The translations under genes were made by a program, and so were the position numbers. This document shows positions 1-64,000 of a DNA stretch of 64,000 bases, piece by piece. The notes beneath the pieces were generated by a model. It had not been told where the DNA came from. It searched no databases and saw only the letters and a program-made list of their open reading frames with translations. How positions within the stretch are numbered: position 1 is the stretch's first letter; each line of letters begins with the position of its first letter. This DNA is from Corbicula japonica (taxonomy: Eukaryota > Mollusca > Bivalvia > Venerida > Cyrenidae), in contig JAZAYU010000003.1 of assembly GCA_038501625.1 (NCBI GenBank), positions 2,483,001 to 2,547,000 on the forward strand, written 5' to 3'.

Positions 1-99
1 CCAGTAATGTTAGCCAATCTCGGAGCTCCGCCACCGATCGGTCAAACTCAGTCCAGTCAGGTCTTCCTGCTGGCTGACTGGCTGCCTGAGATACTTTCA
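1..99 (-). CDS. DMD: Dystrophin exon (human exon 51 equivalent), hinge 3 and start of R20, 3' part outside the window
   Basis: Open at the left edge; acceptor GATTGCAG. Two bases complete Val, then KVSQAASQPAGRPDWTEFDR and SVAELRDWLTLL, matching human ADFNRAWTELTDWLSLL. Hinge 3 is much shorter than in human: about 25 residues between the end of R19 and PDWTEF, against some 45-50. The acceptor has a weak pyrimidine tract, so the exact 5' border is slightly less sure, but the phase fits the preceding exon. Confidence 0.9.
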
Positions 100-779
100 C
101 TGCAATCACAACATTGTTTCTATTCAATATGATATTTTATTATATACACATGAATGATTTTAGCAGAGAGTATAAGCAAGATCGATAAATCTGTATGTGT
201 GGATTTTCCTATGCCGTATTCTTGCAGTTGCCTTTGTTATATGTGATGTCAAAACTACGTCATACTACATTGTGTATTCTATGTTACTTTTGTTCATTTA
301 ATTTCTCGTTGCATATATAAACCACATCATGCTTGATCTCCAGTTAGAGGTGACAATAAAAACTCAAGTATCACAGTTTTAAGCCAAAACACTAATTCTT
401 AAGTGATCAAAATAGAAGAGATATCAAATAAGGGCATGAGATCATAAACTGGGACTGGACTCTTGCTTAAGATTGATCAGTTTGGAGATTTGACTTCATT
501 TCAACGAATCAGCTGTTTGAGACTCTGGACAGGTCAAATGTTACAATTTTACAATCTCAGGATGAACCTGTAACACCTGGTTACACTAACTGAGTCATAT
601 TCTTGGTTTTGTTTGACCACACACATTAGTAAAATATTAAATATGGTTACCCAGGAAATTAATATGTTCTCAACAATGGGGTCATAATTTTGTTTTGAGT
701 TATTAACCAGTCATTAGTTTGACTACCATAAATAGTTACAGCCGTCCACTTGTATCTCGTTACGTAACTAGTATCATAC
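100..779. other. Intron, nothing recognised
   Basis: AT-rich intron sequence between the last two exons. I see no repeat, no alternative exon and no RNA gene in it. Confidence 0.7.
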
Positions 780-996
780 CTTGTGCAAAGACTTCATGGA
801 CAGAGGAATCTAGAGGAGTAGGTTCTAGTTTGTCGGAAAGCTCTTTGACAACTCTCCAATCAGCATTCAGCTGGTCATATTTGGTCTGGACTGGTTCTGG
901 TAATTCAGAGGTGTTATACTCGATGGTGATTTCATCATAACTTTGATTGACTTTGTCGATGTTATTCTGCCTAGCTCTCACTGCCTCCTGGGTAGT
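780..996 (-). CDS. DMD: Dystrophin exon (human exons 49+50 in one), R19 end
   Basis: 217 bp after CCATTTCAG, donor GTATGA, ending with one base. Human exons 49+50 total 211 bp. It encodes TTQEAVRARQNNIDKVNQSY, EYNTSELPEPVQTKYDQLNA and DWRVVKELSDKLEPTPLDSS, closing R19 (human LSSEWKAVNRLLQELRAKQP). It then runs into hinge 3 with VHEVFAQ. Confidence 0.95.
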
Positions 997-1957
997 CTGA
1001 AATGGGTAAGATGGTTTAATGGTGGCACAGATTCAACTTTCACCACCAACTACATGACGAGCAGACACCATCTAGATAAAGATCTAAAGGCTTAAGTATG
1101 TATTTCTATTGGATATGGCAGTTATGTAATGGAAAAAGAAAAATGACAGTGTGATGGAACCTTCTGATAGAAGTACCAATATACTGTTGCCACATGGTTC
1201 ATACACGACGACTTGTCTATAACCTAATACAACTGTCAACATTTATATCTGAAATATCTTCATCATAACGCAAGTCTTGATGTTGTTTTAGGTTTCCTTT
1301 GTTTTCAAATTAATAGAATTAAAATAACTACTAAAAAGTTAAGAAAACTGAGGAAAGCTGCAAAGGCTTGAACATTCCAATAGAGTGAAATACCAACAAG
1401 ACAAAGCAATTTTGTACTATAAATGTAGATAATGGCATGTTTACAATAGTTTTGACATAATATAATCAACTGAAAACAAGTCCAAAGTGGACAGATCTTG
1501 TCTTAAAGCCCCAGCCCTAAATTTAAGTAAGAATATACTATTGAAAAATCATATTTGTCCATATAGACTCCAATATATAAACTCTCTAACAGAACACAAA
1601 AGGTCCGATCGAATTCTTTCTTATAGACAGGATTTTCAATGATATTTTTAAATTATCGTTAACTAACTTTTTAGAAGCTAAATATAATGGAGCTATATTT
1701 AGCACCTATTTTTGATGAAGCGACCACTTCATGCGGGATCTCGAATTCTGTGACGTTTCGGAAATCCTACTTTCGCTTTTAGTTGCACAGACCAAATTTA
1801 TTTCAGTAAATTAAAATTTTATTAGCCCGAACTAATGCTCCAAATTTGTGCCTATAGTTCCAAATACATGTAATATTTCATACAAGAGCGGGTTAAATTG
1901 AAGTAATGCCGCATTAAATAAAAATAAAAGTTTTAAAACAATTTACGAGACCAGTAC
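997..1957. other. Intron, nothing recognised
   Basis: AT-rich, unique-looking sequence without MITE or pearl-type repeats. Confidence 0.7.
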
Positions 1958-2143
1958 CTGTGGATCTACAATAATCGAGTCCTGTTCATCAACACTAGTA
2001 GCAGACTGTGCATGACGGCTCTCAAGAACCTCGCGGGTTTTGTTCACCCAGGACTGAAGCTGCTCAATATCTGACGTGAAAGTCCGCAGCTGATGTAGAT
2101 GGCGCTCTACATTGTGTATACTGTCAGGTATCTCATTCATTAC
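1958..2143 (-). CDS. DMD: Dystrophin exon (human exon 48 equivalent), R18/R19 junction
   Basis: 186 bp, exactly the human length, 62 codons, phase 0 to 0, between CATTTTAG and GTACTGG. It encodes VMNEIPDSIHNVERHLHQLR, IEQLQSWVNKTREVLESRHA and SVDEQDSIIVDPQ. Helix A of R19 has the Trp in QSWV (human LLWL). Confidence 0.96.
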
Positions 2144-2189
2144 CTAAAATGTCACCAAAATCAAATATTATATATTTTAAGTTTGCATT

Positions 2190-2566
2190 ATCGTGCCACA
2201 AAGCAGAGACCTAAAATTTGACTTGAGTCGGTCAGGTTGGAACATGGGTTCTGCACGTCATCTTCATGGGGAGAACATTTTACTAAAGATTCATGAAATT
2301 CCTTCTAGGGGTTCAGAAGATATGAACTGGACACGAAATACATGGTTCAAATCTTCAAACACCACTGGTGACCTGGACCTTGAGCCGGCCAGGTTGAAAC
2401 ATGAGTTCTGCACGTCGTCTTGATGGAGAGAACATTTGACTAAAGTTTCATGAAATTCCTTCTAGGGGTTGAAAAGTTATGGACCAGACACGAAATGTGT
2501 GCGCACGGAAGGACGAACGGACGAAGACCATTCCTATATCCCCCAGCCGCTATGCGGCGGGGGATA
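2190..2566. mobile_element. Pearl-like element with two tandem units
   Basis: Two diverged units of ~165 bp share GTTCTGCACGTC and CATGAAATTCCTTCTAGGGG. An ACGG-type tract (GGACGAACGGACGAAG) follows, then a terminal hairpin (CCCCCAGCCGC tATG GCGGCGGGGG region, 2540-2566). Tandem core plus tetranucleotide tract plus hairpin end is the architecture of bivalve pearl elements; the class call is an inference. Confidence 0.6.
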
Positions 2567-2827
2567 AAAATATTTCTGGTAAACTTACCCACCCACTAGA
2601 TTTTTGAAACTTCCTTTGATATAAATTGGGAGTTAAAAAATCTTGAATAAGCATTGTCCATCTTTGTCCTGTCTTCAGACATTCTTAACTCGCTGCACTT
2701 AACAAAACACACAAACAATAATCAGTAATTGACAAAATATAAGTACCATGTCAGCAGTGCAGACATATTCAGCTCAGCATTCAACAACTTCACGAAAGCT
2801 TCAGGGTATGTCAACTTTCACTAGAGC

Positions 2828-3030
2828 TTAACCCCTCCCTCCCATAAATACCAATTTTATCAGATCATGCCATCTGATCAGGATCTACACTGCTCGTTTT
2901 TGATTTATTAGTTTATTTCTGACCGAACAGCGCACTGTGCAGAATCTAATTACACAGCATGGACGTGCAAGCTGATCTGAATCTACACTGCACATATAAT
3001 AAAATGTGTATATAGGGAAGGAAGGGTTAA
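2828..3030. mobile_element. MITE-B copy (piggyBac-like, TTAA-flanked)
   Basis: Family definition used for all MITE-B entries. Intact copies are ~240 bp, flanked by TTAA, with termini CCCTTTCCTCCATA and TATGGAGGAAAGGG. Inside are two hairpins, each built from GTGTAGATCCAGATCAG-like and CTGATCAGGATCTACAC-like arms, joined by GGTCAGAAATAACCTAATGA. This copy is diverged but complete at both ends. Confidence 0.75.
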
Positions 3031-3076
3031 TGAATTCTTGTATATAAATATATTTTCACAAAAGAAATCTGCTCAC

Positions 3077-3226
3077 CTTAGCCCAGCGGGCGTTGAGGTT
3101 ATCAAGATCCTTATGGATGTTTTCTGTGTCTTGACTGTTTAAATTGTCATGTTTTACAAGAACTTCGCCATTTCTGTTGATGGCTGCTACTGTCTGCTTC
3201 TTGGCTGGAATGTCATCTTCACGGTC
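3077..3226 (-). CDS. DMD: Dystrophin exon (human exon 47 equivalent), spectrin repeat R18
   Basis: 150 bp, exactly the human length, 50 codons, phase 0 to 0, between TTGTACAG and GTGAGC. It encodes DREDDIPAKKQTVAAINRNG, EVLVKHDNLNSQDTENIHKD and LDNLNARWAK. Human has LNETGGPVLVSAPIS and LKQTNLQWIK at the matching places. Confidence 0.96.
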
Positions 3227-3812
3227 CTGTACAATACATGAGAAATGATTACAATACAATAAATATCTTCTAGTGTAGGGGTGGTTTCAGAGGGGGTTCA
3301 GTGGGGTGAAAAATCAGTGGAAATTCCCTTTTTAAGCAGCAATATTTCATTTTTATGGAGATTTTGGCAAGAAAGTTGAAAATTAAATGTAACTACCCTA
3401 AGACTGCACCAAACGAACCCCTTTTCTAGAATTTTTGGGTCTGGCCCTGTAGTGGTATATCACTGCAGAGTTTAAAAGCATTAGGTGAAATAGTACCAAT
3501 TCCGACAAATATATCCCAGTTGAAATTTTTTAACAATATTCTACTGTATTTCATAACATTAAATCAACATTTTTATACTATAATCTAAAGAAAATTTAAA
3601 CAACAAACAGTAAATTTGGTGTTGAAACAAAAAGGTTTAATGTTATGCAAATAGTTTGGTCAATTTATTCCATCACTTTCAGAATTCCTTCATGTCCATA
3701 TTGTTTCAAAGTCCAATTATTTTAAGGATTTAATCCCAACAATTGAACAACTGAACTAAAAATCCTTTAAAATATGTTTCGAAACTGTTCATCTAAATGA
3801 CGCAATCCTTTC

Positions 3813-4199
3813 TTAACCCTCTACTTCCTGGGATATTGCTTTTAGACCATAACCCAAGGTTATAAAACTGAGCATGGAAACCAGTCTCAAATCTCAAGCA
3901 CCTGATTGGCTGAAATGGCGACCAGTTGCCATTTCAGCAAATCAGGTGCTTGAGATTTGAGACTGATTTCCAAACTCAATTTTATAACTTTCAGCCCATG
4001 AAAGACCATTACAGATCCAGTTCAGCCTACACATCCATGCAGTCTTATCAGGATCTGCACTGTTATGTTTGGTTCAGAAATAACCCAATTAAAGCAACCA
4101 GTTTAGATCCTGATCTGACTGTACACATGTGCAGGCTGATCTGGATCTACACTATTCACACATGGGATAAAAGCCGTATCCAATGGAGTAACAAGTTAA
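3813..4199. mobile_element. MITE-B copy interrupted by a MITE-A copy
   Basis: The left end (TTAACCCTCTACTTCC) at 3813 and the remainder from about 3998 to 4199 are separated by the MITE-A at 3851-3997. MITE-A inserted into an existing MITE-B. Confidence 0.7.
3851..3997. mobile_element. MITE-A copy (palindromic MITE)
   Basis: Family definition used for all MITE-A entries. About 145 bp, a nearly perfect inverted repeat over its whole length. Ends read CCCAAGGTTATAAAACTGA and its complement, or CCCAAGATCATAAAACTAA in a second subfamily. The centre is CATCTGATTGGCTGAAATGG with its mirror image. No clear target duplication, so no superfamily is assigned. Confidence 0.85.
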
Positions 4200-4496
4200 G
4201 CACTTCTAATTCCAACACATTGTTTTAAACTTTTGTTGCAACAAAGTGTTCAGTATTATGATTATGAATATTCTGGCATTTATGGAATTCAATGTTTGTA
4301 AACATTTCAGATGTTTGAAATACAGTGTTACAGAATAACCATGTGAACAGTTCTCTGTTTACATTTGGCTTTCATCATCATAACAATGCATATGTCCCTA
4401 TACCTGCTTTATTTCTTTACTTACCTTTCCTTGAATTTGTTGTCAGCCTATTTGTATTCCAGGAATTTGTTGTCTGAATTGTTAGAATAGTGTAGA

Positions 4497-4805
4497 ACCT
4501 GATCATTGTGCATGGGTAAGGGCAGTATAGACCCTGATCAGACTGCATAGACATAAACAGTAAAGACCCTGGACTTGAACACTGTAAACCCCACACTGCA
4601 ATAGACCAAGATCAGTGCCCAAGGTTATAAAACTGAGCATGGAAACCAGTCTCAAATCTCAAGCATCTGATTGGCTGAAATGGCGACCAGTCGCCATTTC
4701 ATCCAATCAGATGCTTGAGATTTGAGACTGGTTTCCATTCTCAGCTTTATAACCTTGGGACCAGACTGTATGGATGTGCAGGTTGACCTTGATTGGTACT
4801 GGTCT
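4497..4805. mobile_element. Degenerate MITE-B fragments around a MITE-A
   Basis: Repeated GACCCTGATCAGACTGCATAGA-like pieces before 4617 and CAGACTGTATGGATGTGCAGG after 4761 resemble MITE-B arms and flank the MITE-A at 4617-4761. Limits are uncertain. Confidence 0.4.
4617..4761. mobile_element. MITE-A copy, near-intact
   Basis: Both arms are complete, from GCCCAAGGTTATAAAACTGA to TTTATAACCTTGGGAC, about 150 bases from the donor side of exon 46 equivalent. Confidence 0.85.
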
Positions 4806-4913
4806 TACATTTTACTTGTAACCTTGACAATTATCTCTGAAATGAATGCTTGAAAGTACTGGTAGTTCTTCTTTGTATATAATCTCCAAATCTACAATAT
4901 TCACATAACATAC

Positions 4914-5058
4914 CCTCATTTTTTCCAACAATTCTTCAAGAAAATGTTCGTCTGGTTGTAGTGGTGTAGAGATTATATTTTCCGTCTCGTCGATCCAGAA
5001 GAACATCTCATCCATGTCATCAGTAAACTCACTTGTTTTTACGCTGGCCTGCTCCAAC
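4914..5058 (-). CDS. DMD: Dystrophin exon (human exon 46 equivalent), R18 helix A
   Basis: 145 bp after TTTGTCAG, donor GTATGT. The first base completes Arg, then LEQASVKTSEFTDDMDEMFF, WIDETENIISTPLQPDEHF (human WLEEADNIASIPLEPGKEQ) and LEELLEKMR. It leaves phase 0. The human exon is 148 bp. Confidence 0.97.
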
Positions 5059-5380
5059 CTGACAAAATGAATGGAAATTCCTGTTAATTTCTCAACAGAT
5101 ATGAGAAATTTCTAACTGTTGATTTCTAACAGGACATAGATTTAGGCTAACTGTTTAATTCTAAAAGTATGTAAGACTTGTGCTAACTGTAGAATTTGAA
5201 GAAGATACATAACAGAAATGCCTAACTGTTGGTTTCTAAAAATGCTGAGAATTTAAATTTTGTATCTTTTAAGTATGTTACCAGTCCAGAAACTGCATGG
5301 ATATGCATGCTGATCTGATCTGCTGACACTGGTCACCGATGTGACTTAAGTTATACTACGAGAGAAAAGTATTAAATAAC

Positions 5381-5635
5381 TAGGGTTGGGACCAAAAATT
5401 CGAACATTCAAATATTCAGTTTGACAACGAATATTCTTGAATATTCTAATACGATTTATTTATTCGAATAATCAAGAATTTGTTAAAAATATATACATGT
5501 GTTGTCTCTTCTAAAAGATGGTTGCATGAAAATTACTGGACTTGTCCAACAAAACACGGATGAAAATGAGATAAAATTTGAATATTCAAATAATGAATAT
5601 TCAAATAGTGATTTCACTATTTGATCCCATTCCTA
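5381..5635. mobile_element. hAT-like MITE with 8-bp target duplication
   Basis: 255 bp. Ends are TAGGGTTGGGA and TCCCATTCCTA. They are flanked on both sides by the perfect 8-bp repeat TAAATAAC (5373-5380 and 5636-5643). The interior is rich in GAATATTC words. An 8-bp duplication is typical of hAT elements. Confidence 0.7.
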
Positions 5636-5813
5636 TAAATAACTAATTTTATCTTTCATTCTTTTACAAGTAAATGTTTGTTAACAACACTCTTTTATTT
5701 ATTTTAACTACTGCAGCATTAGTGAAGTCCTCTGCTCCACCATCTGACATCATTTCAAGGGATTACATCAACTCAAATATTGTCAAAATACATGAAATAT
5801 TGAACTGCATTAC

Positions 5814-5989
5814 CTCTCCTGTCTGTCAAGAACTTCCGAGGAGATATTTTTCCATCGCTGGTTAACAGCATCCAGTTTTTCTCGTAGTTTGCTGGAGTCC
5901 GGGGCAGCCGACTGTCGGATGATTTCATTTCCTGCAGCATTCATACTGTTTACGGTACCTTGATGATCTCGAATCTCGAGTTCCAGTTC
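5814..5989 (-). CDS. DMD: Dystrophin exon (human exon 45 equivalent), spectrin repeat R17
   Basis: 176 bp, exactly the human length, between TTATTTAG and GTAATG, ending in phase 2. It encodes ELELEIRDHQGTVNSMNAAG, NEIIRQSAAPDSSKLREKL and DAVNQRWKNISSEVLDRQER. Human reads ELQDGIGQRQTVVRTLNATG, EEIIQQSSKTDASILQEKL and GSLNLRWQEVCKQL. Confidence 0.98.
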
Positions 5990-6553
5990 CTAAATAATAC
6001 CAAACTGTGTTCATGTGACATACAGACTAGTCATGAGAATTTCAAGTTTTAAAGATATTATTTCAGTTTTCAAGAGGCACAATTCCAGTTTTAGGAAGTG
6101 ACAGAATTTCACATGAAACTTTTATGTCAAAGTATATTTTGGAATTTGGTGTGAAAATCTACCTGTGCTGCATAAACTTGTAATTAAAAGCAATATTTGA
6201 CCATAATTAAGAATAAATACTGTGATTTTTTTCAGGATATATATGTTGACATGCATGTAACATTTTTGTTATTATTACCCGGTCTGAGAAAACAAGGATT
6301 TTACATTATACAACACGCTCGTGATATAGCATAGCATTTGAAGTACATCAATAGAAACTGTTTTATAAGTGGAAAATATTCCCAAAGAATTTATTCAAGT
6401 TAAGTATGGCAAGCCAGAGGCAAAATCCTGTCAGCCAGAATATTCCTTCCATGCATTTCCAAATGATTCTAACTAAAACCTATTAAAAAAACACTGACAG
6501 AAAGCATTCATATTTTCTTAACATTTAAAACAAAAAATAAAAGCGCATTGTAC
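5990..6553. other. Intron, nothing recognised
   Basis: Ordinary AT-rich intron between the exon 44 and 45 equivalents, without repeats I can identify. Vertebrate Dp140 starts in this intron, but I see no first-exon candidate here. Confidence 0.6.
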
Positions 6554-6695
6554 CACAAAGGATTTTTCCAGAAGCTTGTTGTCCTGCATGTGTTTGAGGT
6601 CGGCCAGCTTCTGCTCTGATTCTGTCAGCCATTTTGTTACTGCTGCAAGATCCTTGTGATACTGACGCCACTGTTCTGCCGCTCGAGTCCATCGT
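6554..6695 (-). CDS. DMD: Dystrophin exon (human exon 44 equivalent), R17 helix A
   Basis: 142 bp after ATTTCAG, donor GTACAA. The first base completes Arg. It reads RWTRAAEQWRQYHKDLAAVT and KWLTESEQKLADLKHMQDN (human SVEKWRRFHYDIKIFNQWLTEAEQ region), ending LLEKSFV. This helix lies in the repeat that vertebrate dystrophin uses with R16 to bind nNOS. Whether that function exists here cannot be told from sequence. Confidence 0.96.
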
Positions 6696-6820
6696 CTGAA
6701 ATTGTGACAAACTATGAAATATACAAAACTAATGTACTGGCTAAAATTCAACAAAAGATTAATCTGTTGCAGTTTTAAGGTTCAAGGGAATCTGGAAGAA
6801 CAAAATTAGCTGATGACATT

Positions 6821-7042
6821 TACCCTTTACTACATCGAAAAAAGGTTTATCAAATATCACATGATGTGTGACCAGTGTAGATCCAGATCAGCTGGCACAT
6901 CCATGCCATCTGATCTGGATCTACACAGGTCACTTGCTTAGAAATAACTTAATGAATCTAAAAGTGAACAGTGCAGATCCTGATCAGGTTGCACAGTCTG
7001 CATTGTGATAACAGCCATATCCCACAGAGAAAATTGGGTTAA
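6821..7042. mobile_element. MITE-B copy, diverged
   Basis: Both hairpins and the central AAATAACTTAATGAATC are visible; termini are eroded (TACCCTTTACTACA, TTGGGTTAA). Confidence 0.7.
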
Positions 7043-7082
7043 ATATTTCTACAGACAGAATGACGAGTGGGGCTTGTAAAGT

Positions 7083-7332
7083 TTAACCCTTTCCTCCATA
7101 TATTTGCATTTATACACATTTATTTGTGCAACCAATGCAGATCCAGATCAGCCAGCACATCAATGCCGTCTAATCAGGATCTGCACTGGTTGCTTTTTGG
7201 TCAGAATCAACCTACCAGATCATAAAGGGAACAGTGTAAATCCTTATCAGACAGCAGGGATGTGACGGGTGATCTGGATCTTACCTGTTCGCCCATGAAA
7301 TTAAGGTGTGTCTCATGGGGGATTATGGGTTA
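7083..7332. mobile_element. MITE-B copy
   Basis: TTAACCCTTTCCTCCATATA at the left. The right end ATTATGGGTTAA is eroded. It follows the previous copy after 40 bases. Confidence 0.75.
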
Positions 7333-7524
7333 ACATCATTATCCTGTTCTCCTACTTCAACAAACATTCAACTTAATACTTTGCTTTCAGACTCCTTCTG
7401 ATATTTTTAACTGAGTAGACCCATTTATAAAACAACTCCACCTCTTACAATACTTTTTACAACTTTAAGATTTCAAACAAATTCTTTTTAACTACACTTC
7501 AGCTTGATATCAAGCAAGCACATT

Positions 7525-7760
7525 TACTTTTAAAGGTAAATATTGAATCATTATAAAATTGGACCATTAGACATTTGACACCATTAAATGAAGTCCCAAT
7601 GACAGTGATCTTGCAATTCTGTTCCCAGACAGGGCTCCATTAATCACTGGTATTAAATGACCAGTCCAAATGACCATGAATGAAAATCAAGCCAAATGCT
7701 TATTAAAAATCTAGGTTGTAAATTACACTGCTGTCATTTTGGACCATTAACTATTATCTT
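7525..7760. repeat. Duplicated intronic block, copy 1
   Basis: Diverged duplicate of 11625-11880, sharing ACTTTTAAAGGTAAATATTG, TGACCATGAATGAAAATCAA and GTAAATTACACTGCTGTCAT. It is not one of the MITE or pearl families of this window. Confidence 0.6.
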
Positions 7761-8050
7761 TTTTTCAGTGACAGTCAATGTACCATAGAAAATGACTGTG
7801 CAAATTGCTTTCTTTTCAATTTTATGCTCTTCCCTTTTTGAATTATAATGATTTATATTCAAAAATATTCTCGAGGTTTAAAATTAACTTTACAACTAAT
7901 GTGATGAGCATGAAACTGTTGTGTGCATTCACTTTGATAGTCAATCAACTACTGTCTGCTATCAACAACTTAGACACTCATGTCACAGACAAGTACATTT
8001 ATATGTCAGCAAAACATTTTACAATTTTGCTATGACCATTCTCTCCTGAT

Positions 8051-8170
8051 GAGCCCAAGATCATTAAACTAAGATTGGAGACAAGTCTCAAATCTCAAGC
8101 ATCTGATTGGCTGAAATGGCAACTGCTTGTGATTTGAGACTGGTCTCCAATCTTAGTTTATGATCTTTGA
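8051..8170. mobile_element. MITE-A copy, ATCATTAAACTAA subfamily
   Basis: Starts GCCCAAGATCATTAAACTAA; the central part is shortened to AAATGGCAACTGCTTGTG. Confidence 0.75.
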
Positions 8171-9423
8171 CTCTAATCTCTGAAAAATATTTAATTAATT
8201 CTTCCCTGCCGTAAGATCATTTCTTGTTGTTACTTGTCGTATAAACTGAGTATCACACGACTGTATACTTATCCATAATCAGTTATACATAGGGACTTAT
8301 TTTAATCCGACTGCCCGACTGATCAGGATCTACATTAGTCATCCATTGGATATAAACTGTATTCATGAAGTAAATTGATTACTCAAATGATATCAATGCG
8401 AGAATGTTCTGTAATATTTTTTTACTTATCAAACATAGGTAAATATCATATTCAGAGGCAATTCTGTAAACTTATCTATTGTCAAGTATATGAGAAGGCA
8501 ACTATATTTGGGTGACTTCAATATTAAAAAGTTTCTTAGTTTTTGGTAAGGTCAGGATTGGTGAGGACCAATTATTCTGTTACACTATCTATTCTGAAAA
8601 ATATTTTTTTTACACCATCTATTCAGGTATATTATCTATTCCTTATACTATTATGATACAATCAATGACCAACATTCAAACATGAAATAAATCATGACGG
8701 TCATCCTATTGAATCAAAAGTACCGATAAGCCACAGTTATCTCAATAGGAGATACCGTTCTATCACTGTCCATCAACAAATCTGATTTGGATTTCACATA
8801 TCTACTTATTATCTTATTATCTCTATAATAATACCATTAAGACATTGCACCTTAGATTATTACGATTTTATTTATTTTCCTACAATTCTTCATTTTGTTG
8901 AGGATTGTTTAATAGACTTCAAATTGTCATTTCTGACAAAATTCAGTTATCATAATAATATTATCAGTGATATACACTTAACAAATGTTCTTACTACACT
9001 GATCGTAAAATCGTAATTTCTTCAGACAATGATTGGTGTAGTTGGAACATTGGTAAAGTGTATTTATTTTAAATTTAATAGAATATCATGTCAGTGAGAA
9101 TTTTCATCCCGAATCAATGAATTATTAAGTTTGTCATGGAAATACAGGAAAACACTGAGAATATAATATCTTAAAGGAAATACCAGCGAATAATGAACTA
9201 CACAGTTATTGCGCGCAAATGGAAAGTTATACCTAACTGAATCAATAGTTTTCAGTAATAAATTCATGTCAACTGATGACATAACAATGTTAATCTGTGC
9301 ATTGTGTCACCAAAGTAGGTAATGAGTTACAAAATAAGAAACCTGACAATAGATTGACTTGTTTACACTCACAAAGGCAGACTCTGTAGCCCAATATAGA
9401 AAATGCCTTACTTTTGTTACTTG

Positions 9424-9575
9424 CCCCCAAGATCATTAAACTGAAATCAGAAACCAGACTCAAAACTGTTGCTTGTGATTGATCGGCATGGAAACTGTGA
9501 CAAAATTCAACCAATCAGCTGCAGTGGATTTAGGACTGGTCTTCAATCTTAGTTTTATGACTTTGGGACCTGGGC
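9424..9575. mobile_element. MITE-A copy, strongly diverged
   Basis: The ends CCCCCAAGATCATTAAACTG and AGTTTTATGACTTTGGGACC are clear; the centre has drifted. Confidence 0.6.
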
Positions 9576-9677
9576 TATAAATGATTTGTACTAATTATTC
9601 TATGATTTCTAGCTTCCAGGCCTAAAAGTCTTATTGACTTCTTAGTAAGGATTAACTAGATGGGTGTTCAGTTGAAC

Positions 9678-10737
9678 ACTTGTGTCGCCCTCTGGTGCTA
9701 TGTCGGAATAAAAATGCAAGTACAAAAAGGGGCATAACTCCATCAAAGAATTTGGCATCATCATGAGCGTGTTGTCATAAGCAATATAATTTGAAAGTTT
9801 GATGTAAAAATATTAAGAAATTACGAAGTTATAGCCAATTTTAAGTTTTCTTGTAAAAATCCAAGTACAAAAAGGAGCATAACTCCATCAAATGTGACCT
9901 TGACCTTGAGAATTTGGCATCATCTCGAGCGTGTTGTCATAAGTAATATAATTTGAAAGTTTGATAAAGAAATATTAAGAAATGGCAAAGTTATAGCCAA
10001 CGTTGTTTTCGTGACGGACGGACCTACGGACGGATGGATGGACAAAGCAGTCCCTATGTATGGCCATTTCTTCGAAAGGGCAACAAAAAAAGAGGCATAA
10101 CTGTAGTGAAATAAGACATTGACAGTGGTATCATGACGACCATGTTGTTGTAAGCAATATTTATTGAAAGTTTGATGAAGAAATGTTAAGAAATGGCAAA
10201 GTTATAGCCAACATTAAGTTTTCATGACATAATATAAGTATGAAAAGGGGCATGTGACCTTGACCTAAAGATTTTGGTATCATGACGACCGTGTTGTTGT
10301 AAGCAATATATTTTGAAAGTTTGATGAAGAAATGTTAAGAAATGACAAATTTATAGCCGTTAAGTTTTCGTGACAAAAAAGGGGTATAACTCCATCAAAT
10401 GTGACCTTGACCTAAAGAATTTGGCATCATCATAAACCGTATTGTCATAATCAGTATAATTGGAAAGTTTGATGAAGAAATATTAAGAAATGGGAAAGTT
10501 ATAGCCAACGTTAAGTTTTCGTGACAAAAAAGGGGCATAACACCATCAAATGTTACCTTGACCTAAAGAATTTGGCATCATCATGACCGTGTTGTCATAA
10601 GCATTATAACTAGAAAGTTTGATGAAGAAATATTAAGAAATGGCAAAGTTATAGCCAACGTTAAGTTTTCGTGACGGACGGACGGACGGACAAAGCGATC
10701 CCTATGTATCACCTTTTCTTCGAAAGGGCGACACAAA
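9678..10737. mobile_element. Pearl-like cluster with five or six tandem units
   Basis: Units of ~150-165 bp contain AAAAGGGGCATAACTCCATC, GTGACCTTGACCTAAAGAAT and AAGAAATGGCAAAGTTATAG. ACGG tracts occur at 10013-10043 and 10674-10697, so two elements are fused or nested. The outer ends TTGTGTCGCCCT (9678) and AGGGCGACACAA (about 10735) are inverted repeats. Confidence 0.65.
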
Positions 10738-10739
10738 AA

Positions 10740-10865
10740 TCCTAAAACAGAAATTTAAAACCAGTCTCAACATTTTTACTTCTGATTGGTCAGTTTGTAG
10801 AGTAGTCTCAATTTTAACAAATCATCTACTCAGGATTGCAGACTGGTCTGCAGTCACAAGTTTAT
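10740..10865. mobile_element. Old MITE-A-like remnant
   Basis: AACCAGTCTCAA, TCTGATTGGTCA and GCAGACTGGTCT in the right order and spacing, with the remainder eroded. Confidence 0.35.
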
Positions 10866-11624
10866 TATTGTGTACTTACTCTATGAGTTTTGGATTATTG
10901 ACTATCCTTATGGTTCCATCCTTGCACAGAACTGTCTTCATGACTAGTCACATTAACTACCACACATCTAGCTTAGTACTTGATCACTCTATGTAGTCCA
11001 AGCTAACTATTACATCTGTTCTTATGAATTGTCCACTGATAACGTACAAACTCTACTATTATTATGTATTATTTATATTTATCTATAAACCAAGAGAGAA
11101 AAAAAAATTACAATGTAATGTATTTCATCATTTAATTTAGATAAACACAAAATATGATAAATAAATCATTTTTATCACCTCATTGACATAAACAAAGAAG
11201 TCCTTTGAATATATTATGATGAATTATGTATTTTGTATAAAAAATCATGTTTTTGAATAACCCTATAGTGAGCCATATTATAAAAATCTTAGTTTTAGAA
11301 ATAGAAATATATTTTAATTTTTTAAATTTAAATAAAAGTAAAAAATATCCTCAGTCAAAAAATGGCAGTTACTATTCCAGACATGCATTTACAGCTGATG
11401 CTACTGAATTATAAATTACAAGCCATAAGAATACAGAATTAAATTCACCACTGAATTCCAAACAATCCCTTGAGAATTTTGCAAAAATTAAAAAATCCTT
11501 TAATGTACACATTAAATCTATTCAATAAATGCTGTAACATTATAAACATTAAATTTCTATTTCACAACTAGATTCTGAATCTGAAGTTTATTTTAATCAC
11601 AACAACATTAATGTCCAGAAATCT

Positions 11625-11880
11625 GCTTACTTTTAAATGTAAATATTGAATCAGTCCTACAAGCTACCAATTAGAGCATTAGATATTCAAAACTTTAATG
11701 AAGTGCCAATGACACGACCTCACATTTATCTTTCGAGACAGGTCGGGCGCTATTAATCCCTTGTATTGAATGACCAGCGGAATGACCATGAATGAAAATC
11801 AAGTCAAGTGCTTACTTAAAAAACTCGGTTGTAAATTACACTGCTGTCATTTTACACCATTATCTATTCTAATTTTTTGG
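11625..11880. repeat. Duplicated intronic block, copy 2
   Basis: Partner of 7525-7760, about 4.1 kb away in the same intron and in the same orientation. Conserved words are separated by diverged stretches. Confidence 0.6.
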
Positions 11881-12076
11881 AGACGGTTATATGTACCAAT
11901 AATTGAATAGGACAGAAAACTTTACAGAGAAAGCGCTCTCCTAAAAAAATTAATGTATTTTTCTAAAGATAATTTCTTTACTACCCAAAGATTTATTTTT
12001 GCATATATGGAGTTTTTAAACATGATGTGAAGAAGGAAAAAGAAACATGCCTAGCTGCACATTATATAAAAGCCTG

Positions 12077-12222
12077 CCCCCAAGATCATCAAACTAAAAC
12101 TGGAGACCAGTATCAAATCTCAAGGATCTGATTGGCTGAAATGGCAAATGGTTGCCATTTCAGCCAATCAGATCCTTGAGATTTGAGACTGGTCTCCAAT
12201 CTCATTTTGATGATCTTGAGCC
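12077..12222. mobile_element. MITE-A copy, near-perfect palindrome
   Basis: GCCCCCAAGATCATCAAACT to TTTGATGATCTTGAGCCC, both halves nearly identical. Confidence 0.85.
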
Positions 12223-13382
12223 CTGGTACCAACATATGGAGGCATTCAGCACATTAATATTAGGCTTGATCTCAATGTTTTTATTTGACACCAGCACCCT
12301 ATACAAAAATACTTAAATACTTAAATATATATTTGAAACTTGCCAAAACTTCTGATTTTGTTGATACAATTAACTTTTTTGCATTTTTCTCACAACAGTT
12401 TGCCTTGGGCTGATACAAAACATACTTTATTGTGGAGGGTCCTGTAATGGAGTGTAAGGTTCTTGTAAATCAATGACAGTAGTTGATGTTAATGTGTTAT
12501 TTTACCATGGATTATAGTGCCAATATCTAACTTTACAATAATAAATCTACAATACTTTGTCTTCATTTAAAAAATTAAATGAAATTTTCAATTCCTCAAG
12601 AAAATCTTTTTACTGACAAATTAAACATTTCAATGAAGTAAAAAACAACAATACTAAAAAAAGCTTTCAAAATTTAAACACTTTCAAGAAAATTCCTGCG
12701 TTTAACACTAATATCCAAATAATAATCACAATTTCGAAAGTTCTAGGTCCATTTTGGCCTTTCTGACAATAATACACATGAACAATAAATCAAAGACAAT
12801 TAAGTGAAATTTAACAGTCCAAATTAAAGATAGCAAACAGTTATCTACCAATCATTAAATAAATTATCAAATTTAATTTTGATTTCAAGTATCCACTTAT
12901 ACCAATCTCTGTAATACTATTAAACTGTTATAATCTATACTTGGTTAGGTCATAACAACTCCCTACCATTATCTTACCCCTATTGAACTTTTATTTGACT
13001 AACAGAGATTAATGTACTCTCCTATTCAAACTGACAACTTACAAATGTTAATCCTACATGATCTCCACTTAAGCTAATTGCTTATTTGGCATTTTTGCCA
13101 CCCGTAAACACAAATGATGAATGACAACATAATAAATCATAACCTTTCAGGCCTGGGACAGTTTGTGTCCATGACAATCTGATCTAATTTTGTTCAAAAT
13201 ATTTTGACAAATACTTTTTTACATTATACAATCTTAGTGTTCCTGTTTTGTTTACTGCCTGTTTTGACAAAGAAAACATGACCAAAAACAGGGTACAGTT
13301 TTGACTGCAGAAGAACCAATCTGCAACTGAAGCATAATGATAGTACAATGCATACATTCTTTTTAATAGCCATGAAAAGTGT

Positions 13383-14280
13383 TTAACCTTTAACTCTACT
13401 GATAAGACTTCTATACATAATGTGTGAACAATGTAGATCCTAGAATTTATATACGTAATGTGTGAACAATGTAGATCCTAGAATCTATATACGTAATGTG
13501 TGAACAATGTAGATCCTAGAATCTATATTCATAATGTGTGAACAATGTAGATCCTAGAATCTATATACATAATGTGTGAACAATGTAGATCCTAGAATCT
13601 ATATTCATAATGTGTGAACAATGTAGATCCTAGAATCTATATTCATAATGTGTGAACAATGTAGATCCTAGAATCTATATACATAATGTGTGAACAATGT
13701 AGATCCTAGAATCTATATTCATAATGTGTGAACAATGTAGATCCTAGAATCTATATTCATAATGTGTGAAGAATGTAGATCCTAGAATCTATATACATAA
13801 TGTGTGAACAATGTAGATCCTAGAATCTATATTCATAATGTGTGAACAATGTAGATCCTAGAATCTATATACATAATGTGTGAACAATGTAGATCCTAGA
13901 ATCTATATTCATAATGTGTGAACAATGTAGATCCTAGAATCTATATTCATAATGTGTGTAATGTGTGAACAATGTAGATCCTAGAATCTATATTCATAAT
14001 GTGTGAACAATGTAGATCCTAGAATCTATATTCATTATGTGTGAACAATGTAGATCCTAGAATCTATATACATAATGTGTGAACAATGTAGATCCTAGAA
14101 TCTATATACATAATGTGTGAACAATGTAGATCCTAGAATCTATATACATAATGTGTGAACAATGTAGATCCTAGAATCTATACTGATCACTTCTTGACCT
14201 GAAATAACCTAACACTGTTGATCCAGATGGAATGGCATGGATGTGCTGGCTAATCTTGATCTACACTGTTTACCCATGCC
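13383..14280. mobile_element. MITE-B copy expanded by an internal minisatellite
   Basis: Left end TTAACCTTTAACTCTACTGA and right part (CTGAAATAACCTAACACTGTT, GGCATGGATGTGCTGGCTAA) are MITE-B. The intervening GTGTGAACAATGTAGATCC arm is amplified into the array at 13420-14182. Confidence 0.75.
13420..14182. repeat. Minisatellite of 38-bp units, about 20 copies
   Basis: The unit begins ATGTGTGAACAATGTAGATC and ends with a variable TATACATA, TATTCATA or TATACGTA. Copies are almost identical. One unit near 13950 carries a 9-bp stutter (GTGTGTAATGTGTG). The unit equals a MITE-B hairpin arm plus a short joining sequence. Confidence 0.95.
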
Positions 14281-14508
14281 ATGCTATACGGCATCCTTAC
14301 AGACTAAATATCATATGCTAAAATCCTTTTCATTTTGTCTTGTTGGCTACAGTATTATTACTATGTTCAGCAGACCTAAGATCGTACGTATGCCCGTTCA
14401 GTGTGCATTTCACTGATGTCCTACCACTCAGCAGCCAAAAGGACCTACCCGTAGCTGTCAGCATACATTTCAATGATGTTCTGCTACTCAGCAGCCTTAA
14501 GAACCTAC

Positions 14509-14681
14509 CTGTGCCTATCGGTGTACATTTCACTGATATCCTGCCACGAGGAATGCAGTTCCTGCAGCATGGTACGTATTCTCTGCCTCTCGTCCAGTTC
14601 ACACTGTTGATACACGATCTCTTTCTCTCGGTCTACTTTGTCAATGCCCGCTTTAGCCTCTTCCAGTCGTCTCTGAACCTC
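14509..14681 (-). CDS. DMD: Dystrophin exon (human exon 43 equivalent), spectrin repeat R16
   Basis: 173 bp, exactly the human length, after TCCATTACAG, donor GTAGGT, ending in phase 2. It encodes EVQRRLEEAKAGIDKVDREK and LQELHSSWQDISEMYTDRH, where human has LSQLDFQWEKVNKMYKDRQ. The helix C Trp is in SSWQD. Confidence 0.97.
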
Positions 14682-14839
14682 CTGTAATGGATCAAGCAGT
14701 GTCATTCTGTCGGAGTACTATACAGAAAATAAGTAACAAAAATTTATCTTAAAAATTAAAATCAACAGTTTCTGTTGGTCATTACCAGGTTTCCAAATAA
14801 AAAACAAGCTTTATTTATAATAGCATTTTTGGCTTTTTA

Positions 14840-15030
14840 TTAACCCTTTCCTTCATATATATGCCTTTCATGGCATGGGAGAACATTGTAGATCCAGATC
14901 AGTCGGCACAATTTGCTTTATGATTAGTTAGGTTATTTCTGACCAAAATGCGACCAGTGTAGATCCTGATCAGACCATCTACACTGGTCACACATGCGTA
15001 CAATTGTGTATACATGGAGGAAAGGGTTAA
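14840..15030. mobile_element. MITE-B copy, shortened
   Basis: TTAACCCTTTCCTTCATATA to ATGGAGGAAAGGGTTAA, with an internal deletion in the second hairpin. Confidence 0.8.
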
Positions 15031-15061
15031 GAAGTTAGCTTTACATGCTTATCAACTAACA

Positions 15062-15303
15062 TAACCTCTTTACTTCATGGATAAGCCCTTTTATCATATA
15101 ACAGTGAAAATACAGACCAGCTTGCAAATCTCTGTAGTATGATCAGGATCTAAACTGTTCACTTTAAGGTTTATTAGATATTTTATAAGCAATATGCGAA
15201 AAGTGTAGATCCAGATCAGACTAAACAGATGTGGAGGCAGATCAGAATCTTCACTGGTAATGTATTATGTAATTAAAAGTGTATCTATGGAGTAAAGGGC
15301 TAA
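15062..15303. mobile_element. MITE-B copy, diverged
   Basis: TAACCTCTTTACTTCATGG to TATGGAGTAAAGGGCTAA. Confidence 0.7.
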
Positions 15304-15445
15304 TATTACCAGTGCTCTTTTTTCTTTTTCTTTTTTTTTGGGGAGGGGGGAGGGGTTCTGAACATATGATTTGGTTAAAAATTATGTGATGCCCTTAGGT
15401 GCTGGAGAGTTACTTGTTTATATCTACTTTCCTCATTGATATCTG

Positions 15446-15592
15446 GGCTGAAGGTTATAAAACCGAGATTGAAAACTAGTCTCAAATTTCAAGAATCTGA
15501 TTGGCTGAAATGGCGATCAGCGGCCATTTCAGCCAATCAGATGCTTGAGATTTGAGACTGGTTTCCAATCTCAGTTTTATAACTTTGAGCAC
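15446..15592. mobile_element. MITE-A copy
   Basis: GGCTGAAGGTTATAAAACCG to AGTTTTATAACTTTGAGC, with a complete palindrome. Confidence 0.8.
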
Positions 15593-15983
15593 AGGTATCT
15601 GTTCATCACATACAGGCTCAAAATACTTGAAACTGGAACTATTTACAGGATATGCAAAACATTTGATGAACATTACTAAATATTCATCAACTATTCATTA
15701 AACTTAATTAATGGTAAAAAAGCTTATACTTCAGTGTAATTATTATAAAGTACATGTTTAAACATACAAAAAAAGAAACAAGACAGCCATGATGGCACTG
15801 ATGAAGATAATATTACCAACAAAATATGTAAGCCTTTAGCCAATCAGGCTTCAGAAAAGGAAATTTTAAATCACAAAATATTCTAATGGCATTTTTACAA
15901 TCACACAGAGAAAGACAGTCCAACCCACTGGTAGCCATATTATTTATGAAATGGCATGGCTTGCAAGGGTTTGATAGAGTTTA

Positions 15984-16122
15984 ACCGAAAAACTAAATCA
16001 GGAGACCAATCTCAAATCTCAAGCATCTAATTGGCTGAAATGGCTACCAGTCACAATTTCAGCCAATCAGACGCTTGAGATTTAAGACTGGTCTTCAATC
16101 TCAGTTTTCTGATCTTGGGCCA
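15984..16122. mobile_element. MITE-A copy, left end eroded
   Basis: The palindromic centre and the right end (CTCAGTTTTCTGATCTTGGG) are intact. Confidence 0.75.
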
Positions 16123-16397
16123 AGGACATTCGGTGAAATGTTTTTAAAACTGGTCTAGCCAATTTATTGCAGGTTTTTAAAACTGTTCCATAAAGTGATA
16201 TGATGGAAAAACAGACCTTATTCAGGGCACAATGTATCAATTTAATAATCATCTCATACATGAAAGAAAGTCTGGCCAAATTTCAGTACTTAAAACCTGA
16301 CCAATATTGAGCATACTCTAAGTTTGGATCAGATGAGATATACCAAAGCCATATACCATTGGCATGCACCACAACCTTAATGTTTATGAAGTTTTAT

Positions 16398-16566
16398 TTA
16401 ATCCTTTACTCCAGATAGATGCATTTTATAGCATGTGTGACCAGTGTAAATCCAGATCAGATGGAACGGAATAACCTAATAAATAACAACGATCAGATGT
16501 GCCTGCTGATCTAGATCTACACTGCTCACCCACATCTTAAAGGTGTATAATACAAGGAAAGGGTTT
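16398..16566. mobile_element. MITE-B copy with internal deletion
   Basis: TTAATCCTTTACTCCAGATA to TACAAGGAAAGGGTTT, one hairpin largely lost. Confidence 0.65.
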
Positions 16567-16838
16567 GGGAAGATGATGTAAGAGAAATGCAAGCCCTTTA
16601 GGAAGTTGTGGCCAATGGAGTCAATCAGACAGAGCCCCAAAATGCAGCATTTTATTGTCTGCTTGTCTTGCTGTACCGTTGCTTTATGACCACCACTTAT
16701 ACAATGAAATTACTCCACACAAACGTAAGATTGTTATTTCCATTGGGGCAATCTTTTTCCCCAATTTGTCCCTGCAGTGTTTGCTATGGTGAGAACGATT
16801 CTATGTTTATTGAGACACTTTAACACCCATCAGACTGT

Positions 16839-16954
16839 GCCCAAGGTTATAAAACTGAGCATAGAAACCAGTCTCAAATCTCAAGCCATTTCAGCCAATC
16901 AGATGCTTGAGATTTGAGACTGGTTTCCAATCTCAGTTTTATAACCTTCAGGCC
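16839..16954. mobile_element. MITE-A copy, centre deleted
   Basis: The left arm jumps from CAAATCTCAAG directly to CCATTTCAGCCAATCAG. Confidence 0.8.
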
Positions 16955-18086
16955 AGAAATCCTGTTTTCAGTGAGTTCAAATAGATAACGTGTCAGTAGA
17001 CTGGAAGAAATAAATTCAACCATTTGATGATGGCAAAAACAAAGATCTTTTCAAACTTATCACAATGCACATATATTTTTAAGCCTAGAAAACCAGTTTT
17101 GAAACAATATCAATTTTGATTGACACATAGCAAGGATGGCCAATAAGTTTTTCTGTTAGTATCCCTTTTGAAAATCTGGTCAATAAAATGTTCTGATAAA
17201 ATGTTCTCAAGCAATATATTGTATTACATTCTGATACAAGTTAGCAGCCTTTGATGAAATTAACCATTTAAAGATGGTATGAGATGTCAGAACTTGGTTA
17301 TACAGAAGCCAACACCAGATGACTGTCATACAAAGGGAGCTAATTCATACAGTGTTATACTGGTAGTTATAAAATAAATAGCATACATGATCTATACAAT
17401 ATTCTGAACTATATATTATAAAACAACTAACCCGGTGCCATTGAATACCCTGAAAACAATTAAGCAAATTTATTATATTTCAATTTCACAGCCAAATCTT
17501 TAATAAACAGATGGTTAAGTCAGGCTATAGCAACCATAGTTGTATATTGGAGAGGAGTGATGCTTTGTATTGTTAGAGTAAGAAGTTAAATTTCAGTAGC
17601 ACAGTATAAAGAGAGTTTTTAGTGTAAAGAGGAATATACCACTCAGCCAAGTGTAATTGCATGGCAAGTTTGTGTAATTATGGGGGGGGGGGGGGTATAG
17701 ACAAATATGATTATTTCCCTTGATGACCTACTTTTCAACCTAGTTCAAACTTGTGTGCAATTTTATCAACCAAGTTTGGCACAGAATTGACAATCATAAT
17801 GCCTCAAATTATCCAAGAATCAGCACTCAGCACACCATTTAATGCTACCATTATAAAGCTTACAAAGTATTTCTATAATTTAAGTTCCTTTTTCACCCCA
17901 GATGGTTCTGACAAATATTCTGTGCAAGATGAGTTAATGTTGACCTTGGTGTGCTTATAAGTTTTTTTTTAATTTTATTTCATTTGACATACTGGCTAAT
18001 TTTCTGACCCCATGAAACACTGATTTCTAACCATTTTAAGTTCTAATAAATTCTAAAAGTGATGTGGACTTGACAGATTTTTTTTT
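16955..18086. other. Intron stretch with only a short poly-G tract
   Basis: AT-rich sequence; a run of about 14 G at 17682-17695 is the only notable feature. Confidence 0.6.
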
Positions 18087-18322
18087 ATAACCATTTACTC
18101 CATGGGATATGACTGTTATCCCATGGGCACATTGAGGATCTTAATCACCTTCACACCATATTGCAGTCTGATCCGGATTTACAGCTTCTTGGTCAGGAAT
18201 AACCTAATAAATGTACAAGAAACTTGAATACAGCCTGGTCGAACTACACTGAGGTGCAGACAGATTAGGATCTACACTGATCACACATGGAATAAAGGCT
18301 GTATCCATCAAGTATAGGGTAA
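18087..18322. mobile_element. MITE-B copy, diverged
   Basis: CCATTTACTCCATGGGATAT start and GTCAGGAATAACCTAATAAA centre, right end GTATAGGGTAAA. Confidence 0.65.
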
Positions 18323-18369
18323 ACATAGATTGTAGATCCTTATCAGCCTATGATGTTCATCTAGAGCAT

Positions 18370-18578
18370 ATATTCTCATTTCTGGTGTGGGTGAACACTG
18401 TAGATCCAAATCAAATGGCACATCTGATCAAGGTTTCCTCTTTTGGCTTAAAAATAGGTTATTTCTGACCAAAAAGTGAACATTGCAGATCCTGTTCAGA
18501 CAGCTCAGATGTGCCTGCTGATCTGGATCTATACTGTTTGCCCATGACATAAAGGTGTATATGTCTAGGAAAGCTTAA
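18370..18578. mobile_element. MITE-B copy, left end lost
   Basis: GGTTATTTCTGACCAAAAAG centre and two hairpins; right end TATGTCTAGGAAAGCTTAAA. Confidence 0.65.
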
Positions 18579-19492
18579 ATCGTTAAGCTGCAGCTTCTAA
18601 ATTTTATATTCTCTCCAAACGAGGTAAGGAACTCTTCAAATCTGATAAAAACTTGTTATTTATATCACTTTTACACCTGACATGAAAGGATTTCTGATCA
18701 AATGAGATTACTAGCTAACTTTTCCTCATTATAAGATCTTAAAGAAAACTAACAATAAAGTAATATAAACAATTTATATTCTTTTTACATAATTAAGCAA
18801 ATTACTGGTACATCTGATGAACTTAATATTACCAGTGCATAGTTGCTCACATTAATTATGCAGCAATTAAGGCCAAAAGAAATAAAAAAAGTTGTTGACC
18901 CCCTGTTGCAAAAAACACTCTCCCAAAATTGATATATCATTTTTAAATATGAAACTAAATATTAAACCAAGACTGTATCATGACTGTCCCTAATAATGTA
19001 AACAGAAGGACAGTCAAAAGTTGCTAAGGGATTCCTAGTTTGTTAGTTCAAAATATATAAATGCTTAAGCCCTTAGCAGCCCTTAGCAGCAGGAGGCAAG
19101 CAATTACCAGTAAAGGAAACAATTAACATTCCTAATCCTCTTAGCAACACCCTTGCTGCTAACCCATTTCCTTAGGACACTCTTTCAACCACACCAACAC
19201 CCACAATTATTTCCAGTCAAAGCTTTTGTATGAAGTTGACAAAAACAACAAAAGATGGTGTGGGGAAAGGACCAACATAATGTCATGGCTTGTGGATACG
19301 ACACCTGTCACATGATCAGGTGATCTGGGGCATGCAAATCAAGCCGTGTGGTAACATGGTATGTCATAAGGTGGTCTGCCCACTTAACATCCAAAGCTCC
19401 GTTTCCCTGTGGGACCAGAATTTTATACACAACCTCATACGTGATGTCAATACGATATTACAGTTATGAAGGAATGCTAATCATGATAGGTT

Positions 19493-19696
19493 CTCTTTAC
19501 TCCTTTGGATACAGCTTTTATGATGACCTTTGCACATCCAAATCAATGTTATATCAGTGCCACCTGAATATACCTTTCACTTTTAGATTCATTAGATTTT
19601 ATCTGAACAAGGAGACAATAGTGTAGTCCAGATCAGATGGCACCGATGTGATGTAAAAGGTGTATCAAAGGTGTATCGATGGAGTAAGGAGTTAAA
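19493..19696. mobile_element. MITE-B remnant
   Basis: CTCTTTACTCCTTTGGATAC start and TATCGATGGAGTAAGGAGTT end with eroded hairpins. Confidence 0.5.
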
Positions 19697-20079
19697 TAAT
19701 AAGACATCACCAAACCTGGGCCAGCAGATTCACAATAGAAGAAACTAATCATTTATTTACCCATTGCCTAAGATAACTTCAGCAATTTTTATTACCAGAA
19801 CTTGCCTCATTCTATCAGTTAGGTATAATATCTTACAATAACAATCCTAATCATAATGATACGCTCCTAGTCATTAACATTTGTCTGTAGCCTTCTTCAT
19901 TACAAGCCTCAGTGCAAGGCTCTGTCACTTTTCTGCTCTACATTATTATATACTTTATCCTCCTGAAACAACAAAGCTTTCTTCTGTGACTAATTAGGAC
20001 TAATGGAGCCTATATGAAAAGATGACCAAGAATTGCAGATCACACACATCTTTGTCATTGTTTTAGATTATGTGTTTTT

Positions 20080-20299
20080 TAACCTTTTACTCCTTTTATA
20101 AAGTTTTGATCAAACCTGTGAACAGTGTAGATATAGATCAGCCTGCACATCCCCGCCATCTGATCAGGATCTACACTGGTTGTTTCTTGATCAGAAATAA
20201 CCTTATGAATCAAAAAACAGAGAAGATTCTGATTGGACGGAAGGAATGTGCAGGCTGATCTGGATCAACAATGTTCTCCCATGGATAACTGAAAAGGTT
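20080..20299. mobile_element. MITE-B copy
   Basis: TTAACCTTTTACTCCTTTTA start, both hairpins, eroded right end. Confidence 0.7.
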
Positions 20300-20483
20300 T
20301 AGTAAATTTAAGCAGTGTAGACCCCAATTACTGTCCCAATCTACATGTAGCACTTGTCAATAAGATTATCACCTTCATGTGTTTGTTGAAGACTCTCCAT
20401 ACTTCAGGATAATCACACATACTAACTTGGCAGTTCTGTAATTAGTTCTGTTGGAAAAAATGCATAACATCTATCTAAATTAC

Positions 20484-20504
20484 CTGGGAATGAACAACTA
20501 TTAC
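20484..20504 (-). CDS. DMD: Optional 7-codon extension of the exon 41+42 equivalent (tandem donor)
   Basis: The exon end carries two donors 21 bases apart: TTGAAG|GTAATA and CCCAG|GTAATT. Both leave phase 0. The distal one, which looks slightly stronger by consensus (CAG|GTAA), adds Val-Ile-Val-Val-His-Ser-Gln in helix A of R16. Human sequence corresponds to the short form. Confidence 0.4.
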
Positions 20505-20900
20505 CTTCAAGATATCTTCTTGTTTAGAAAAGTCATCGAAATCTTTGCCGCCGAGTTCTGGGCCAGTCAATTGTCTGTTGATATCAGCAATCTGGTCCGA
20601 GAGTCTCCGAACATCCACTCGGATCTGTGAGGGTGATCTGGGAGAAGCAGCCTGTGTCACGCTTGATTGAACAACTGTGTAAGTTGTCCTTGTCACTTGA
20701 CCTTCTGTGACCCCTGGCTCCATGGTGATCGGCGGATACTGTATCATAGCAACCTGATTGTTGATATCCTGCCATCGTCGCTGCAGACGGGCAATATCTG
20801 GTTCAACAAGTGCTCCTGCCCCTTTGTCTTGTAATGGCTGTGCCTGTTGTCGCAAAGTGTCAAGGTCACGCTGTCGTCTTTTCAGCTCGTCTTCAAATGC
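20505..20900 (-). CDS. DMD: Dystrophin exon (human exons 41+42 in one), R15, linker and R16 start
   Basis: 396 bp, 132 codons, phase 0 to 0, after TTCTGACAG. It encodes AFEDELKRRQRDLDTLRQQA and LVEPDIARLQRRWQDINNQ (human AVEPTQIQLSKRWREIESK), closing R15. A Pro/Thr/Val/Ser-rich linker follows (PPITMEPGVTEG, TYTVVQSSVTQAASPRSP), then helix A of R16 (LSDQIADINRQLTG and GGKDFDDFSKQEDILK). Human R15 and R16 are also separated by a linker here. R16-R17 is the nNOS-binding part of vertebrate dystrophin. A second in-frame donor at 20484 would add VIVVHSQ. Confidence 0.97.
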
Positions 20901-21439
20901 CTGTCAGAATAAGAACAGAATTCATGATATTTAATGACATCATTATTTTAATTTTATGCTGACTAATATTGCTCGAAGCTGTCAGTACAATAGAATCAAG
21001 AATATGGAGTTGAGTCCCATCAGTACACTTATATAAAATTGTACACAGAAATCACCAGCCTACAGCTAGAAATTTATAGAAAAAGTCTTCAAACATCTCA
21101 ATTAAACTTAGAACAATCATGTCAAACAGCAAAAAAAAGTAAAATGAAAAACAGAAACTGAAATCTATTTCTAAGGTGCAAACAAAAATAGAAAACAGCC
21201 AATCATTTCCGTTGATATTTGAAATTTTGACACCATTTCCTTGCCTAGGTAACAGGCTAGAGACAGAACTTTGGCACACAAGGTTCTAATTAGATGAAGA
21301 AATTGCAGATTGACAAGAGGGGGTGGGGTACAATAATGCATTTTGGCAACAGTGGCTGTGCACATTTTTCTTAAGTGCAAAAACATAAAATACTCTCTAA
21401 AACAAAAACAAAGAAATCAACAGGTGTGAAATGTTGTTT

Positions 21440-21632
21440 ATATTTGGATACAGCTTTTATTTTAAGTGCACATCTGTGCAGTCTGATCTGGATCTGTGCT
21501 GTTTTAGATCCTCCAGGTTATTTCTGACCAAGACAGAGAATGTAGATCTTTATCAGACTCTGGGGAACACACGACTAATCTTCGTGAACAAAGGTCGCCC
21601 GTGGAATAAAACCAATATCCCATGAAGAAAAG
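21440..21632. mobile_element. MITE-B remnant
   Basis: GTCTGATCTGGATCTGTGCTG and GGTTATTTCTGACCAAGACA with eroded termini. Confidence 0.5.
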
Positions 21633-21822
21633 TGTTCAACAAGAACAAGTATAATAGTAATCACATGACCTTCAGGCTGTGTAATAAAAACCAATGTCAT
21701 TCTTAGCACAATTATAGTCCAATGAGATCCCAGCAAAAGCATCTTTTCAGCCAATATCCAAATTGATCGAATCAGACTTCGCACATAAGCTGGTGAAAGT
21801 GTTCCTAACATTCCCACGCTAC

Positions 21823-22046
21823 TTAACCCTTTCCTCCATATATATGCATTTTTACGCATGTGTGACCGGTGTAGATCAAGTGCCGTCTGATCAGGATCTG
21901 CACTGGTCACTTTTTGGTCAGAAATATCCTAATAAATCAAATAGCGAACAGTGCAGATCCTGATCAGACAGCACAGACGTGCCGGCTGATCAGGATCTAC
22001 ACTGTATGCCTACGCAATAAAGGTGTGTATATGGAGGAAAGGGTTA
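21823..22046. mobile_element. MITE-B copy, near-intact
   Basis: TTAACCCTTTCCTCCATATA to TATGGAGGAAAGGGTTA, with a small deletion in the first hairpin. Confidence 0.85.
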
Positions 22047-22190
22047 TCATGCTACTGACTTAAACTTTAGATTTTATCAAGGATCTCGCAGACTGAAAAA
22101 GGAGTGGTACCTCCATGGATCACAAAACTTTTTCTAACTGATGTACAACTGAAAATTACTTAAGTTTTATAAATTCTAAACTTGTATTAT

Positions 22191-22431
22191 GTTTCATTCC
22201 ATATATACATGTTTTATCATGTCTGCAACAAGAGTAGATCTAGATCAAGATCAGCTGGCATATTCTGTTCCATCTGGTAAGGATCTACACTGTTTCCTTC
22301 TGGGTCAGAAATAACCTAATAAATGTAAAGCAATAGAATAGATCCTGATCAGATGACAAGTATGTGCCAACTGATCTGGATCTATACTGTTTGCACATGG
22401 GATAACAGGCATATCCCATAGAGTAAGGCGA
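22191..22431. mobile_element. MITE-B copy, diverged
   Basis: GTCAGAAATAACCTAATAAA centre flanked by two hairpins; termini eroded. Confidence 0.65.
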
Positions 22432-22495
22432 TAGTGCACCTGCAATGTTTCAAAGAACAAGTGTGTCTTGTTCTGGGGAAACTCCAATTATCTGG

Positions 22496-22655
22496 GCTGA
22501 AGGTTATAAAACTGAGCATGGGAACCAGTCTCAAATCTCAAGCATCTGATTGGCTGATATGGCGACCAGTCGCCATGTCGCCAGTCGCCATATTAGCCAA
22601 TCAGATGCTTGAGATTTGAGACTGGTTTCCATGCTCAGTTTTATAACCTTAGGCA
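22496..22655. mobile_element. MITE-A copy with duplicated centre
   Basis: A complete palindrome in which CCAGTCGCCATGTCG is duplicated at the centre, about 15 bp longer than usual. Confidence 0.85.
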
Positions 22656-23065
22656 ATGATGTATGTGTATGATTCCATTTTATACCATTTTATTTTATAA
22701 ACATATTTCTTGCAAACTGGCTTCAAACAGAACTATATAAAATGGTGGGAATGTATACTCAAGTTCTCTGTATCAAGGCTGCTAATGTACATCATATGCA
22801 CATGCTTAATCAGTGCAAACCCAATTGGTATTTTCAAATTTTTACGATATTTCTTGACAAGATTTTTATTAAATCCATGTGCACATCAAAAACCTACTTT
22901 TTAATATAAACATGATATTTTTTTCATTAGTAAAAGTATAGCATCATAATATTATAAGCCAGAGAGTGGAATGAGATGTTTTCTTGAAAAAGGGGTTCCC
23001 AGCTCAGGTATTTCAATCTTAAGAAAACAGTCGAGTGTATGCGGTAGTACATGTAATGGTTATCA

Positions 23066-23308
23066 TTTAACACTTTCCTCCATACTATATGCCTTTATGG
23101 CATGGGCGAACATGTGTAGATCCAGATCAGCTGGCATATCTGTGCTGTCTTATCAGGATGTGCACTGGTTGCTTTTTGATTTTATTAGATTATTTCTGAA
23201 CAAAAAGCACACTGTGATGATGCTGATCAGATGGCACAGATGAGCCGGCTGATCTGGATCTACTCTGTTTGCACAAGCAATGAAGGTATATCTATGGAGT
23301 AAATGAAT
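23066..23308. mobile_element. MITE-B copy
   Basis: TTAACACTTTCCTCCATACT start, both hairpins, right end TCTATGGAGTAAATGAAT. Confidence 0.7.
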
Positions 23309-24130
23309 AATTAAGAAGTAGGGCACAACAGATGAGGCAAGTCTGTTTTTCATATGAGAAAAAAAAACACAGAAATATGCCAAAGCCTGCTTTTTGTAAG
23401 AAGAATTTGGGAACAATATTGTTTTCTTCATGCTATCTTGAAAGTAAAGAAAACTGTTTTTACTAATAGACAACTCTTTAATTTCTGACAACTGTTTGGA
23501 AGAGATACAAAATATTTCACAACTAGATATTTTACAAAGAATTTCCATCAGAAATGATTGTGTAGCAGGAAATGTTTTAGTAAAGGGTTGAATACTCAGC
23601 AGGCTAGTAAGAACTTAATTTTAGTGTTAAATACATCTTGCTTATAACAGTGTGTATATATAATATAACCTTTTCTTGTGAATGTATAATCGACAGCCCC
23701 TCTTAAAAGACCCTCTGACTGTGTCCCTAAAAAGACCCTTTCTGCAATGAGCTGTGAATGTTAATGCAGAAAGCCCTCTCCCTGAAATCATTTTGGGTTT
23801 CAGTTTTCATCATAGTCTTCATTTAAAATTGCAACAGTCTTTATGTGCAATCTTACCTTTAAGGTGTTAAAAGAAGCCCCCACCCCAACCCCTGCTGACT
23901 TTGACTTATTGTAACCATTGTAAATTGACCTTTGTGACAATGATGCTCTTTCATGAAATCCACAAATGCCAGCGGACACTAGGAATTTTGTGACTAAATT
24001 GACTTGACATTTTTGGTAAAAATTTTCAATGGTCATTTTTTCTTTTGACAGACATCAAGATTAGACAGGAGTCTGACAATTGCTTCTTTTGGTTGCTTTG
24101 AAGACAGCTGGCAAAGTTTAAAAGGTCAAC

Positions 24131-24336
24131 ACTTTAGCCCATATAGATCCATACAGTTTTATCACATGTGTGACCAGTGTAGGTCCAGATCAGCTAGCAC
24201 ATCTGTGAAGTCTCCTGGTCAGAAAAAAAACCAATGTTTCTAAGAGCAAAGATTGTAGATCCTGATCAGATGGCATGGATGTGCTGGCTGATCTTAACCT
24301 ACAATGTTCACCCATGGATAACAATAAAGGGTTAAA
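24131..24336. mobile_element. MITE-B copy, shortened
   Basis: TGTGACCAGTGTAGGTCCAG and GGCATGGATGTGCTGGCTGA arms, end ATAAAGGGTTAA. Confidence 0.65.
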
Positions 24337-24532
24337 GTGCCTGAATTGTTTTTTCACTATTTTTGTCCATTATCAAAACCTAAGGGAAACTGGTATTTTT
24401 AAGCTCCTAACCAACTGGTTACAGAACCGTTAGAAGGCAGTTACTTCTGTGAGGGCAAGTTTCAAACCACAGACACAATTCTCTGCAAACAATTCTTACA
24501 GTGACACCAATGACACCAACTATTGCACTTAC

Positions 24533-24646
24533 ATTTTTCAAGACCAAAATTCCGAATCCTAAAATTCCTGCCATAAAGCACAGGAAGACCAGAGACAACA
24601 GCAGTGTCAGCGCCGACACCAGCGACAATATGTCGTCTGCTCCCAT
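24533..24646 (-). CDS. Candidate alternative first exon encoding a membrane anchor for a short dystrophin
   Basis: Seen: an ATG with A at -3 and G at +4 opens 38 codons ending exactly at GTAAGT in phase 0. The next dystrophin exon (20505-20900) starts in phase 0. The peptide begins MGADDILSLVSALTLLLSLV and ends FGILVLKN: two acidic residues, about 31 hydrophobic residues, then Lys. The exon is GC- and CpG-rich (GAC GAC, TCG CTG GTG TCG GCG CTG) in AT-rich intron, like real coding sequence. Acid before and basic residues after the segment (KN, then KRRQR of the next exon) suit an outside N-terminus and cytosolic rod. Vertebrate DMD likewise starts short isoforms from intronic first exons (Dp260, Dp140), at other positions. 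It could instead be exon 1 of an unrelated nested gene. Confidence 0.5.
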
Positions 24647-26471
24647 GTTAAACAGCACTCTATCTTCTGCTATATTTCCAAGCTTTCATTCTACACACAA
24701 AACAGTGGTTTGATTTCTCAGCAACAGCATTTTCTTTATTTCTCACAACAGGATATTAAGATCATAAGCACACGTTAAGCACATATCAATTTGATAATAT
24801 TCGAAGGTGAACCTCACACAGTAAGCTTCTGTCTCTTCCATAATTCAGCCTTAAGTCTTTTACATAATCCTCCACTTACGTGTTAATACAAATAACTGTT
24901 TTCAAAGCAGCAGTCAAGCAATATCTTTGAATTATCCGAGACAATCTCATAATATATAACCAAAATTCTTGCCTCCAAAATCGTTAAAACCTCAACAAAA
25001 TTCCAAATTGTTGAAATCTGAGCTAATTTCAATCAATCAAGATCCAACCTCTTAGTTTTATAAATATTTATCATCAATTTGTTTGTATACTTTAGGAGGT
25101 AAATCCAGTCAATGACTGCCACCAAAGTAATTATCAATCCTAAAATAAACTACAAGCCAAGCATCAAACATATTCTTCGGGATGCATGTTTTGTCAATGA
25201 GATGATTTTCAGTTCTGTATTGGCAGCACCTTTTGTGTATCTGTAATTTCCATCATTAATTGCATATCAATTCAAGAAATCTTGCATCTCTGCATGTTCT
25301 ATGACAAATGCAGTGAAGAGTTACGAAACCTGACATTATACTTCTTCAGCTTAACATGTCTAACAGAGGTGTTTTAAAGTATTCCTCAGTGACCTTTTCA
25401 TGGAATTTCTTTGAAAATAATTGGTGAATGATTAATGTAAGCTCGATTGGTGGAAATGATGTTTTTTTTTCTCCCTGGGAAATCCATCACTAGCCCACTG
25501 TTCTCAGGTGATCTATATGTGTGAACTATTTCAAGACACATATGGTTAATTAATTAAATTCCAGTAAATTACCACAGTTGACTCCAGCTATAATACCGGC
25601 TGGTATATCATTCTGTCTAAGAAATGAAATTTTTCCTGTTTGTTGTTCGCTGGAACTGCCTCCTGTGTAAAAATAATATTTTACTTTCTATAACTGTAAT
25701 CAATTCAATATTTCCGAAATAATGAGCATTGCAGACTTTCTCAGTTTTTATCCTTGGTAATTTTCTATGATTTTCTCCAATCAACCTTTTTCAATGGATT
25801 AGTTATGACATAATCCAACAATCTGCCAGTAATTTGTTTTCTCAAACAAGCAAAGCCTGCTAAAAATTCATTCTAACATTTTTTTCTTACCACTAACATC
25901 ATGCATTTCAAGTTAACGGATTTCAAAATTCTTGGTAAAATTTGTTCAAACTAACAAGAGCACTATGTCTTGACTCTAACCTCACACATTCCAGATTCCA
26001 TGTTCTGTCGCAATAGACAGCCCTAAGCAGAAAGCAGAAATCCAAAAATTAAGAAGAAAACTTATAAAACCCAATCATTTCCTTGAAAAATACATGTTAT
26101 GATCACAGCAGATGAATGAATTTGTTGACACTGTTTGAAGAACTAGAACTAGATCACCCTGTAGCATGTGACGAAACTTTTGCAGAAGACGCAAAATCTG
26201 TTATTAGACAAGCTTAAAACATATTTTCGAAAGACACCATGTCAAAGAATATGACCTTTAGAGCTAGATTCTAGTAAACCCTTGGTAGAGACACAATACA
26301 TCCTTCATGAACATTACTTTTTTCCAAAAGAAGTCCAAAGAAAAATCACAAAACAGCAGGCACTGTTGAAAATTATGTCACAACACCATATCCTGCACAG
26401 CTTAAAATTTAATCCAATTTTCAGCTGACAATTTTTCTCTGGATCAGGTTCTCATTTAACACAGCAACAAG

Positions 26472-26547
26472 ATGGCACCATGGAGGAGCAGACGACACTT
26501 GACACACTGGGAATCTATTCTGTTTGTTTCTGTATCTCAGATCACAG
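26472..26547 (+). CDS. Candidate first exon of a divergent plus-strand transcript
   Basis: Seen: two ATGs in very good context (AAGATGG at 26472 and ACCATGG at 26480, in different frames). Both stay open to a perfect CAG|GTAAGT donor at 26547. The first reads MAPWRSRRHLTHWESILFVS..., the second MEEQTTLDTLGIYSVCFC.... It lies in a 3.3-kb zone without MITEs, about 1.8 kb from the minus-strand candidate at 24646 and pointing away from it, as from a shared promoter region. I found no downstream exon on the plus strand. Chance cannot be excluded at this length. Confidence 0.22.
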
Positions 26548-27689
26548 GTAAGTTACAGTGTAAGACAAAGACTAGGTGAATAACTAAGCTATTAGCTTGA
26601 TACTCTACCAGCTAGCAGAACATCTTGGCTTTATTTGTTTGTTTGTTCAGTTAATATAATAATTAACATTAGTACCAAACAAAACATAAACACTTTAAGC
26701 TATTTTTGTTGGTTTGGTGTTTTAGAGGCACAGTGCAGAATAAAACATGACACAGAAATACAAATAGAAAAGCAACTGAACAGAACAGAACACATCATAG
26801 AAAAAACACAGTTTTTTGTGTTTTTTTAAGAATTACATGTTCCACCAACTGTAATAAGACCATCAGCTTTCCCATAACTTTCTATTTAAAATGACTAGTA
26901 ATCCATGGTCCCCAATAATGAATCTGCTTTTTGGATGATTTTTACAGACTGACAGCAAAGCATCCCGAACTATACTCAACAAATATAGAAACCTGACACT
27001 TTATATTTGGTGTATTTTCCTGGAATCAGATTTAAAGCTAATTGAATTGTGGTATGTAATAAAAATTGTGCATGTTTTGAACTTAATTATGCATTTTGAT
27101 ATTTTTGGTGCATGAAACAAGTGATTCAGTGGTTATTTTCTTTTGGATGGTGCAAAAATATATAGATTTTGAATATGCACCTCATACTTATTCAAAGTTA
27201 CAGTGTCAGGTTTCTTTTTTTGTTGAGTATATTAATCCAAGATGTTGTTTGTTTGTTGTTGTTTTTTTTCAATCCAAACCTAAAACACTTGAAAACTACT
27301 TAAACATGAATTAGAAGTTTGAAAATCCTTTTATTTAGGAGAAAACAAGCACATGATTTCTCTCAAGAAAAGTTTTCTAAAATTGATCAGATAGGACAAT
27401 TCATTAAAGATATTGTTTATCGCATATCTGACTTCAAGAATTCATTATTTGATAAGTATGTTACAGGATCTCAGACGTTACAGGAGTAGACTGCTACCTT
27501 CCTATAAACTTGCTTAATTTAGGTAATCAATATTACATTAGGGGCACTTAAAATTCTGAAATATTTATGTGAAAAGAGAAATCTAAATATGTAATAGGAA
27601 AACAAACAAATCATCAAACAATAACTTCAAAACTGTAACACATGTAATATGTCTGCAGTTGTTTAAATCAAAGCACTGAAAGTACTGAT

Positions 27690-28949
27690 GGGTGGCGTTT
27701 TAGAGTGATTGTCATGTAACATCATCTATAGATTGTGTGGAGTTTCCTATTAGAGGAGTATGAAGGAACTTTCGGATGGCAGAGCAAAAGTTTGCATGCC
27801 CGGCTTCTGCTTTATCAAGTTTTTTTTTACCACGGATTTTCGGGCGGATGCTTATATCTAAGACTGAAGTCATTTTGTGCCAGGAAAAATATATAATAAG
27901 TCAACCTTTGATTTGAAACTTTAAATTGACAATAAAGAAGTGAACACACATGGACAAATAAAAATACTTTAAAAAATGAAATATGCATATCAGGAATGAC
28001 CACATCCAGCGTACACAGCCTCCCCACACAGCCAAAAAGTAGGGAGGAAAAGAGAATCTATGATATAGTTGCTATTTGCACTATGATTTGAAACAATATT
28101 TATTTATTATTAGGAAATAAAAGATATGCAAAAATAAAAATAATATGACTATAAAACAATTTTAAAAAATATGTGAGAGCACTGCATCATGTCTAATTAA
28201 ATTGAAACGCTTTGAAGTTTCGTCTGAAGTTACACTTCAAAGCCTTCTTTTTTGTGAGAATGTCATGCTAATTACCGACTAGCTTTTTGGAAACTAAAAC
28301 TTGTTCGAAAACGTACCGTGTGCAAAAAAGTTGCATCATGGTTAATGGATGATTTTATTTTTTTTTGTTCTTTTCGAATAATATAAAGCATTTTTATAAA
28401 AATTAGGCAGAGCACTGCATCAAATCTAATTAATTTTAAACGCTTTAAAAATTCGTCTGAAGTTTACACTTTAAAGCCGTATTTCATTAATATCCATGCT
28501 TATTGTTTAATCAAATATCCCTCAAAATTCTGCATGAATGAAATGCCACACCAAGTTTGAGATAAGCTATCATCACCCCAATATTATTCTTGCAATTATC
28601 AATGGTAAATGTCCGAATATCCCTTTTATATTTTAAGTTATATTTATTATTGTTCCTATCTCGGCTTATCAGTACTAATTACAAGCAAAGCCCTCTGTTG
28701 AAAGCTGATCAGTGTATTGCTATTTGTAAACACATACGCTGCTGTGAGATAACCTGTTTACCTAATAACAATCGCGCAGCGCCGTCTACCATCTCATAAA
28801 CTCAGTGAACTCTCTGGAGGTAAAATGATCGAATTTCACTTTTGGTAACCGCGTTCGACTATATAAGTAGATAGAGACAGAGGTACCATTTTGATCATGT
28901 GACCAAAATTCACATGTGAAACACTGGGCGGCGTTTTTAAACGCCACCC
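27690..28949. mobile_element. Possible DNA element with 10-bp inverted ends
   Basis: GGGTGGCGTT at 27690 and its complement AACGCCACCC ending at 28949. The right end forms a hairpin (GGCGGCGTTTTTAAACGCC). No target duplication is visible, so this is tentative. Inside are a 234-bp-spaced tandem duplication and a TATATAAG at about 28860. Confidence 0.3.
28140..28510. repeat. Diverged tandem duplication, ~234-bp spacing
   Basis: Both copies contain AGAGCACTGCATCA, CTAATTAA, AACGCTTT, TTCGTCTGAAGTT and CACTT(C/T)AAAGCC; the first copy starts near 28140 and the second near 28375. Confidence 0.65.
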
Positions 28950-29065
28950 AAAAAGACAGACTCTAATAGTACCCTATGGTTAACAAACACACATAAGGTA
29001 ACATATAAACTGCATTTCATTATTCAGGTTAATTGCATAAGATTTATTAAATATTCATTCTATAG

Positions 29066-29248
29066 ACAACATCTTCTATCACATCGGTGACCAGTATAAA
29101 ATCCAGATCAGCCGGCACATCTGTGTCATCTGATCTGGATCTACACTTTTCGCTTCTCTGTCAGAAATAACTTCATGAATCTAAAAGCTTACAAAGCTGG
29201 ATCTTCACTGCACATCAGATAAAATATTCCATGAAGTGAGGGGTTAAA
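29066..29248. mobile_element. MITE-B copy, truncated
   Basis: First hairpin and GTCAGAAATAACTTCATGAA centre present; second hairpin mostly deleted; end GTGAGGGGTTAA. Confidence 0.65.
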
Positions 29249-29753
29249 CTAATGTAGATATTGTTATGTAAATGAAAGCAGATTTCTCTATTTCAGATAT
29301 TAATTATATAAAAATAATACAGTTAAACCGATTATCTTCATATATGTTACTGTTAAAGCAATAAGGTTTTTGGCATCATTCAACATAGCAGGAAAGTCAT
29401 TACTTAAAGCTCATTTTAGCTATATTTTAAGATTACTTCAGCATGGCATCTCACTTTGAGAAGTAACATATTTTTTCTTATATCTTTTTGTTCAATGTAG
29501 ACAGCAAAATCATGTATTAGGTAACATATATTTCACAATTTATCAAATAGCTATTGCTTATGTGCTAAAATACAACCTATTTTTTACATCATGAGTTGTA
29601 GAGTTTGTATGATTATTCACCAAAGTAATATTATTATGTTACCTTTTGTTAAAATTGCTTTATCTGGTACAAACAAATGTAGGAATTTAACATGAACGTT
29701 CATGAACAACAACAAATCAGAGATGCAGACAAGACTGTTGTAACAACATTGCA

Positions 29754-29995
29754 TTAACCCTTTCCTCCAGATATACACATTTTGACTCATGTGCGACCAG
29801 TGTAGATCCAGATCAGCTGGCACATCCGTGCTGTCTGATCAGGATCTGCACTGGTCGCATTTTGGTCAGAAATAACCTAATGAATCAAAAAGCGAACAGT
29901 GCAGATCCTGATCAGACGGCATGGATGTGCCAGCTGACCTGGATCTGCACTGGTCGCACATACGTAAAATGCGTATATATGGAGGAAAGGGTTTA
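29754..29995. mobile_element. MITE-B reference copy, full length
   Basis: The best complete copy: TTAACCCTTTCCTCCAGATA to TATGGAGGAAAGGGTTTAA, with both hairpins well matched and GGTCAGAAATAACCTAATGA between them. Confidence 0.9.
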
Positions 29996-30459
29996 AGAAG
30001 AAATTACTCCAGTCTTGCATGCAACCCTGGAAATATGATAATCTAGAAAAAAACAACACTGTTTTGGTAGTAAATGATGCCTTGGCAAGCCAACTAATGA
30101 TCATCTCTCACAACTACTTCAAAACAGCTTCTAGTATCGTGTACTCGGCTTCTATTTCTTTGCAAACAATCGTGTAAGTAACACTTAAGACAACAGAAGT
30201 TGTTCTGATATTCCCAGACATAAGCTTGACAAGCAATCATTGTGAAGAAGATACAAACATGTCATAACACATTTCTACAACTAATTGTTTATTGTACAAT
30301 GTATCCTGTACAACCTCATAACTGTAACACAAATCAACAAGTGTTTAGTTTTTCTAGTTTTTTTTATTTCAATTTCATTGCCATCAAGCAAACTTCATCC
30401 TCAAAGTATTTTTCAATGCTGGAAATAAATTCCAAAAACTCTGCCCAAAGCAATTGAGT

Positions 30460-30694
30460 AGTCTGATCAGGATCTACACTAGTTGCTTTTTGATTCATTA
30501 CATTATTCCGGCGAATAAGATCAGCCGGCAAATCCATGTCATCTGATCAGGATCTACACTTCTTTTTGATTTATTATATTATTTTGACCATGAAGCAAAC
30601 AATGTTGATCTTATCATGTGCTGGCTGATCTGGATCTAAACTGGTTGTACATTAAATAAAACATGTAAATATGGAGTAAGGGGGGGGGGGGGCA
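30460..30694. mobile_element. MITE-B copy ending in a poly-G run
   Basis: Hairpin arms present; the right terminus GGAGTAAGG is extended into about 13 G. Confidence 0.6.
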
Positions 30695-30832
30695 AGAATT
30701 AACTACATCAGTGGTCAATGTCACACTTTAGTTCTCTCTTTCTTTATTAAATATAACTTTCTATGTAAATCATCCTTTATAACAAGTTATCTTTCAATGA
30801 ATTCCCCTGCCGTGGGTGTATAGGGCAGCAAA

Positions 30833-30902
30833 AAGACATCTGATTTTCAAAACTGTTAACAACCTAAGACATCTGATTTTCAAAACTGTTAACAACCTAA
30901 GG
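30833..30902. repeat. Perfect 34-bp tandem duplication
   Basis: AGACATCTGATTTTCAAAAC... through AACAACCTAA is present twice in direct succession without mismatches, which suggests a recent slippage event. Confidence 0.85.
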
Positions 30903-32037
30903 GGATACATGATGCTTCCACTGTGGAGTAAAAAGGTGCTTTATGGTGTTTCAAATTGCTTTTACAGACCTTTAAACCAAATCAAACATTTTAACCTTAA
31001 ACTTGGCATTCACAATATATGCCAGCACACTAATAATGGTTTCCATTGAACACTTTGCTGTTGCTTTCATCAAAACTGTAGTTGAAAACCAAGAAGTATA
31101 ACTGCACTTGTTAAGGTTATTCAATTCCGACTAAACATTTTTCTTAGTGAGAAGCAGGATTAATTTAAATTTTATGTACTTGTCCTTAATCTCTTTAGTC
31201 AACAATTGAACAGGAATGCTTTGTAAAATAATGTTAAAAAGAAACAGATATTATATTAAAGAGTTTTTAATTACTTTTGCAGATGTTATATATAATATAC
31301 TGTTCTACAGAGGATTTGATAAGATGCTGATAGCCCATAAAAAACATGACCTGTGTAGATCCAGATCAGCCAGAACATCATTGTTATGTTTCTACAAAAC
31401 ACCCCTACCAAAAATTATTGGACTAGCTTTTATTGACAGAAAGAAGGGTCCACTACATTAATTTAGTGAGTTTAGGGTTGATTATCATTATATTCAATAG
31501 AGAATATTAAATGTGCATAAAAATCTAATGCAACACTATTGAGTTAAATCATACACAGACAAGATAGAAATTTCAAGAAAAAAGAAGAGATCTTTTGAAA
31601 TCTATGAAGCCTTGTTTGAAGATACCCACTTTTTTGATGTTCTGGGATTATACTTGGCTTTCTCAAAATTAATTAATGTTAAACTCTTTAACTTCTATAA
31701 CATTTTGAATTAATTACAGAAATTTCTTGGAAACATCTTGGTATTAATCAATTTTCATGTAAATATTTGATGTTGTTGCTTAAACATGGTTGCTGCTGGA
31801 TACTGGTATCTACTATGGTCTGCCACTCAGCATTGCATCCAAGGGAGATAATATGCACCAGATAAAGTGCCTGCAAGAGTTCCTTACATGAAAAGAGATG
31901 TCAGCTAGACTTTACCAATGTAAATTCCCCAGTAGAAGAAGCAAAGCATGTTATATGTGTCTTTTATCTTTTCATCCCCTGTCTCTAGGACTACACTCAA
32001 AATAGACCCAATCAATAGCCTATGACACTCCAGCAAG

Positions 32038-32125
32038 TTTCAGCGCCACTTGTTTAAATATCAGTGCCACTCATGAAAACATCATTGCCACTCATGAAAT
32101 ATCAGTTATACTCATGAAACAAGAA
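32038..32125. repeat. 22-bp minisatellite, left portion
   Basis: Units related to ATATCAGTGCCACTCATGAA. The array resumes at 33846 on the far side of an inserted element. Confidence 0.7.
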
Positions 32126-32144
32126 AAAATCATCGCCACGCGCC

Positions 32145-33845
32145 GAAAACCAGGTTTTCATTTAATACTTATACTTTTGTAAAGAAAATATCTGATATGA
32201 AGAAACTGAACTTCTATTTTTAGCAACAGTGACCTTGATCTTGATCACAGACTTCTGAGTAGAAATCCCGAGTTGCGTCTTGGTATCAGCTACCCAAAGA
32301 AAGTTTGGTGTCAATAGATCACAGCTAACCCAAGTAATAAGGAGAAACCTAAATTTCTATTTTAAGCAAAAATGACATAGACCTTTATCACAGACACCTG
32401 GGTATCAATCCTAAGTAGTGTCTTGATATAAGCTACCCACAAACCAAGTTTGGTGTCAATAGGCCAAAGAAAACTCAAGCTATTGAGCAGAAACTGAATT
32501 TCTATTTTTAGCTACAGTGACCTTGAGCTTTATCACAGGCGCCTGGGTAGCAATCTCAAGCTGCATCTTGATATTAGATACCAACACTAAGTTCGGCGTA
32601 AATATACCAAAGCAAACTCAAGTTATTGACGGAAAACTGAATTTCTATTTTTAGCAACTGTGACCTTGACCTTGATCACAGATACCTGTGGCAATCCCAA
32701 GCTGTCTTTTGATATCAGCTACTCTGTATAATACTAAGTTTGGCATCCAGAGGTAAAAGCAAACTCAAGTTATTGAGGGAAAGCTGAATTTCTATATTTA
32801 GCAAGTGACCTTGACCTTTATCACAGACACCTGGGTAGCAATCTCAAGCTGCCTGTTGATATAAGCTACCCACAAACCAAGCTAAGCATCAACAGGCAAC
32901 TTGGCATCAACAGATAACATTCACAAAATACTTAACAAAAATCTAAGTCAAAAAGGGGCATAACTTTTGCAAAACACAGTCAGGGGTTATGAAACTTGAC
33001 CTGATAATTGGTACTGTGATGTCAAACAATTATGTAAAGTTTCAAAGCTATACCTTGAATAGTAACTGAGAAAAACACAACTTTCACAAAAAACTTAACA
33101 AAATTTCTAAGTGAAAAAGGGGCATAACTTTGTCAAAATACAGTCAGGGATTTTGAAACTTGTCCTGATAATTGGTATTGATATGTCAGACAACTATGTT
33201 AAGTTTCAAAGTTGTACCTTGAACCGTTACTGAGAAAAACACACTTTCAAAAAAACTTCACAAAATTTCTAAGTGAAAAAGGGGCATAACTTTGTCAAAA
33301 TACAGTCAGGGATTTTGAAACTTGTCCTGATAATTGGTATTGATATGTCAGACAACTATGTTAAGTTTCAAAGTTGTACCTTGAACAGTTACTGAGAAAA
33401 ACACAACTTTCACAAAAAACTTCACAAAATTTCTAAGTGAAAAAGGGGCATAACTTTGTCAAAATACAGTCAGGGATTATGAAACTTATGCTGATAATTG
33501 GTATTGATATGTCAGACAACTATGTTAGGTTTCAAAGTTTTACCTTGAACGGTTACTGAGAAAAACACAACTTTCACAAAAAACTTCACAAAATTTCTAA
33601 GTGAAAAAGGGGCATAACTTTGTTAAAATACAGTCAGGGATTATGAAACTTGTCCTGATAATTGGTATTGATATGTCAGACAACTATGTTAAGTTTCAAA
33701 GTTGTACCTTGAACGGTTACTGAGAAAAACACAACTTTCACAAAAAACTTCACAAAATGTTGACGCCCCCCCACCCATCCGCCCGCCCGCCCAACGACAT
33801 ACCCTAATCTAATAACCAGGATTTTTCTAAAGAAAACCTGGTTAA
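32145..33845. mobile_element. Tandem-core element inserted in a minisatellite
   Basis: Bounded by GAAAACCAGGTTTTC (32145-32159) and GAAAACCTGGTTAA (33832-33845). Two tandem cores are present. Five ~140-bp units at 32211-32925 carry CAGTGACCTTGACCTTGATC and TGGGTAGCAATC. Five ~165-bp units at 32930-33770 carry AAAAAGGGGCATAACTTTG and CAGTCAGGGATTATGAAACT. A GCCCGCCCGCCC tract and a terminal hairpin (AACCAGGATTTTTC / GAAAACCTGGTT) close it. Pearl-like by architecture. Confidence 0.65.
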
Positions 33846-34255
33846 ATATCAGTGCTACTTATGAAATATCAGTTACACTCATGAAAATATCAGTGCCACC
33901 AATGAAAATATCAGTGCCGCTTATGAAATATCACTTACACTCATGAAAATATTAGTGCCACTCATGAAAATATCAGTGCCATTTGTGATAACAACAGTGC
34001 CACCAATGAAAATATCAGTGCCACTTATAAAATATCACTTACACTCATGAAAATATCAGTGCCACCCATGAAAATATCAGTGCCATTTGTGATAACAACA
34101 GTGCCACAAATGAAATATCTGTGCCACTCTTGAAAATATGAGTACCACTCATGGAAATATCAATGTCACTCATGAAAACATCAATGCCACTCAAGAAAAC
34201 ATCAGTGCCACTCATGAAATATCAGTTACACTCATGACAATATCAGTGCCAGAAA
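33846..34255. repeat. 22-bp minisatellite, right portion
   Basis: About 18 diverged units of AAATATCAGTGCCACTCATG, some with ACAACAGTGCC or CAGTTACACTC variants. Confidence 0.75.
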
Positions 34256-34965
34256 AAATCAATTTCTGGGGTTTATGAAATAAAATGGTAAATATCCTCT
34301 ATATCAAATAGTCTGGCATGCTTAAAGTGATGAAGCCAGCATCATCAAAACCGAGACATCTTCCTATTATATTATTAATGGCATACCCAATTCTTTGATG
34401 ACACACTATCAATCTTACAACTGTAATTCTACTTTTTCTGTCATAAACATTTTATGCTAGTCTGTTTTTCTTACCATAACTCTCATATTAACAGCAAATT
34501 TCAAGATAAGAGGAACAGCATTACAGAGGATTTGATGAGCTATTTATTAGCTGCTAATTTGTCTTGCAAGCTTAAAGAAATGTGCATGTCATTCTATCAG
34601 TGTATAAAGCATGTAACAGTCAGTGAAACATCTATCATTTACACAACTGTTGTGCCAAACAAATACTACATGTAAAGTAATCATTTCCACCTTTCAGCAG
34701 GTTTTCGCACATTAGTATTAACAGAAATTAATACAATCAGCCAGGAATGATCAGATGTTGATGCTTTGGATAATAACACTTCGAATAGGTGTCAAATATG
34801 AAATTAGGAATTCAATAGTCTATAAAGATAATTATAGAACTTGTGTATTAATAACAATCATTTCTGTTCAGTAGTGATGCATAAAAAGAGTAATCTTCCC
34901 TCTGAGATGCATTACCAGCAGTATTTTTTATTAAAAGGGTGCAGTCTCTTTTACAAAGATCATCT

Positions 34966-35110
34966 CCCAAGGTTATAAAACTGAGCATGGAAACCAGTCT
35001 CAAATCTCAAGCATCTGATTGGCTGAACTGGCAATTGGTCGACATTTCAGCGAATCAGATGCTTGAGATTTGAGACTGGTTTCCAAACTCAGTTTTATTA
35101 CTGTCAGCCC
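34966..35110. mobile_element. MITE-A copy
   Basis: CCCAAGGTTATAAAACTGAG to AGTTTTATTACTGTCAGCCC. Confidence 0.85.
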
Positions 35111-35167
35111 ATGTCATATAGTGGAATCTTTTCCTGTTAAAGGGCACAATCTTGTAGGACAGTGAAT

Positions 35168-35262
35168 AGTTTATCTCCCTTAAATCTGCAGGTAGTTTAT
35201 CTCCCTTTAAATAGTTTATCTCCCATAAAATATCTGCAGTAAGTTTATCTCCCTTTAAATAG
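35168..35262. repeat. Short tandem repeat of AGTTTATCTCCCTTTAAAT
   Basis: Four imperfect copies spaced 17-45 bases apart. Confidence 0.6.
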
Positions 35263-35509
35263 CTAATCTGTTTTGAAACCCTTCTCTATTTTTGCCTGCA
35301 TTAAAGTTGCTGTGGCAGTCATCCTTGCACTGTCATCGATAACAAAAAAAACCAACTAGAATTATCACTGAAAGTGATTAAATACCCCCACATGTGTGCT
35401 TGATACTTGAACTGGGAATTCTTAGAATCAATGTGTGCCAAAAAAATGTTAAAATATGTGAAGCCTTTCATTAGCAATCATCCAGAAACAATTTTTTCTA
35501 TTTTTAGTA

Positions 35510-36440
35510 ACAGTGAACAGTGACCTTGACCCCACCAGGCCCATTTTCAATACCAAGTTTCGTCTTCACAGACACTACCTATATAGCAATTTTCATCACA
35601 ATATCTCATTCCGAACTACAGTTATTGAGCATATACATTTTTTCTATTTTTATTAACAGTGACCTTGACACCTCAGGCCTTACTTTCAATTTCAAAAGTT
35701 GTCTTCACAGAAACCACCAATATACCAAATTTCATTCAAGAATCTCATTCTAAGCTATAGTTACTGAGTGGAAATGAAGTTTTGAAGTTAAAATAACAGT
35801 GACCTTGACCTTGAACTCACAGGCCCCAAAGTCAAACCTAACCTGTATCTTGTAATGTTACATCTGTGTTCCAAATAATAATTAAATCAATGAAGTATTT
35901 CATGAATTATCGTCCAGAAACAGTTTTTTTTTTTATTTTAAGTAGCAGTGACCTTGACATTGACCCCACAGGCCCCAAAGGCGAACTCAACCTGTATCTT
36001 CTGATGTTACATCTATGTCCCAAAAAAGGATTTAATCTGTGAAGTATTTCATGAGTAATCATCTGGAAACTATTTTTCTATTTTTAGTAACACTGACCTT
36101 GACCTTGACCCCACCAGCCCCAAAGTCGAACCTGACCTGTATCTTGTGATGTTACACCTGTGTACCAAACATTTTTAAAAAATTTGATTCCTTTCAGGAG
36201 TTATCGTCTGGAAAGCATTTTTCTATTTTTAATAACAGTGACCTTGACACTGACCCCACCAGCCCCAAAATCAAACTTGACCTGTATCTTATGATGTTAC
36301 ACATGTGTACCAAAAATTATTTAAATCTGTCAAGCCTTTCATGAGCTATCATCCGGAAATGAATAATCCGACTGACAGACCGACTGACCGACAAGCTCAC
36401 TCCTTATACCCCCTCAAACTTCGTTTGTGGGGGTATAATA
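35510..36440. mobile_element. Pearl-like element with about six tandem units
   Basis: Units of ~145-155 bp contain TTTTAGTAACAGTGACCTTGAC, CCCAAAGTCGAACCTGACC and TTTCATGAGTTATCGTCTGG-like words. An ACTG/ACCG tract follows (GACTGACAGACCGACTGACC), then a terminal hairpin TACCCCCTCAAACTT / TTTGTGGGGGTA (36407-36436). Confidence 0.7.
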
Positions 36441-36575
36441 AAAAAAATAATAATGACAAATGCCAAGGTTTTTTAATTTGTTTTATTGATGACAGTGAAA
36501 TGACAAAGATGCAATACCTTAGATTATCTCCATCGAAAAACACCCAATCTCAAGATAGTCTCACTTATTACCATG

Positions 36576-36805
36576 TTAACCCTTTCCTCCATAAATAGGC
36601 ATTTTTACGCATGTGCGACCAGTGTAGATCCAAATCCGTGCCATCTGATCAGGATCCGCACTGGTCACATTCAAGTCAGAAATAACCTAATGAATCAAAA
36701 AGCGAACAGTTTAGATAATGATCAGACAGCATGGAAGTGCCGTCTGATTTGGATCTAAACTGTCTGCCCTTGCAATAAAGGTGTGTCTATGGAGGAAAGG
36801 GTTAA
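36576..36805. mobile_element. MITE-B copy, near-intact
   Basis: TTAACCCTTTCCTCCATAAA to TATGGAGGAAAGGGTTAA. Confidence 0.85.
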
Positions 36806-37105
36806 GTTATTTTCCCCTTAACACATATGGCATGTTCTCTTGGATATAAGTATCTATTGTAGTAAAGGCATAACCTTTGTATAATTACAGTCTGATACTG
36901 CCACACTGATTTTCTATAAGCCTAATTCAAACAATATGGAGAAAGTGTATTTCTAGTCCAGCAGCATTCTAAGATGCTAGAATCACCTGTATAGTTCCCT
37001 CAATACTCCTAAAATATAGTTTTTACATAAAACACCAGACAATGGAATTTCCTAGGGCATGTTCCGAACAAGTACCCACAAAATAAATCATCTGCATTGA
37101 ATTAT

Positions 37106-37119
37106 GTTACCGTGGTAAC
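37106..37119. promoter_or_regulatory. Possible RFX X-box
   Basis: GTTACCGTGGTAAC is a perfect palindrome fitting the RFX site (GTNRCC-N-GGYNAC type). It is a motif match only and may be chance. Confidence 0.25.
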
Positions 37120-37803
37120 AGAAGCATCGTCATTTACCTGGTTTTTAGTCTAATCAATCAACAGACATAAAAAATGTCAATTTTATGTTGCAGAAAATGG
37201 AAAGCATGGCTGTAATGTAAGAATTCAGAGGCACTTCTGTAGAGTATTTTAGAACAATGAGACAAAACAACTGCACTTAAATAATGCTATTTATATTGTA
37301 CATTATCTTCTATAATGCCCAGGTTATTCAATTTACTGCCATTTACTTGTTAGATTTTTTTAAATTTGAAAAAAAAGTCAACTTGAATTATCCTGAACTG
37401 GTCCAGATTTTAATGTTGTTCAAATGGGATAGTGAGGGGAGTGGTCGTAGTTTGGGGGGGGGGGTGAAAAAGGGGAGTGTCTTGGCATACCAACATAAGT
37501 TATCATGGAAATGAATTAAACAAAGTTTTAAAGCGGTACATTACAAAATTTAAAAGCAATACATGACTTTTCATGCAAACTACCTTAAAATTCTCAAAAT
37601 TTTAAGTCAAAAAAGGATCATAACTTGTTAAAGAGATAAAGTATTGCTACTTGGTATACCAAACTCGGATACAAAGGTGAACAAAAAGCTCAAAGATTCA
37701 AAATGTAGAATTTAATTCAAACTTATTGACTGTAATTAGATTGTGAAACAAGTTCCAAATTATACTGTTCAAGCTCAACAACTGCTTCCTGGGTTGAAAC
37801 CAG

Positions 37804-37904
37804 TGCCCAAGTTTATAAAACTGAGCATGGAAACCAGTCTCAAATCTCAAGGATCTGATTGGCTGAAATGGCGACTGGTGGCCATTTCAGCCAATCAGAT
37901 GCTG
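37804..37904. mobile_element. MITE-A copy, right third missing
   Basis: The left arm and centre are intact; the copy stops after CCAATCAGATGCT. Confidence 0.8.
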
Positions 37905-38237
37905 TAATTTTGTAGATCATGTTCACACTTTTCATGATAAATTTGTACATTCACACCTAACGTGGTAATTGCAATAAACATGTAAATGTTTTTCTGCCTA
38001 AAACTTTGGAAACTAATCATCTAAAATCTGTGTTAGTAACAAATCTGCATTAACTCATGCAAACAAATTAATTCATTTGAAACATGCAAACAATTTTCCC
38101 CAATTAGTTCTAGAGGAAAACAGAATTAAGAGATCATCTAATAACCTGGAAAATAACTGTGTATTAACAGAGAAAACATTGTGTCCCATGCGTGTTTAGA
38201 AGAAATGCTCTACCAAAACGTAAAACCTGTGCTAACA

Positions 38238-38475
38238 TTAACCTTTTACTCCATGGTTACGCCTTTTATCACATGGGCCACCAGTGTAGATCCTGATCAA
38301 TAGATACACTGTACCGTCTGATCTAGATCTACACTGTTCGCTTCTTGGTCAAAAGTAACCTAATGAATCTAAAGTGAATAGTGCAGATCCTGATCATATG
38401 GCACTGATGTGCTTGCTGATCTGGATCTACACTGGTCTCACATGGTATATCAGCTATATCCCATGGAGCAATGGT
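38238..38475. mobile_element. MITE-B copy
   Basis: TTAACCTTTTACTCCATGGT start, two hairpins, CCCATGGAGCAATGGTTTTA end. Confidence 0.75.
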
Positions 38476-38952
38476 TTTATAAAGACAACATGGAACAATA
38501 ACTTTCTACCATACAATATGTAAGAATACTCTATTCATACATTGCATGGCATACATACCTCCTGATATCAAGTTATGAAAAAAGAAAGATATTCTGTATA
38601 TTAGCGTGTATTTAAAACTGCTCATTAGGAAAAGAATTTCAGCAATGTACATTACAGTTATTATGAACTTAAAGCACATTAATAAAAAAATTTATGATAA
38701 TTTTGTTGTTGGAAAATTTCAAGGGCTATGAAAATAAAATCAAAGCTTTGAGGGCAAAAACAAGATCTTAAAATGTACACAACTTTCAAAGTAAGTTTTA
38801 TTTCAAAGCAGGGTGATTGATAAACTGGTTCATTTTCACAAAAAAATGAAAAACATAAAAAGATCTTTCCCCAAAACCAGACCTCTGCCTCTTTTACATT
38901 TATTCTGTAATAAGTTATTCATCCCTCTTCGAATGACGTCATGTTGTAAGAG

Positions 38953-39168
38953 TTAACCCTTTACTCTATATCATTAATACAGGTTTTATCATATTTGTGA
39001 ACCAGTATAGATCCAGATCAAGTGGCACATCGTTGCCATCTGATCTGCTTTTTGCTTTTTGGTCAGTAATAATAGATTTAAAAGCTAACAGTGTACATCC
39101 TGATTAAATGGCACAGATGTGCTGGCTGACCTGGATCTTAACTGTTCACCCATGGAGTAAAGGGTAAA
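38953..39168. mobile_element. MITE-B copy
   Basis: TTAACCCTTTACTCTATATC to CATGGAGTAAAGGGTAAA. Confidence 0.75.
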
Positions 39169-39309
39169 ATATTGTACATGTAACTGAGTTTGTAGAACCT
39201 GCTGTTTTCTGGCAGAATGCAACCAGAAATTTATCATAATAAAGTAAGATATTTTCATAATATAATAAATGCCAGAAGGGTAAGGTATTATTAGTTGAGA
39301 AAGCATCCC

Positions 39310-39536
39310 TTAACCCTTTCCTCCATAAGACACACCTTTATTGCGTGGGCAAACAGTTTAGATCCAGATCAGCCGGCACATCTGTGCTGTCTGATCAGGA
39401 TCTAAACTGTTCGCTTTTTTATTCATCAGGTTATTTCTGACCAAAATGTGACCAGTGCAGATCCTGATCAGATGACACAGATGTGGCTGATCTGGATCTA
39501 CACTGGTCGCACATGCATATATGAAGGAAAGGGTTA
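39310..39536. mobile_element. MITE-B copy, near-intact
   Basis: TTAACCCTTTCCTCCATAAG to ATGAAGGAAAGGGTTAA, opposite internal orientation to the 29754 copy. Confidence 0.85.
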
Positions 39537-40180
39537 ACGAAAAAGAATACTGGTCTCCAAATGGTCGGATATCAAAGGAGCAGGGCTGGAAGAGAAGCAA
39601 ACCCAATAGCTGAATTTTACAACAGTGAATGTTCTTACACAACAACAAGCCAGATAAAGCTATCACTGCAACGCTCTTAATCTTTGTTGTATGGAAAAAT
39701 ACATTCATAATATTTGAGGGTTTCACGCAAGACTATTGTAACTACATTAAAATATAGAAGGAGTTATGACAGTCTTGCGTGCAAGCCTTAAAAATTTAAT
39801 TTTACATTGAATTAAAACTACCTACATTTTTTAAAATATTTTTGAAGTTAAGAACAACATTTATTTTTTAATAAAACAACTCCAAGAGTTATTGGCCATG
39901 CTTAAGCTTACGTATGGGTCGCAAGAAGGAATAATGACCAGCTTATCAAGGTAGGTGAATGGATAAGTGAGAGTATAGTTACAGACAAACAGTACAAAGT
40001 CTCTGTCCAAAAGCATCATTTTGAAGGTGAGGTCATTTGTTCAAAAGCATGTCATGGTAAAGGATATATTTAACCAGGACCTTGGTAAGTCTGTGTACTT
40101 TGATAAAGTCTGTTTGTAATACAAGAAAGTCTACAGTTTGCTGATAAGGAGGTGAAGAGGGGAGTGTGTATAATAATTAC

Positions 40181-40348
40181 CTTGTGAATTTCTCTATTGA
40201 TATTGGCTACTTTAATATTAGCATCCATGGCTTCCAGATTCATATCGAGATCTTGTGCTGTCTGTTTGAACTTTGTCCAGTTGGGTACGATGATGACCAG
40301 CATCTTACGCTTCTTCTCTGTGTCAGATTTCAACGTCTCCCAGGCATC
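40181..40348 (-). CDS. DMD: Dystrophin exon (human exon 40 equivalent), R14 end and R15 helix A
   Basis: 168 bp, 56 codons, phase 0 to 0, between CATTGACAG and GTAATT. It encodes DAWETLKSDTEKKRKMLVII, NWTKFKQTAQDLDMNLEAM (human HQWYQYKRQADDLLKCLDDI) and KVANINREIHK. The donor opens the longest intron of the window (19.3 kb), which holds a candidate alternative first exon. Confidence 0.95.
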
Positions 40349-40601
40349 CTGTCAATGTAAAGTGAGGCAAAAAAATGACAAAATGTACTTATCAATATTT
40401 TATTTTGTGGATATTAATACTGCAGATTTTGACAACCTTACATACCCTACACAAAACATGGAAAACCCTTTTCTTTATGTGATAAGGCTGTTATCTAGGG
40501 GCAAACAGTGTAGATCAAGAGTAATGGATTTAAGGGTTAAACAATTCAGCCCAATCAAGGCCAGCAAAAACAAGAAAAATGGTGAAAAAAAAAGGTGTTA
40601 C

Positions 40602-40739
40602 CTTCAAAGTTTCCACTTCAGCCTGTATGCGTAGACTTTCTGAAGGGTCTTCATCTTCTAGTTGCCGTGACAACTGGTCGCCCTGGACTACTAGACTCTC
40701 TATATTCTCGGACATTCTATTCAGATTTGTATCGAGTTT
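40602..40739 (-). CDS. DMD: Dystrophin exon (human exon 39 equivalent), spectrin repeat R14
   Basis: 138 bp, the human length, 46 codons, phase 0 to 0, between TTTTTCAG and GTAACA. It encodes KLDTNLNRMSENIESLVVQG, DQLSRQLEDEDPSESLRIQA and EVETLK. Human has NEGTVKELLQRGDNLQQRI in the same position. Helix C lacks the usual Trp, as does human R14. Confidence 0.96.
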
Positions 40740-40932
40740 CTGAAAAATTACAAATATAACAATTATTACAAATATTCAAACTCTAACTTGAAAATGTAAC
40801 ATTAAAATGGATAAAATAATATTAGAATAAGTTTTCATTACACTTTTTTTGTTTCCTTGACAACCTCTGTTCAAACATGTTAAAATGAATGCTAGCCGAA
40901 TGTATTTCCAGTGAAAACCAAGCCTGCAATAT

Positions 40933-41153
40933 TTTAAACCTTTATTCCAGATATACACATTTTATCACATAGGTGAAGAGTGTAGATCCAGATCAGCTTC
41001 AGATCTGCACTGTTCACTTTTTGATTAATTACGATAATTCTGACCAAAAAGCGGAAAGTGCAGATCCTGATCAGACGGCAAGCATGTGCTAACTGAACTA
41101 GATTTGCACTGTTTGCTCATGCCATAAAGGCTTATATAAGGAGGAAAGGATTA
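40933..41153. mobile_element. MITE-B copy close to the exon 38 equivalent donor
   Basis: TTTAAACCTTTATTCCAGAT to AAGGAGGAAAGGATTAA, ending 58 bases from the coding exon. Confidence 0.75.
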
Positions 41154-41211
41154 ATGTTTGACATGTTTGATGACTTTCAAAGTTTCTTTTTCATTTATTT
41201 AAAAGAAGTAC

Positions 41212-41520
41212 CTTTGCATTATCTTGAAGATCACCTATGCCATCCTTTGTGATGATTTGACCTTCACACAGAACATCCCTCTGGTAGGCATTTATCATTT
41301 CCATAGCAGTCTCATACAGAGAATGGAACTTTGAGGCCGAACCTTCAATGTCCTCTGCTGCAGCAGCTGGGGTCATTGAGGTCATCACCTGGGTTACAGA
41401 TGTCTTGGAGATGGTTGTCTTGGCAACTTCGACCTTGACCTCAGTGTGTTCGATCTCCATGGGAGACACAAGAACTGTGCTGGTAACAACATTGGTCGTT
41501 TGGAATTCTGCTAATTTATC
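41212..41520 (-). CDS. DMD: Dystrophin exon (human exon 38 equivalent) with a ~50-residue linker insertion between R13 and R14
   Basis: 309 bp, 103 codons, phase 0 to 0, between TTTTTTAG and GTACTT; the human exon is 123 bp. After DKLAEF come about 48 residues rich in Thr, Val, Ser and Met (from TTNVVTSTVLVSPMEIEH through KTTISKTSVTQVMTSMTP to AAAAEDIEG). Helix A of R14 follows, beginning ASKFHSLYETAMEMINAYQR. The linker has no coiled-coil heptads and looks disordered. Human R13 and R14 abut without such a segment, so this is a lineage-specific hinge-like insertion. Confidence 0.94.
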
Positions 41521-41942
41521 CTAAAAAATTTGTGAAAAATTAACAACTTTTCAATCAAAAGTTCTGCATATGTTAAGTTGACCTTTAAACCTGCTGCTGT
41601 AAAAAACAATTATAGTTTCAACCATTTTATACACAGTTACAGACTGATCATGATTTAACAAATTAAGAAATTATGTTAAACAGTCAGCTAACAATGTTTT
41701 ATACAAATCTATGCTGGAAAACTCGTATATACCCATAACTCATATACCAATGTCCTGGCAACATCCCTTAAACTGTGGTGAAATGTTCAAATGCTGACAG
41801 TTAAAGGTATTCTAGAATTTGTAGAAATCTATGTATTAGCAAAATAAAAAGGTACCAGAAAAATTAAACCACAGATGTAGGTTTAATCAACAATACTTTA
41901 AGATATGTTTGTTCATTCTTCCACTATGTATTATCTTTATAC
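41521..41942. other. Intron, nothing recognised
   Basis: Short AT-rich intron without repeats. Confidence 0.7.
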
Positions 41943-42101
41943 CTTAATTCGTTGCAGGAGCTCAGCCCATCTTTGATTCAGGTAGGTGAGTTCAGGTTCA
42001 ACCATACTTGTGTATCGATTACTCTTGTTCATCACCTGTACCGCCGCCTCCCGAACTTCATCTACAACACTCGCCTTGTCATAACAATCACTCTGCAGCA
42101 T
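41943..42101 (-). CDS. DMD: Dystrophin exon (human exon 37 equivalent), R13 helices B-C
   Basis: 159 bp, 53 codons, phase 0 to 0, between GTTTTCAG and GTATAAA. It encodes MLQSDCYDKASVVDEVREAA, VMNKSNRYTSMVEPELTYLN and QRWAELLQRIK. The last parts match human NLMANRGDHCRKLVEPQISE and NHRFAAISHRIK. Confidence 0.96.
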
Positions 42102-42341
42102 CTGAAAACACAAGCAAGCTATATACAGAATAATGTTTCAGTTGACACTGCCCACAGCAGTCACTTTTTCTTAAAGTTACAGTCACCGATGCCCAAGGTT
42201 GTTAATTCCCCTGACAGCTACAGCACCACTGCCCACAGTGATCCTTCTCATCAACAGTGACTCTAATGGAAATTTGGTCAACGCCTGCTTGACAGTTGCT
42301 ACACTAGAGAAATCATAGCCAACACATACACATGACATCAA

Positions 42342-42536
42342 TTAACACTTTTCTCCATAGATACAACTTTTATGGATGGGCAAAAGTGTAGATCCAGATC
42401 AGCCAGCACATCTATCCTGATGGTTTTTATATCTGTTAAGTTATATCTGACCAAGAAGTGAACATTTGCCAGCTGACATGGATCTACACTGGTCACACGC
42501 GCGATAAAGCACAATAATATGAAGTAAACGGGTAAA
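42342..42536. mobile_element. MITE-B copy, shortened
   Basis: TTAACACTTTTCTCCATAGA start; second hairpin partly deleted. Confidence 0.7.
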
Positions 42537-42926
42537 TGATGCAAACAAAAATAATTATGAAAAACAGAATGATGTGCAGAATAGTGTACAGTATATCCAC
42601 AATCAGGCGCAAGGTCAAATCAATGAAATATGAAAAATGCTGAAATTTTCATATAAAAAAAAAACATTTAAAAAAAAATCTCTGATCAGTTCAGATTGTT
42701 TCAAAGTTTTTTTTTGGTACTTTTGATTGAAAGTGTAATGTCATTATAACTGGCGTATGCATATTAGCACATTTTGATATATTGAAAAGATACCCAACAA
42801 AAGCACAACCCATTATTTTGCTTCTGCTGTATTCAAATCAAAATATCATACCAACAAAATATTACATGTAATACTTATAGAAAAACAACAAAATGATGAG
42901 CAGGAAAATATATCACTGTAGAGTAC

Positions 42927-43082
42927 CTGAAGTTTACCAGTCCAGTAGTCGGCAGCCTGTTGCTGTGGTAACAAGGTATCGTGGGTATGTAGAACAGCCT
43001 CAGTCTGGCTGATCCAATCCTTCAGCTTCATCAGTATCGTCTGGAAGCTCTGAAAATCTGTGTCAACTGTTGACGCATCAGA
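42927..43082 (-). CDS. DMD: Dystrophin exon (human exon 36 equivalent), R13 helices A-B
   Basis: 156 bp, 52 codons, phase 0 to 0, between GTTTTCAG and GTACTC. It encodes SDASTVDTDFQSFQTILMKL, KDWISQTEAVLHTHDTLLPQ and YWTGKLQ. Helix A carries the conserved Trp (KDWI; human TKWI). Nine residues longer than human exon 36 (129 bp). Confidence 0.94.
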
Positions 43083-43116
43083 CTGAAAACAAGACAATAA
43101 AACAAGTAAATCAGTA

Positions 43117-43261
43117 CCCAAGATCACAAAATTGAGATTGGAGACCAGTCTCAAATCTCAAACATCTTATTTGCTGAAATGGCCACCAGTTGCCATTTCA
43201 GCCAATAAGATGCTTGAGATTTGAGAATGGTCTCCTAATTTAGTTTTATGTTCTTGGGCAC
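43117..43261. mobile_element. MITE-A copy
   Basis: ACCCAAGATCACAAAATTGA to TTTAGTTTTATGTTCTTGGG, starting 35 bases upstream of the exon 36 equivalent acceptor. Confidence 0.8.
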
Positions 43262-43327
43262 AGAGCCACATCATAGGAAAATTGAGCTCAAACTGTGTAA
43301 AGGGAACTATTAACTTGAATTTAATGG

Positions 43328-43556
43328 TGTAGCGTTATGCTACCGCATAGAAGAGACTAACAAGGTGTAAGTCTGTTACGGCCAGGAGCCCTCGTTGTGG
43401 TCGCTCGGACGAGCTACTAAGACTGCCACTCTGGAGAGCTTTGCTCGCCCAGTATTTATATAGAACCCTAGCTACCGTTAATAACAAGTTAACAATAATT
43501 TCGCTAGGGTTATATAACAATTGTAATAATAAATAGTCTGCAACCACAGCGATACA
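43328..43556 (-). mobile_element. Possible solo LTR
   Basis: On the minus strand a 229-bp block begins TGTATCGCTGTGG and ends AACGCTACA (TGT...ACA form). It carries TTCTATATAAATAC followed by a GC-richer stretch, like a promoter and start region. A further GC-rich 100 bp up to 43664 ends in an inverted copy of the LTR start. No target duplication was found and no coding remnant is present. Confidence 0.35.
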
Positions 43557-43711
43557 CCGGTTGACCCTATCCGCAGGCCGAGTGTCCAGTGCAAGCTTTC
43601 ACTGACACACCGACCTTCTTACAGGTCACCGAGTACGAACTGATATCGCTGTAGTTGCATATTATATTACAAATGGCTGATGAGTGTATTACCTTTTTTC
43701 TGGGTTGTGGG

Positions 43712-43790
43712 TGCACCTATGTGCAGGCTGATCTGAATCTACATTGGTTGAACTTGGGCTACTCGCATAAACCATTGAATAAAGGGTTAA
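43712..43790. mobile_element. MITE-B right-half fragment
   Basis: TGTGCAGGCTGATCTGAATC and end TTGAATAAAGGGTTAA. Confidence 0.55.
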
Positions 43791-43904
43791 AGGAAAATCT
43801 TAAAATATCAAAATAGTCTGGAAGATCATTGATTTTTGTGGCATAGCACACATAGTCTTTAACACTGAATTGTGAAAGATATGACAATGACTTTTTGTAC
43901 TCAC

Positions 43905-44087
43905 TTGTAACTTTGCTATCCATGTTGTCAGTCTATCAGACAACTGTTTCCACTGACTAACAAGGTTCTCATAGTTAGTTCTGGTCTCAGGTAGCTCCCC
44001 TTCTTCTGTCAGCTCCTCCAGATGGCGTACCAGCTCCTTCATGGACGTGAGCAGTGACTGTCTGCGTAACATCTCCTCGTGAGTAGC
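43905..44087 (-). CDS. DMD: Dystrophin exon (human exon 35 equivalent), spectrin repeat R12
   Basis: 183 bp, 61 codons, phase 0 to 0, between GCTTACACAG and GTGAGT. It encodes ATHEEMLRRQSLLTSMKELV, EEGELPETRTNYENLVSQWK and LSDRLTTWIAKLQ. Human exon 35 is 180 bp and has LSLLNSNWIAVTSRAEEWL at the corresponding position. Confidence 0.95.
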
Positions 44088-44272
44088 CTGTGTAAGCAGA
44101 GGTGTGTTAGTGTCAGTTATAGATTAGAGAATCGTCAACCAACAATATTGGCTGAGTCCATGTAAAAATTTGTGTCTGTGACATATTCAGCATTTGTATT
44201 TTTTGCTATCTTTTTTTATTAAACATTATATTTTTTACAAGTTTTAAAATAAGTGCAGTGTGAGAACCAATG

Positions 44273-44328
44273 TGCAGCTAGAGATCTGAGACTGTTTCCC
44301 AACTGCAGTTGTATAACCTTATGACCCA
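44273..44328. mobile_element. MITE-A end fragment
   Basis: AGAGATCTGAGACTGTTTCCC to GTTGTATAACCTTATGACCC. Confidence 0.45.
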
Positions 44329-44380
44329 GTTTTATTAAAAAATTCATACTGCTAGAAAAAATAAAAAATAAAGATATTTA

Positions 44381-44730
44381 GGCAATAGAAAATTAATTCC
44401 TAGATTCTCATTCCCGCCCGCCCCTTGAAAATCATTCCGACCGAAGATTCTCATTCCCGCCCTCCCCTTGAAAATAATTCCGACCGAACAGTTTTTATTT
44501 TGAAAAAAAAAAATGTGTTACAATTTACGAATTGGTAGAGAACGAAAACGCAGAATGAAACATTTAAGTGCAAATCGGCAATTTATAGTGGTTTAGATGC
44601 TTGTTTATCTTTGCGCTACACAAGCATCATTAGAAACAGTGAGAATGATAAATAAAAAATAAAACCTGCCCATCCGCCCCATTTTTTCCCAAAATTTGGA
44701 TGATAATCTAGGAATTAATTTTCTATTGCC
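44381..44730. mobile_element. PIF/Harbinger-like MITE
   Basis: 350 bp with ~22-bp perfect inverted ends starting GGCAATAGAAAATTAATTCC, flanked by TTA on both sides (44378-44380 and 44731-44733). A 3-bp TTA duplication and GG ends fit PIF/Harbinger MITEs. The sequence GATTCTCATTCCCGCCC...GACCGA is duplicated inside. Confidence 0.75.
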
Positions 44731-44859
44731 TTATGTCAATTAAAGCATGAATACAAGTATAACAGTAGTACAAATCAATGCCAGAAAATGAACCCAATTT
44801 ATGTCATTTATCAGTAAACACAAATAAAAATCTTTTGGGAGTATCAAATAACTTGACCT

Positions 44860-45180
44860 ACCATTATTGTTTACTGCTAGACAATCTGTGCATAATATGT
44901 CCTCTTTTTAATATTCTATCATTTATTTTATTATTTGTATACCAATATACAATATGAGGTAAAATAACACAACTATGAACACCAAACAACAAATAAATGA
45001 ATGGACTGATTGAACCTTTTGTTTTGAGAAAAAGCACAGCAGCCAATATGAGACACTTTACAATCATAAAAGTCCATGTTTGAAAACCTTTACTTGTAAA
45101 ACACAACAAAACCGTAATGATTGATGGCAAAAAAACATGTATAATGTTTATGCCAATAAAGAACTTTGACTTTGACTTTT
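44860..45180 (+). mobile_element. Probable 3' end of a non-LTR retrotransposon
   Basis: Ends in CCAATAAAGAACTTTGACTT plus a TTTGACTT repeat tail, a common end for CR1/L2-type LINE copies. The open frame on the minus strand (44864-45190) begins inside this tail and is judged an artefact. Confidence 0.45.
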
Positions 45181-45247
45181 TGATTATCAAATGACAACAA
45201 AAAATGTTCTTTCTTCACTTTGTCTGAATGTACAGAAAAGAACACTT

Positions 45248-45454
45248 TTACCCTTTACTCTATGGCTATAGCTTACTAGTGTAGATCTAGATCAACTTAT
45301 ACATCCTTGCAGTCTGATCAGGATCAACACATGTCATATCTTTACCAGAAGAAAACTATCAAATCTGAAATCAACTAGTGTAGATTCTGATGTGTAGGCT
45401 GATCTGGATCTACACTGCACATGGGATATAAACAATAACAATAGAGTAAGTTTA
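45248..45454. mobile_element. MITE-B copy, diverged
   Basis: TTACCCTTTACTCTATGGCT start; central deletion; right end AATAGAGTAAGTTTAA. Confidence 0.65.
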
Positions 45455-45970
45455 AACTGTTAACAAGCTGTAACAAGAAATTGTTGATACCACTGATCTA
45501 TATAAAAGTTGTGCAGGAACTTATAGCACTCTAGTAACGTTCTTAACGTATCTAGTGTATTGCTAGCATCAGCAAACACCAGTTGAGACCCGAACACCAA
45601 ATCCCTCACCTGCAGACTTTACAGGGCCATGCACACTTATCTTGTGAACCAGAGACGTGTATTGACAAACTATTAATAGTTAAACGTGCAATGCTATGTG
45701 ATTCACAGACGTTACAAACAACAATCTGACAAGGTCAAGGTGACGTTACAGTAATGGTGAACAAACAATTAACAAGGTGATTTAAGGTTACCATGACTTT
45801 GGAATGATCAATTACCAAACACCAGATTAAGGAGGTGTGCAGATTTCAACTTTCTTCAATAAAATTATTGAGCAAAATACTGTTTTTTAAAAGATACCAA
45901 CAAAAGCCACGTCACACTATGCTCACACTATCACACAGATACACTCACCCAATGTTCTGAATTTTCACCT

Positions 45971-46208
45971 TTTAGCCTTAACTCCATTAGATATGGCTAT
46001 TATCTTGTTGGCTAACAGCGTAAACACCAGAAAGCACATTTATGCCACCTGATCAGGATCTATACTATTTGCTTTTAGATTCATTAGGCTATTTCTGACC
46101 AAAAAGCAACCAGTGTATATCCGTCACGCGGCCGAGATGTGCTAGCTCATCTGTAATTATACTTATCGCCCATGGGATTTCAGCCATATTCCATGAAGTA
46201 AAAGGTTA
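45971..46208. mobile_element. MITE-B copy, diverged
   Basis: TTTAGCCTTAACTCCATTAG start and GGCTATTTCTGACCAAAAAG centre. Confidence 0.65.
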
Positions 46209-46347
46209 GGAAAAATTAGGTTGTGTGATATTGTTTTATTCTGTTTTCTAAGCAGACTTCCTGTGAAAACTCCACATATCCTGGTAAATAAATCTGAACT
46301 TTAATTAAATACTCACCACTTGAGTTCAGCTTTTCTCACATAATGCA

Positions 46348-46652
46348 CAGTGGTTTTGTTGCTGGGAAATAAATGATCAATAACTCACTGGATAGTGGTT
46401 TTGTTTCTAGGAAATAAATGATCAATAACTCACTGGATAGTGGTTTTGTTTCTAGGAAATAAATGATGAATAACTCACTGGATAGTGGTTTTGTTTCTAG
46501 GAAATAAATGATCAATAACTCACTGGATAGTGGTTTTGTTTCTAGGAAATAAATGTATCAATAATTCACTGGATAGTGGTTTTGTTTCTAGGAAATAAAT
46601 GATCAATAACTCACTGGATAGTGGTTTTGTTTCTAGGAAATAAATGATCAAT
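46348..46652. repeat. Minisatellite of 45-bp units, about 6.8 copies
   Basis: The unit begins GGATAGTGGTTTTGTTTCTA and contains AAATAAATGATCAATAACTC. Copies differ by one or two bases. Confidence 0.95.
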
Positions 46653-47592
46653 CAGAACTTTGGGTGACTGTATATTCCCACTCTTAAAATCCTAGCACCA
46701 CTTTCAAACCAATATCTGATGACAAGTTTATTATAGTCCTTAACCTCCAACTTGGTGTACACAGTGTAAACGTTAGTCTTACCTGAATCTCCTTTAACCA
46801 ATAAATAAAGAAAATAATAAATATTTCTGTGGAACTTATAAAGTGATTTTATGCATATAAGTCACATCAATTTAATCAGGGTGGGATGCAAGATTTTCAG
46901 AAAAGGGGTTCATCTGGGGCAGTCTTAAGGAGGTAACAGGATATTTTCCAATTTTCAGGCTAAAATCTCCATGGAAATTAAATATTTCAGCTAAAAAGAG
47001 GGGGGTTTAAGCAACCCTACTGAACCCCTCTGGACCCACACCTGATTTAATCCCTTCATTGGGGTGGAACCAAGGCTTATCTGCCTTTGAAGAAAGAAAG
47101 AAAAACAACAGCTTAAAGACATTAAACAAACCAATTATTTGTTAACTGATTCCCTTTATTTACTGTTCAACGTTTACTTTATTGTCAGGTAAAATGTATG
47201 ACAATAAAACTTTCCAAGTGGAATTTAGAATGCAGATGCTGAACTGTACATTTTGATGCTATTGAAATAACAAATTTTCATGTGTTCACAGTTTACTTCA
47301 TAAATACCTATCAATCAATCATAAAATGGCTAATTGGGTTTTAAGAACTAGTTAACAAACAGAGCGTTTTTAGCAAGTAGAGACTGTCACATACGATATC
47401 AAATAATTGTGCTAATTTAACTCCAAGATAAAAAGATGCTGAATTTTTTTAACCATTTAAAAATTAAGCACATTACATCACTCATATTGAGAAGAAAACT
47501 AAATCAGCATTTAAGCGAACATATCAAATACAATACATGACCACTAAAACATTTTCTTTGCTCTTGTTGAAGTCTCAAAGTAAGTTTATATG
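46653..47592. other. Intron stretch, nothing recognised
   Basis: AT-rich intron. A weak similarity to 3280-3430 (GGGTTCAGTGGGGTG-like, AATATTTCA, GGAGATTTT) suggests a low-copy repeat. Confidence 0.5.
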
Positions 47593-47717
47593 TATGGGCA
47601 CCAGGGTATTATGGCTTGTGCAAACAGTGTAGAACCAGTTCAGCCTGCACATCCAGATGTGCATAATGATTTGGATCTACACTGTTCACATATGACCATA
47701 TCCTGTGGAATAATTAG
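47593..47717. mobile_element. MITE-B remnant
   Basis: TGCAAACAGTGTAGAACCAG and ATGATTTGGATCTACACTG with the centre deleted. Confidence 0.55.
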
Positions 47718-47770
47718 TCACAACAACTGCTATAACCTTAACAATTCATCGATACTTTAAAAACACAAAC

Positions 47771-47938
47771 CTTTGCAAATGCGATTTCTTTCTCAACATT
47801 AGCTGTAGTGAGAGCTTTTTCCCGCCTGTCTAATTCGTGGTTACTGCGGTTTATGAAATCTTGTACAGCTGACAACTCCTTGCGAAGCTTTTTACTCAAC
47901 TTTAAGGCCTTTTCCACCTTAGTCTTTCCTTCAGTAAC
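47771..47938 (-). CDS. DMD: Dystrophin exon (human exon 34 equivalent), R11/R12 junction
   Basis: 168 bp, 56 codons, phase 0 to 0, donor GTTTGT. It encodes VTEGKTKVEKALKLSKKLRK (human VTERKQQLEKCLKLSRKMRK), ELSAVQDFINRSNHELDRRE and EKEIAFAK (human SEVAWGK at the exon end). The human exon is 171 bp. Human R12 helix A has EWL where this has DFI, so the usual Trp is absent. Confidence 0.96.
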
Positions 47939-48211
47939 CTAGAATAGTCAGAGTCAGGACATGTTGTTTTGCAGAATACTGAGGGGTTATTGCCACATGG
48001 ACAGATATCTTTCTTGGCAAAGTGGACAAATCTCTTTCTATGTCCTATACGAGACAGGTCGATTTCAAGTAAATTTTAAAACTGAATTCTGATTATCCCA
48101 CACATACAGCATTAGCAGGAAAAAATTTCTATCCACTCTGTGCCCAAGAGTAAATTTCATCATTTCTTTATGAAAAACATAAAACTTTTACCTAAACTTT
48201 AAAGAACATAC

Positions 48212-48367
48212 CTGAGCACCGATGACATTGAACTGTTGTTTGAGAGCATCAAGCTGTTTACTGAGGAGATCTGGGAAGTCCACCTGTTTCTTCTCAACAA
48301 TCTGTCTACCGGTCTTTATCACATACTCCACCTCTGACTTCAGCTCACTCATAGTGGTATAGAATTT
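48212..48367 (-). CDS. DMD: Dystrophin exon (human exon 33 equivalent), spectrin repeat R11
   Basis: 156 bp, the human length, 52 codons, phase 0 to 0, between AACCTGCAG and GTATGT. It encodes FYTTMSELKSEVEYVIKTGR then QIVEKKQVDFPDLLSKQLDA, nearly identical to human LYKSLSEVKSEVEMVIKTGR and QIVQKKQ. This is the strongest single proof that the gene is dystrophin rather than another spectrin-repeat protein. MITE-B sequence begins 36 bases before the acceptor. Confidence 0.98.
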
Positions 48368-48402
48368 CTGCAGGTTACAACAAATATACTTAGCACTTAC
48401 AT

Positions 48403-48774
48403 TTTTACTCCTTGGACCATGCCTTTTATCAAATGGCTGACCAGTGTAGATCCTGGTTCCAAGGTCATAAAACTCATATTTAAGACTTGTCTCAAATCTC
48501 AAGCTTCTGATTGGCTGAAATGGCAAGTGGTCGCCATTTCAGCCAATCAGATGCTAGAGATTTTAGACTGGTCTCCTGATTTTGTTTTATGATCTTGTGC
48601 CTAGATCAGCTGGCAAAGCCATGCTGTTTGATCAGTATCAACAATGTTTGCTTCTTGGTAAGAAATGACTTTAATAAATCTAAAAGCAAAGAGCAAAAAT
48701 ACTGATTAGACTGCACCTACATGCAAGTTGGTCATCAATGGAATATAACCCATATCCATGGAGCAACTTTTAAC
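48403..48774. mobile_element. MITE-B copy interrupted by a MITE-A copy
   Basis: The left part stops at GACCAGTGTAGATCC (48451) and resumes at TAGATCAGCTGGCAAAGCC (48602). Confidence 0.7.
48455..48601. mobile_element. MITE-A copy inside MITE-B
   Basis: TTCCAAGGTCATAAAACTCA to TTTTATGATCTTGTGCC. Confidence 0.8.
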
Positions 48775-48806
48775 ATTTCCATTTTTATATTTCAATTTCC
48801 TACAGG

Positions 48807-48892
48807 GCCCAAGATCATAAAACTAAGTTTTGAGATCAGTCTCAAATCTCAAGGATCTGATTGGCTGAAATGGCGACTGATCTTGGGCACAG
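48807..48892. mobile_element. MITE-A copy lacking most of one arm
   Basis: The left arm and centre are present, then a jump from AAATGGCGACT to GATCTTGGGCAC. Confidence 0.75.
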
Positions 48893-49350
48893 GCTTTATG
48901 CAGGGATGACTTTATTGAACACAATGGTGTCTGGTTTGGTGTCTGATTTGATTGTACAATCAGTGGAAATGCAAATAAGTGAGAGGTAGAAAAGTAAATG
49001 CTATTCATATAAAACAATTTATTCTGTAAGAATAACATTGTAACTGAATATAATGTCTATTTCAGTTTCCATACATGGTGAACTAAAACAAACTCTGAAC
49101 TGGTAGTTTAATTTTTATGAAATGAATGAGACCATAATGTTTTTCAGGATAGATACTTGGTCACTATTTGACACTTATCTACAACTATTACACCATGCTC
49201 TTTAAAGTGTGTTCTATGATCACGCCGTGCCTTTGATTTTCTGCACATGGTTGTGTTTATCTGATAACTCAGTATTAAAATAAATTGTTCAACCTTACAC
49301 ATTGCATGTTAAGTAGGAATAATAACCTAATGATTCTCAACATCACCTAC

Positions 49351-49524
49351 CATACACTGTTCATGTTTTCCCTGTAGTGACTCGAGGTCATCTCCGTGTA
49401 TTTCCAGCATGTATATTCTCTCCTGGATGTTGTCAAGTTCCCGTTTGACGTGATTCTGTTTGGGTTCAAAGTCTGCTGGTCTCTGAAACTTCTGGAACTT
49501 GACAGTCAGGTCACCTAGATGTCT
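49351..49524 (-). CDS. DMD: Dystrophin exon (human exon 32 equivalent), R10/R11 junction
   Basis: 174 bp, the human length, 58 codons, phase 0 to 0, donor GTAGGT. It encodes DLTVKFQKFQRPADFEPKQN (human DVSMKFRLFQKPANFEQRLQ), which is one of the best-conserved joints in the rod, then IQERIYMLEIHGDDLESLQ. In the first motif 11 of 20 residues are identical. Confidence 0.97.
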
Positions 49525-49819
49525 CTAAAAATCAAGATAATCAAGAACTGCATTAATATATTGAACTCACTGTTTAGTAGAGTAACTAAAATTAAATCCT
49601 ATGTCTTACAGGTTCGAGTCATTTTTATAATAGTTGTATATTGCCAGCTAGTTTAAGATTTTGTGGTGTGTAACCTATTGAGTTGCTGTTAAATGAATGG
49701 AGAATAGTTATTTTTATTGTGTAAGGGTCCCTGGTATAAAATTACCCACTCTGGAACTCTCACCATTCTGTTAATTCAATTTAGACTATTCATTGTTCAG
49801 GGACGTTAACGGCAATTTA

Positions 49820-50169
49820 TTAACTACTTACTCTGTGAGATATGGCTCAGATCTCAAAGCCTAACAGTGTAAATCCAGATCCAGATCAGCCAGCAGATCT
49901 GTGCCATCTGATCAGGATCTACACTGTTTACTTATATATTCATAAGGTCATTTCTGACCAAAAGGTGAACATTGTAGATTCAGATTAGACATAACAGACG
50001 TGCAGACTAATCTAAATCTACACTGTTAACTTCTTGTTCGGAAATAACCTAATGACTCATCAAGCGAACAGTGTGGATCTGTAGATTCTCATCATATGGC
50101 ACAGATGTGCCAGCTGATCTTTATCTACACTGTTTGCCTGAGGATAACAACCGTATCATACGGGGTTAA
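49820..50169. mobile_element. MITE-B copy with an extra hairpin
   Basis: At 350 bp it is longer than the family norm because the hairpin plus GGAAATAACCTAATGACTC section is repeated. Confidence 0.65.
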
Positions 50170-50295
50170 GAGTAGATTCTTGTATCTACATCTCTCAGCT
50201 GTTTTTGTGCACATGATTTAAAAATTATTACCAATTAAAGTGACCAAGTCATATTGTTTTTAGACTGTGTTACTGTTATATCTTACTACACCTAC

Positions 50296-50424
50296 CTTTG
50301 TCACCTGGATCTGGTAGTCCAGTCTCCTTGCTGCTTCGTCTCTGCCCTCCGATTTGTATTTCTGCGACTGCATTTCCAAACTTCTCAAAACTTCTTCTTG
50401 TTGTCGAAACTCATCCTTCATTTG
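50296..50424 (-). CDS. DMD: Dystrophin exon (human exon 31 equivalent), spectrin repeat R10
   Basis: 129 bp, 43 codons, phase 0 to 0, between TTATCACAG and GTAGGTG. It encodes QMKDEFRQQEEVLRSLEMQ and SEGRDEAARRLDYQIQVTK, aligned with human QMPQEAQKIQSDL and GKEAAQRVLSQIDVAQKK. The human exon is 111 bp, so helix B is about six residues longer here. Confidence 0.93.
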
Positions 50425-50458
50425 CTGTGATAAAAAAACCCATAATAATCTGACCTAA

Positions 50459-50698
50459 TTTAACCATTTACTCCTTATAAATGGGTTTTATTGCACAAGT
50501 GACCTGTGTTGATCCTGATCAGCTAGCATTTCCGTGCACTCAGATATGATTTACACTGGTGGCCTGTTTGTCAGAATAACCTAATGAATCTAAAAGCAAA
50601 CAGTGAGGATCCTGATCAGACAGCATGGTTGTGATTGCTGATCTGGATCTACACTATAGGCCCATGGATAAGAGCCATATCCCATGTAGTCAAGGATG
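50459..50698. mobile_element. MITE-B copy
   Basis: TTTAACCATTTACTCCTTAT start, two hairpins, CCATGTAGTCAAGGATGAA end. Confidence 0.7.
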
Positions 50699-50953
50699 AA
50701 TAAGAAGAAACACCATGTCTGTATGTTATAATGGTATTAATTTTCATTTTCCTTAGCAGCAATTGATTTTTTTTTCCAGAATGGATTCACTTTGGTACTG
50801 CATAACTACTTACTGTAACAGATTCCAGCATGCAAACAACAGCCAATGACCAAAAATATTATATTGTTTTCTTAACAGGTGAGTTTCTTTATAAAGAAAG
50901 TGGCAACTCCGAAATTTTGCAAGAAGGCAAGATCAAGTTTCACAATCTGGTTA

Positions 50954-51081
50954 CAAGGTTATAAAGCTGAGATTGGAAACAAGCATCTGATTGGCTGAAA
51001 TGGCGACCAGTCACCATTTCAGCCAATCAGATGCTTGAGATTTCAGACTGGTTTCTATGCTCAATTTTATAACCTTGGGCA
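50954..51081. mobile_element. MITE-A copy, short left arm
   Basis: GTTATAAAGCTGAGATTGGA start; 18 bases of the left arm are missing; right end TTTATAACCTTGGGCAC. Confidence 0.8.
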
Positions 51082-51181
51082 CTGCTGGTATCTGCTTCTA
51101 TTGCATCATTATAACTGTCTCACACATCCTTCAATAATTCAACCATGGAAAAACATCTAATTACTTCTACACTCCAACAAC

Positions 51182-51236
51182 CTACCTCACTCTCCTCAGG
51201 TATGTCCCAATTAAGGACGTCAGCATCAAGCCGGTT
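51182..51236 (-). repeat. Tandem duplicate of the 3' end of the exon 30 equivalent
   Basis: About 55 bases match 51246-51300 at an offset of 64. They include the last 50 coding bases and a GTAGGT donor. It is a pseudo-exon end: no acceptor fits between the two donors, and reading through meets a stop. Confidence 0.85.
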
Positions 51237-51249
51237 TGAGACTGCTTAC

Positions 51250-51411
51250 CTCACTCTCCTCAGGTACGTCCCCAGCAAGGACGTCGGCATCGAGCCGGTT
51301 CTGGATTTCTGTGTTGACTGTTGACATCCAGCGTGACACATCAAGCAGCTGTTTTTCCACTGTCTGTGCCTCATTAATTGACTCTTCTAACTTCTTTATC
51401 TTCTCTCTTGC
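51250..51411 (-). CDS. DMD: Dystrophin exon (human exon 30 equivalent), R9/R10 junction
   Basis: 162 bp, the human length, phase 0 to 0, between TTTATTCAG and GTAAGC. It encodes AREKIKKLEESINEAQTVEK and LLDVSRWMSTVNTEIQNRL, and ends DVLAGDVPEESE. The last ~55 bases plus the donor are duplicated in the adjacent intron at 51182-51236. Using the duplicate's donor would read into a stop after VSSLKPA, so the proximal donor must make the functional transcript. Confidence 0.95.
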
Positions 51412-51589
51412 CTGAATAAAAACATAAACACATCATCCACAAACTTCTGATTCAATAGATGCACTCATCATTCAAAACCGTAGTTGTTTAGTTCTGTGCC
51501 ATGTCATAAAATAGTAGTCTTCACTTTAATTCAATGACATTATTGTCATGAATTTCTTGCAAGACAGTGATAGCTGCAAGCTGACATTC

Positions 51590-51702
51590 CAGTCTTCAAA
51601 CTCAAACTTTTGATTGGTTAGTGTAAAGACTGGGGATCAATTTCAACCAGAGGCTGAAGTTTGAGACTGGTACCCAGTCCAAGTATTATGACTTTGAGTC
51701 CA
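51590..51702. mobile_element. Old MITE-A-like remnant
   Basis: TTTTGATTGGTTAG, AGTTTGAGACTGGTACCCAG and TATTATGACTTTGAGTCC. Confidence 0.35.
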
Positions 51703-51797
51703 AGTTTTGTGTGGTTCCTGTTAATCACAGCTTAATCCCAGTTAGAATTCTTTACACAATACAATCACTTGTTTAACCTATGCTTCAGCCTTTCTGA

Positions 51798-52098
51798 GGT
51801 AAACTCTTTACTACATGGATACATCTTACATCCCTGTGTACACCAGATCAGCCTGTACATCCATCAGTTTAAGCCTTTCTTCCATAGATACACCTTTATT
51901 GCATGGGCGAACAGTTTAGATCCAGATCAGCTGGCACATCCATGCCCTCTGATCAGGATTTAAACTGTTCACTTTTTTAATTTGTTAGGTTATTTCTGAC
52001 CAAAATGCAACCAGTGCAAATCCTGATCAGACGGCATGGATGTGCCGACTGATCTGAAATTACACTGGTCGCACATGCATAAAAAAGGAAAGGGTTAA
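51798..52098. mobile_element. MITE-B copy preceded by a partial copy
   Basis: Full copy from TTTAAGCCTTTCTTCCATAG (51868) to AAAAGGAAAGGGTTAA. A left-end fragment (ACTCTTTACTACATGGATAC, ACCAGATCAGCCTGTACATC) fills 51798-51866. Confidence 0.75.
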
Positions 52099-52123
52099 CT
52101 AGGATCTTCAAAGTCCAAGCCTT

Positions 52124-52256
52124 ACTCAGAAATAACGTAATGAATCTAAAAGGAAACAATGTAGATCCTGATCAAACTGCATGAACGTGTAGGGAGATCA
52201 GAATCTAATCTGATTGCACATGAGATGATATTGGTATCCATGGAGTAAAGGTTTAA
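52124..52256. mobile_element. MITE-B right half
   Basis: CAGAAATAACGTAATGAATC to CCATGGAGTAAAGGTTTAA, 46 bases from the exon 29 equivalent donor. Confidence 0.65.
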
Positions 52257-52301
52257 GTCTGTTTTAACACTGCTCGCTTGTGTATAATCAAAAGCACTTA
52301 C

Positions 52302-52454
52302 CTGTTTTTCTAGAGTTTCAAGCCGTTTCACATACTGTTCTGACTCGTGTTTTACAACATCAGTGAGGATACTGTTAACAATCATCTCTTGTTTCAATTC
52401 TTCGATGGTAGCTCGGTTTTCTGAGGAGTGCGAAGTTATGTAGGATTCCATGTC
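52302..52454 (-). CDS. DMD: Dystrophin exon (human exon 29 equivalent), spectrin repeat R9
   Basis: 153 bp, 51 codons, phase 0 to 0, between GTATTTCAG and GTAAGT. It encodes DMESYITSHSSENRATIEEL and DVVKHESEQYVKRLETLEKQ. It is more diverged than its neighbours, and the helix C Trp of human SRWREL is replaced by Tyr in EQYVKRL. Exon borders and flanking exons fix its place. The human exon is 150 bp. Confidence 0.93.
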
Positions 52455-52631
52455 CTGAAATACAGTTTCCTTGGTTTTAACAACAACCAAATCACCTGTT
52501 TCCAATTTCCAGGGTGACAAAATGATTAGGTTTAATTTCTGGCGAGTGTACACAGTTAATGGTTTATTCCAGGAACAACATAATTTTCTTATGGATGAAA
52601 GTAAATATTTTACCCTTATCTGGAATAATCA

Positions 52632-53366
52632 CTAAACCCTTTAATCCACTTTTATCACATGGGTAAACAGTGTAGATCCAGATCAGATGGCACATCTTTG
52701 CTGATCTGATCTGGATCAACAATGTTTGATATATTAGGTTATTTCTAATATATCTGAAAGTAAACACAGGCCTCCTGGCATGCAAGAACAAAAATAAAGG
52801 ATTTTATAAAGGCCCCAATCTATTAAAATAAAGGCCTTTTAGTGTAAAATATTAAAAAATAAAGAGTAAATAAAGCCTACTTTTGATGTAATTCTCCTTA
52901 AAATCACTTATAATATCAATGTATTTACTAGACAAAGTCAAATTATATATGGAAACCCACACTCTAAAATCATAGATATAAGAAATGTGCATGTTTGATA
53001 TTATCTCATACTGTTCCAATAAATACATTATGACTGATAAACAAGCAGTATCCTAATATCAGCACTTAAATAAGGGAAAGAAAGACAGTTGTGCAGCCAT
53101 TATTTGCTTTAAACTGGCATTGCAAGCAGTCTGAAGAAAAATAAAGGTTTTGAGTTGAAATTACAGTCTATTTGGCTGTAATAAAGGATTTTTTCAGAAG
53201 ATTTAAAGGTTATAATTGTTTGCTCCGAAAGTAAGGTTTTTAAGGTTTTTAGGTTTTTAAAGGTTTAGCTAGGAGGCCTGTACACAGTGTAGATCCTAAT
53301 CAGGCAGCTCACATGTGCTGGCTGATCTGGAACCGCATTTTTCTCTGACAAGAGTAAAGCTTTAAG
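52632..53366. mobile_element. MITE-B copy split by another element
   Basis: The left half ends GAAAGTAAACA at 52766 and the right half resumes CAGTGTAGATCCTAATCAGG at about 53284. Confidence 0.65.
52767..53280. mobile_element. 514-bp element with CAGGCCTCCT inverted ends
   Basis: CAGGCCTCCTGGC at the left and GCTAGGAGGCCTG at the right are inverted repeats with one mismatch. It lies inside a MITE-B. The CAGG start would fit hAT, but no 8-bp duplication is clear. The interior is AT-rich with AATAAAGG(A/C) repeats. Confidence 0.55.
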
Positions 53367-54196
53367 TTACAAAATTGCATGTTTACCCTATCTCCACTTC
53401 AAGCAAACACAACAATTTATGAATGCAGCTTAGATGAATATCAGTCCTGTACAAATAGGAGATTTTTACAATCTGGATCTATCCAATTTCATATACTTGA
53501 CTCTACCAAATTAAATCCATGTTTTTACATAAAATTAAGTGCATTAGAACAGTCTGATCTAGGTCTACAAGCCTTGTTATTTTATCAATAAATTTCTGCA
53601 ACACCCCCCATGAACAACAAACAGACTGCTAAATTTTAAAGACAGAGAAATCCATTATTACTATCCAGGCAGTTAAGCATTAAAAATAAAGAAATAATTC
53701 CAAATTGTTCCAACTACTTCATCCTTCAAAAACATAATTATTTCAAAGAATATATTAAGTTATTTACTAGAATAAGTCAACAGAATATCAAATCCTTGTA
53801 AACACATACTTTTTTGTTTCTTTAAAAATTTTCCAGTGCAGGACAGGAAATATAAAAATACATTTCATAAAATATTGAGTGACACTAGCAACAGAAATAT
53901 TCAAAGCCAGCTCTGTGTTACTGAAGACTACATACCCTGGGTGAGAGGTACTCAAAATATGCTTTAATCCATTTTCTACAGGTCAGCTGATCTTAAAACA
54001 AAATTTCACTTTGCCTCTTTGATTTTGGCAAGGCTTACTTAGCCTTTGGTCTGCTAATCTGACTTGTGTCTCATTTGTGACCAGTATAGACCATTATCAA
54101 CCTGCACAGTACCTCACTTGCCCAGTTTTTTTTTAATACACTGTTATCTCATACAAGCATATTTTTTTTTTTGAACTACTTATCATATTTTTATCA
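53367..54196. other. Intron stretch, nothing firm
   Basis: AT-rich sequence; faint MITE-B words near 54050-54110 only. Confidence 0.5.
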
Positions 54197-54409
54197 TTTT
54201 AACCTGTTAGACGATAATAGAAAAATGTAGACTTCCGCAGACTGATCAGGATCTGCACTGTTTGCCTCTTGGTCCGAAATAACCTAAGGTACTTAGAAGC
54301 AACTATTTAGTTTATTTAGATCCTGACCAGACTGCATGGATATACAAGCGGATCTGGATTTACACTGATCACACATTGGATAAAGCCATATTTGTGGAGT
54401 AAAGGGTAT
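54197..54409. mobile_element. MITE-B copy, diverged
   Basis: GACTGATCAGGATCTGCACTG and GTCCGAAATAACCTAAGG, end TGTGGAGTAAAGGGTA. Confidence 0.65.
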
Positions 54410-54430
54410 TTTACTGCCCTGGGTCAATAT

Positions 54431-54640
54431 TTTAATCATTTCATCCATATATACATGGGTAAACATGCCAACTGATCAGGATCTTTACTGTTCCCTTTTG
54501 ATTTTTATCATTTATTAGGTTATTTCTGACCAAAAAGTAAACAGTGCAGATCCTGATCAGACAGCTGGATGTGTTGGCTGAAACGGGTCTACACTGGATG
54601 CTTATATGATAAAATAGGTATATATGAAGGAAAGGGTTAA
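54431..54640. mobile_element. MITE-B copy, first hairpin deleted
   Basis: TTTAATCATTTCATCCATAT to ATGAAGGAAAGGGTTAA. Confidence 0.75.
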
Positions 54641-54827
54641 AAATGCATAACTGTACTATTTATGTAATTCCAGTACAGTAAGTTACTGCAGATTTATAGA
54701 TATCAGAATTAACTTCAAAAGTACCGCATCAACAACTAGCAATCACAAATTAGATCATGCTAGCAATTGTGCCCCTTAAACGATTACTCTAGCCCCTCCC
54801 CTAATATGTAACAGTAAATGCACATAC

Positions 54828-54931
54828 ATCCATCTGTTCGGATATTTCCTCTGCATCTGCACTAATGGATGACGATCGTCTCATCTTGCTCTCCAGTCGA
54901 TCCAAGTAGCGTTGTTCCTCTTCAATGGCAG
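54828..54931 (-). CDS. DMD: Dystrophin exon (human exon 28 equivalent), R9 helix A
   Basis: 104 bp after AATGTGCAG, donor GTATGT. It starts with two bases completing an Ala codon, then AIEEEQRYLDRLESKMRR and SISADAEEISEQMD. The end matches human GAEEISEVLD at the exon 28/29 border. Length with the preceding exon is 318 bp, exactly that of human exons 27+28. Only about 20 bases separate the acceptor from a MITE-B copy, so the branch point probably lies inside the transposon. Confidence 0.92.
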
Positions 54932-54950
54932 CTGCACATTAAAAACAATA

Positions 54951-55184
54951 TGTTATCACTTTCCTCCATAGATACACCTTTATTGCCTGGGGGAACAGTG
55001 TAGATCCAGATCAGCTGGCACCTACATGCCATCTGATCAGGATCTGTACTGTTCGCTTTTTGATTTGTTAGGTTATTTCTGACCAAAATGCGACCAGTGC
55101 AGATCCTGATCTGACGGAACAGATTTGCCGGCTGATCTGGATCTACACTGGTCACACATGACTAAAAATGGAGGAAAGGGTTAT
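54951..55184. mobile_element. MITE-B copy abutting a dystrophin acceptor
   Basis: TTATCACTTTCCTCCATAGA to ATGGAGGAAAGGGTTA; its left end is 20 bases from the exon 28 equivalent acceptor. Confidence 0.85.
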
Positions 55185-55649
55185 CACCTTAGTGCAAAAA
55201 CATTATAACTCCTTATTTTAATTACACATGTTCTGTTTTTGCACATGAATTGTACTTATGTTCATTGTATCAAGTCTATTCCCGAAATTTTGACAAAACA
55301 GAACTATATCAAAATCATTCCAGTCAAGAATTATTTTAAACTGTGGCTGAATTTAATATATTTACACTATGCTCTTTTAATGACTTGTTGAATATAATGT
55401 ATCTGTTGTCTTTTTTGAAAGCACAGAAGTTTGGTGTTATATTGGCTAAATACCAAATACAAGCTTTTTAAGTTTATTAAGTACTGTTTGTTTGTTTTTT
55501 AGTTAAACCTCTTGCATAACTCTATATTGGAACTATTCCTCGTTATTGTAAAATGTCTCAAGAAAATTTCTTTTGGTCATTGTGCACATGTCAACTGTAT
55601 AAATGTTTTAGGAAAAAATCAAGCATTATAAAACAGGGTAATGTCTAAC

Positions 55650-55863
55650 CTTTGAACTGTTTCCAGTTTTGATCAGAAGTGAGGAACAATCTATAGTAGT
55701 GATCAACTTGTTGGTATGTGTGTGTCCATAGCGTATTCATACGCATCAGTGATCGTGCCAGGTCCTGCAGGGAACCAGAGGGCGCTTTACTCAGCATCTC
55801 ATTTGTTGTCTCGTTCAATTTCCGTACTTCTTCATCTTTATCAACCATTTCTAGTTTTAAAGC
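55650..55863 (-). CDS. DMD: Dystrophin exon (human exon 27 equivalent), spectrin repeat R8
   Basis: 214 bp between GTTTTAG and GTTAGAC, ending with one base (G). It encodes ALKLEMVDKDEEVRKLNETT, then MLSKAPSGSLQDLARSLMRM (human VIAQAPPVAQEALKKELETL) and LWTHTYQQVDHYYRLF. It includes codons that lie in human exon 28. The human boundary is 31 bases earlier and in phase 0, while here the intron is in phase 1. Confidence 0.95.
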
Positions 55864-55931
55864 CTAAAACATGAAATGAACATTATCAACAAAATATCTT
55901 GCATAGTTGGATTCCTTACTTGAAAGCTCTG

Positions 55932-56215
55932 GTTTAACCCTTTACACCAAGGGATATGACCTATATCCTGTGGGCGAAGAGTCAGAGTGTGTTTGTCCAC
56001 CTTACATATACATGTATAAATGTAGATTGCCAGGTCTGCCAGCAGATCCGTGCCAACTGATTAGGTTACACACTATTCACTTTTTAATGCATCAGGTTAT
56101 TTCTGACCAAAAGCAAACAGTTTTTAACCTGATTAGATGGCAAGGATGTGCTTGCTGATCTTGACCTACATGGTTGCACAAGCAAGAAAACTCTTATAAT
56201 ACGAGGTAAAAGGAT
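55932..56215. mobile_element. MITE-B copy, diverged
   Basis: GGTTTAACCCTTTACACCAA start and GGTTATTTCTGACCAAAAGC centre. Confidence 0.65.
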
Positions 56216-56259
56216 AAGGCATGTTAAGAAAATTTGCAGATTTCTACCATACATATAGG

Positions 56260-56334
56260 CCCAGTTGCCATTTCAGCCAATCAGATACATGAGATTTGAG
56301 ACTGGTCTCAAATCTTAGTTGTAAAACCTTAGGC
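56260..56334. mobile_element. MITE-A right half
   Basis: GCCATTTCAGCCAATCAGAT to TAGTTGTAAAACCTTAGGCC. Confidence 0.75.
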
Positions 56335-56660
56335 CATAATGCTACATCAGAGATTAGGCTTCATTGTAAGGGACTTAAATGAGGTTTGTCTTTAACATTT
56401 CACATTATTTCTTTAGAACATGTTTCAAGTTTGTTTCTTGATCGATTCCTGTCATTAATCATGTGCTTCTAACTTATTTAAACCATTTAAGTGTCATCTT
56501 AAATGTGACAATAAAATAAGTTCTCGAAAACACACAGTTTTCCAAAATATGTTAAGTTTCATTGTGAAAACCTTTGTTTAAAGTTGTTTTTTATCAGTGT
56601 AACATGCAGTATTCAGGATTATTACAGTACATATCAGTGATATCATGTGAAAGCCTTTAC

Positions 56661-57101
56661 CTTGAACTTTTTGTTTTTCACCTGCAGGTCATTAAGACTC
56701 TCCACAGCGTAATCCTTGTGTGATATATCTTCCTTTATCGGTTCTAACCACTTGATTATAGCATTGATTTCACTATATATTTCCTCACTAGAATCTAATG
56801 TCCCTTTCAACCTGGCATGCTGCTGTTCAGCTAATGTCAACACTTTATTCCAGTGGGAGTTCAAATCTTCCACTTCTTTTGTGAGTTTAGCACCAAATGC
56901 GGGATCGATGTCTATACACAATGCACGATACAAATGATTTATGTTGTCCATATTTTTCTGAAGTGTTTTTATATCGTTCTGCGCCTCAACACTCTCATCC
57001 AGCTGGGCCTGGAGGGTGGGCAGGTCACCCTTAACAGGGTCTTCAGCATGCAGGAATACATCCATCTCGCGCATCCATGTCATCAGACCTTCACGCTGGG
57101 T
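56661..57101 (-). CDS. DMD: Dystrophin exon (human exons 24+25+26 in one), R7 into R8
   Basis: 441 bp, 147 codons, phase 0 to 0, between TATTTCAG and GTAAAGG. This is exactly the sum of human exons 24-26 (114+156+171, from memory). It carries helix A of R7 (LMTWMREMDVFLHAEDP; human LKKWMAEVDVFLKEEWP), the rest of R7 with LNSHWNKVLTLAEQQHARLK, and helix A of R8 with INAIIKWLEPI. It ends VKNKKFK. This is the largest exon in the window. Either the two human introns are absent here or they arose later in vertebrates. Confidence 0.97.
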
Positions 57102-57412
57102 CTGAAATAAGAATTAGGAATCTTGCATATCAGGTGATAGACTTACAATGGCTGTATCACATCTTTCAGTTTCAAATCAGAATTAAATGTTAACGCTTGA
57201 ATGGACTGGCTACAAAATTATTATATTTTTGAAATCTAAAGGGATACACAATGCAGGCAAAAGAAGTAATTTTTAAAGTTAAGGGGATTAAAATAATGAA
57301 AGAACTAGAAGTAAAGTAATGATATGAAATTAATGTCATTTTTTTAAGTATGAAAAATGTAGAACTGTAAGAACTGAAGCCAGTACAAGCAACAGGAAAT
57401 GTCAACCCTTAC
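57102..57412. other. Intron, nothing recognised
   Basis: 311-bp AT-rich intron. Confidence 0.7.
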
Positions 57413-57628
57413 TTCATAATCCTTCAACTGTTCCACAGCAGTTTCCAACTGTTGAATTCTGGTTTCCATGGCTACAGACACATCCTTCCACTTCTGTGTC
57501 ACTACTTTTAGATCAGCCTCCAACTTTTCAGCTTTCTCCCTAGAGGGCGCTTTCAGGATGAGGTCATTTCCTGTTCTATTTATGTAATCTCTACTGCTTT
57601 TCTGCTCCTTGAGATCTTCATTCAATGT
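57413..57628 (-). CDS. DMD: Dystrophin exon (human exon 23 equivalent), spectrin repeat R6
   Basis: 216 bp, 72 codons, phase 0 to 0, between ATTCCTTAG and GTAAGG. It encodes TLNEDLKEQKSSRDYINRTG, then LILKAPSREKAEKLEADLK and VTQKWKDVSVAMETRIQQLE, helices B and C of R6. The conserved Trp of helix C is in QKWKD. The human exon is 213 bp. Confidence 0.96.
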
Positions 57629-58265
57629 CTAAGGAATAGAAGGGAACAAAACTAGTTTTAGTGACCAGTACATGTGATTATTAGTCATCACCAAGGAGGC
57701 AGCAACTATATTTGTGTAGCTGTAATGTTTTGCCATTGATAATTAAGGATAAATTATTTTTAACAGTGGTTAATTAAATGTCTTTATAAATTTTCAAACC
57801 ACTATCAAACACCTCTGATATTAAAATATATGTAACATGCAATCAAATGACATAATGATATGAACTGATCGTTTAATTTTAGAATTATGTTTATGTTTAA
57901 GCTAATTCATGTGTTCATGTGAATGCCAGAGAACCAGCAAAATTTCTCAGAAATCACTGTTTGTAATATTTACACTACCATATTTCATTTCTTACAAAAA
58001 CAAACATAAAGAAAACTTAGTGATTAAACAGTTTTTTGTAATAGCTGTTTGACTTAGCAAATGACAGCATGCTTTTATGTATTCCATGTTCATTACGAGT
58101 TCCAAACAGCCAATTACCTCAGCAGCATCTTCTTAAAGATAATCTCAAAACAGTCTAATGACTTATTCTCAATAATAAGCTTCAAAAATAAGTTTTACAT
58201 ATGCTCCAGATATGCTGCATATAGGGCTAAACATGGCACATACAACTGTACAAAAATGAGTTTAC
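57629..58265. other. Intron, nothing recognised
   Basis: 637-bp AT-rich intron without identified repeats. Confidence 0.7.
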
Positions 58266-58438
58266 CTTGAACTGTTTTAACTGTTTCTCCATGACAGGAA
58301 GTTCCTTTACAGAGAACTTCTCAGAGATCAAAAGATCCTCATTATTATGCAACCATCTCAGTAACGCCTCCATAGCTTCTAGATATGCCTTAGGCGGGGC
58401 CCGTTCCAGGGCCTCTGACAAGTAATGTTGGCGTTCTC
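58266..58438 (-). CDS. DMD: Dystrophin exon (human exon 22 equivalent), R5 end and R6 helix A
   Basis: 173 bp after ATGTTTCAG, donor GTAAAC. It starts by completing a codon (GA), then reads ERQHYLSEALERAPPKAYLE and ALLRWLHNNEDLL, aligned with human AIRTWVQQSETKL. It ends SVKELPVMEKQLKQFK (human SVTDYEIMEQRLGELQ). It leaves phase 0. Together with the preceding exon it is 324 bp, against 327 in human. Confidence 0.95.
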
Positions 58439-58645
58439 CTGAAACATTTAATAAAATGAACTCAAATAAGAGTTATTTCAATCACTTTGTTGCATATTAA
58501 TCAATCCCAACAAAATAGAAGAGAATTTTCTTTCTATATTAATGACAACTTATAGCAAGGCAATATTCTTATCATGTAATAATTCATAAGGTTAAAGATC
58601 CCACATGTTCAAATTGTTACATGAATTTTCCCAATTTTGAATAGT

Positions 58646-58717
<72 letters not shown>

Positions 58718-58805
58718 GTTTAATAATAATAATAATAATAAAAATAATAATAATAAACAATAATAATAATAGTTTAATAATAATAATAATAATAATAAAC
58801 AATAA
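58646..58805. repeat. (TAA)n microsatellite
   Basis: Long runs of AAT/TAA broken by AGTTTAAT and ACAAT. A shorter ATC-repeat follows at 58866-58902. These generate poly-Leu and poly-Tyr open frames that are not genes. Confidence 0.97.
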
Positions 58806-58909
58806 ACAATAATAACAACAAACATGATTTTAACAACCAAACAAATAAACATTCAACATCATCAAAACCATCATTATCATCATCATCACCATCATCATCA
58901 TACTTTAAA

Positions 58910-59640
58910 AAGATTATTATTATTAATTCATAATCATTTCATTATTTTTATTATGATTATTATTTTGCATTGTTCTATTATTTAGTTTTATTTTTGAGTG
59001 ATTTTCCTCACATTCACAGGCTTATGTTCAGAGCATATTTATAAAATCTTTAAACCATGATTAGATTATTGTTAATTAAAGAAACTTTTTACTTCTTGAT
59101 TAAAGGGTAAATGATTATAATGTTTGTGTTAATTGACATATATGCATATTACATTGGTAAGTTTTGTATACTATACAACTATTTACACCATTTCACAACA
59201 ATTCTAAACATGGAGAAATCAAAGAAAATATAATGGGCATTTCAGCAAACACATGCTTTTAAACATACAAATAAACTACAATGACTGCATTCACACAAAC
59301 CAAATGATATTTATGATAAACAAGAGAAAGTCAACACAGTGTGACCAATGTCTCAAATTTCTTGTCCAAGGCTTCATTTTCATAATAGATAAACAAAATT
59401 GCAAAATTTTGATTATCATATTTTCACTGATCTTAAGATTTTCAGTTATCTATCTTACAATTTCTTAGTGGGATTATTAAAGTATTGTTCACGTATTCAG
59501 GAAACAAATGAATTCAGTTCTGGTACATTTAAAACACTTAATTCAAAGACAACATATATAACAAAAACTTAGCACAAATAATGAGGCCCAAAGGTAAGAA
59601 AAAACCTCAAAACATTACTATGAAATTAATTTTCAAAGAA
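58910..59640. other. Intron stretch, nothing recognised
   Basis: Very AT-rich; no MITE, exon or RNA gene seen. Confidence 0.6.
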
Positions 59641-59644
59641 GAGG

Positions 59645-59938
59645 TCAATCAGTGTAGATACAGATCAGCTAGCATGGACAAACTGATCACTTTCAGATTC
59701 ATTAGGGTATTTCTCACAAATAAAGTGACAACAACAGGTCTGGAGATCATAAAACTAAATCTGGAGATCAGTCTCAAATCTCAAGCATCTGATTGGCTGA
59801 AATGGCGACAAGTCGCCATTTCAGCCAATCAGATCCTTGAGATTTGAGACTGATCTCAAAACTTAGTTTTATGATCTTGGGCCCAGATCTACAGGTCACA
59901 CACACATTAAAACCCATATATATGGAGTAAAGGGTTTT
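59645..59938. mobile_element. MITE-B copy interrupted by a MITE-A copy
   Basis: AGTGTAGATACAGATCAGC and TTAGGGTATTTCTCAC on the left, AGATCTACAGGTCACAC and TATGGAGTAAAGGGTTTTA on the right of the MITE-A. Confidence 0.65.
59740..59882. mobile_element. MITE-A copy inside MITE-B, near-perfect palindrome
   Basis: GGAGATCATAAAACTAAATC to TTAGTTTTATGATCTTGGGC. Confidence 0.85.
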
Positions 59939-60635
59939 ATTTATTTAGAAACTGACAGTAAAATAATGCAAAAGCCAACATTTCAGTTATTCATTTTGAA
60001 TAGAACACACACTTTAAATTGCTCATGAATCAGGTGTGCTTTGAAAAACGGTCAAGACTGGTAACAAAATTTTAAGCATTGAGTAGTAATTTAAGTGAAA
60101 TAAAATTTAAATGTAAAACTTAATTTTTATCAAGTACAAACAGAAGCTTTGAAGTATTTTGAAACCTTTTAAGCACAATATAATACCTATAATTGTTCTT
60201 CTGTGATGCCTACATGTATACAATGACAGACAAACAGCAAACCCTTATCCTTCTATATACAGAAAAAGGCCCAGTCTTCCTGTCTGGGACAGGTTATAAA
60301 ACTCATCTTGTACAAGAAACAAACACTGTAGACCTAAATCAAACTGTGAACTGATGACAAATCGTCAACACTGCTTGTAAACGGTGGTGTAAGCCAGTCT
60401 TAATAAAATATAGCAAGTATGTGCCAATTAAAAAAAACATGATTGTGTTCCATATTATAAACTAAAGGTATGATGTATGTTTTTACATGGTAATGCACAT
60501 GTTGTACAAAAATGGTTTCCAATAATGCTTTTAAAATATACACATGTAAAATGGAAGATGGGATGTTGAATTTCACATACACCTCCAAAGAATAATGAGC
60601 CAGTTTCCAGGAAATCCAGGCTAATTGAAATGATA

Positions 60636-60876
60636 TTAACCTTTCCTCCATAGATACACCTTTATTGCCTGGGCGAACAGTTTAGATCCAGATCAGCCGG
60701 CACATCCATGCCGTCTGATCAGGATCTAAACTGTTCGGTTTTTGATTCATTAGGTAATATCTGACCAAAATGTGACCAGTGCAGATCCTGATCAGATGGC
60801 ACAGATGTGCCAGCAGATCTGGATCTACACTGGTCTCACATGCGTAAAAATGCGTATTTATGGAGGAAAGGGTTAA
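60636..60876. mobile_element. MITE-B copy, full length
   Basis: TTAACCTTTCCTCCATAGAT to TATGGAGGAAAGGGTTAA, both hairpins intact. Confidence 0.9.
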
Positions 60877-60884
60877 TTTTCAGG

Positions 60885-61062
60885 TTATTGTTTACTTCAT
60901 GAGATTTGGCTGTTATTCCATGGGAAAACACTCTAGGTGCTTATCAGCTAACGCATCTGTGCTATCTGATCAGAATTTACGCCGTGTACTGCCTGATTCA
61001 TTTGGTAATTTCGGACCAAGAAGGGACCAGTGAAGATCCAGATCAGATGGCACAGATGAGAC
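60885..61062. mobile_element. MITE-B copy, diverged and truncated
   Basis: GTTTACTTCATGAGATTTGG start; ends in the second hairpin (GATCAGATGGCACAGATGAG). Confidence 0.6.
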
Positions 61063-61191
61063 ATTTGAGAGCATAAATTTTAAGTCTATAAATGCCAATC
61101 AAATTTTTAATGTCCAGTTATAAAACCATAAAATATAATTCAGCTAAATGATGTCAAACTCTCTGATGGCATTGATGATGTTATCGACCTG

Positions 61192-61308
61192 GTCCCAAGG
61201 TTATAAAACTGAGCATGGAAACCAGTCTCAAATCTGGTTGCCATTTCAGCCAATCAGATGCTTGAGATTTGAGACTGGTTTCTAAACACAGTTTTATAAC
61301 CTTTGATA
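61192..61308. mobile_element. MITE-A copy, left arm shortened
   Basis: TCCCAAGGTTATAAAACTGA, then a jump from CAAATCTGGTT to the right arm. Confidence 0.8.
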
Positions 61309-61423
61309 CTGGTTTTTCTGATAACCATCTGCTAAGTTTAATATGTTTTCGCTACAAGGCACAATGCTGTATACAGCAAGATAAGGGTAAACAATGATAA
61401 AATGTCCATAAAGTGTTACTCAC

Positions 61424-61448
61424 TTTCGTCCCAATCTGCAGAAGCCAT
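61424..61448 (-). CDS. Candidate alternative first exon MASADWDE (or 12-nt microexon 61424-61435)
   Basis: Seen: an ATG at 61448 opens eight codons (MASADWDE) plus one base, followed by GTGAGT. That phase (1) is exactly what the downstream dystrophin exon 58266-58438 needs, giving MASADWDE-RERQHYLSEAL. Alternatively, a pyrimidine-bearing CTTCTGCAG just upstream of 61435 is a plausible acceptor. A 12-nt microexon (ATTGGGACGAAA) would then add four residues in frame between exons 21 and 22. The ATG context is mediocre (T at -3, G at +4), and a short out-of-frame ATG precedes it. Either reading is an inference from splice signals and phase alone. Confidence 0.35.
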
Positions 61449-61684
61449 GCAGCAACATTGTGTAAAATATTTTTGAAGTTTTGCAACAGCCCATAACAAT
61501 ATCTCAAATAACTCTTTTCATCAAAATTTTCAGTCAGAAGAAATTAGTAAGCATGGCAAAAAATGTTTCATTCAAAGAGAAAACTTTTGGGAGTAAAAAA
61601 CACATACACAAATTCCACACAAAATGTGTTGTCAATTAATTCTGACTTTGACTTAAATATACAGGAAAGTTTCAGCATTATTTT

Positions 61685-61926
61685 TTAACCCTTTACTCTA
61701 TAGATACACCTTTATTGCACAGGCACACTATGTAGATCCTGACAAGCTGGCATATCCGTGACATCTGATCAGGATTTACCCGGTTCACAGACAGATTCAT
61801 TAGGTTATTTCTGACCTAATAGCAACCAGTGCAGATTTATATCAGATGCCATGTATGTGCCAGCTGATCTGGATCTACACTGATTGCACACAAGATAAAA
61901 CCAGTAAATATGGAGTAAAGGGTTAA
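61685..61926. mobile_element. MITE-B copy, full length
   Basis: TTAACCCTTTACTCTATAGA to TATGGAGTAAAGGGTTAA. Confidence 0.85.
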
Positions 61927-62374
61927 ATCTAATTAAGTTAAAAAATTTGATCTAGATCAGATTAAAAAGCATATTTTATATAGTAGAAAAATTAAAATAG
62001 TTTCTTATGAAACATGAAATCTGTTATGAAACAAAAAACATTCAAAAAATGATGCATGTTACAAATGCAATGCAAATTTTCAGACTGTGCACTCAAAATT
62101 GTAGACAAAAAGAAAACGAAAACCAACAAAATCATGAAATAAAACATATCAGTTTCGAGCACAAACACTTTCTTCAACTATCTAATTATCAAAATCTTTG
62201 AATAACAGTTTGCAATAACTTTCAGCTGCAGGATCATAAGCCAAGGTAGTTTAGACTATTTTTAGAGCAAATGGTAAGCAAATATGATTCAAATTCTTTT
62301 CATCAAGATAACTCTAGTAAAAATATGTTTTTTTAATCAAACTATAATCTCACAACTGTCCTAGAAGTACTGAC

Positions 62375-62525
62375 CTATTTTCTGGAAGGCATCTTTCCAT
62401 CTCTTATTCAGGGCATCATATTTTTCCTGGAAAGCGTCAGTTCCTGTTTCTTTGGTTAAATATTCTGCCTGTTTGGACAACTTCTTTATCCTAGCTTCTT
62501 GGGTCTTCCAGGTTTTCTGCTTTAT
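62375..62525 (-). CDS. DMD: Dystrophin exon (human exon 21 equivalent), spectrin repeat R5
   Basis: 151 bp, starting in phase 0 after GTTGCAG and ending with one base (G) before GTCAGT. It encodes IKQKTWKTQEARIKKLSKQ and YDALNKRWKDAFQK, helices B and C of R5. The human exon is 181 bp, so the phase-1 intron lies about 30 bases earlier here. The next canonical exon begins GA, which completes a Gly codon. Confidence 0.93.
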
Positions 62526-62695
62526 CTGCAACATACATAGGAATGAAAAAGAGCTAACATTATATCAGGGATCAGGTTAAGTCGTGAGAACAGCGAGAAG
62601 TTTTTATGATTTTAATGAAAAAGTATGGAAATTTTCAACTTAATGAAACTATAAGGAAAAACTACTCTCTTGGCTCAGTAGAGGAAATCAGGAAA

Positions 62696-62937
62696 TTAAC
62701 CCTTCCCTGTATAGATACACCTTTATTGCCTGGGCGAACAGTTTAGATCCAGATCAGCCAGCACATCCATGCCATCTGATCAGGATCTAAACTGTTCGCT
62801 TTTTGATTCATTAGGTTATTTCTGACCAAAATGTGATCAGTACAGATCCTGATCAGACGGCATGGATGTGCCGGCTGATCTGGATCTACACTGGTCACAC
62901 ATGCGTAAAAATGCGTATATATCAAGGAAAGGGTTAA
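62696..62937. mobile_element. MITE-B copy, full length
   Basis: TTAACCCTTCCCTGTATAGA to ATCAAGGAAAGGGTTAA, nearly identical inside to the copy at 60636. Confidence 0.9.
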
Positions 62938-63074
62938 GGTAGACGATTACTCCTAAGTCTCCCTCTAAGCCGTTCTCTGGTTATAAATATAATGCTAATT
63001 CATTCATATTCATGGGCGACTTTTTTTAAGGATTATGTTGGCAGATCACCCATAAATTTAAACTAAACACCACG

Positions 63075-63270
63075 AAATATACTTAAAGAAACTAGAAACA
63101 TAACTTCTTTAAACATGAACTATATTTCGTATTTAAAGAAGTTGCATTTCTAATTTTTTTAGGTATATATTATAATATATTCGAAGACATTAGAAACGCA
63201 ACTTCTTTAAATATGAAATATATTTTGTTTTTAAAGAAGTTCAATTTCTAATTTCTTACGTATATATAGG
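63075..63270. repeat. Two tandem hairpin-forming repeats
   Basis: Each unit holds TAGAAAC(A/G)(T/C)AACTTCTTTAA and its complement TTAAAGAAGTTGCATTTCTA about 30 bases later. The two units are about 110 bases apart. Origin unknown. Confidence 0.65.
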
Positions 63271-63649
63271 TGAACTAAACTGTATTTTAGATGATTTAAA
63301 AACTCAGAATTAAAGAACCTGCAAAAAAAGCCATTTACCTAAAACCACAAAACTTCATGCCCATGATATAAGTGCATCAACAGTAACTGATAAAAACATC
63401 ACATGTACTTACAATTACATCAAAAGTAATGTCACACTCCACCACTTTTCTTATTATCTATTAAAACATTTCATTCATACTATTATTCTATTCTTTTGAT
63501 ATATCATAAGGCATGCACAACTCATCTTACATATGAGATTTAAGATGAGGTTTTCATAAACTGTTTAAACATGGACACTACAAGTAAATAATTTCTAAAC
63601 AACCGATTGCAGTTTTTCTCTGAATGAATTCCACAAGAAATGTAACCTG

Positions 63650-63795
63650 GCCCCAAAGTTATAATGCTGAGATTACAGACCAGTCTCAAATCTCAGCAAT
63701 CTGATTGGTGGAAATGGATCTCAATCTCAGAACAAACCAATAGAAAGTGTTAGATCTAAGACTGGTTTCCATTCCCAGTTTCACTGTCTTTGACT
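63650..63795. mobile_element. MITE-A copy, diverged, next to a splice donor
   Basis: CCCCAAAGTTATAATGCTGA to CAGTTTCACTGTCTTTGAC; its right end is 13 bases from the donor of the exon 20 equivalent. Confidence 0.65.
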
Positions 63796-63808
63796 GGCTT
63801 GATCTTAC

Positions 63809-64000
63809 CTTGCATTGTTCTAACTGTTTACTAATTTCAGCGAAATCTTCCCCAATGGATTCTGTGGAAGGCAACCATTTTTCGTAAGTTTCAACAAGTT
63901 CTTGTAATGAGGTGAGTTCACTATAGAACAGTTTAGTATCAACATTTAGCTCTACTTTTCTCTTGGTTGCACTGAGCATTTTCTGCAAGCTTTCCCATCT
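63809..64000 (-). CDS. DMD: Dystrophin exon (human exon 20 equivalent), 5' part outside the window
   Basis: First exon seen in transcription order; it is open at the window edge. It encodes RWESLQKML near the start (helix C of R4), then YSELTSLQELVETYEKWLPS as helix A of R5, and ends LEQCK before GTAAGATC. Human exon 20 ends LKICK at the same place. A MITE-A copy ends 13 bases beyond the donor. It leaves phase 0. Confidence 0.92.

Follow-up and report, generated by a model that had tools for sequence, protein, structure and literature searches.

Does an open reading frame in a large intron of the dystrophin gene of Corbicula japonica open the coding sequence of a shortened dystrophin, and would its peptide give that protein a membrane anchor of its own? 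Dystrophin is known as a peripheral protein whose link to the membrane is beta-dystroglycan. A conserved isoform with its own helix would, if true, attach the dystrophin complex to the membrane in another way, one that dispenses with the N-terminal actin-binding domain. Such an isoform bears on the original role of short dystrophins and is directly testable in animals with good transcriptomes. From the analysis of a 64-kb stretch of the genome (hereafter the window; Table 1) we propose, with a probability of roughly 0.84, that the candidate exon E1 opens a short dystrophin, is spliced in frame to the dystrophin exon starting at 20900 (E2) and contributes a membrane-spanning helix that would tether the protein to the membrane at two points. 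The isoform is well supported, and its membrane role is predicted.

Table 1. Position of E1, of the dystrophin exons and of other features in the window
Feature	Position	Strand	Remark
E1, candidate alternative first coding exon	24533..24646	minus	38 codons MGADDILSLVSALTLLLSLVFLCFMAGILGFGILVLKN; predicted single transmembrane helix
E1 splice donor GTAAGT	24527..24532	minus	phase 0
E1 5' flank	24647..24690	minus	in-frame TGA, no in-frame ATG between TGA and start
Dystrophin exon upstream of the 19.3-kb intron	40181..40348	minus	ends in phase 0
E2, dystrophin exon joined by E1	20505..20900	minus	phase 0 start with AFEDELKRRQRD
E3, dystrophin spectrin-repeat exon	14509..14717	minus	
E4, dystrophin exon	6554..6695	minus	3' end uncertain, weak donor
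E5, dystrophin exon	5814..5989	minus	43/58 residues identical to P0002
E6, dystrophin exon	4914..5058	minus	P0002 match
E7, dystrophin exon	3077..3226	minus	P0002 match
E8, dystrophin exon	1958..2143	minus	P0002 match
E9, dystrophin exon	780..996	minus	P0002 match
E10, dystrophin exon	1..99	minus	extends past window edge
Apparent dispersed repeat, examples	29706-29996, 36504-36758, 39358-39732	both strands of introns	

The candidate exon and its host gene

E1 sits 3.6 kb ahead of the exon that starts at 20900, within a 19.3-kb intron whose upstream neighbour is the exon ending at 40181. A first, sequence-only reading of this DNA had described a minus-strand ATG at 24646 that opens 38 codons and leads to a GTAAGT donor in phase 0, and this is borne out: from a start in the context AAC ATG G, the translation consists of MGADD, 31 uncharged residues and KN. 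The donor scores 7.8 with our own approximate matrix, a value attained by 1.8% of the 1140 GT dinucleotides in the intron and lying inside the range of 1.8 to 13.0 that the 14 accepted dystrophin donors of the gene span on the same approximate matrix. The reading frame alone is not closed at the donor, because the unspliced frame continues to 24422, that is 75 codons from the ATG; the length of 38 codons thus holds up to the donor, where GTAAGT is found and conservation ends (see below), and does not hold for the unspliced frame. The exon is also, as had been noticed, rich in GC and CpG within an AT-rich intron, with a GC content of 0.465 vs. 0.345 and a CpG observed/expected ratio of 0.86 vs. 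0.31; only 1.9% of the 114-base windows of the intron reach its GC content and 2.3% its CpG count.

The exon that E1 would join encodes a portion of spectrin repeat 15 together with the stretch after it. E2 has an acceptor score of 10.3, reads AFEDELKRRQR at its start and matches residues 1916–2041 of the solved dystrophin 9c3c_D (PDB, E=1e-9), in agreement with the earlier claim that the next dystrophin exon opens in phase 0 with a basic KRRQR cluster. In the full-length form the exon upstream of the intron presumably joins E2, judging by phase. In a composition scan of the window the minus strand showed 26 spectrin-like stretches and the plus strand a single one, which was also the weakest.

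Upstream of E1, a search for a core promoter gave nothing convincing, with TATA-like words confined to -312 and -416 and loose initiator-like words at five places (both tallied without a control). The transcript would begin in, or reach into, the 19.3-kb intron, with E1 as its first coding exon, and a weak possible acceptor (first exon base 24690, score 5.4) makes a further 5'UTR exon upstream possible. This acceptor-like site, others such as that at 25139 (score 7.0) and the phase-0 ends of the neighbouring exons would also suit a cassette exon included in full-length dystrophin, with the helix placed mid-rod. However, the phase-0 frame from 24690 is closed by a TAG six codons on, and E1 has a TGA in its own frame just upstream, so that the long protein would terminate short of E1 if E1 were included, and the upstream flanks are not conserved; given these in-frame stops, we regard a cassette exon as very unlikely. 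As a separate observation, the 504 bases before the start of E1 (24647–25150, minus strand) hold eight ATGs, one of which opens 32 codons (MEETEAYC...) in the frame of E1, closed by a stop. These upstream ATGs possibly reflect translational control or a spliced 5'UTR.

The intron also contains translated fragments of dispersed repeats, and E1 might be imagined to be one of these or a reading frame open by chance. We looked on both strands of the window for a hydrophobic leader, defined by a run of at least 19 residues free of D, E, K, R, H, N, Q and P close to the start and a hydropathy of at least 1.9, followed soon by a phase-0 donor scoring at least 7.5 (thresholds of our own). E1 is the sole candidate in the 64 kb, and shuffling the 19.3-kb intron 100 times (first order) produced none. 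A search of the 1.07-Gb genome with the DNA of E1, which skips very common words, returned a single match, E1 itself. Other contigs conserve the peptide from its Met up to the donor, and a relative has it in spliced form. An origin by chance or from a repeat is contradicted by the genome search, the shuffles and the conservation, and we give it next to no weight. Pfam assigns no family, at E-values up to 1, to the unspliced reading frame of 88 residues. The repeats are visible as a recurrent translated motif (VDPDQ.AHPC.LIRICTG and similar) at many places on both strands of the introns, apparently a dispersed repeat, and the introns of the gene carry in addition tandem arrays at 13412–14182, 32916–33758 and 33844–34251, with units of 38, 164 and 21 bases, respectively.

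A spliced relative and the limits of conservation

A search with E1 and E2 joined had a sole match among 1655 candidates, the protein P0002 of 1837 residues, with 45% identity over 99% of the 170 scored residues. P0002 reads MADDLVTLVAALTILISLAILCFIAAALVFGMWVLKN/AVEEELKRRQRD, where the slash marks the predicted E1–E2 join, and the join falls at the same residue (VLKN/AVEEELKRRQRD). Compared singly with E1, it is identical in 22 of 36 aligned residues (E=4e-13). The longest P0002 contig measures 11,664 bases, whereas the matching stretch in the window genome is 105 kb long and colinear with it; a contig of at most 11.7 kb against 105 kb of gene must therefore stem from spliced RNA. Its source tag 'lgn' we take to denote the Logan assemblies of public reads. 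The sequence-only reading had proposed a transcript joining E1 to E2: the join stands, since it recurs in the spliced sequence of this relative, and transcription in the window species itself we infer.

From residue 56 onward P0002 aligns in one stretch to residues 1915–3693 of 9c3c_D. Its domains are Spectrin, EF-hand_2, EF-hand_3, ZZ and WW, the last with 25.5 bits slightly below the 26.9 of Pfam, and a coiled coil is present as well; Pfam detects no CH domain. The remainder of the P0002 matches, with the WW, EF, ZZ and coiled-coil exons, lies on the contig of the window, no more than 80.7 kb beyond the window edge. Counted from Met18, P0002 has 1820 residues and a mass of 209 kDa. Its start is not certain, and neither is that of P0018, because in both an in-frame Met lies 17 residues upstream; in P0018 and in residues 1–17 of P0002 it adds the hydrophobic MFPVIETTAAVLVLLSV, which is absent in the window, in P0019 and in P0023.

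A two-row profile search in which proteins of about 102–324 residues were admitted gave 32 matches. According to our own reading of the sequences, 15 of these represent the E2 exon (P0003–P0017) and three contain E1 (P0018, P0019, P0023); the other 14 presumably belong to vertebrate utrophin, which they resemble. Also by our reading, P0018 is the E1 of the P0002 species, reading on past the donor, and P0003 is the unspliced E2 of that species, at a tree distance of zero from P0002. Thus in one and the same species E1 and E2 stand apart in two contigs and are joined in P0002. This is the one spliced E1–E2 sequence found: a search starting from P0002 for isoforms of 1,010–3,215 residues recovered, among 3056 candidates, P0002 only. 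Because both protein searches returned no other dystrophin, the collection seems poor in dystrophins and such an absence says little.

The 38 codons singled out at the start are indeed conserved elsewhere, in P0002/P0018, P0019 and P0023. The last 36 residues of E1 share 30 residues with P0019, 28 with P0023 and 22 with P0018, the first two being separate contigs, whereas the 13 residues upstream share one, one and two, and the 20 residues after the donor four, six and two, respectively. Conservation is thus bounded by the Met and by the donor, which fits a peptide running from one to the other. Just past E1 the translated relatives read V-S or V-N, either of which would be encoded by GTNAGY or GTNAAY, the relatives being known as protein only. 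With 61% identity to P0002, E1 lies above seven of the nine rod exons compared (23–46%) and below two (63 and 74%); in order, the nine exons after E1 show 42, 23, 43, 74, 63, 46, 31, 30 and 38% identity. The C-terminal exons, outside this count of nine, are often more conserved than E1, several of them at 85–92%. Taking together the splice join of the relative, the conservation from Met to donor and the comparison with the rod exons, we regard it as very probable that E1 is a genuine first coding exon.

Of the 15 E2 matches, 11 fall with the window in a midpoint-rooted tree of E2; the group of P0002 comprises P0003, P0006, P0015 and P0017 (support for P0017 only 0.62). P0002 likely comes from another class or phylum than the window species. 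For P0019 and P0023 a setting in a dystrophin gene is assumed, because their contigs are 4.9 and 1.2 kb long.

Predicted membrane helix and topology

The charge layout noticed in E1, an acidic start, a hydrophobic run and then KN, is kept in all four known sequences. They start with MGADD, MADD, MGVTDD and MGVTDE, and in every one exactly 31 uncharged residues separate the acidic start from Lys or Arg followed by Asn. The best 19-residue segment scores between -11.9 and -13.3 in the four sequences (octanol scale), and AlphaFold2, run on the alignment of the four, predicts one helix over residues 3–37 with a mean pLDDT of 93. The next exon brings KRRQR within 11 residues, both in the window and in P0002. 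All four sequences thus combine an uncharged hydrophobic stretch long enough for a single pass with charge asymmetry. Under the positive-inside rule the basic flank is found on the cytosolic side, and E1 is strongly predicted to form a single transmembrane helix with the N-terminus outside and the rod in the cytosol.

Two other fates of the hydrophobic peptide have to be weighed. The isoform could be real and its leader no anchor, packing instead on a partner or on the membrane surface, as the leader of Dp260 may do; Dp260 is a precedent of a short isoform with a hydrophobic leader, and dystrophin in general needs no built-in anchor to get to the membrane. The 31 uncharged residues in four of four sequences, the score of the 19-residue segment and the conserved acidic start and basic end speak against such packing, and we hold it to be improbable. 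A cleaved signal peptide, which would send the rod into the secretory lumen, would account for a peptide that is both N-terminal and hydrophobic; yet none of the four starts has a basic residue ahead of the hydrophobic run, the run exceeds the usual length of a signal peptide and the basic cluster comes after it. Moreover, the partners of dystrophin are cytosolic, as is generally known and as stated in PMC10293626, which suits a cytosolic rod and leaves cleavage with hardly any likelihood. Myristoylation of the MG start was also considered and rejected: position 6 departs from the consensus and P0002 lacks Gly2.

With E1 as a membrane anchor, the helix of about 35 residues would pass once through the membrane with its acidic N-terminus outside or in the lumen, and the basic KN...KRRQR stretch would keep the rod cytosolic. 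The protein would be devoid of the CH actin-binding domains and of the first part of the rod, and would retain part of repeat 15 onward, the WW domain, the EF hands, the ZZ domain and the coiled coil. It would thereby have two points of attachment to the membrane, its own helix at one end and, at the other, the presumed binding of beta-dystroglycan through WW-EF-ZZ. It is conceivable, although unlikely, that the isoform is an old and conserved one whose ends lie in two different membranes, the helix in the ER, the sarcoplasmic reticulum or a vesicle and the C-terminus on beta-dystroglycan of the cell surface, spaced apart by about ten spectrin repeats. If this were true, dystrophin would there be a tether of membrane contact sites and not a link to actin.

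Position among short dystrophins

The alignment of P0002 residue 56 to 9c3c_D residue 1915 places the join of E1 at dystrophin residue ~1914, which we take to be the vertebrate exon 40/41 boundary, i.e. the position of intron 40, as the sequence-only reading had it. Its remark that the known intronic starts of vertebrate DMD lie elsewhere agrees with this: the join coincides with none of introns 29, 44, 55 and 62, those of Dp260, Dp140, Dp116 and Dp71. The E1 isoform shares the features of short dystrophin isoforms, namely a unique intronic coding exon in frame to a downstream exon (phases in the window, join in P0002), spectrin repeats and WW-EF-ZZ in the absence of CH domains (in P0002) and a first-exon peptide conserved between species (four sequences).

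Spectrin-repeat rods held to a membrane by a helix of their own are known from the nesprins (KASH proteins), whose anchor is C-terminal and resides in the nuclear envelope, whereas the predicted anchor of E1 is N-terminal and belongs to a dystrophin with WW, EF and ZZ. Among the dystrophins, Dp260 has a hydrophobic leader of 16 residues. The E1 isoform resembles Dp260 in that an intronic coding first exon leads into the rod, the remaining rod and the C-terminal domains are kept and the leader is hydrophobic; it differs in the intron used and in a leader that is much longer. The first exon of vertebrate Dp260 is situated just before exon 30 and is found in tetrapods but not in fish, according to PMC1790709. 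The same paper places vertebrate Dp116/G-utrophin, sea urchin SuDp98 and fly Dp205 at the intron 55 position; like E1 these short dystrophins arise in an intron of the rod region, and by P0002 numbering they would start ~800 residues further on. Dp186 and Dp117 of Drosophila, which are described in PMC2958114 as arising from internal promoters, are likewise invertebrate short dystrophins and are likened to the E1 isoform on that description.

The remarks in PMC1790709 that internal dystrophin promoters accompany large introns (citing Neuman and colleagues) and that the coding first exons of short dystrophins are highly conserved fit E1, which is conserved and lies in a large intron. Neither 'hydrophobic' nor 'transmembrane' is used in the main text of that paper. 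Among the papers listed by our searches of a literature in which subscription papers are mostly lacking, we found no dystrophin with a transmembrane exon, no start at the intron 40 position and no short isoforms of molluscs. Internal first exons are already known in dystrophin genes, and it is the intron 40 position and the predicted membrane helix that we did not find described.

Two further large intervals were noted downstream of the window. Successive exon matches are separated by a 32-kb gap (window coordinates -7762 to -39949) at P0002 residue 870/871, a place that corresponds roughly to vertebrate intron 55 and may harbour a further internal start. A second large intron, of 13.8 kb, extends from -60743 to -74505 between P0002 residues 1550 and 1551.
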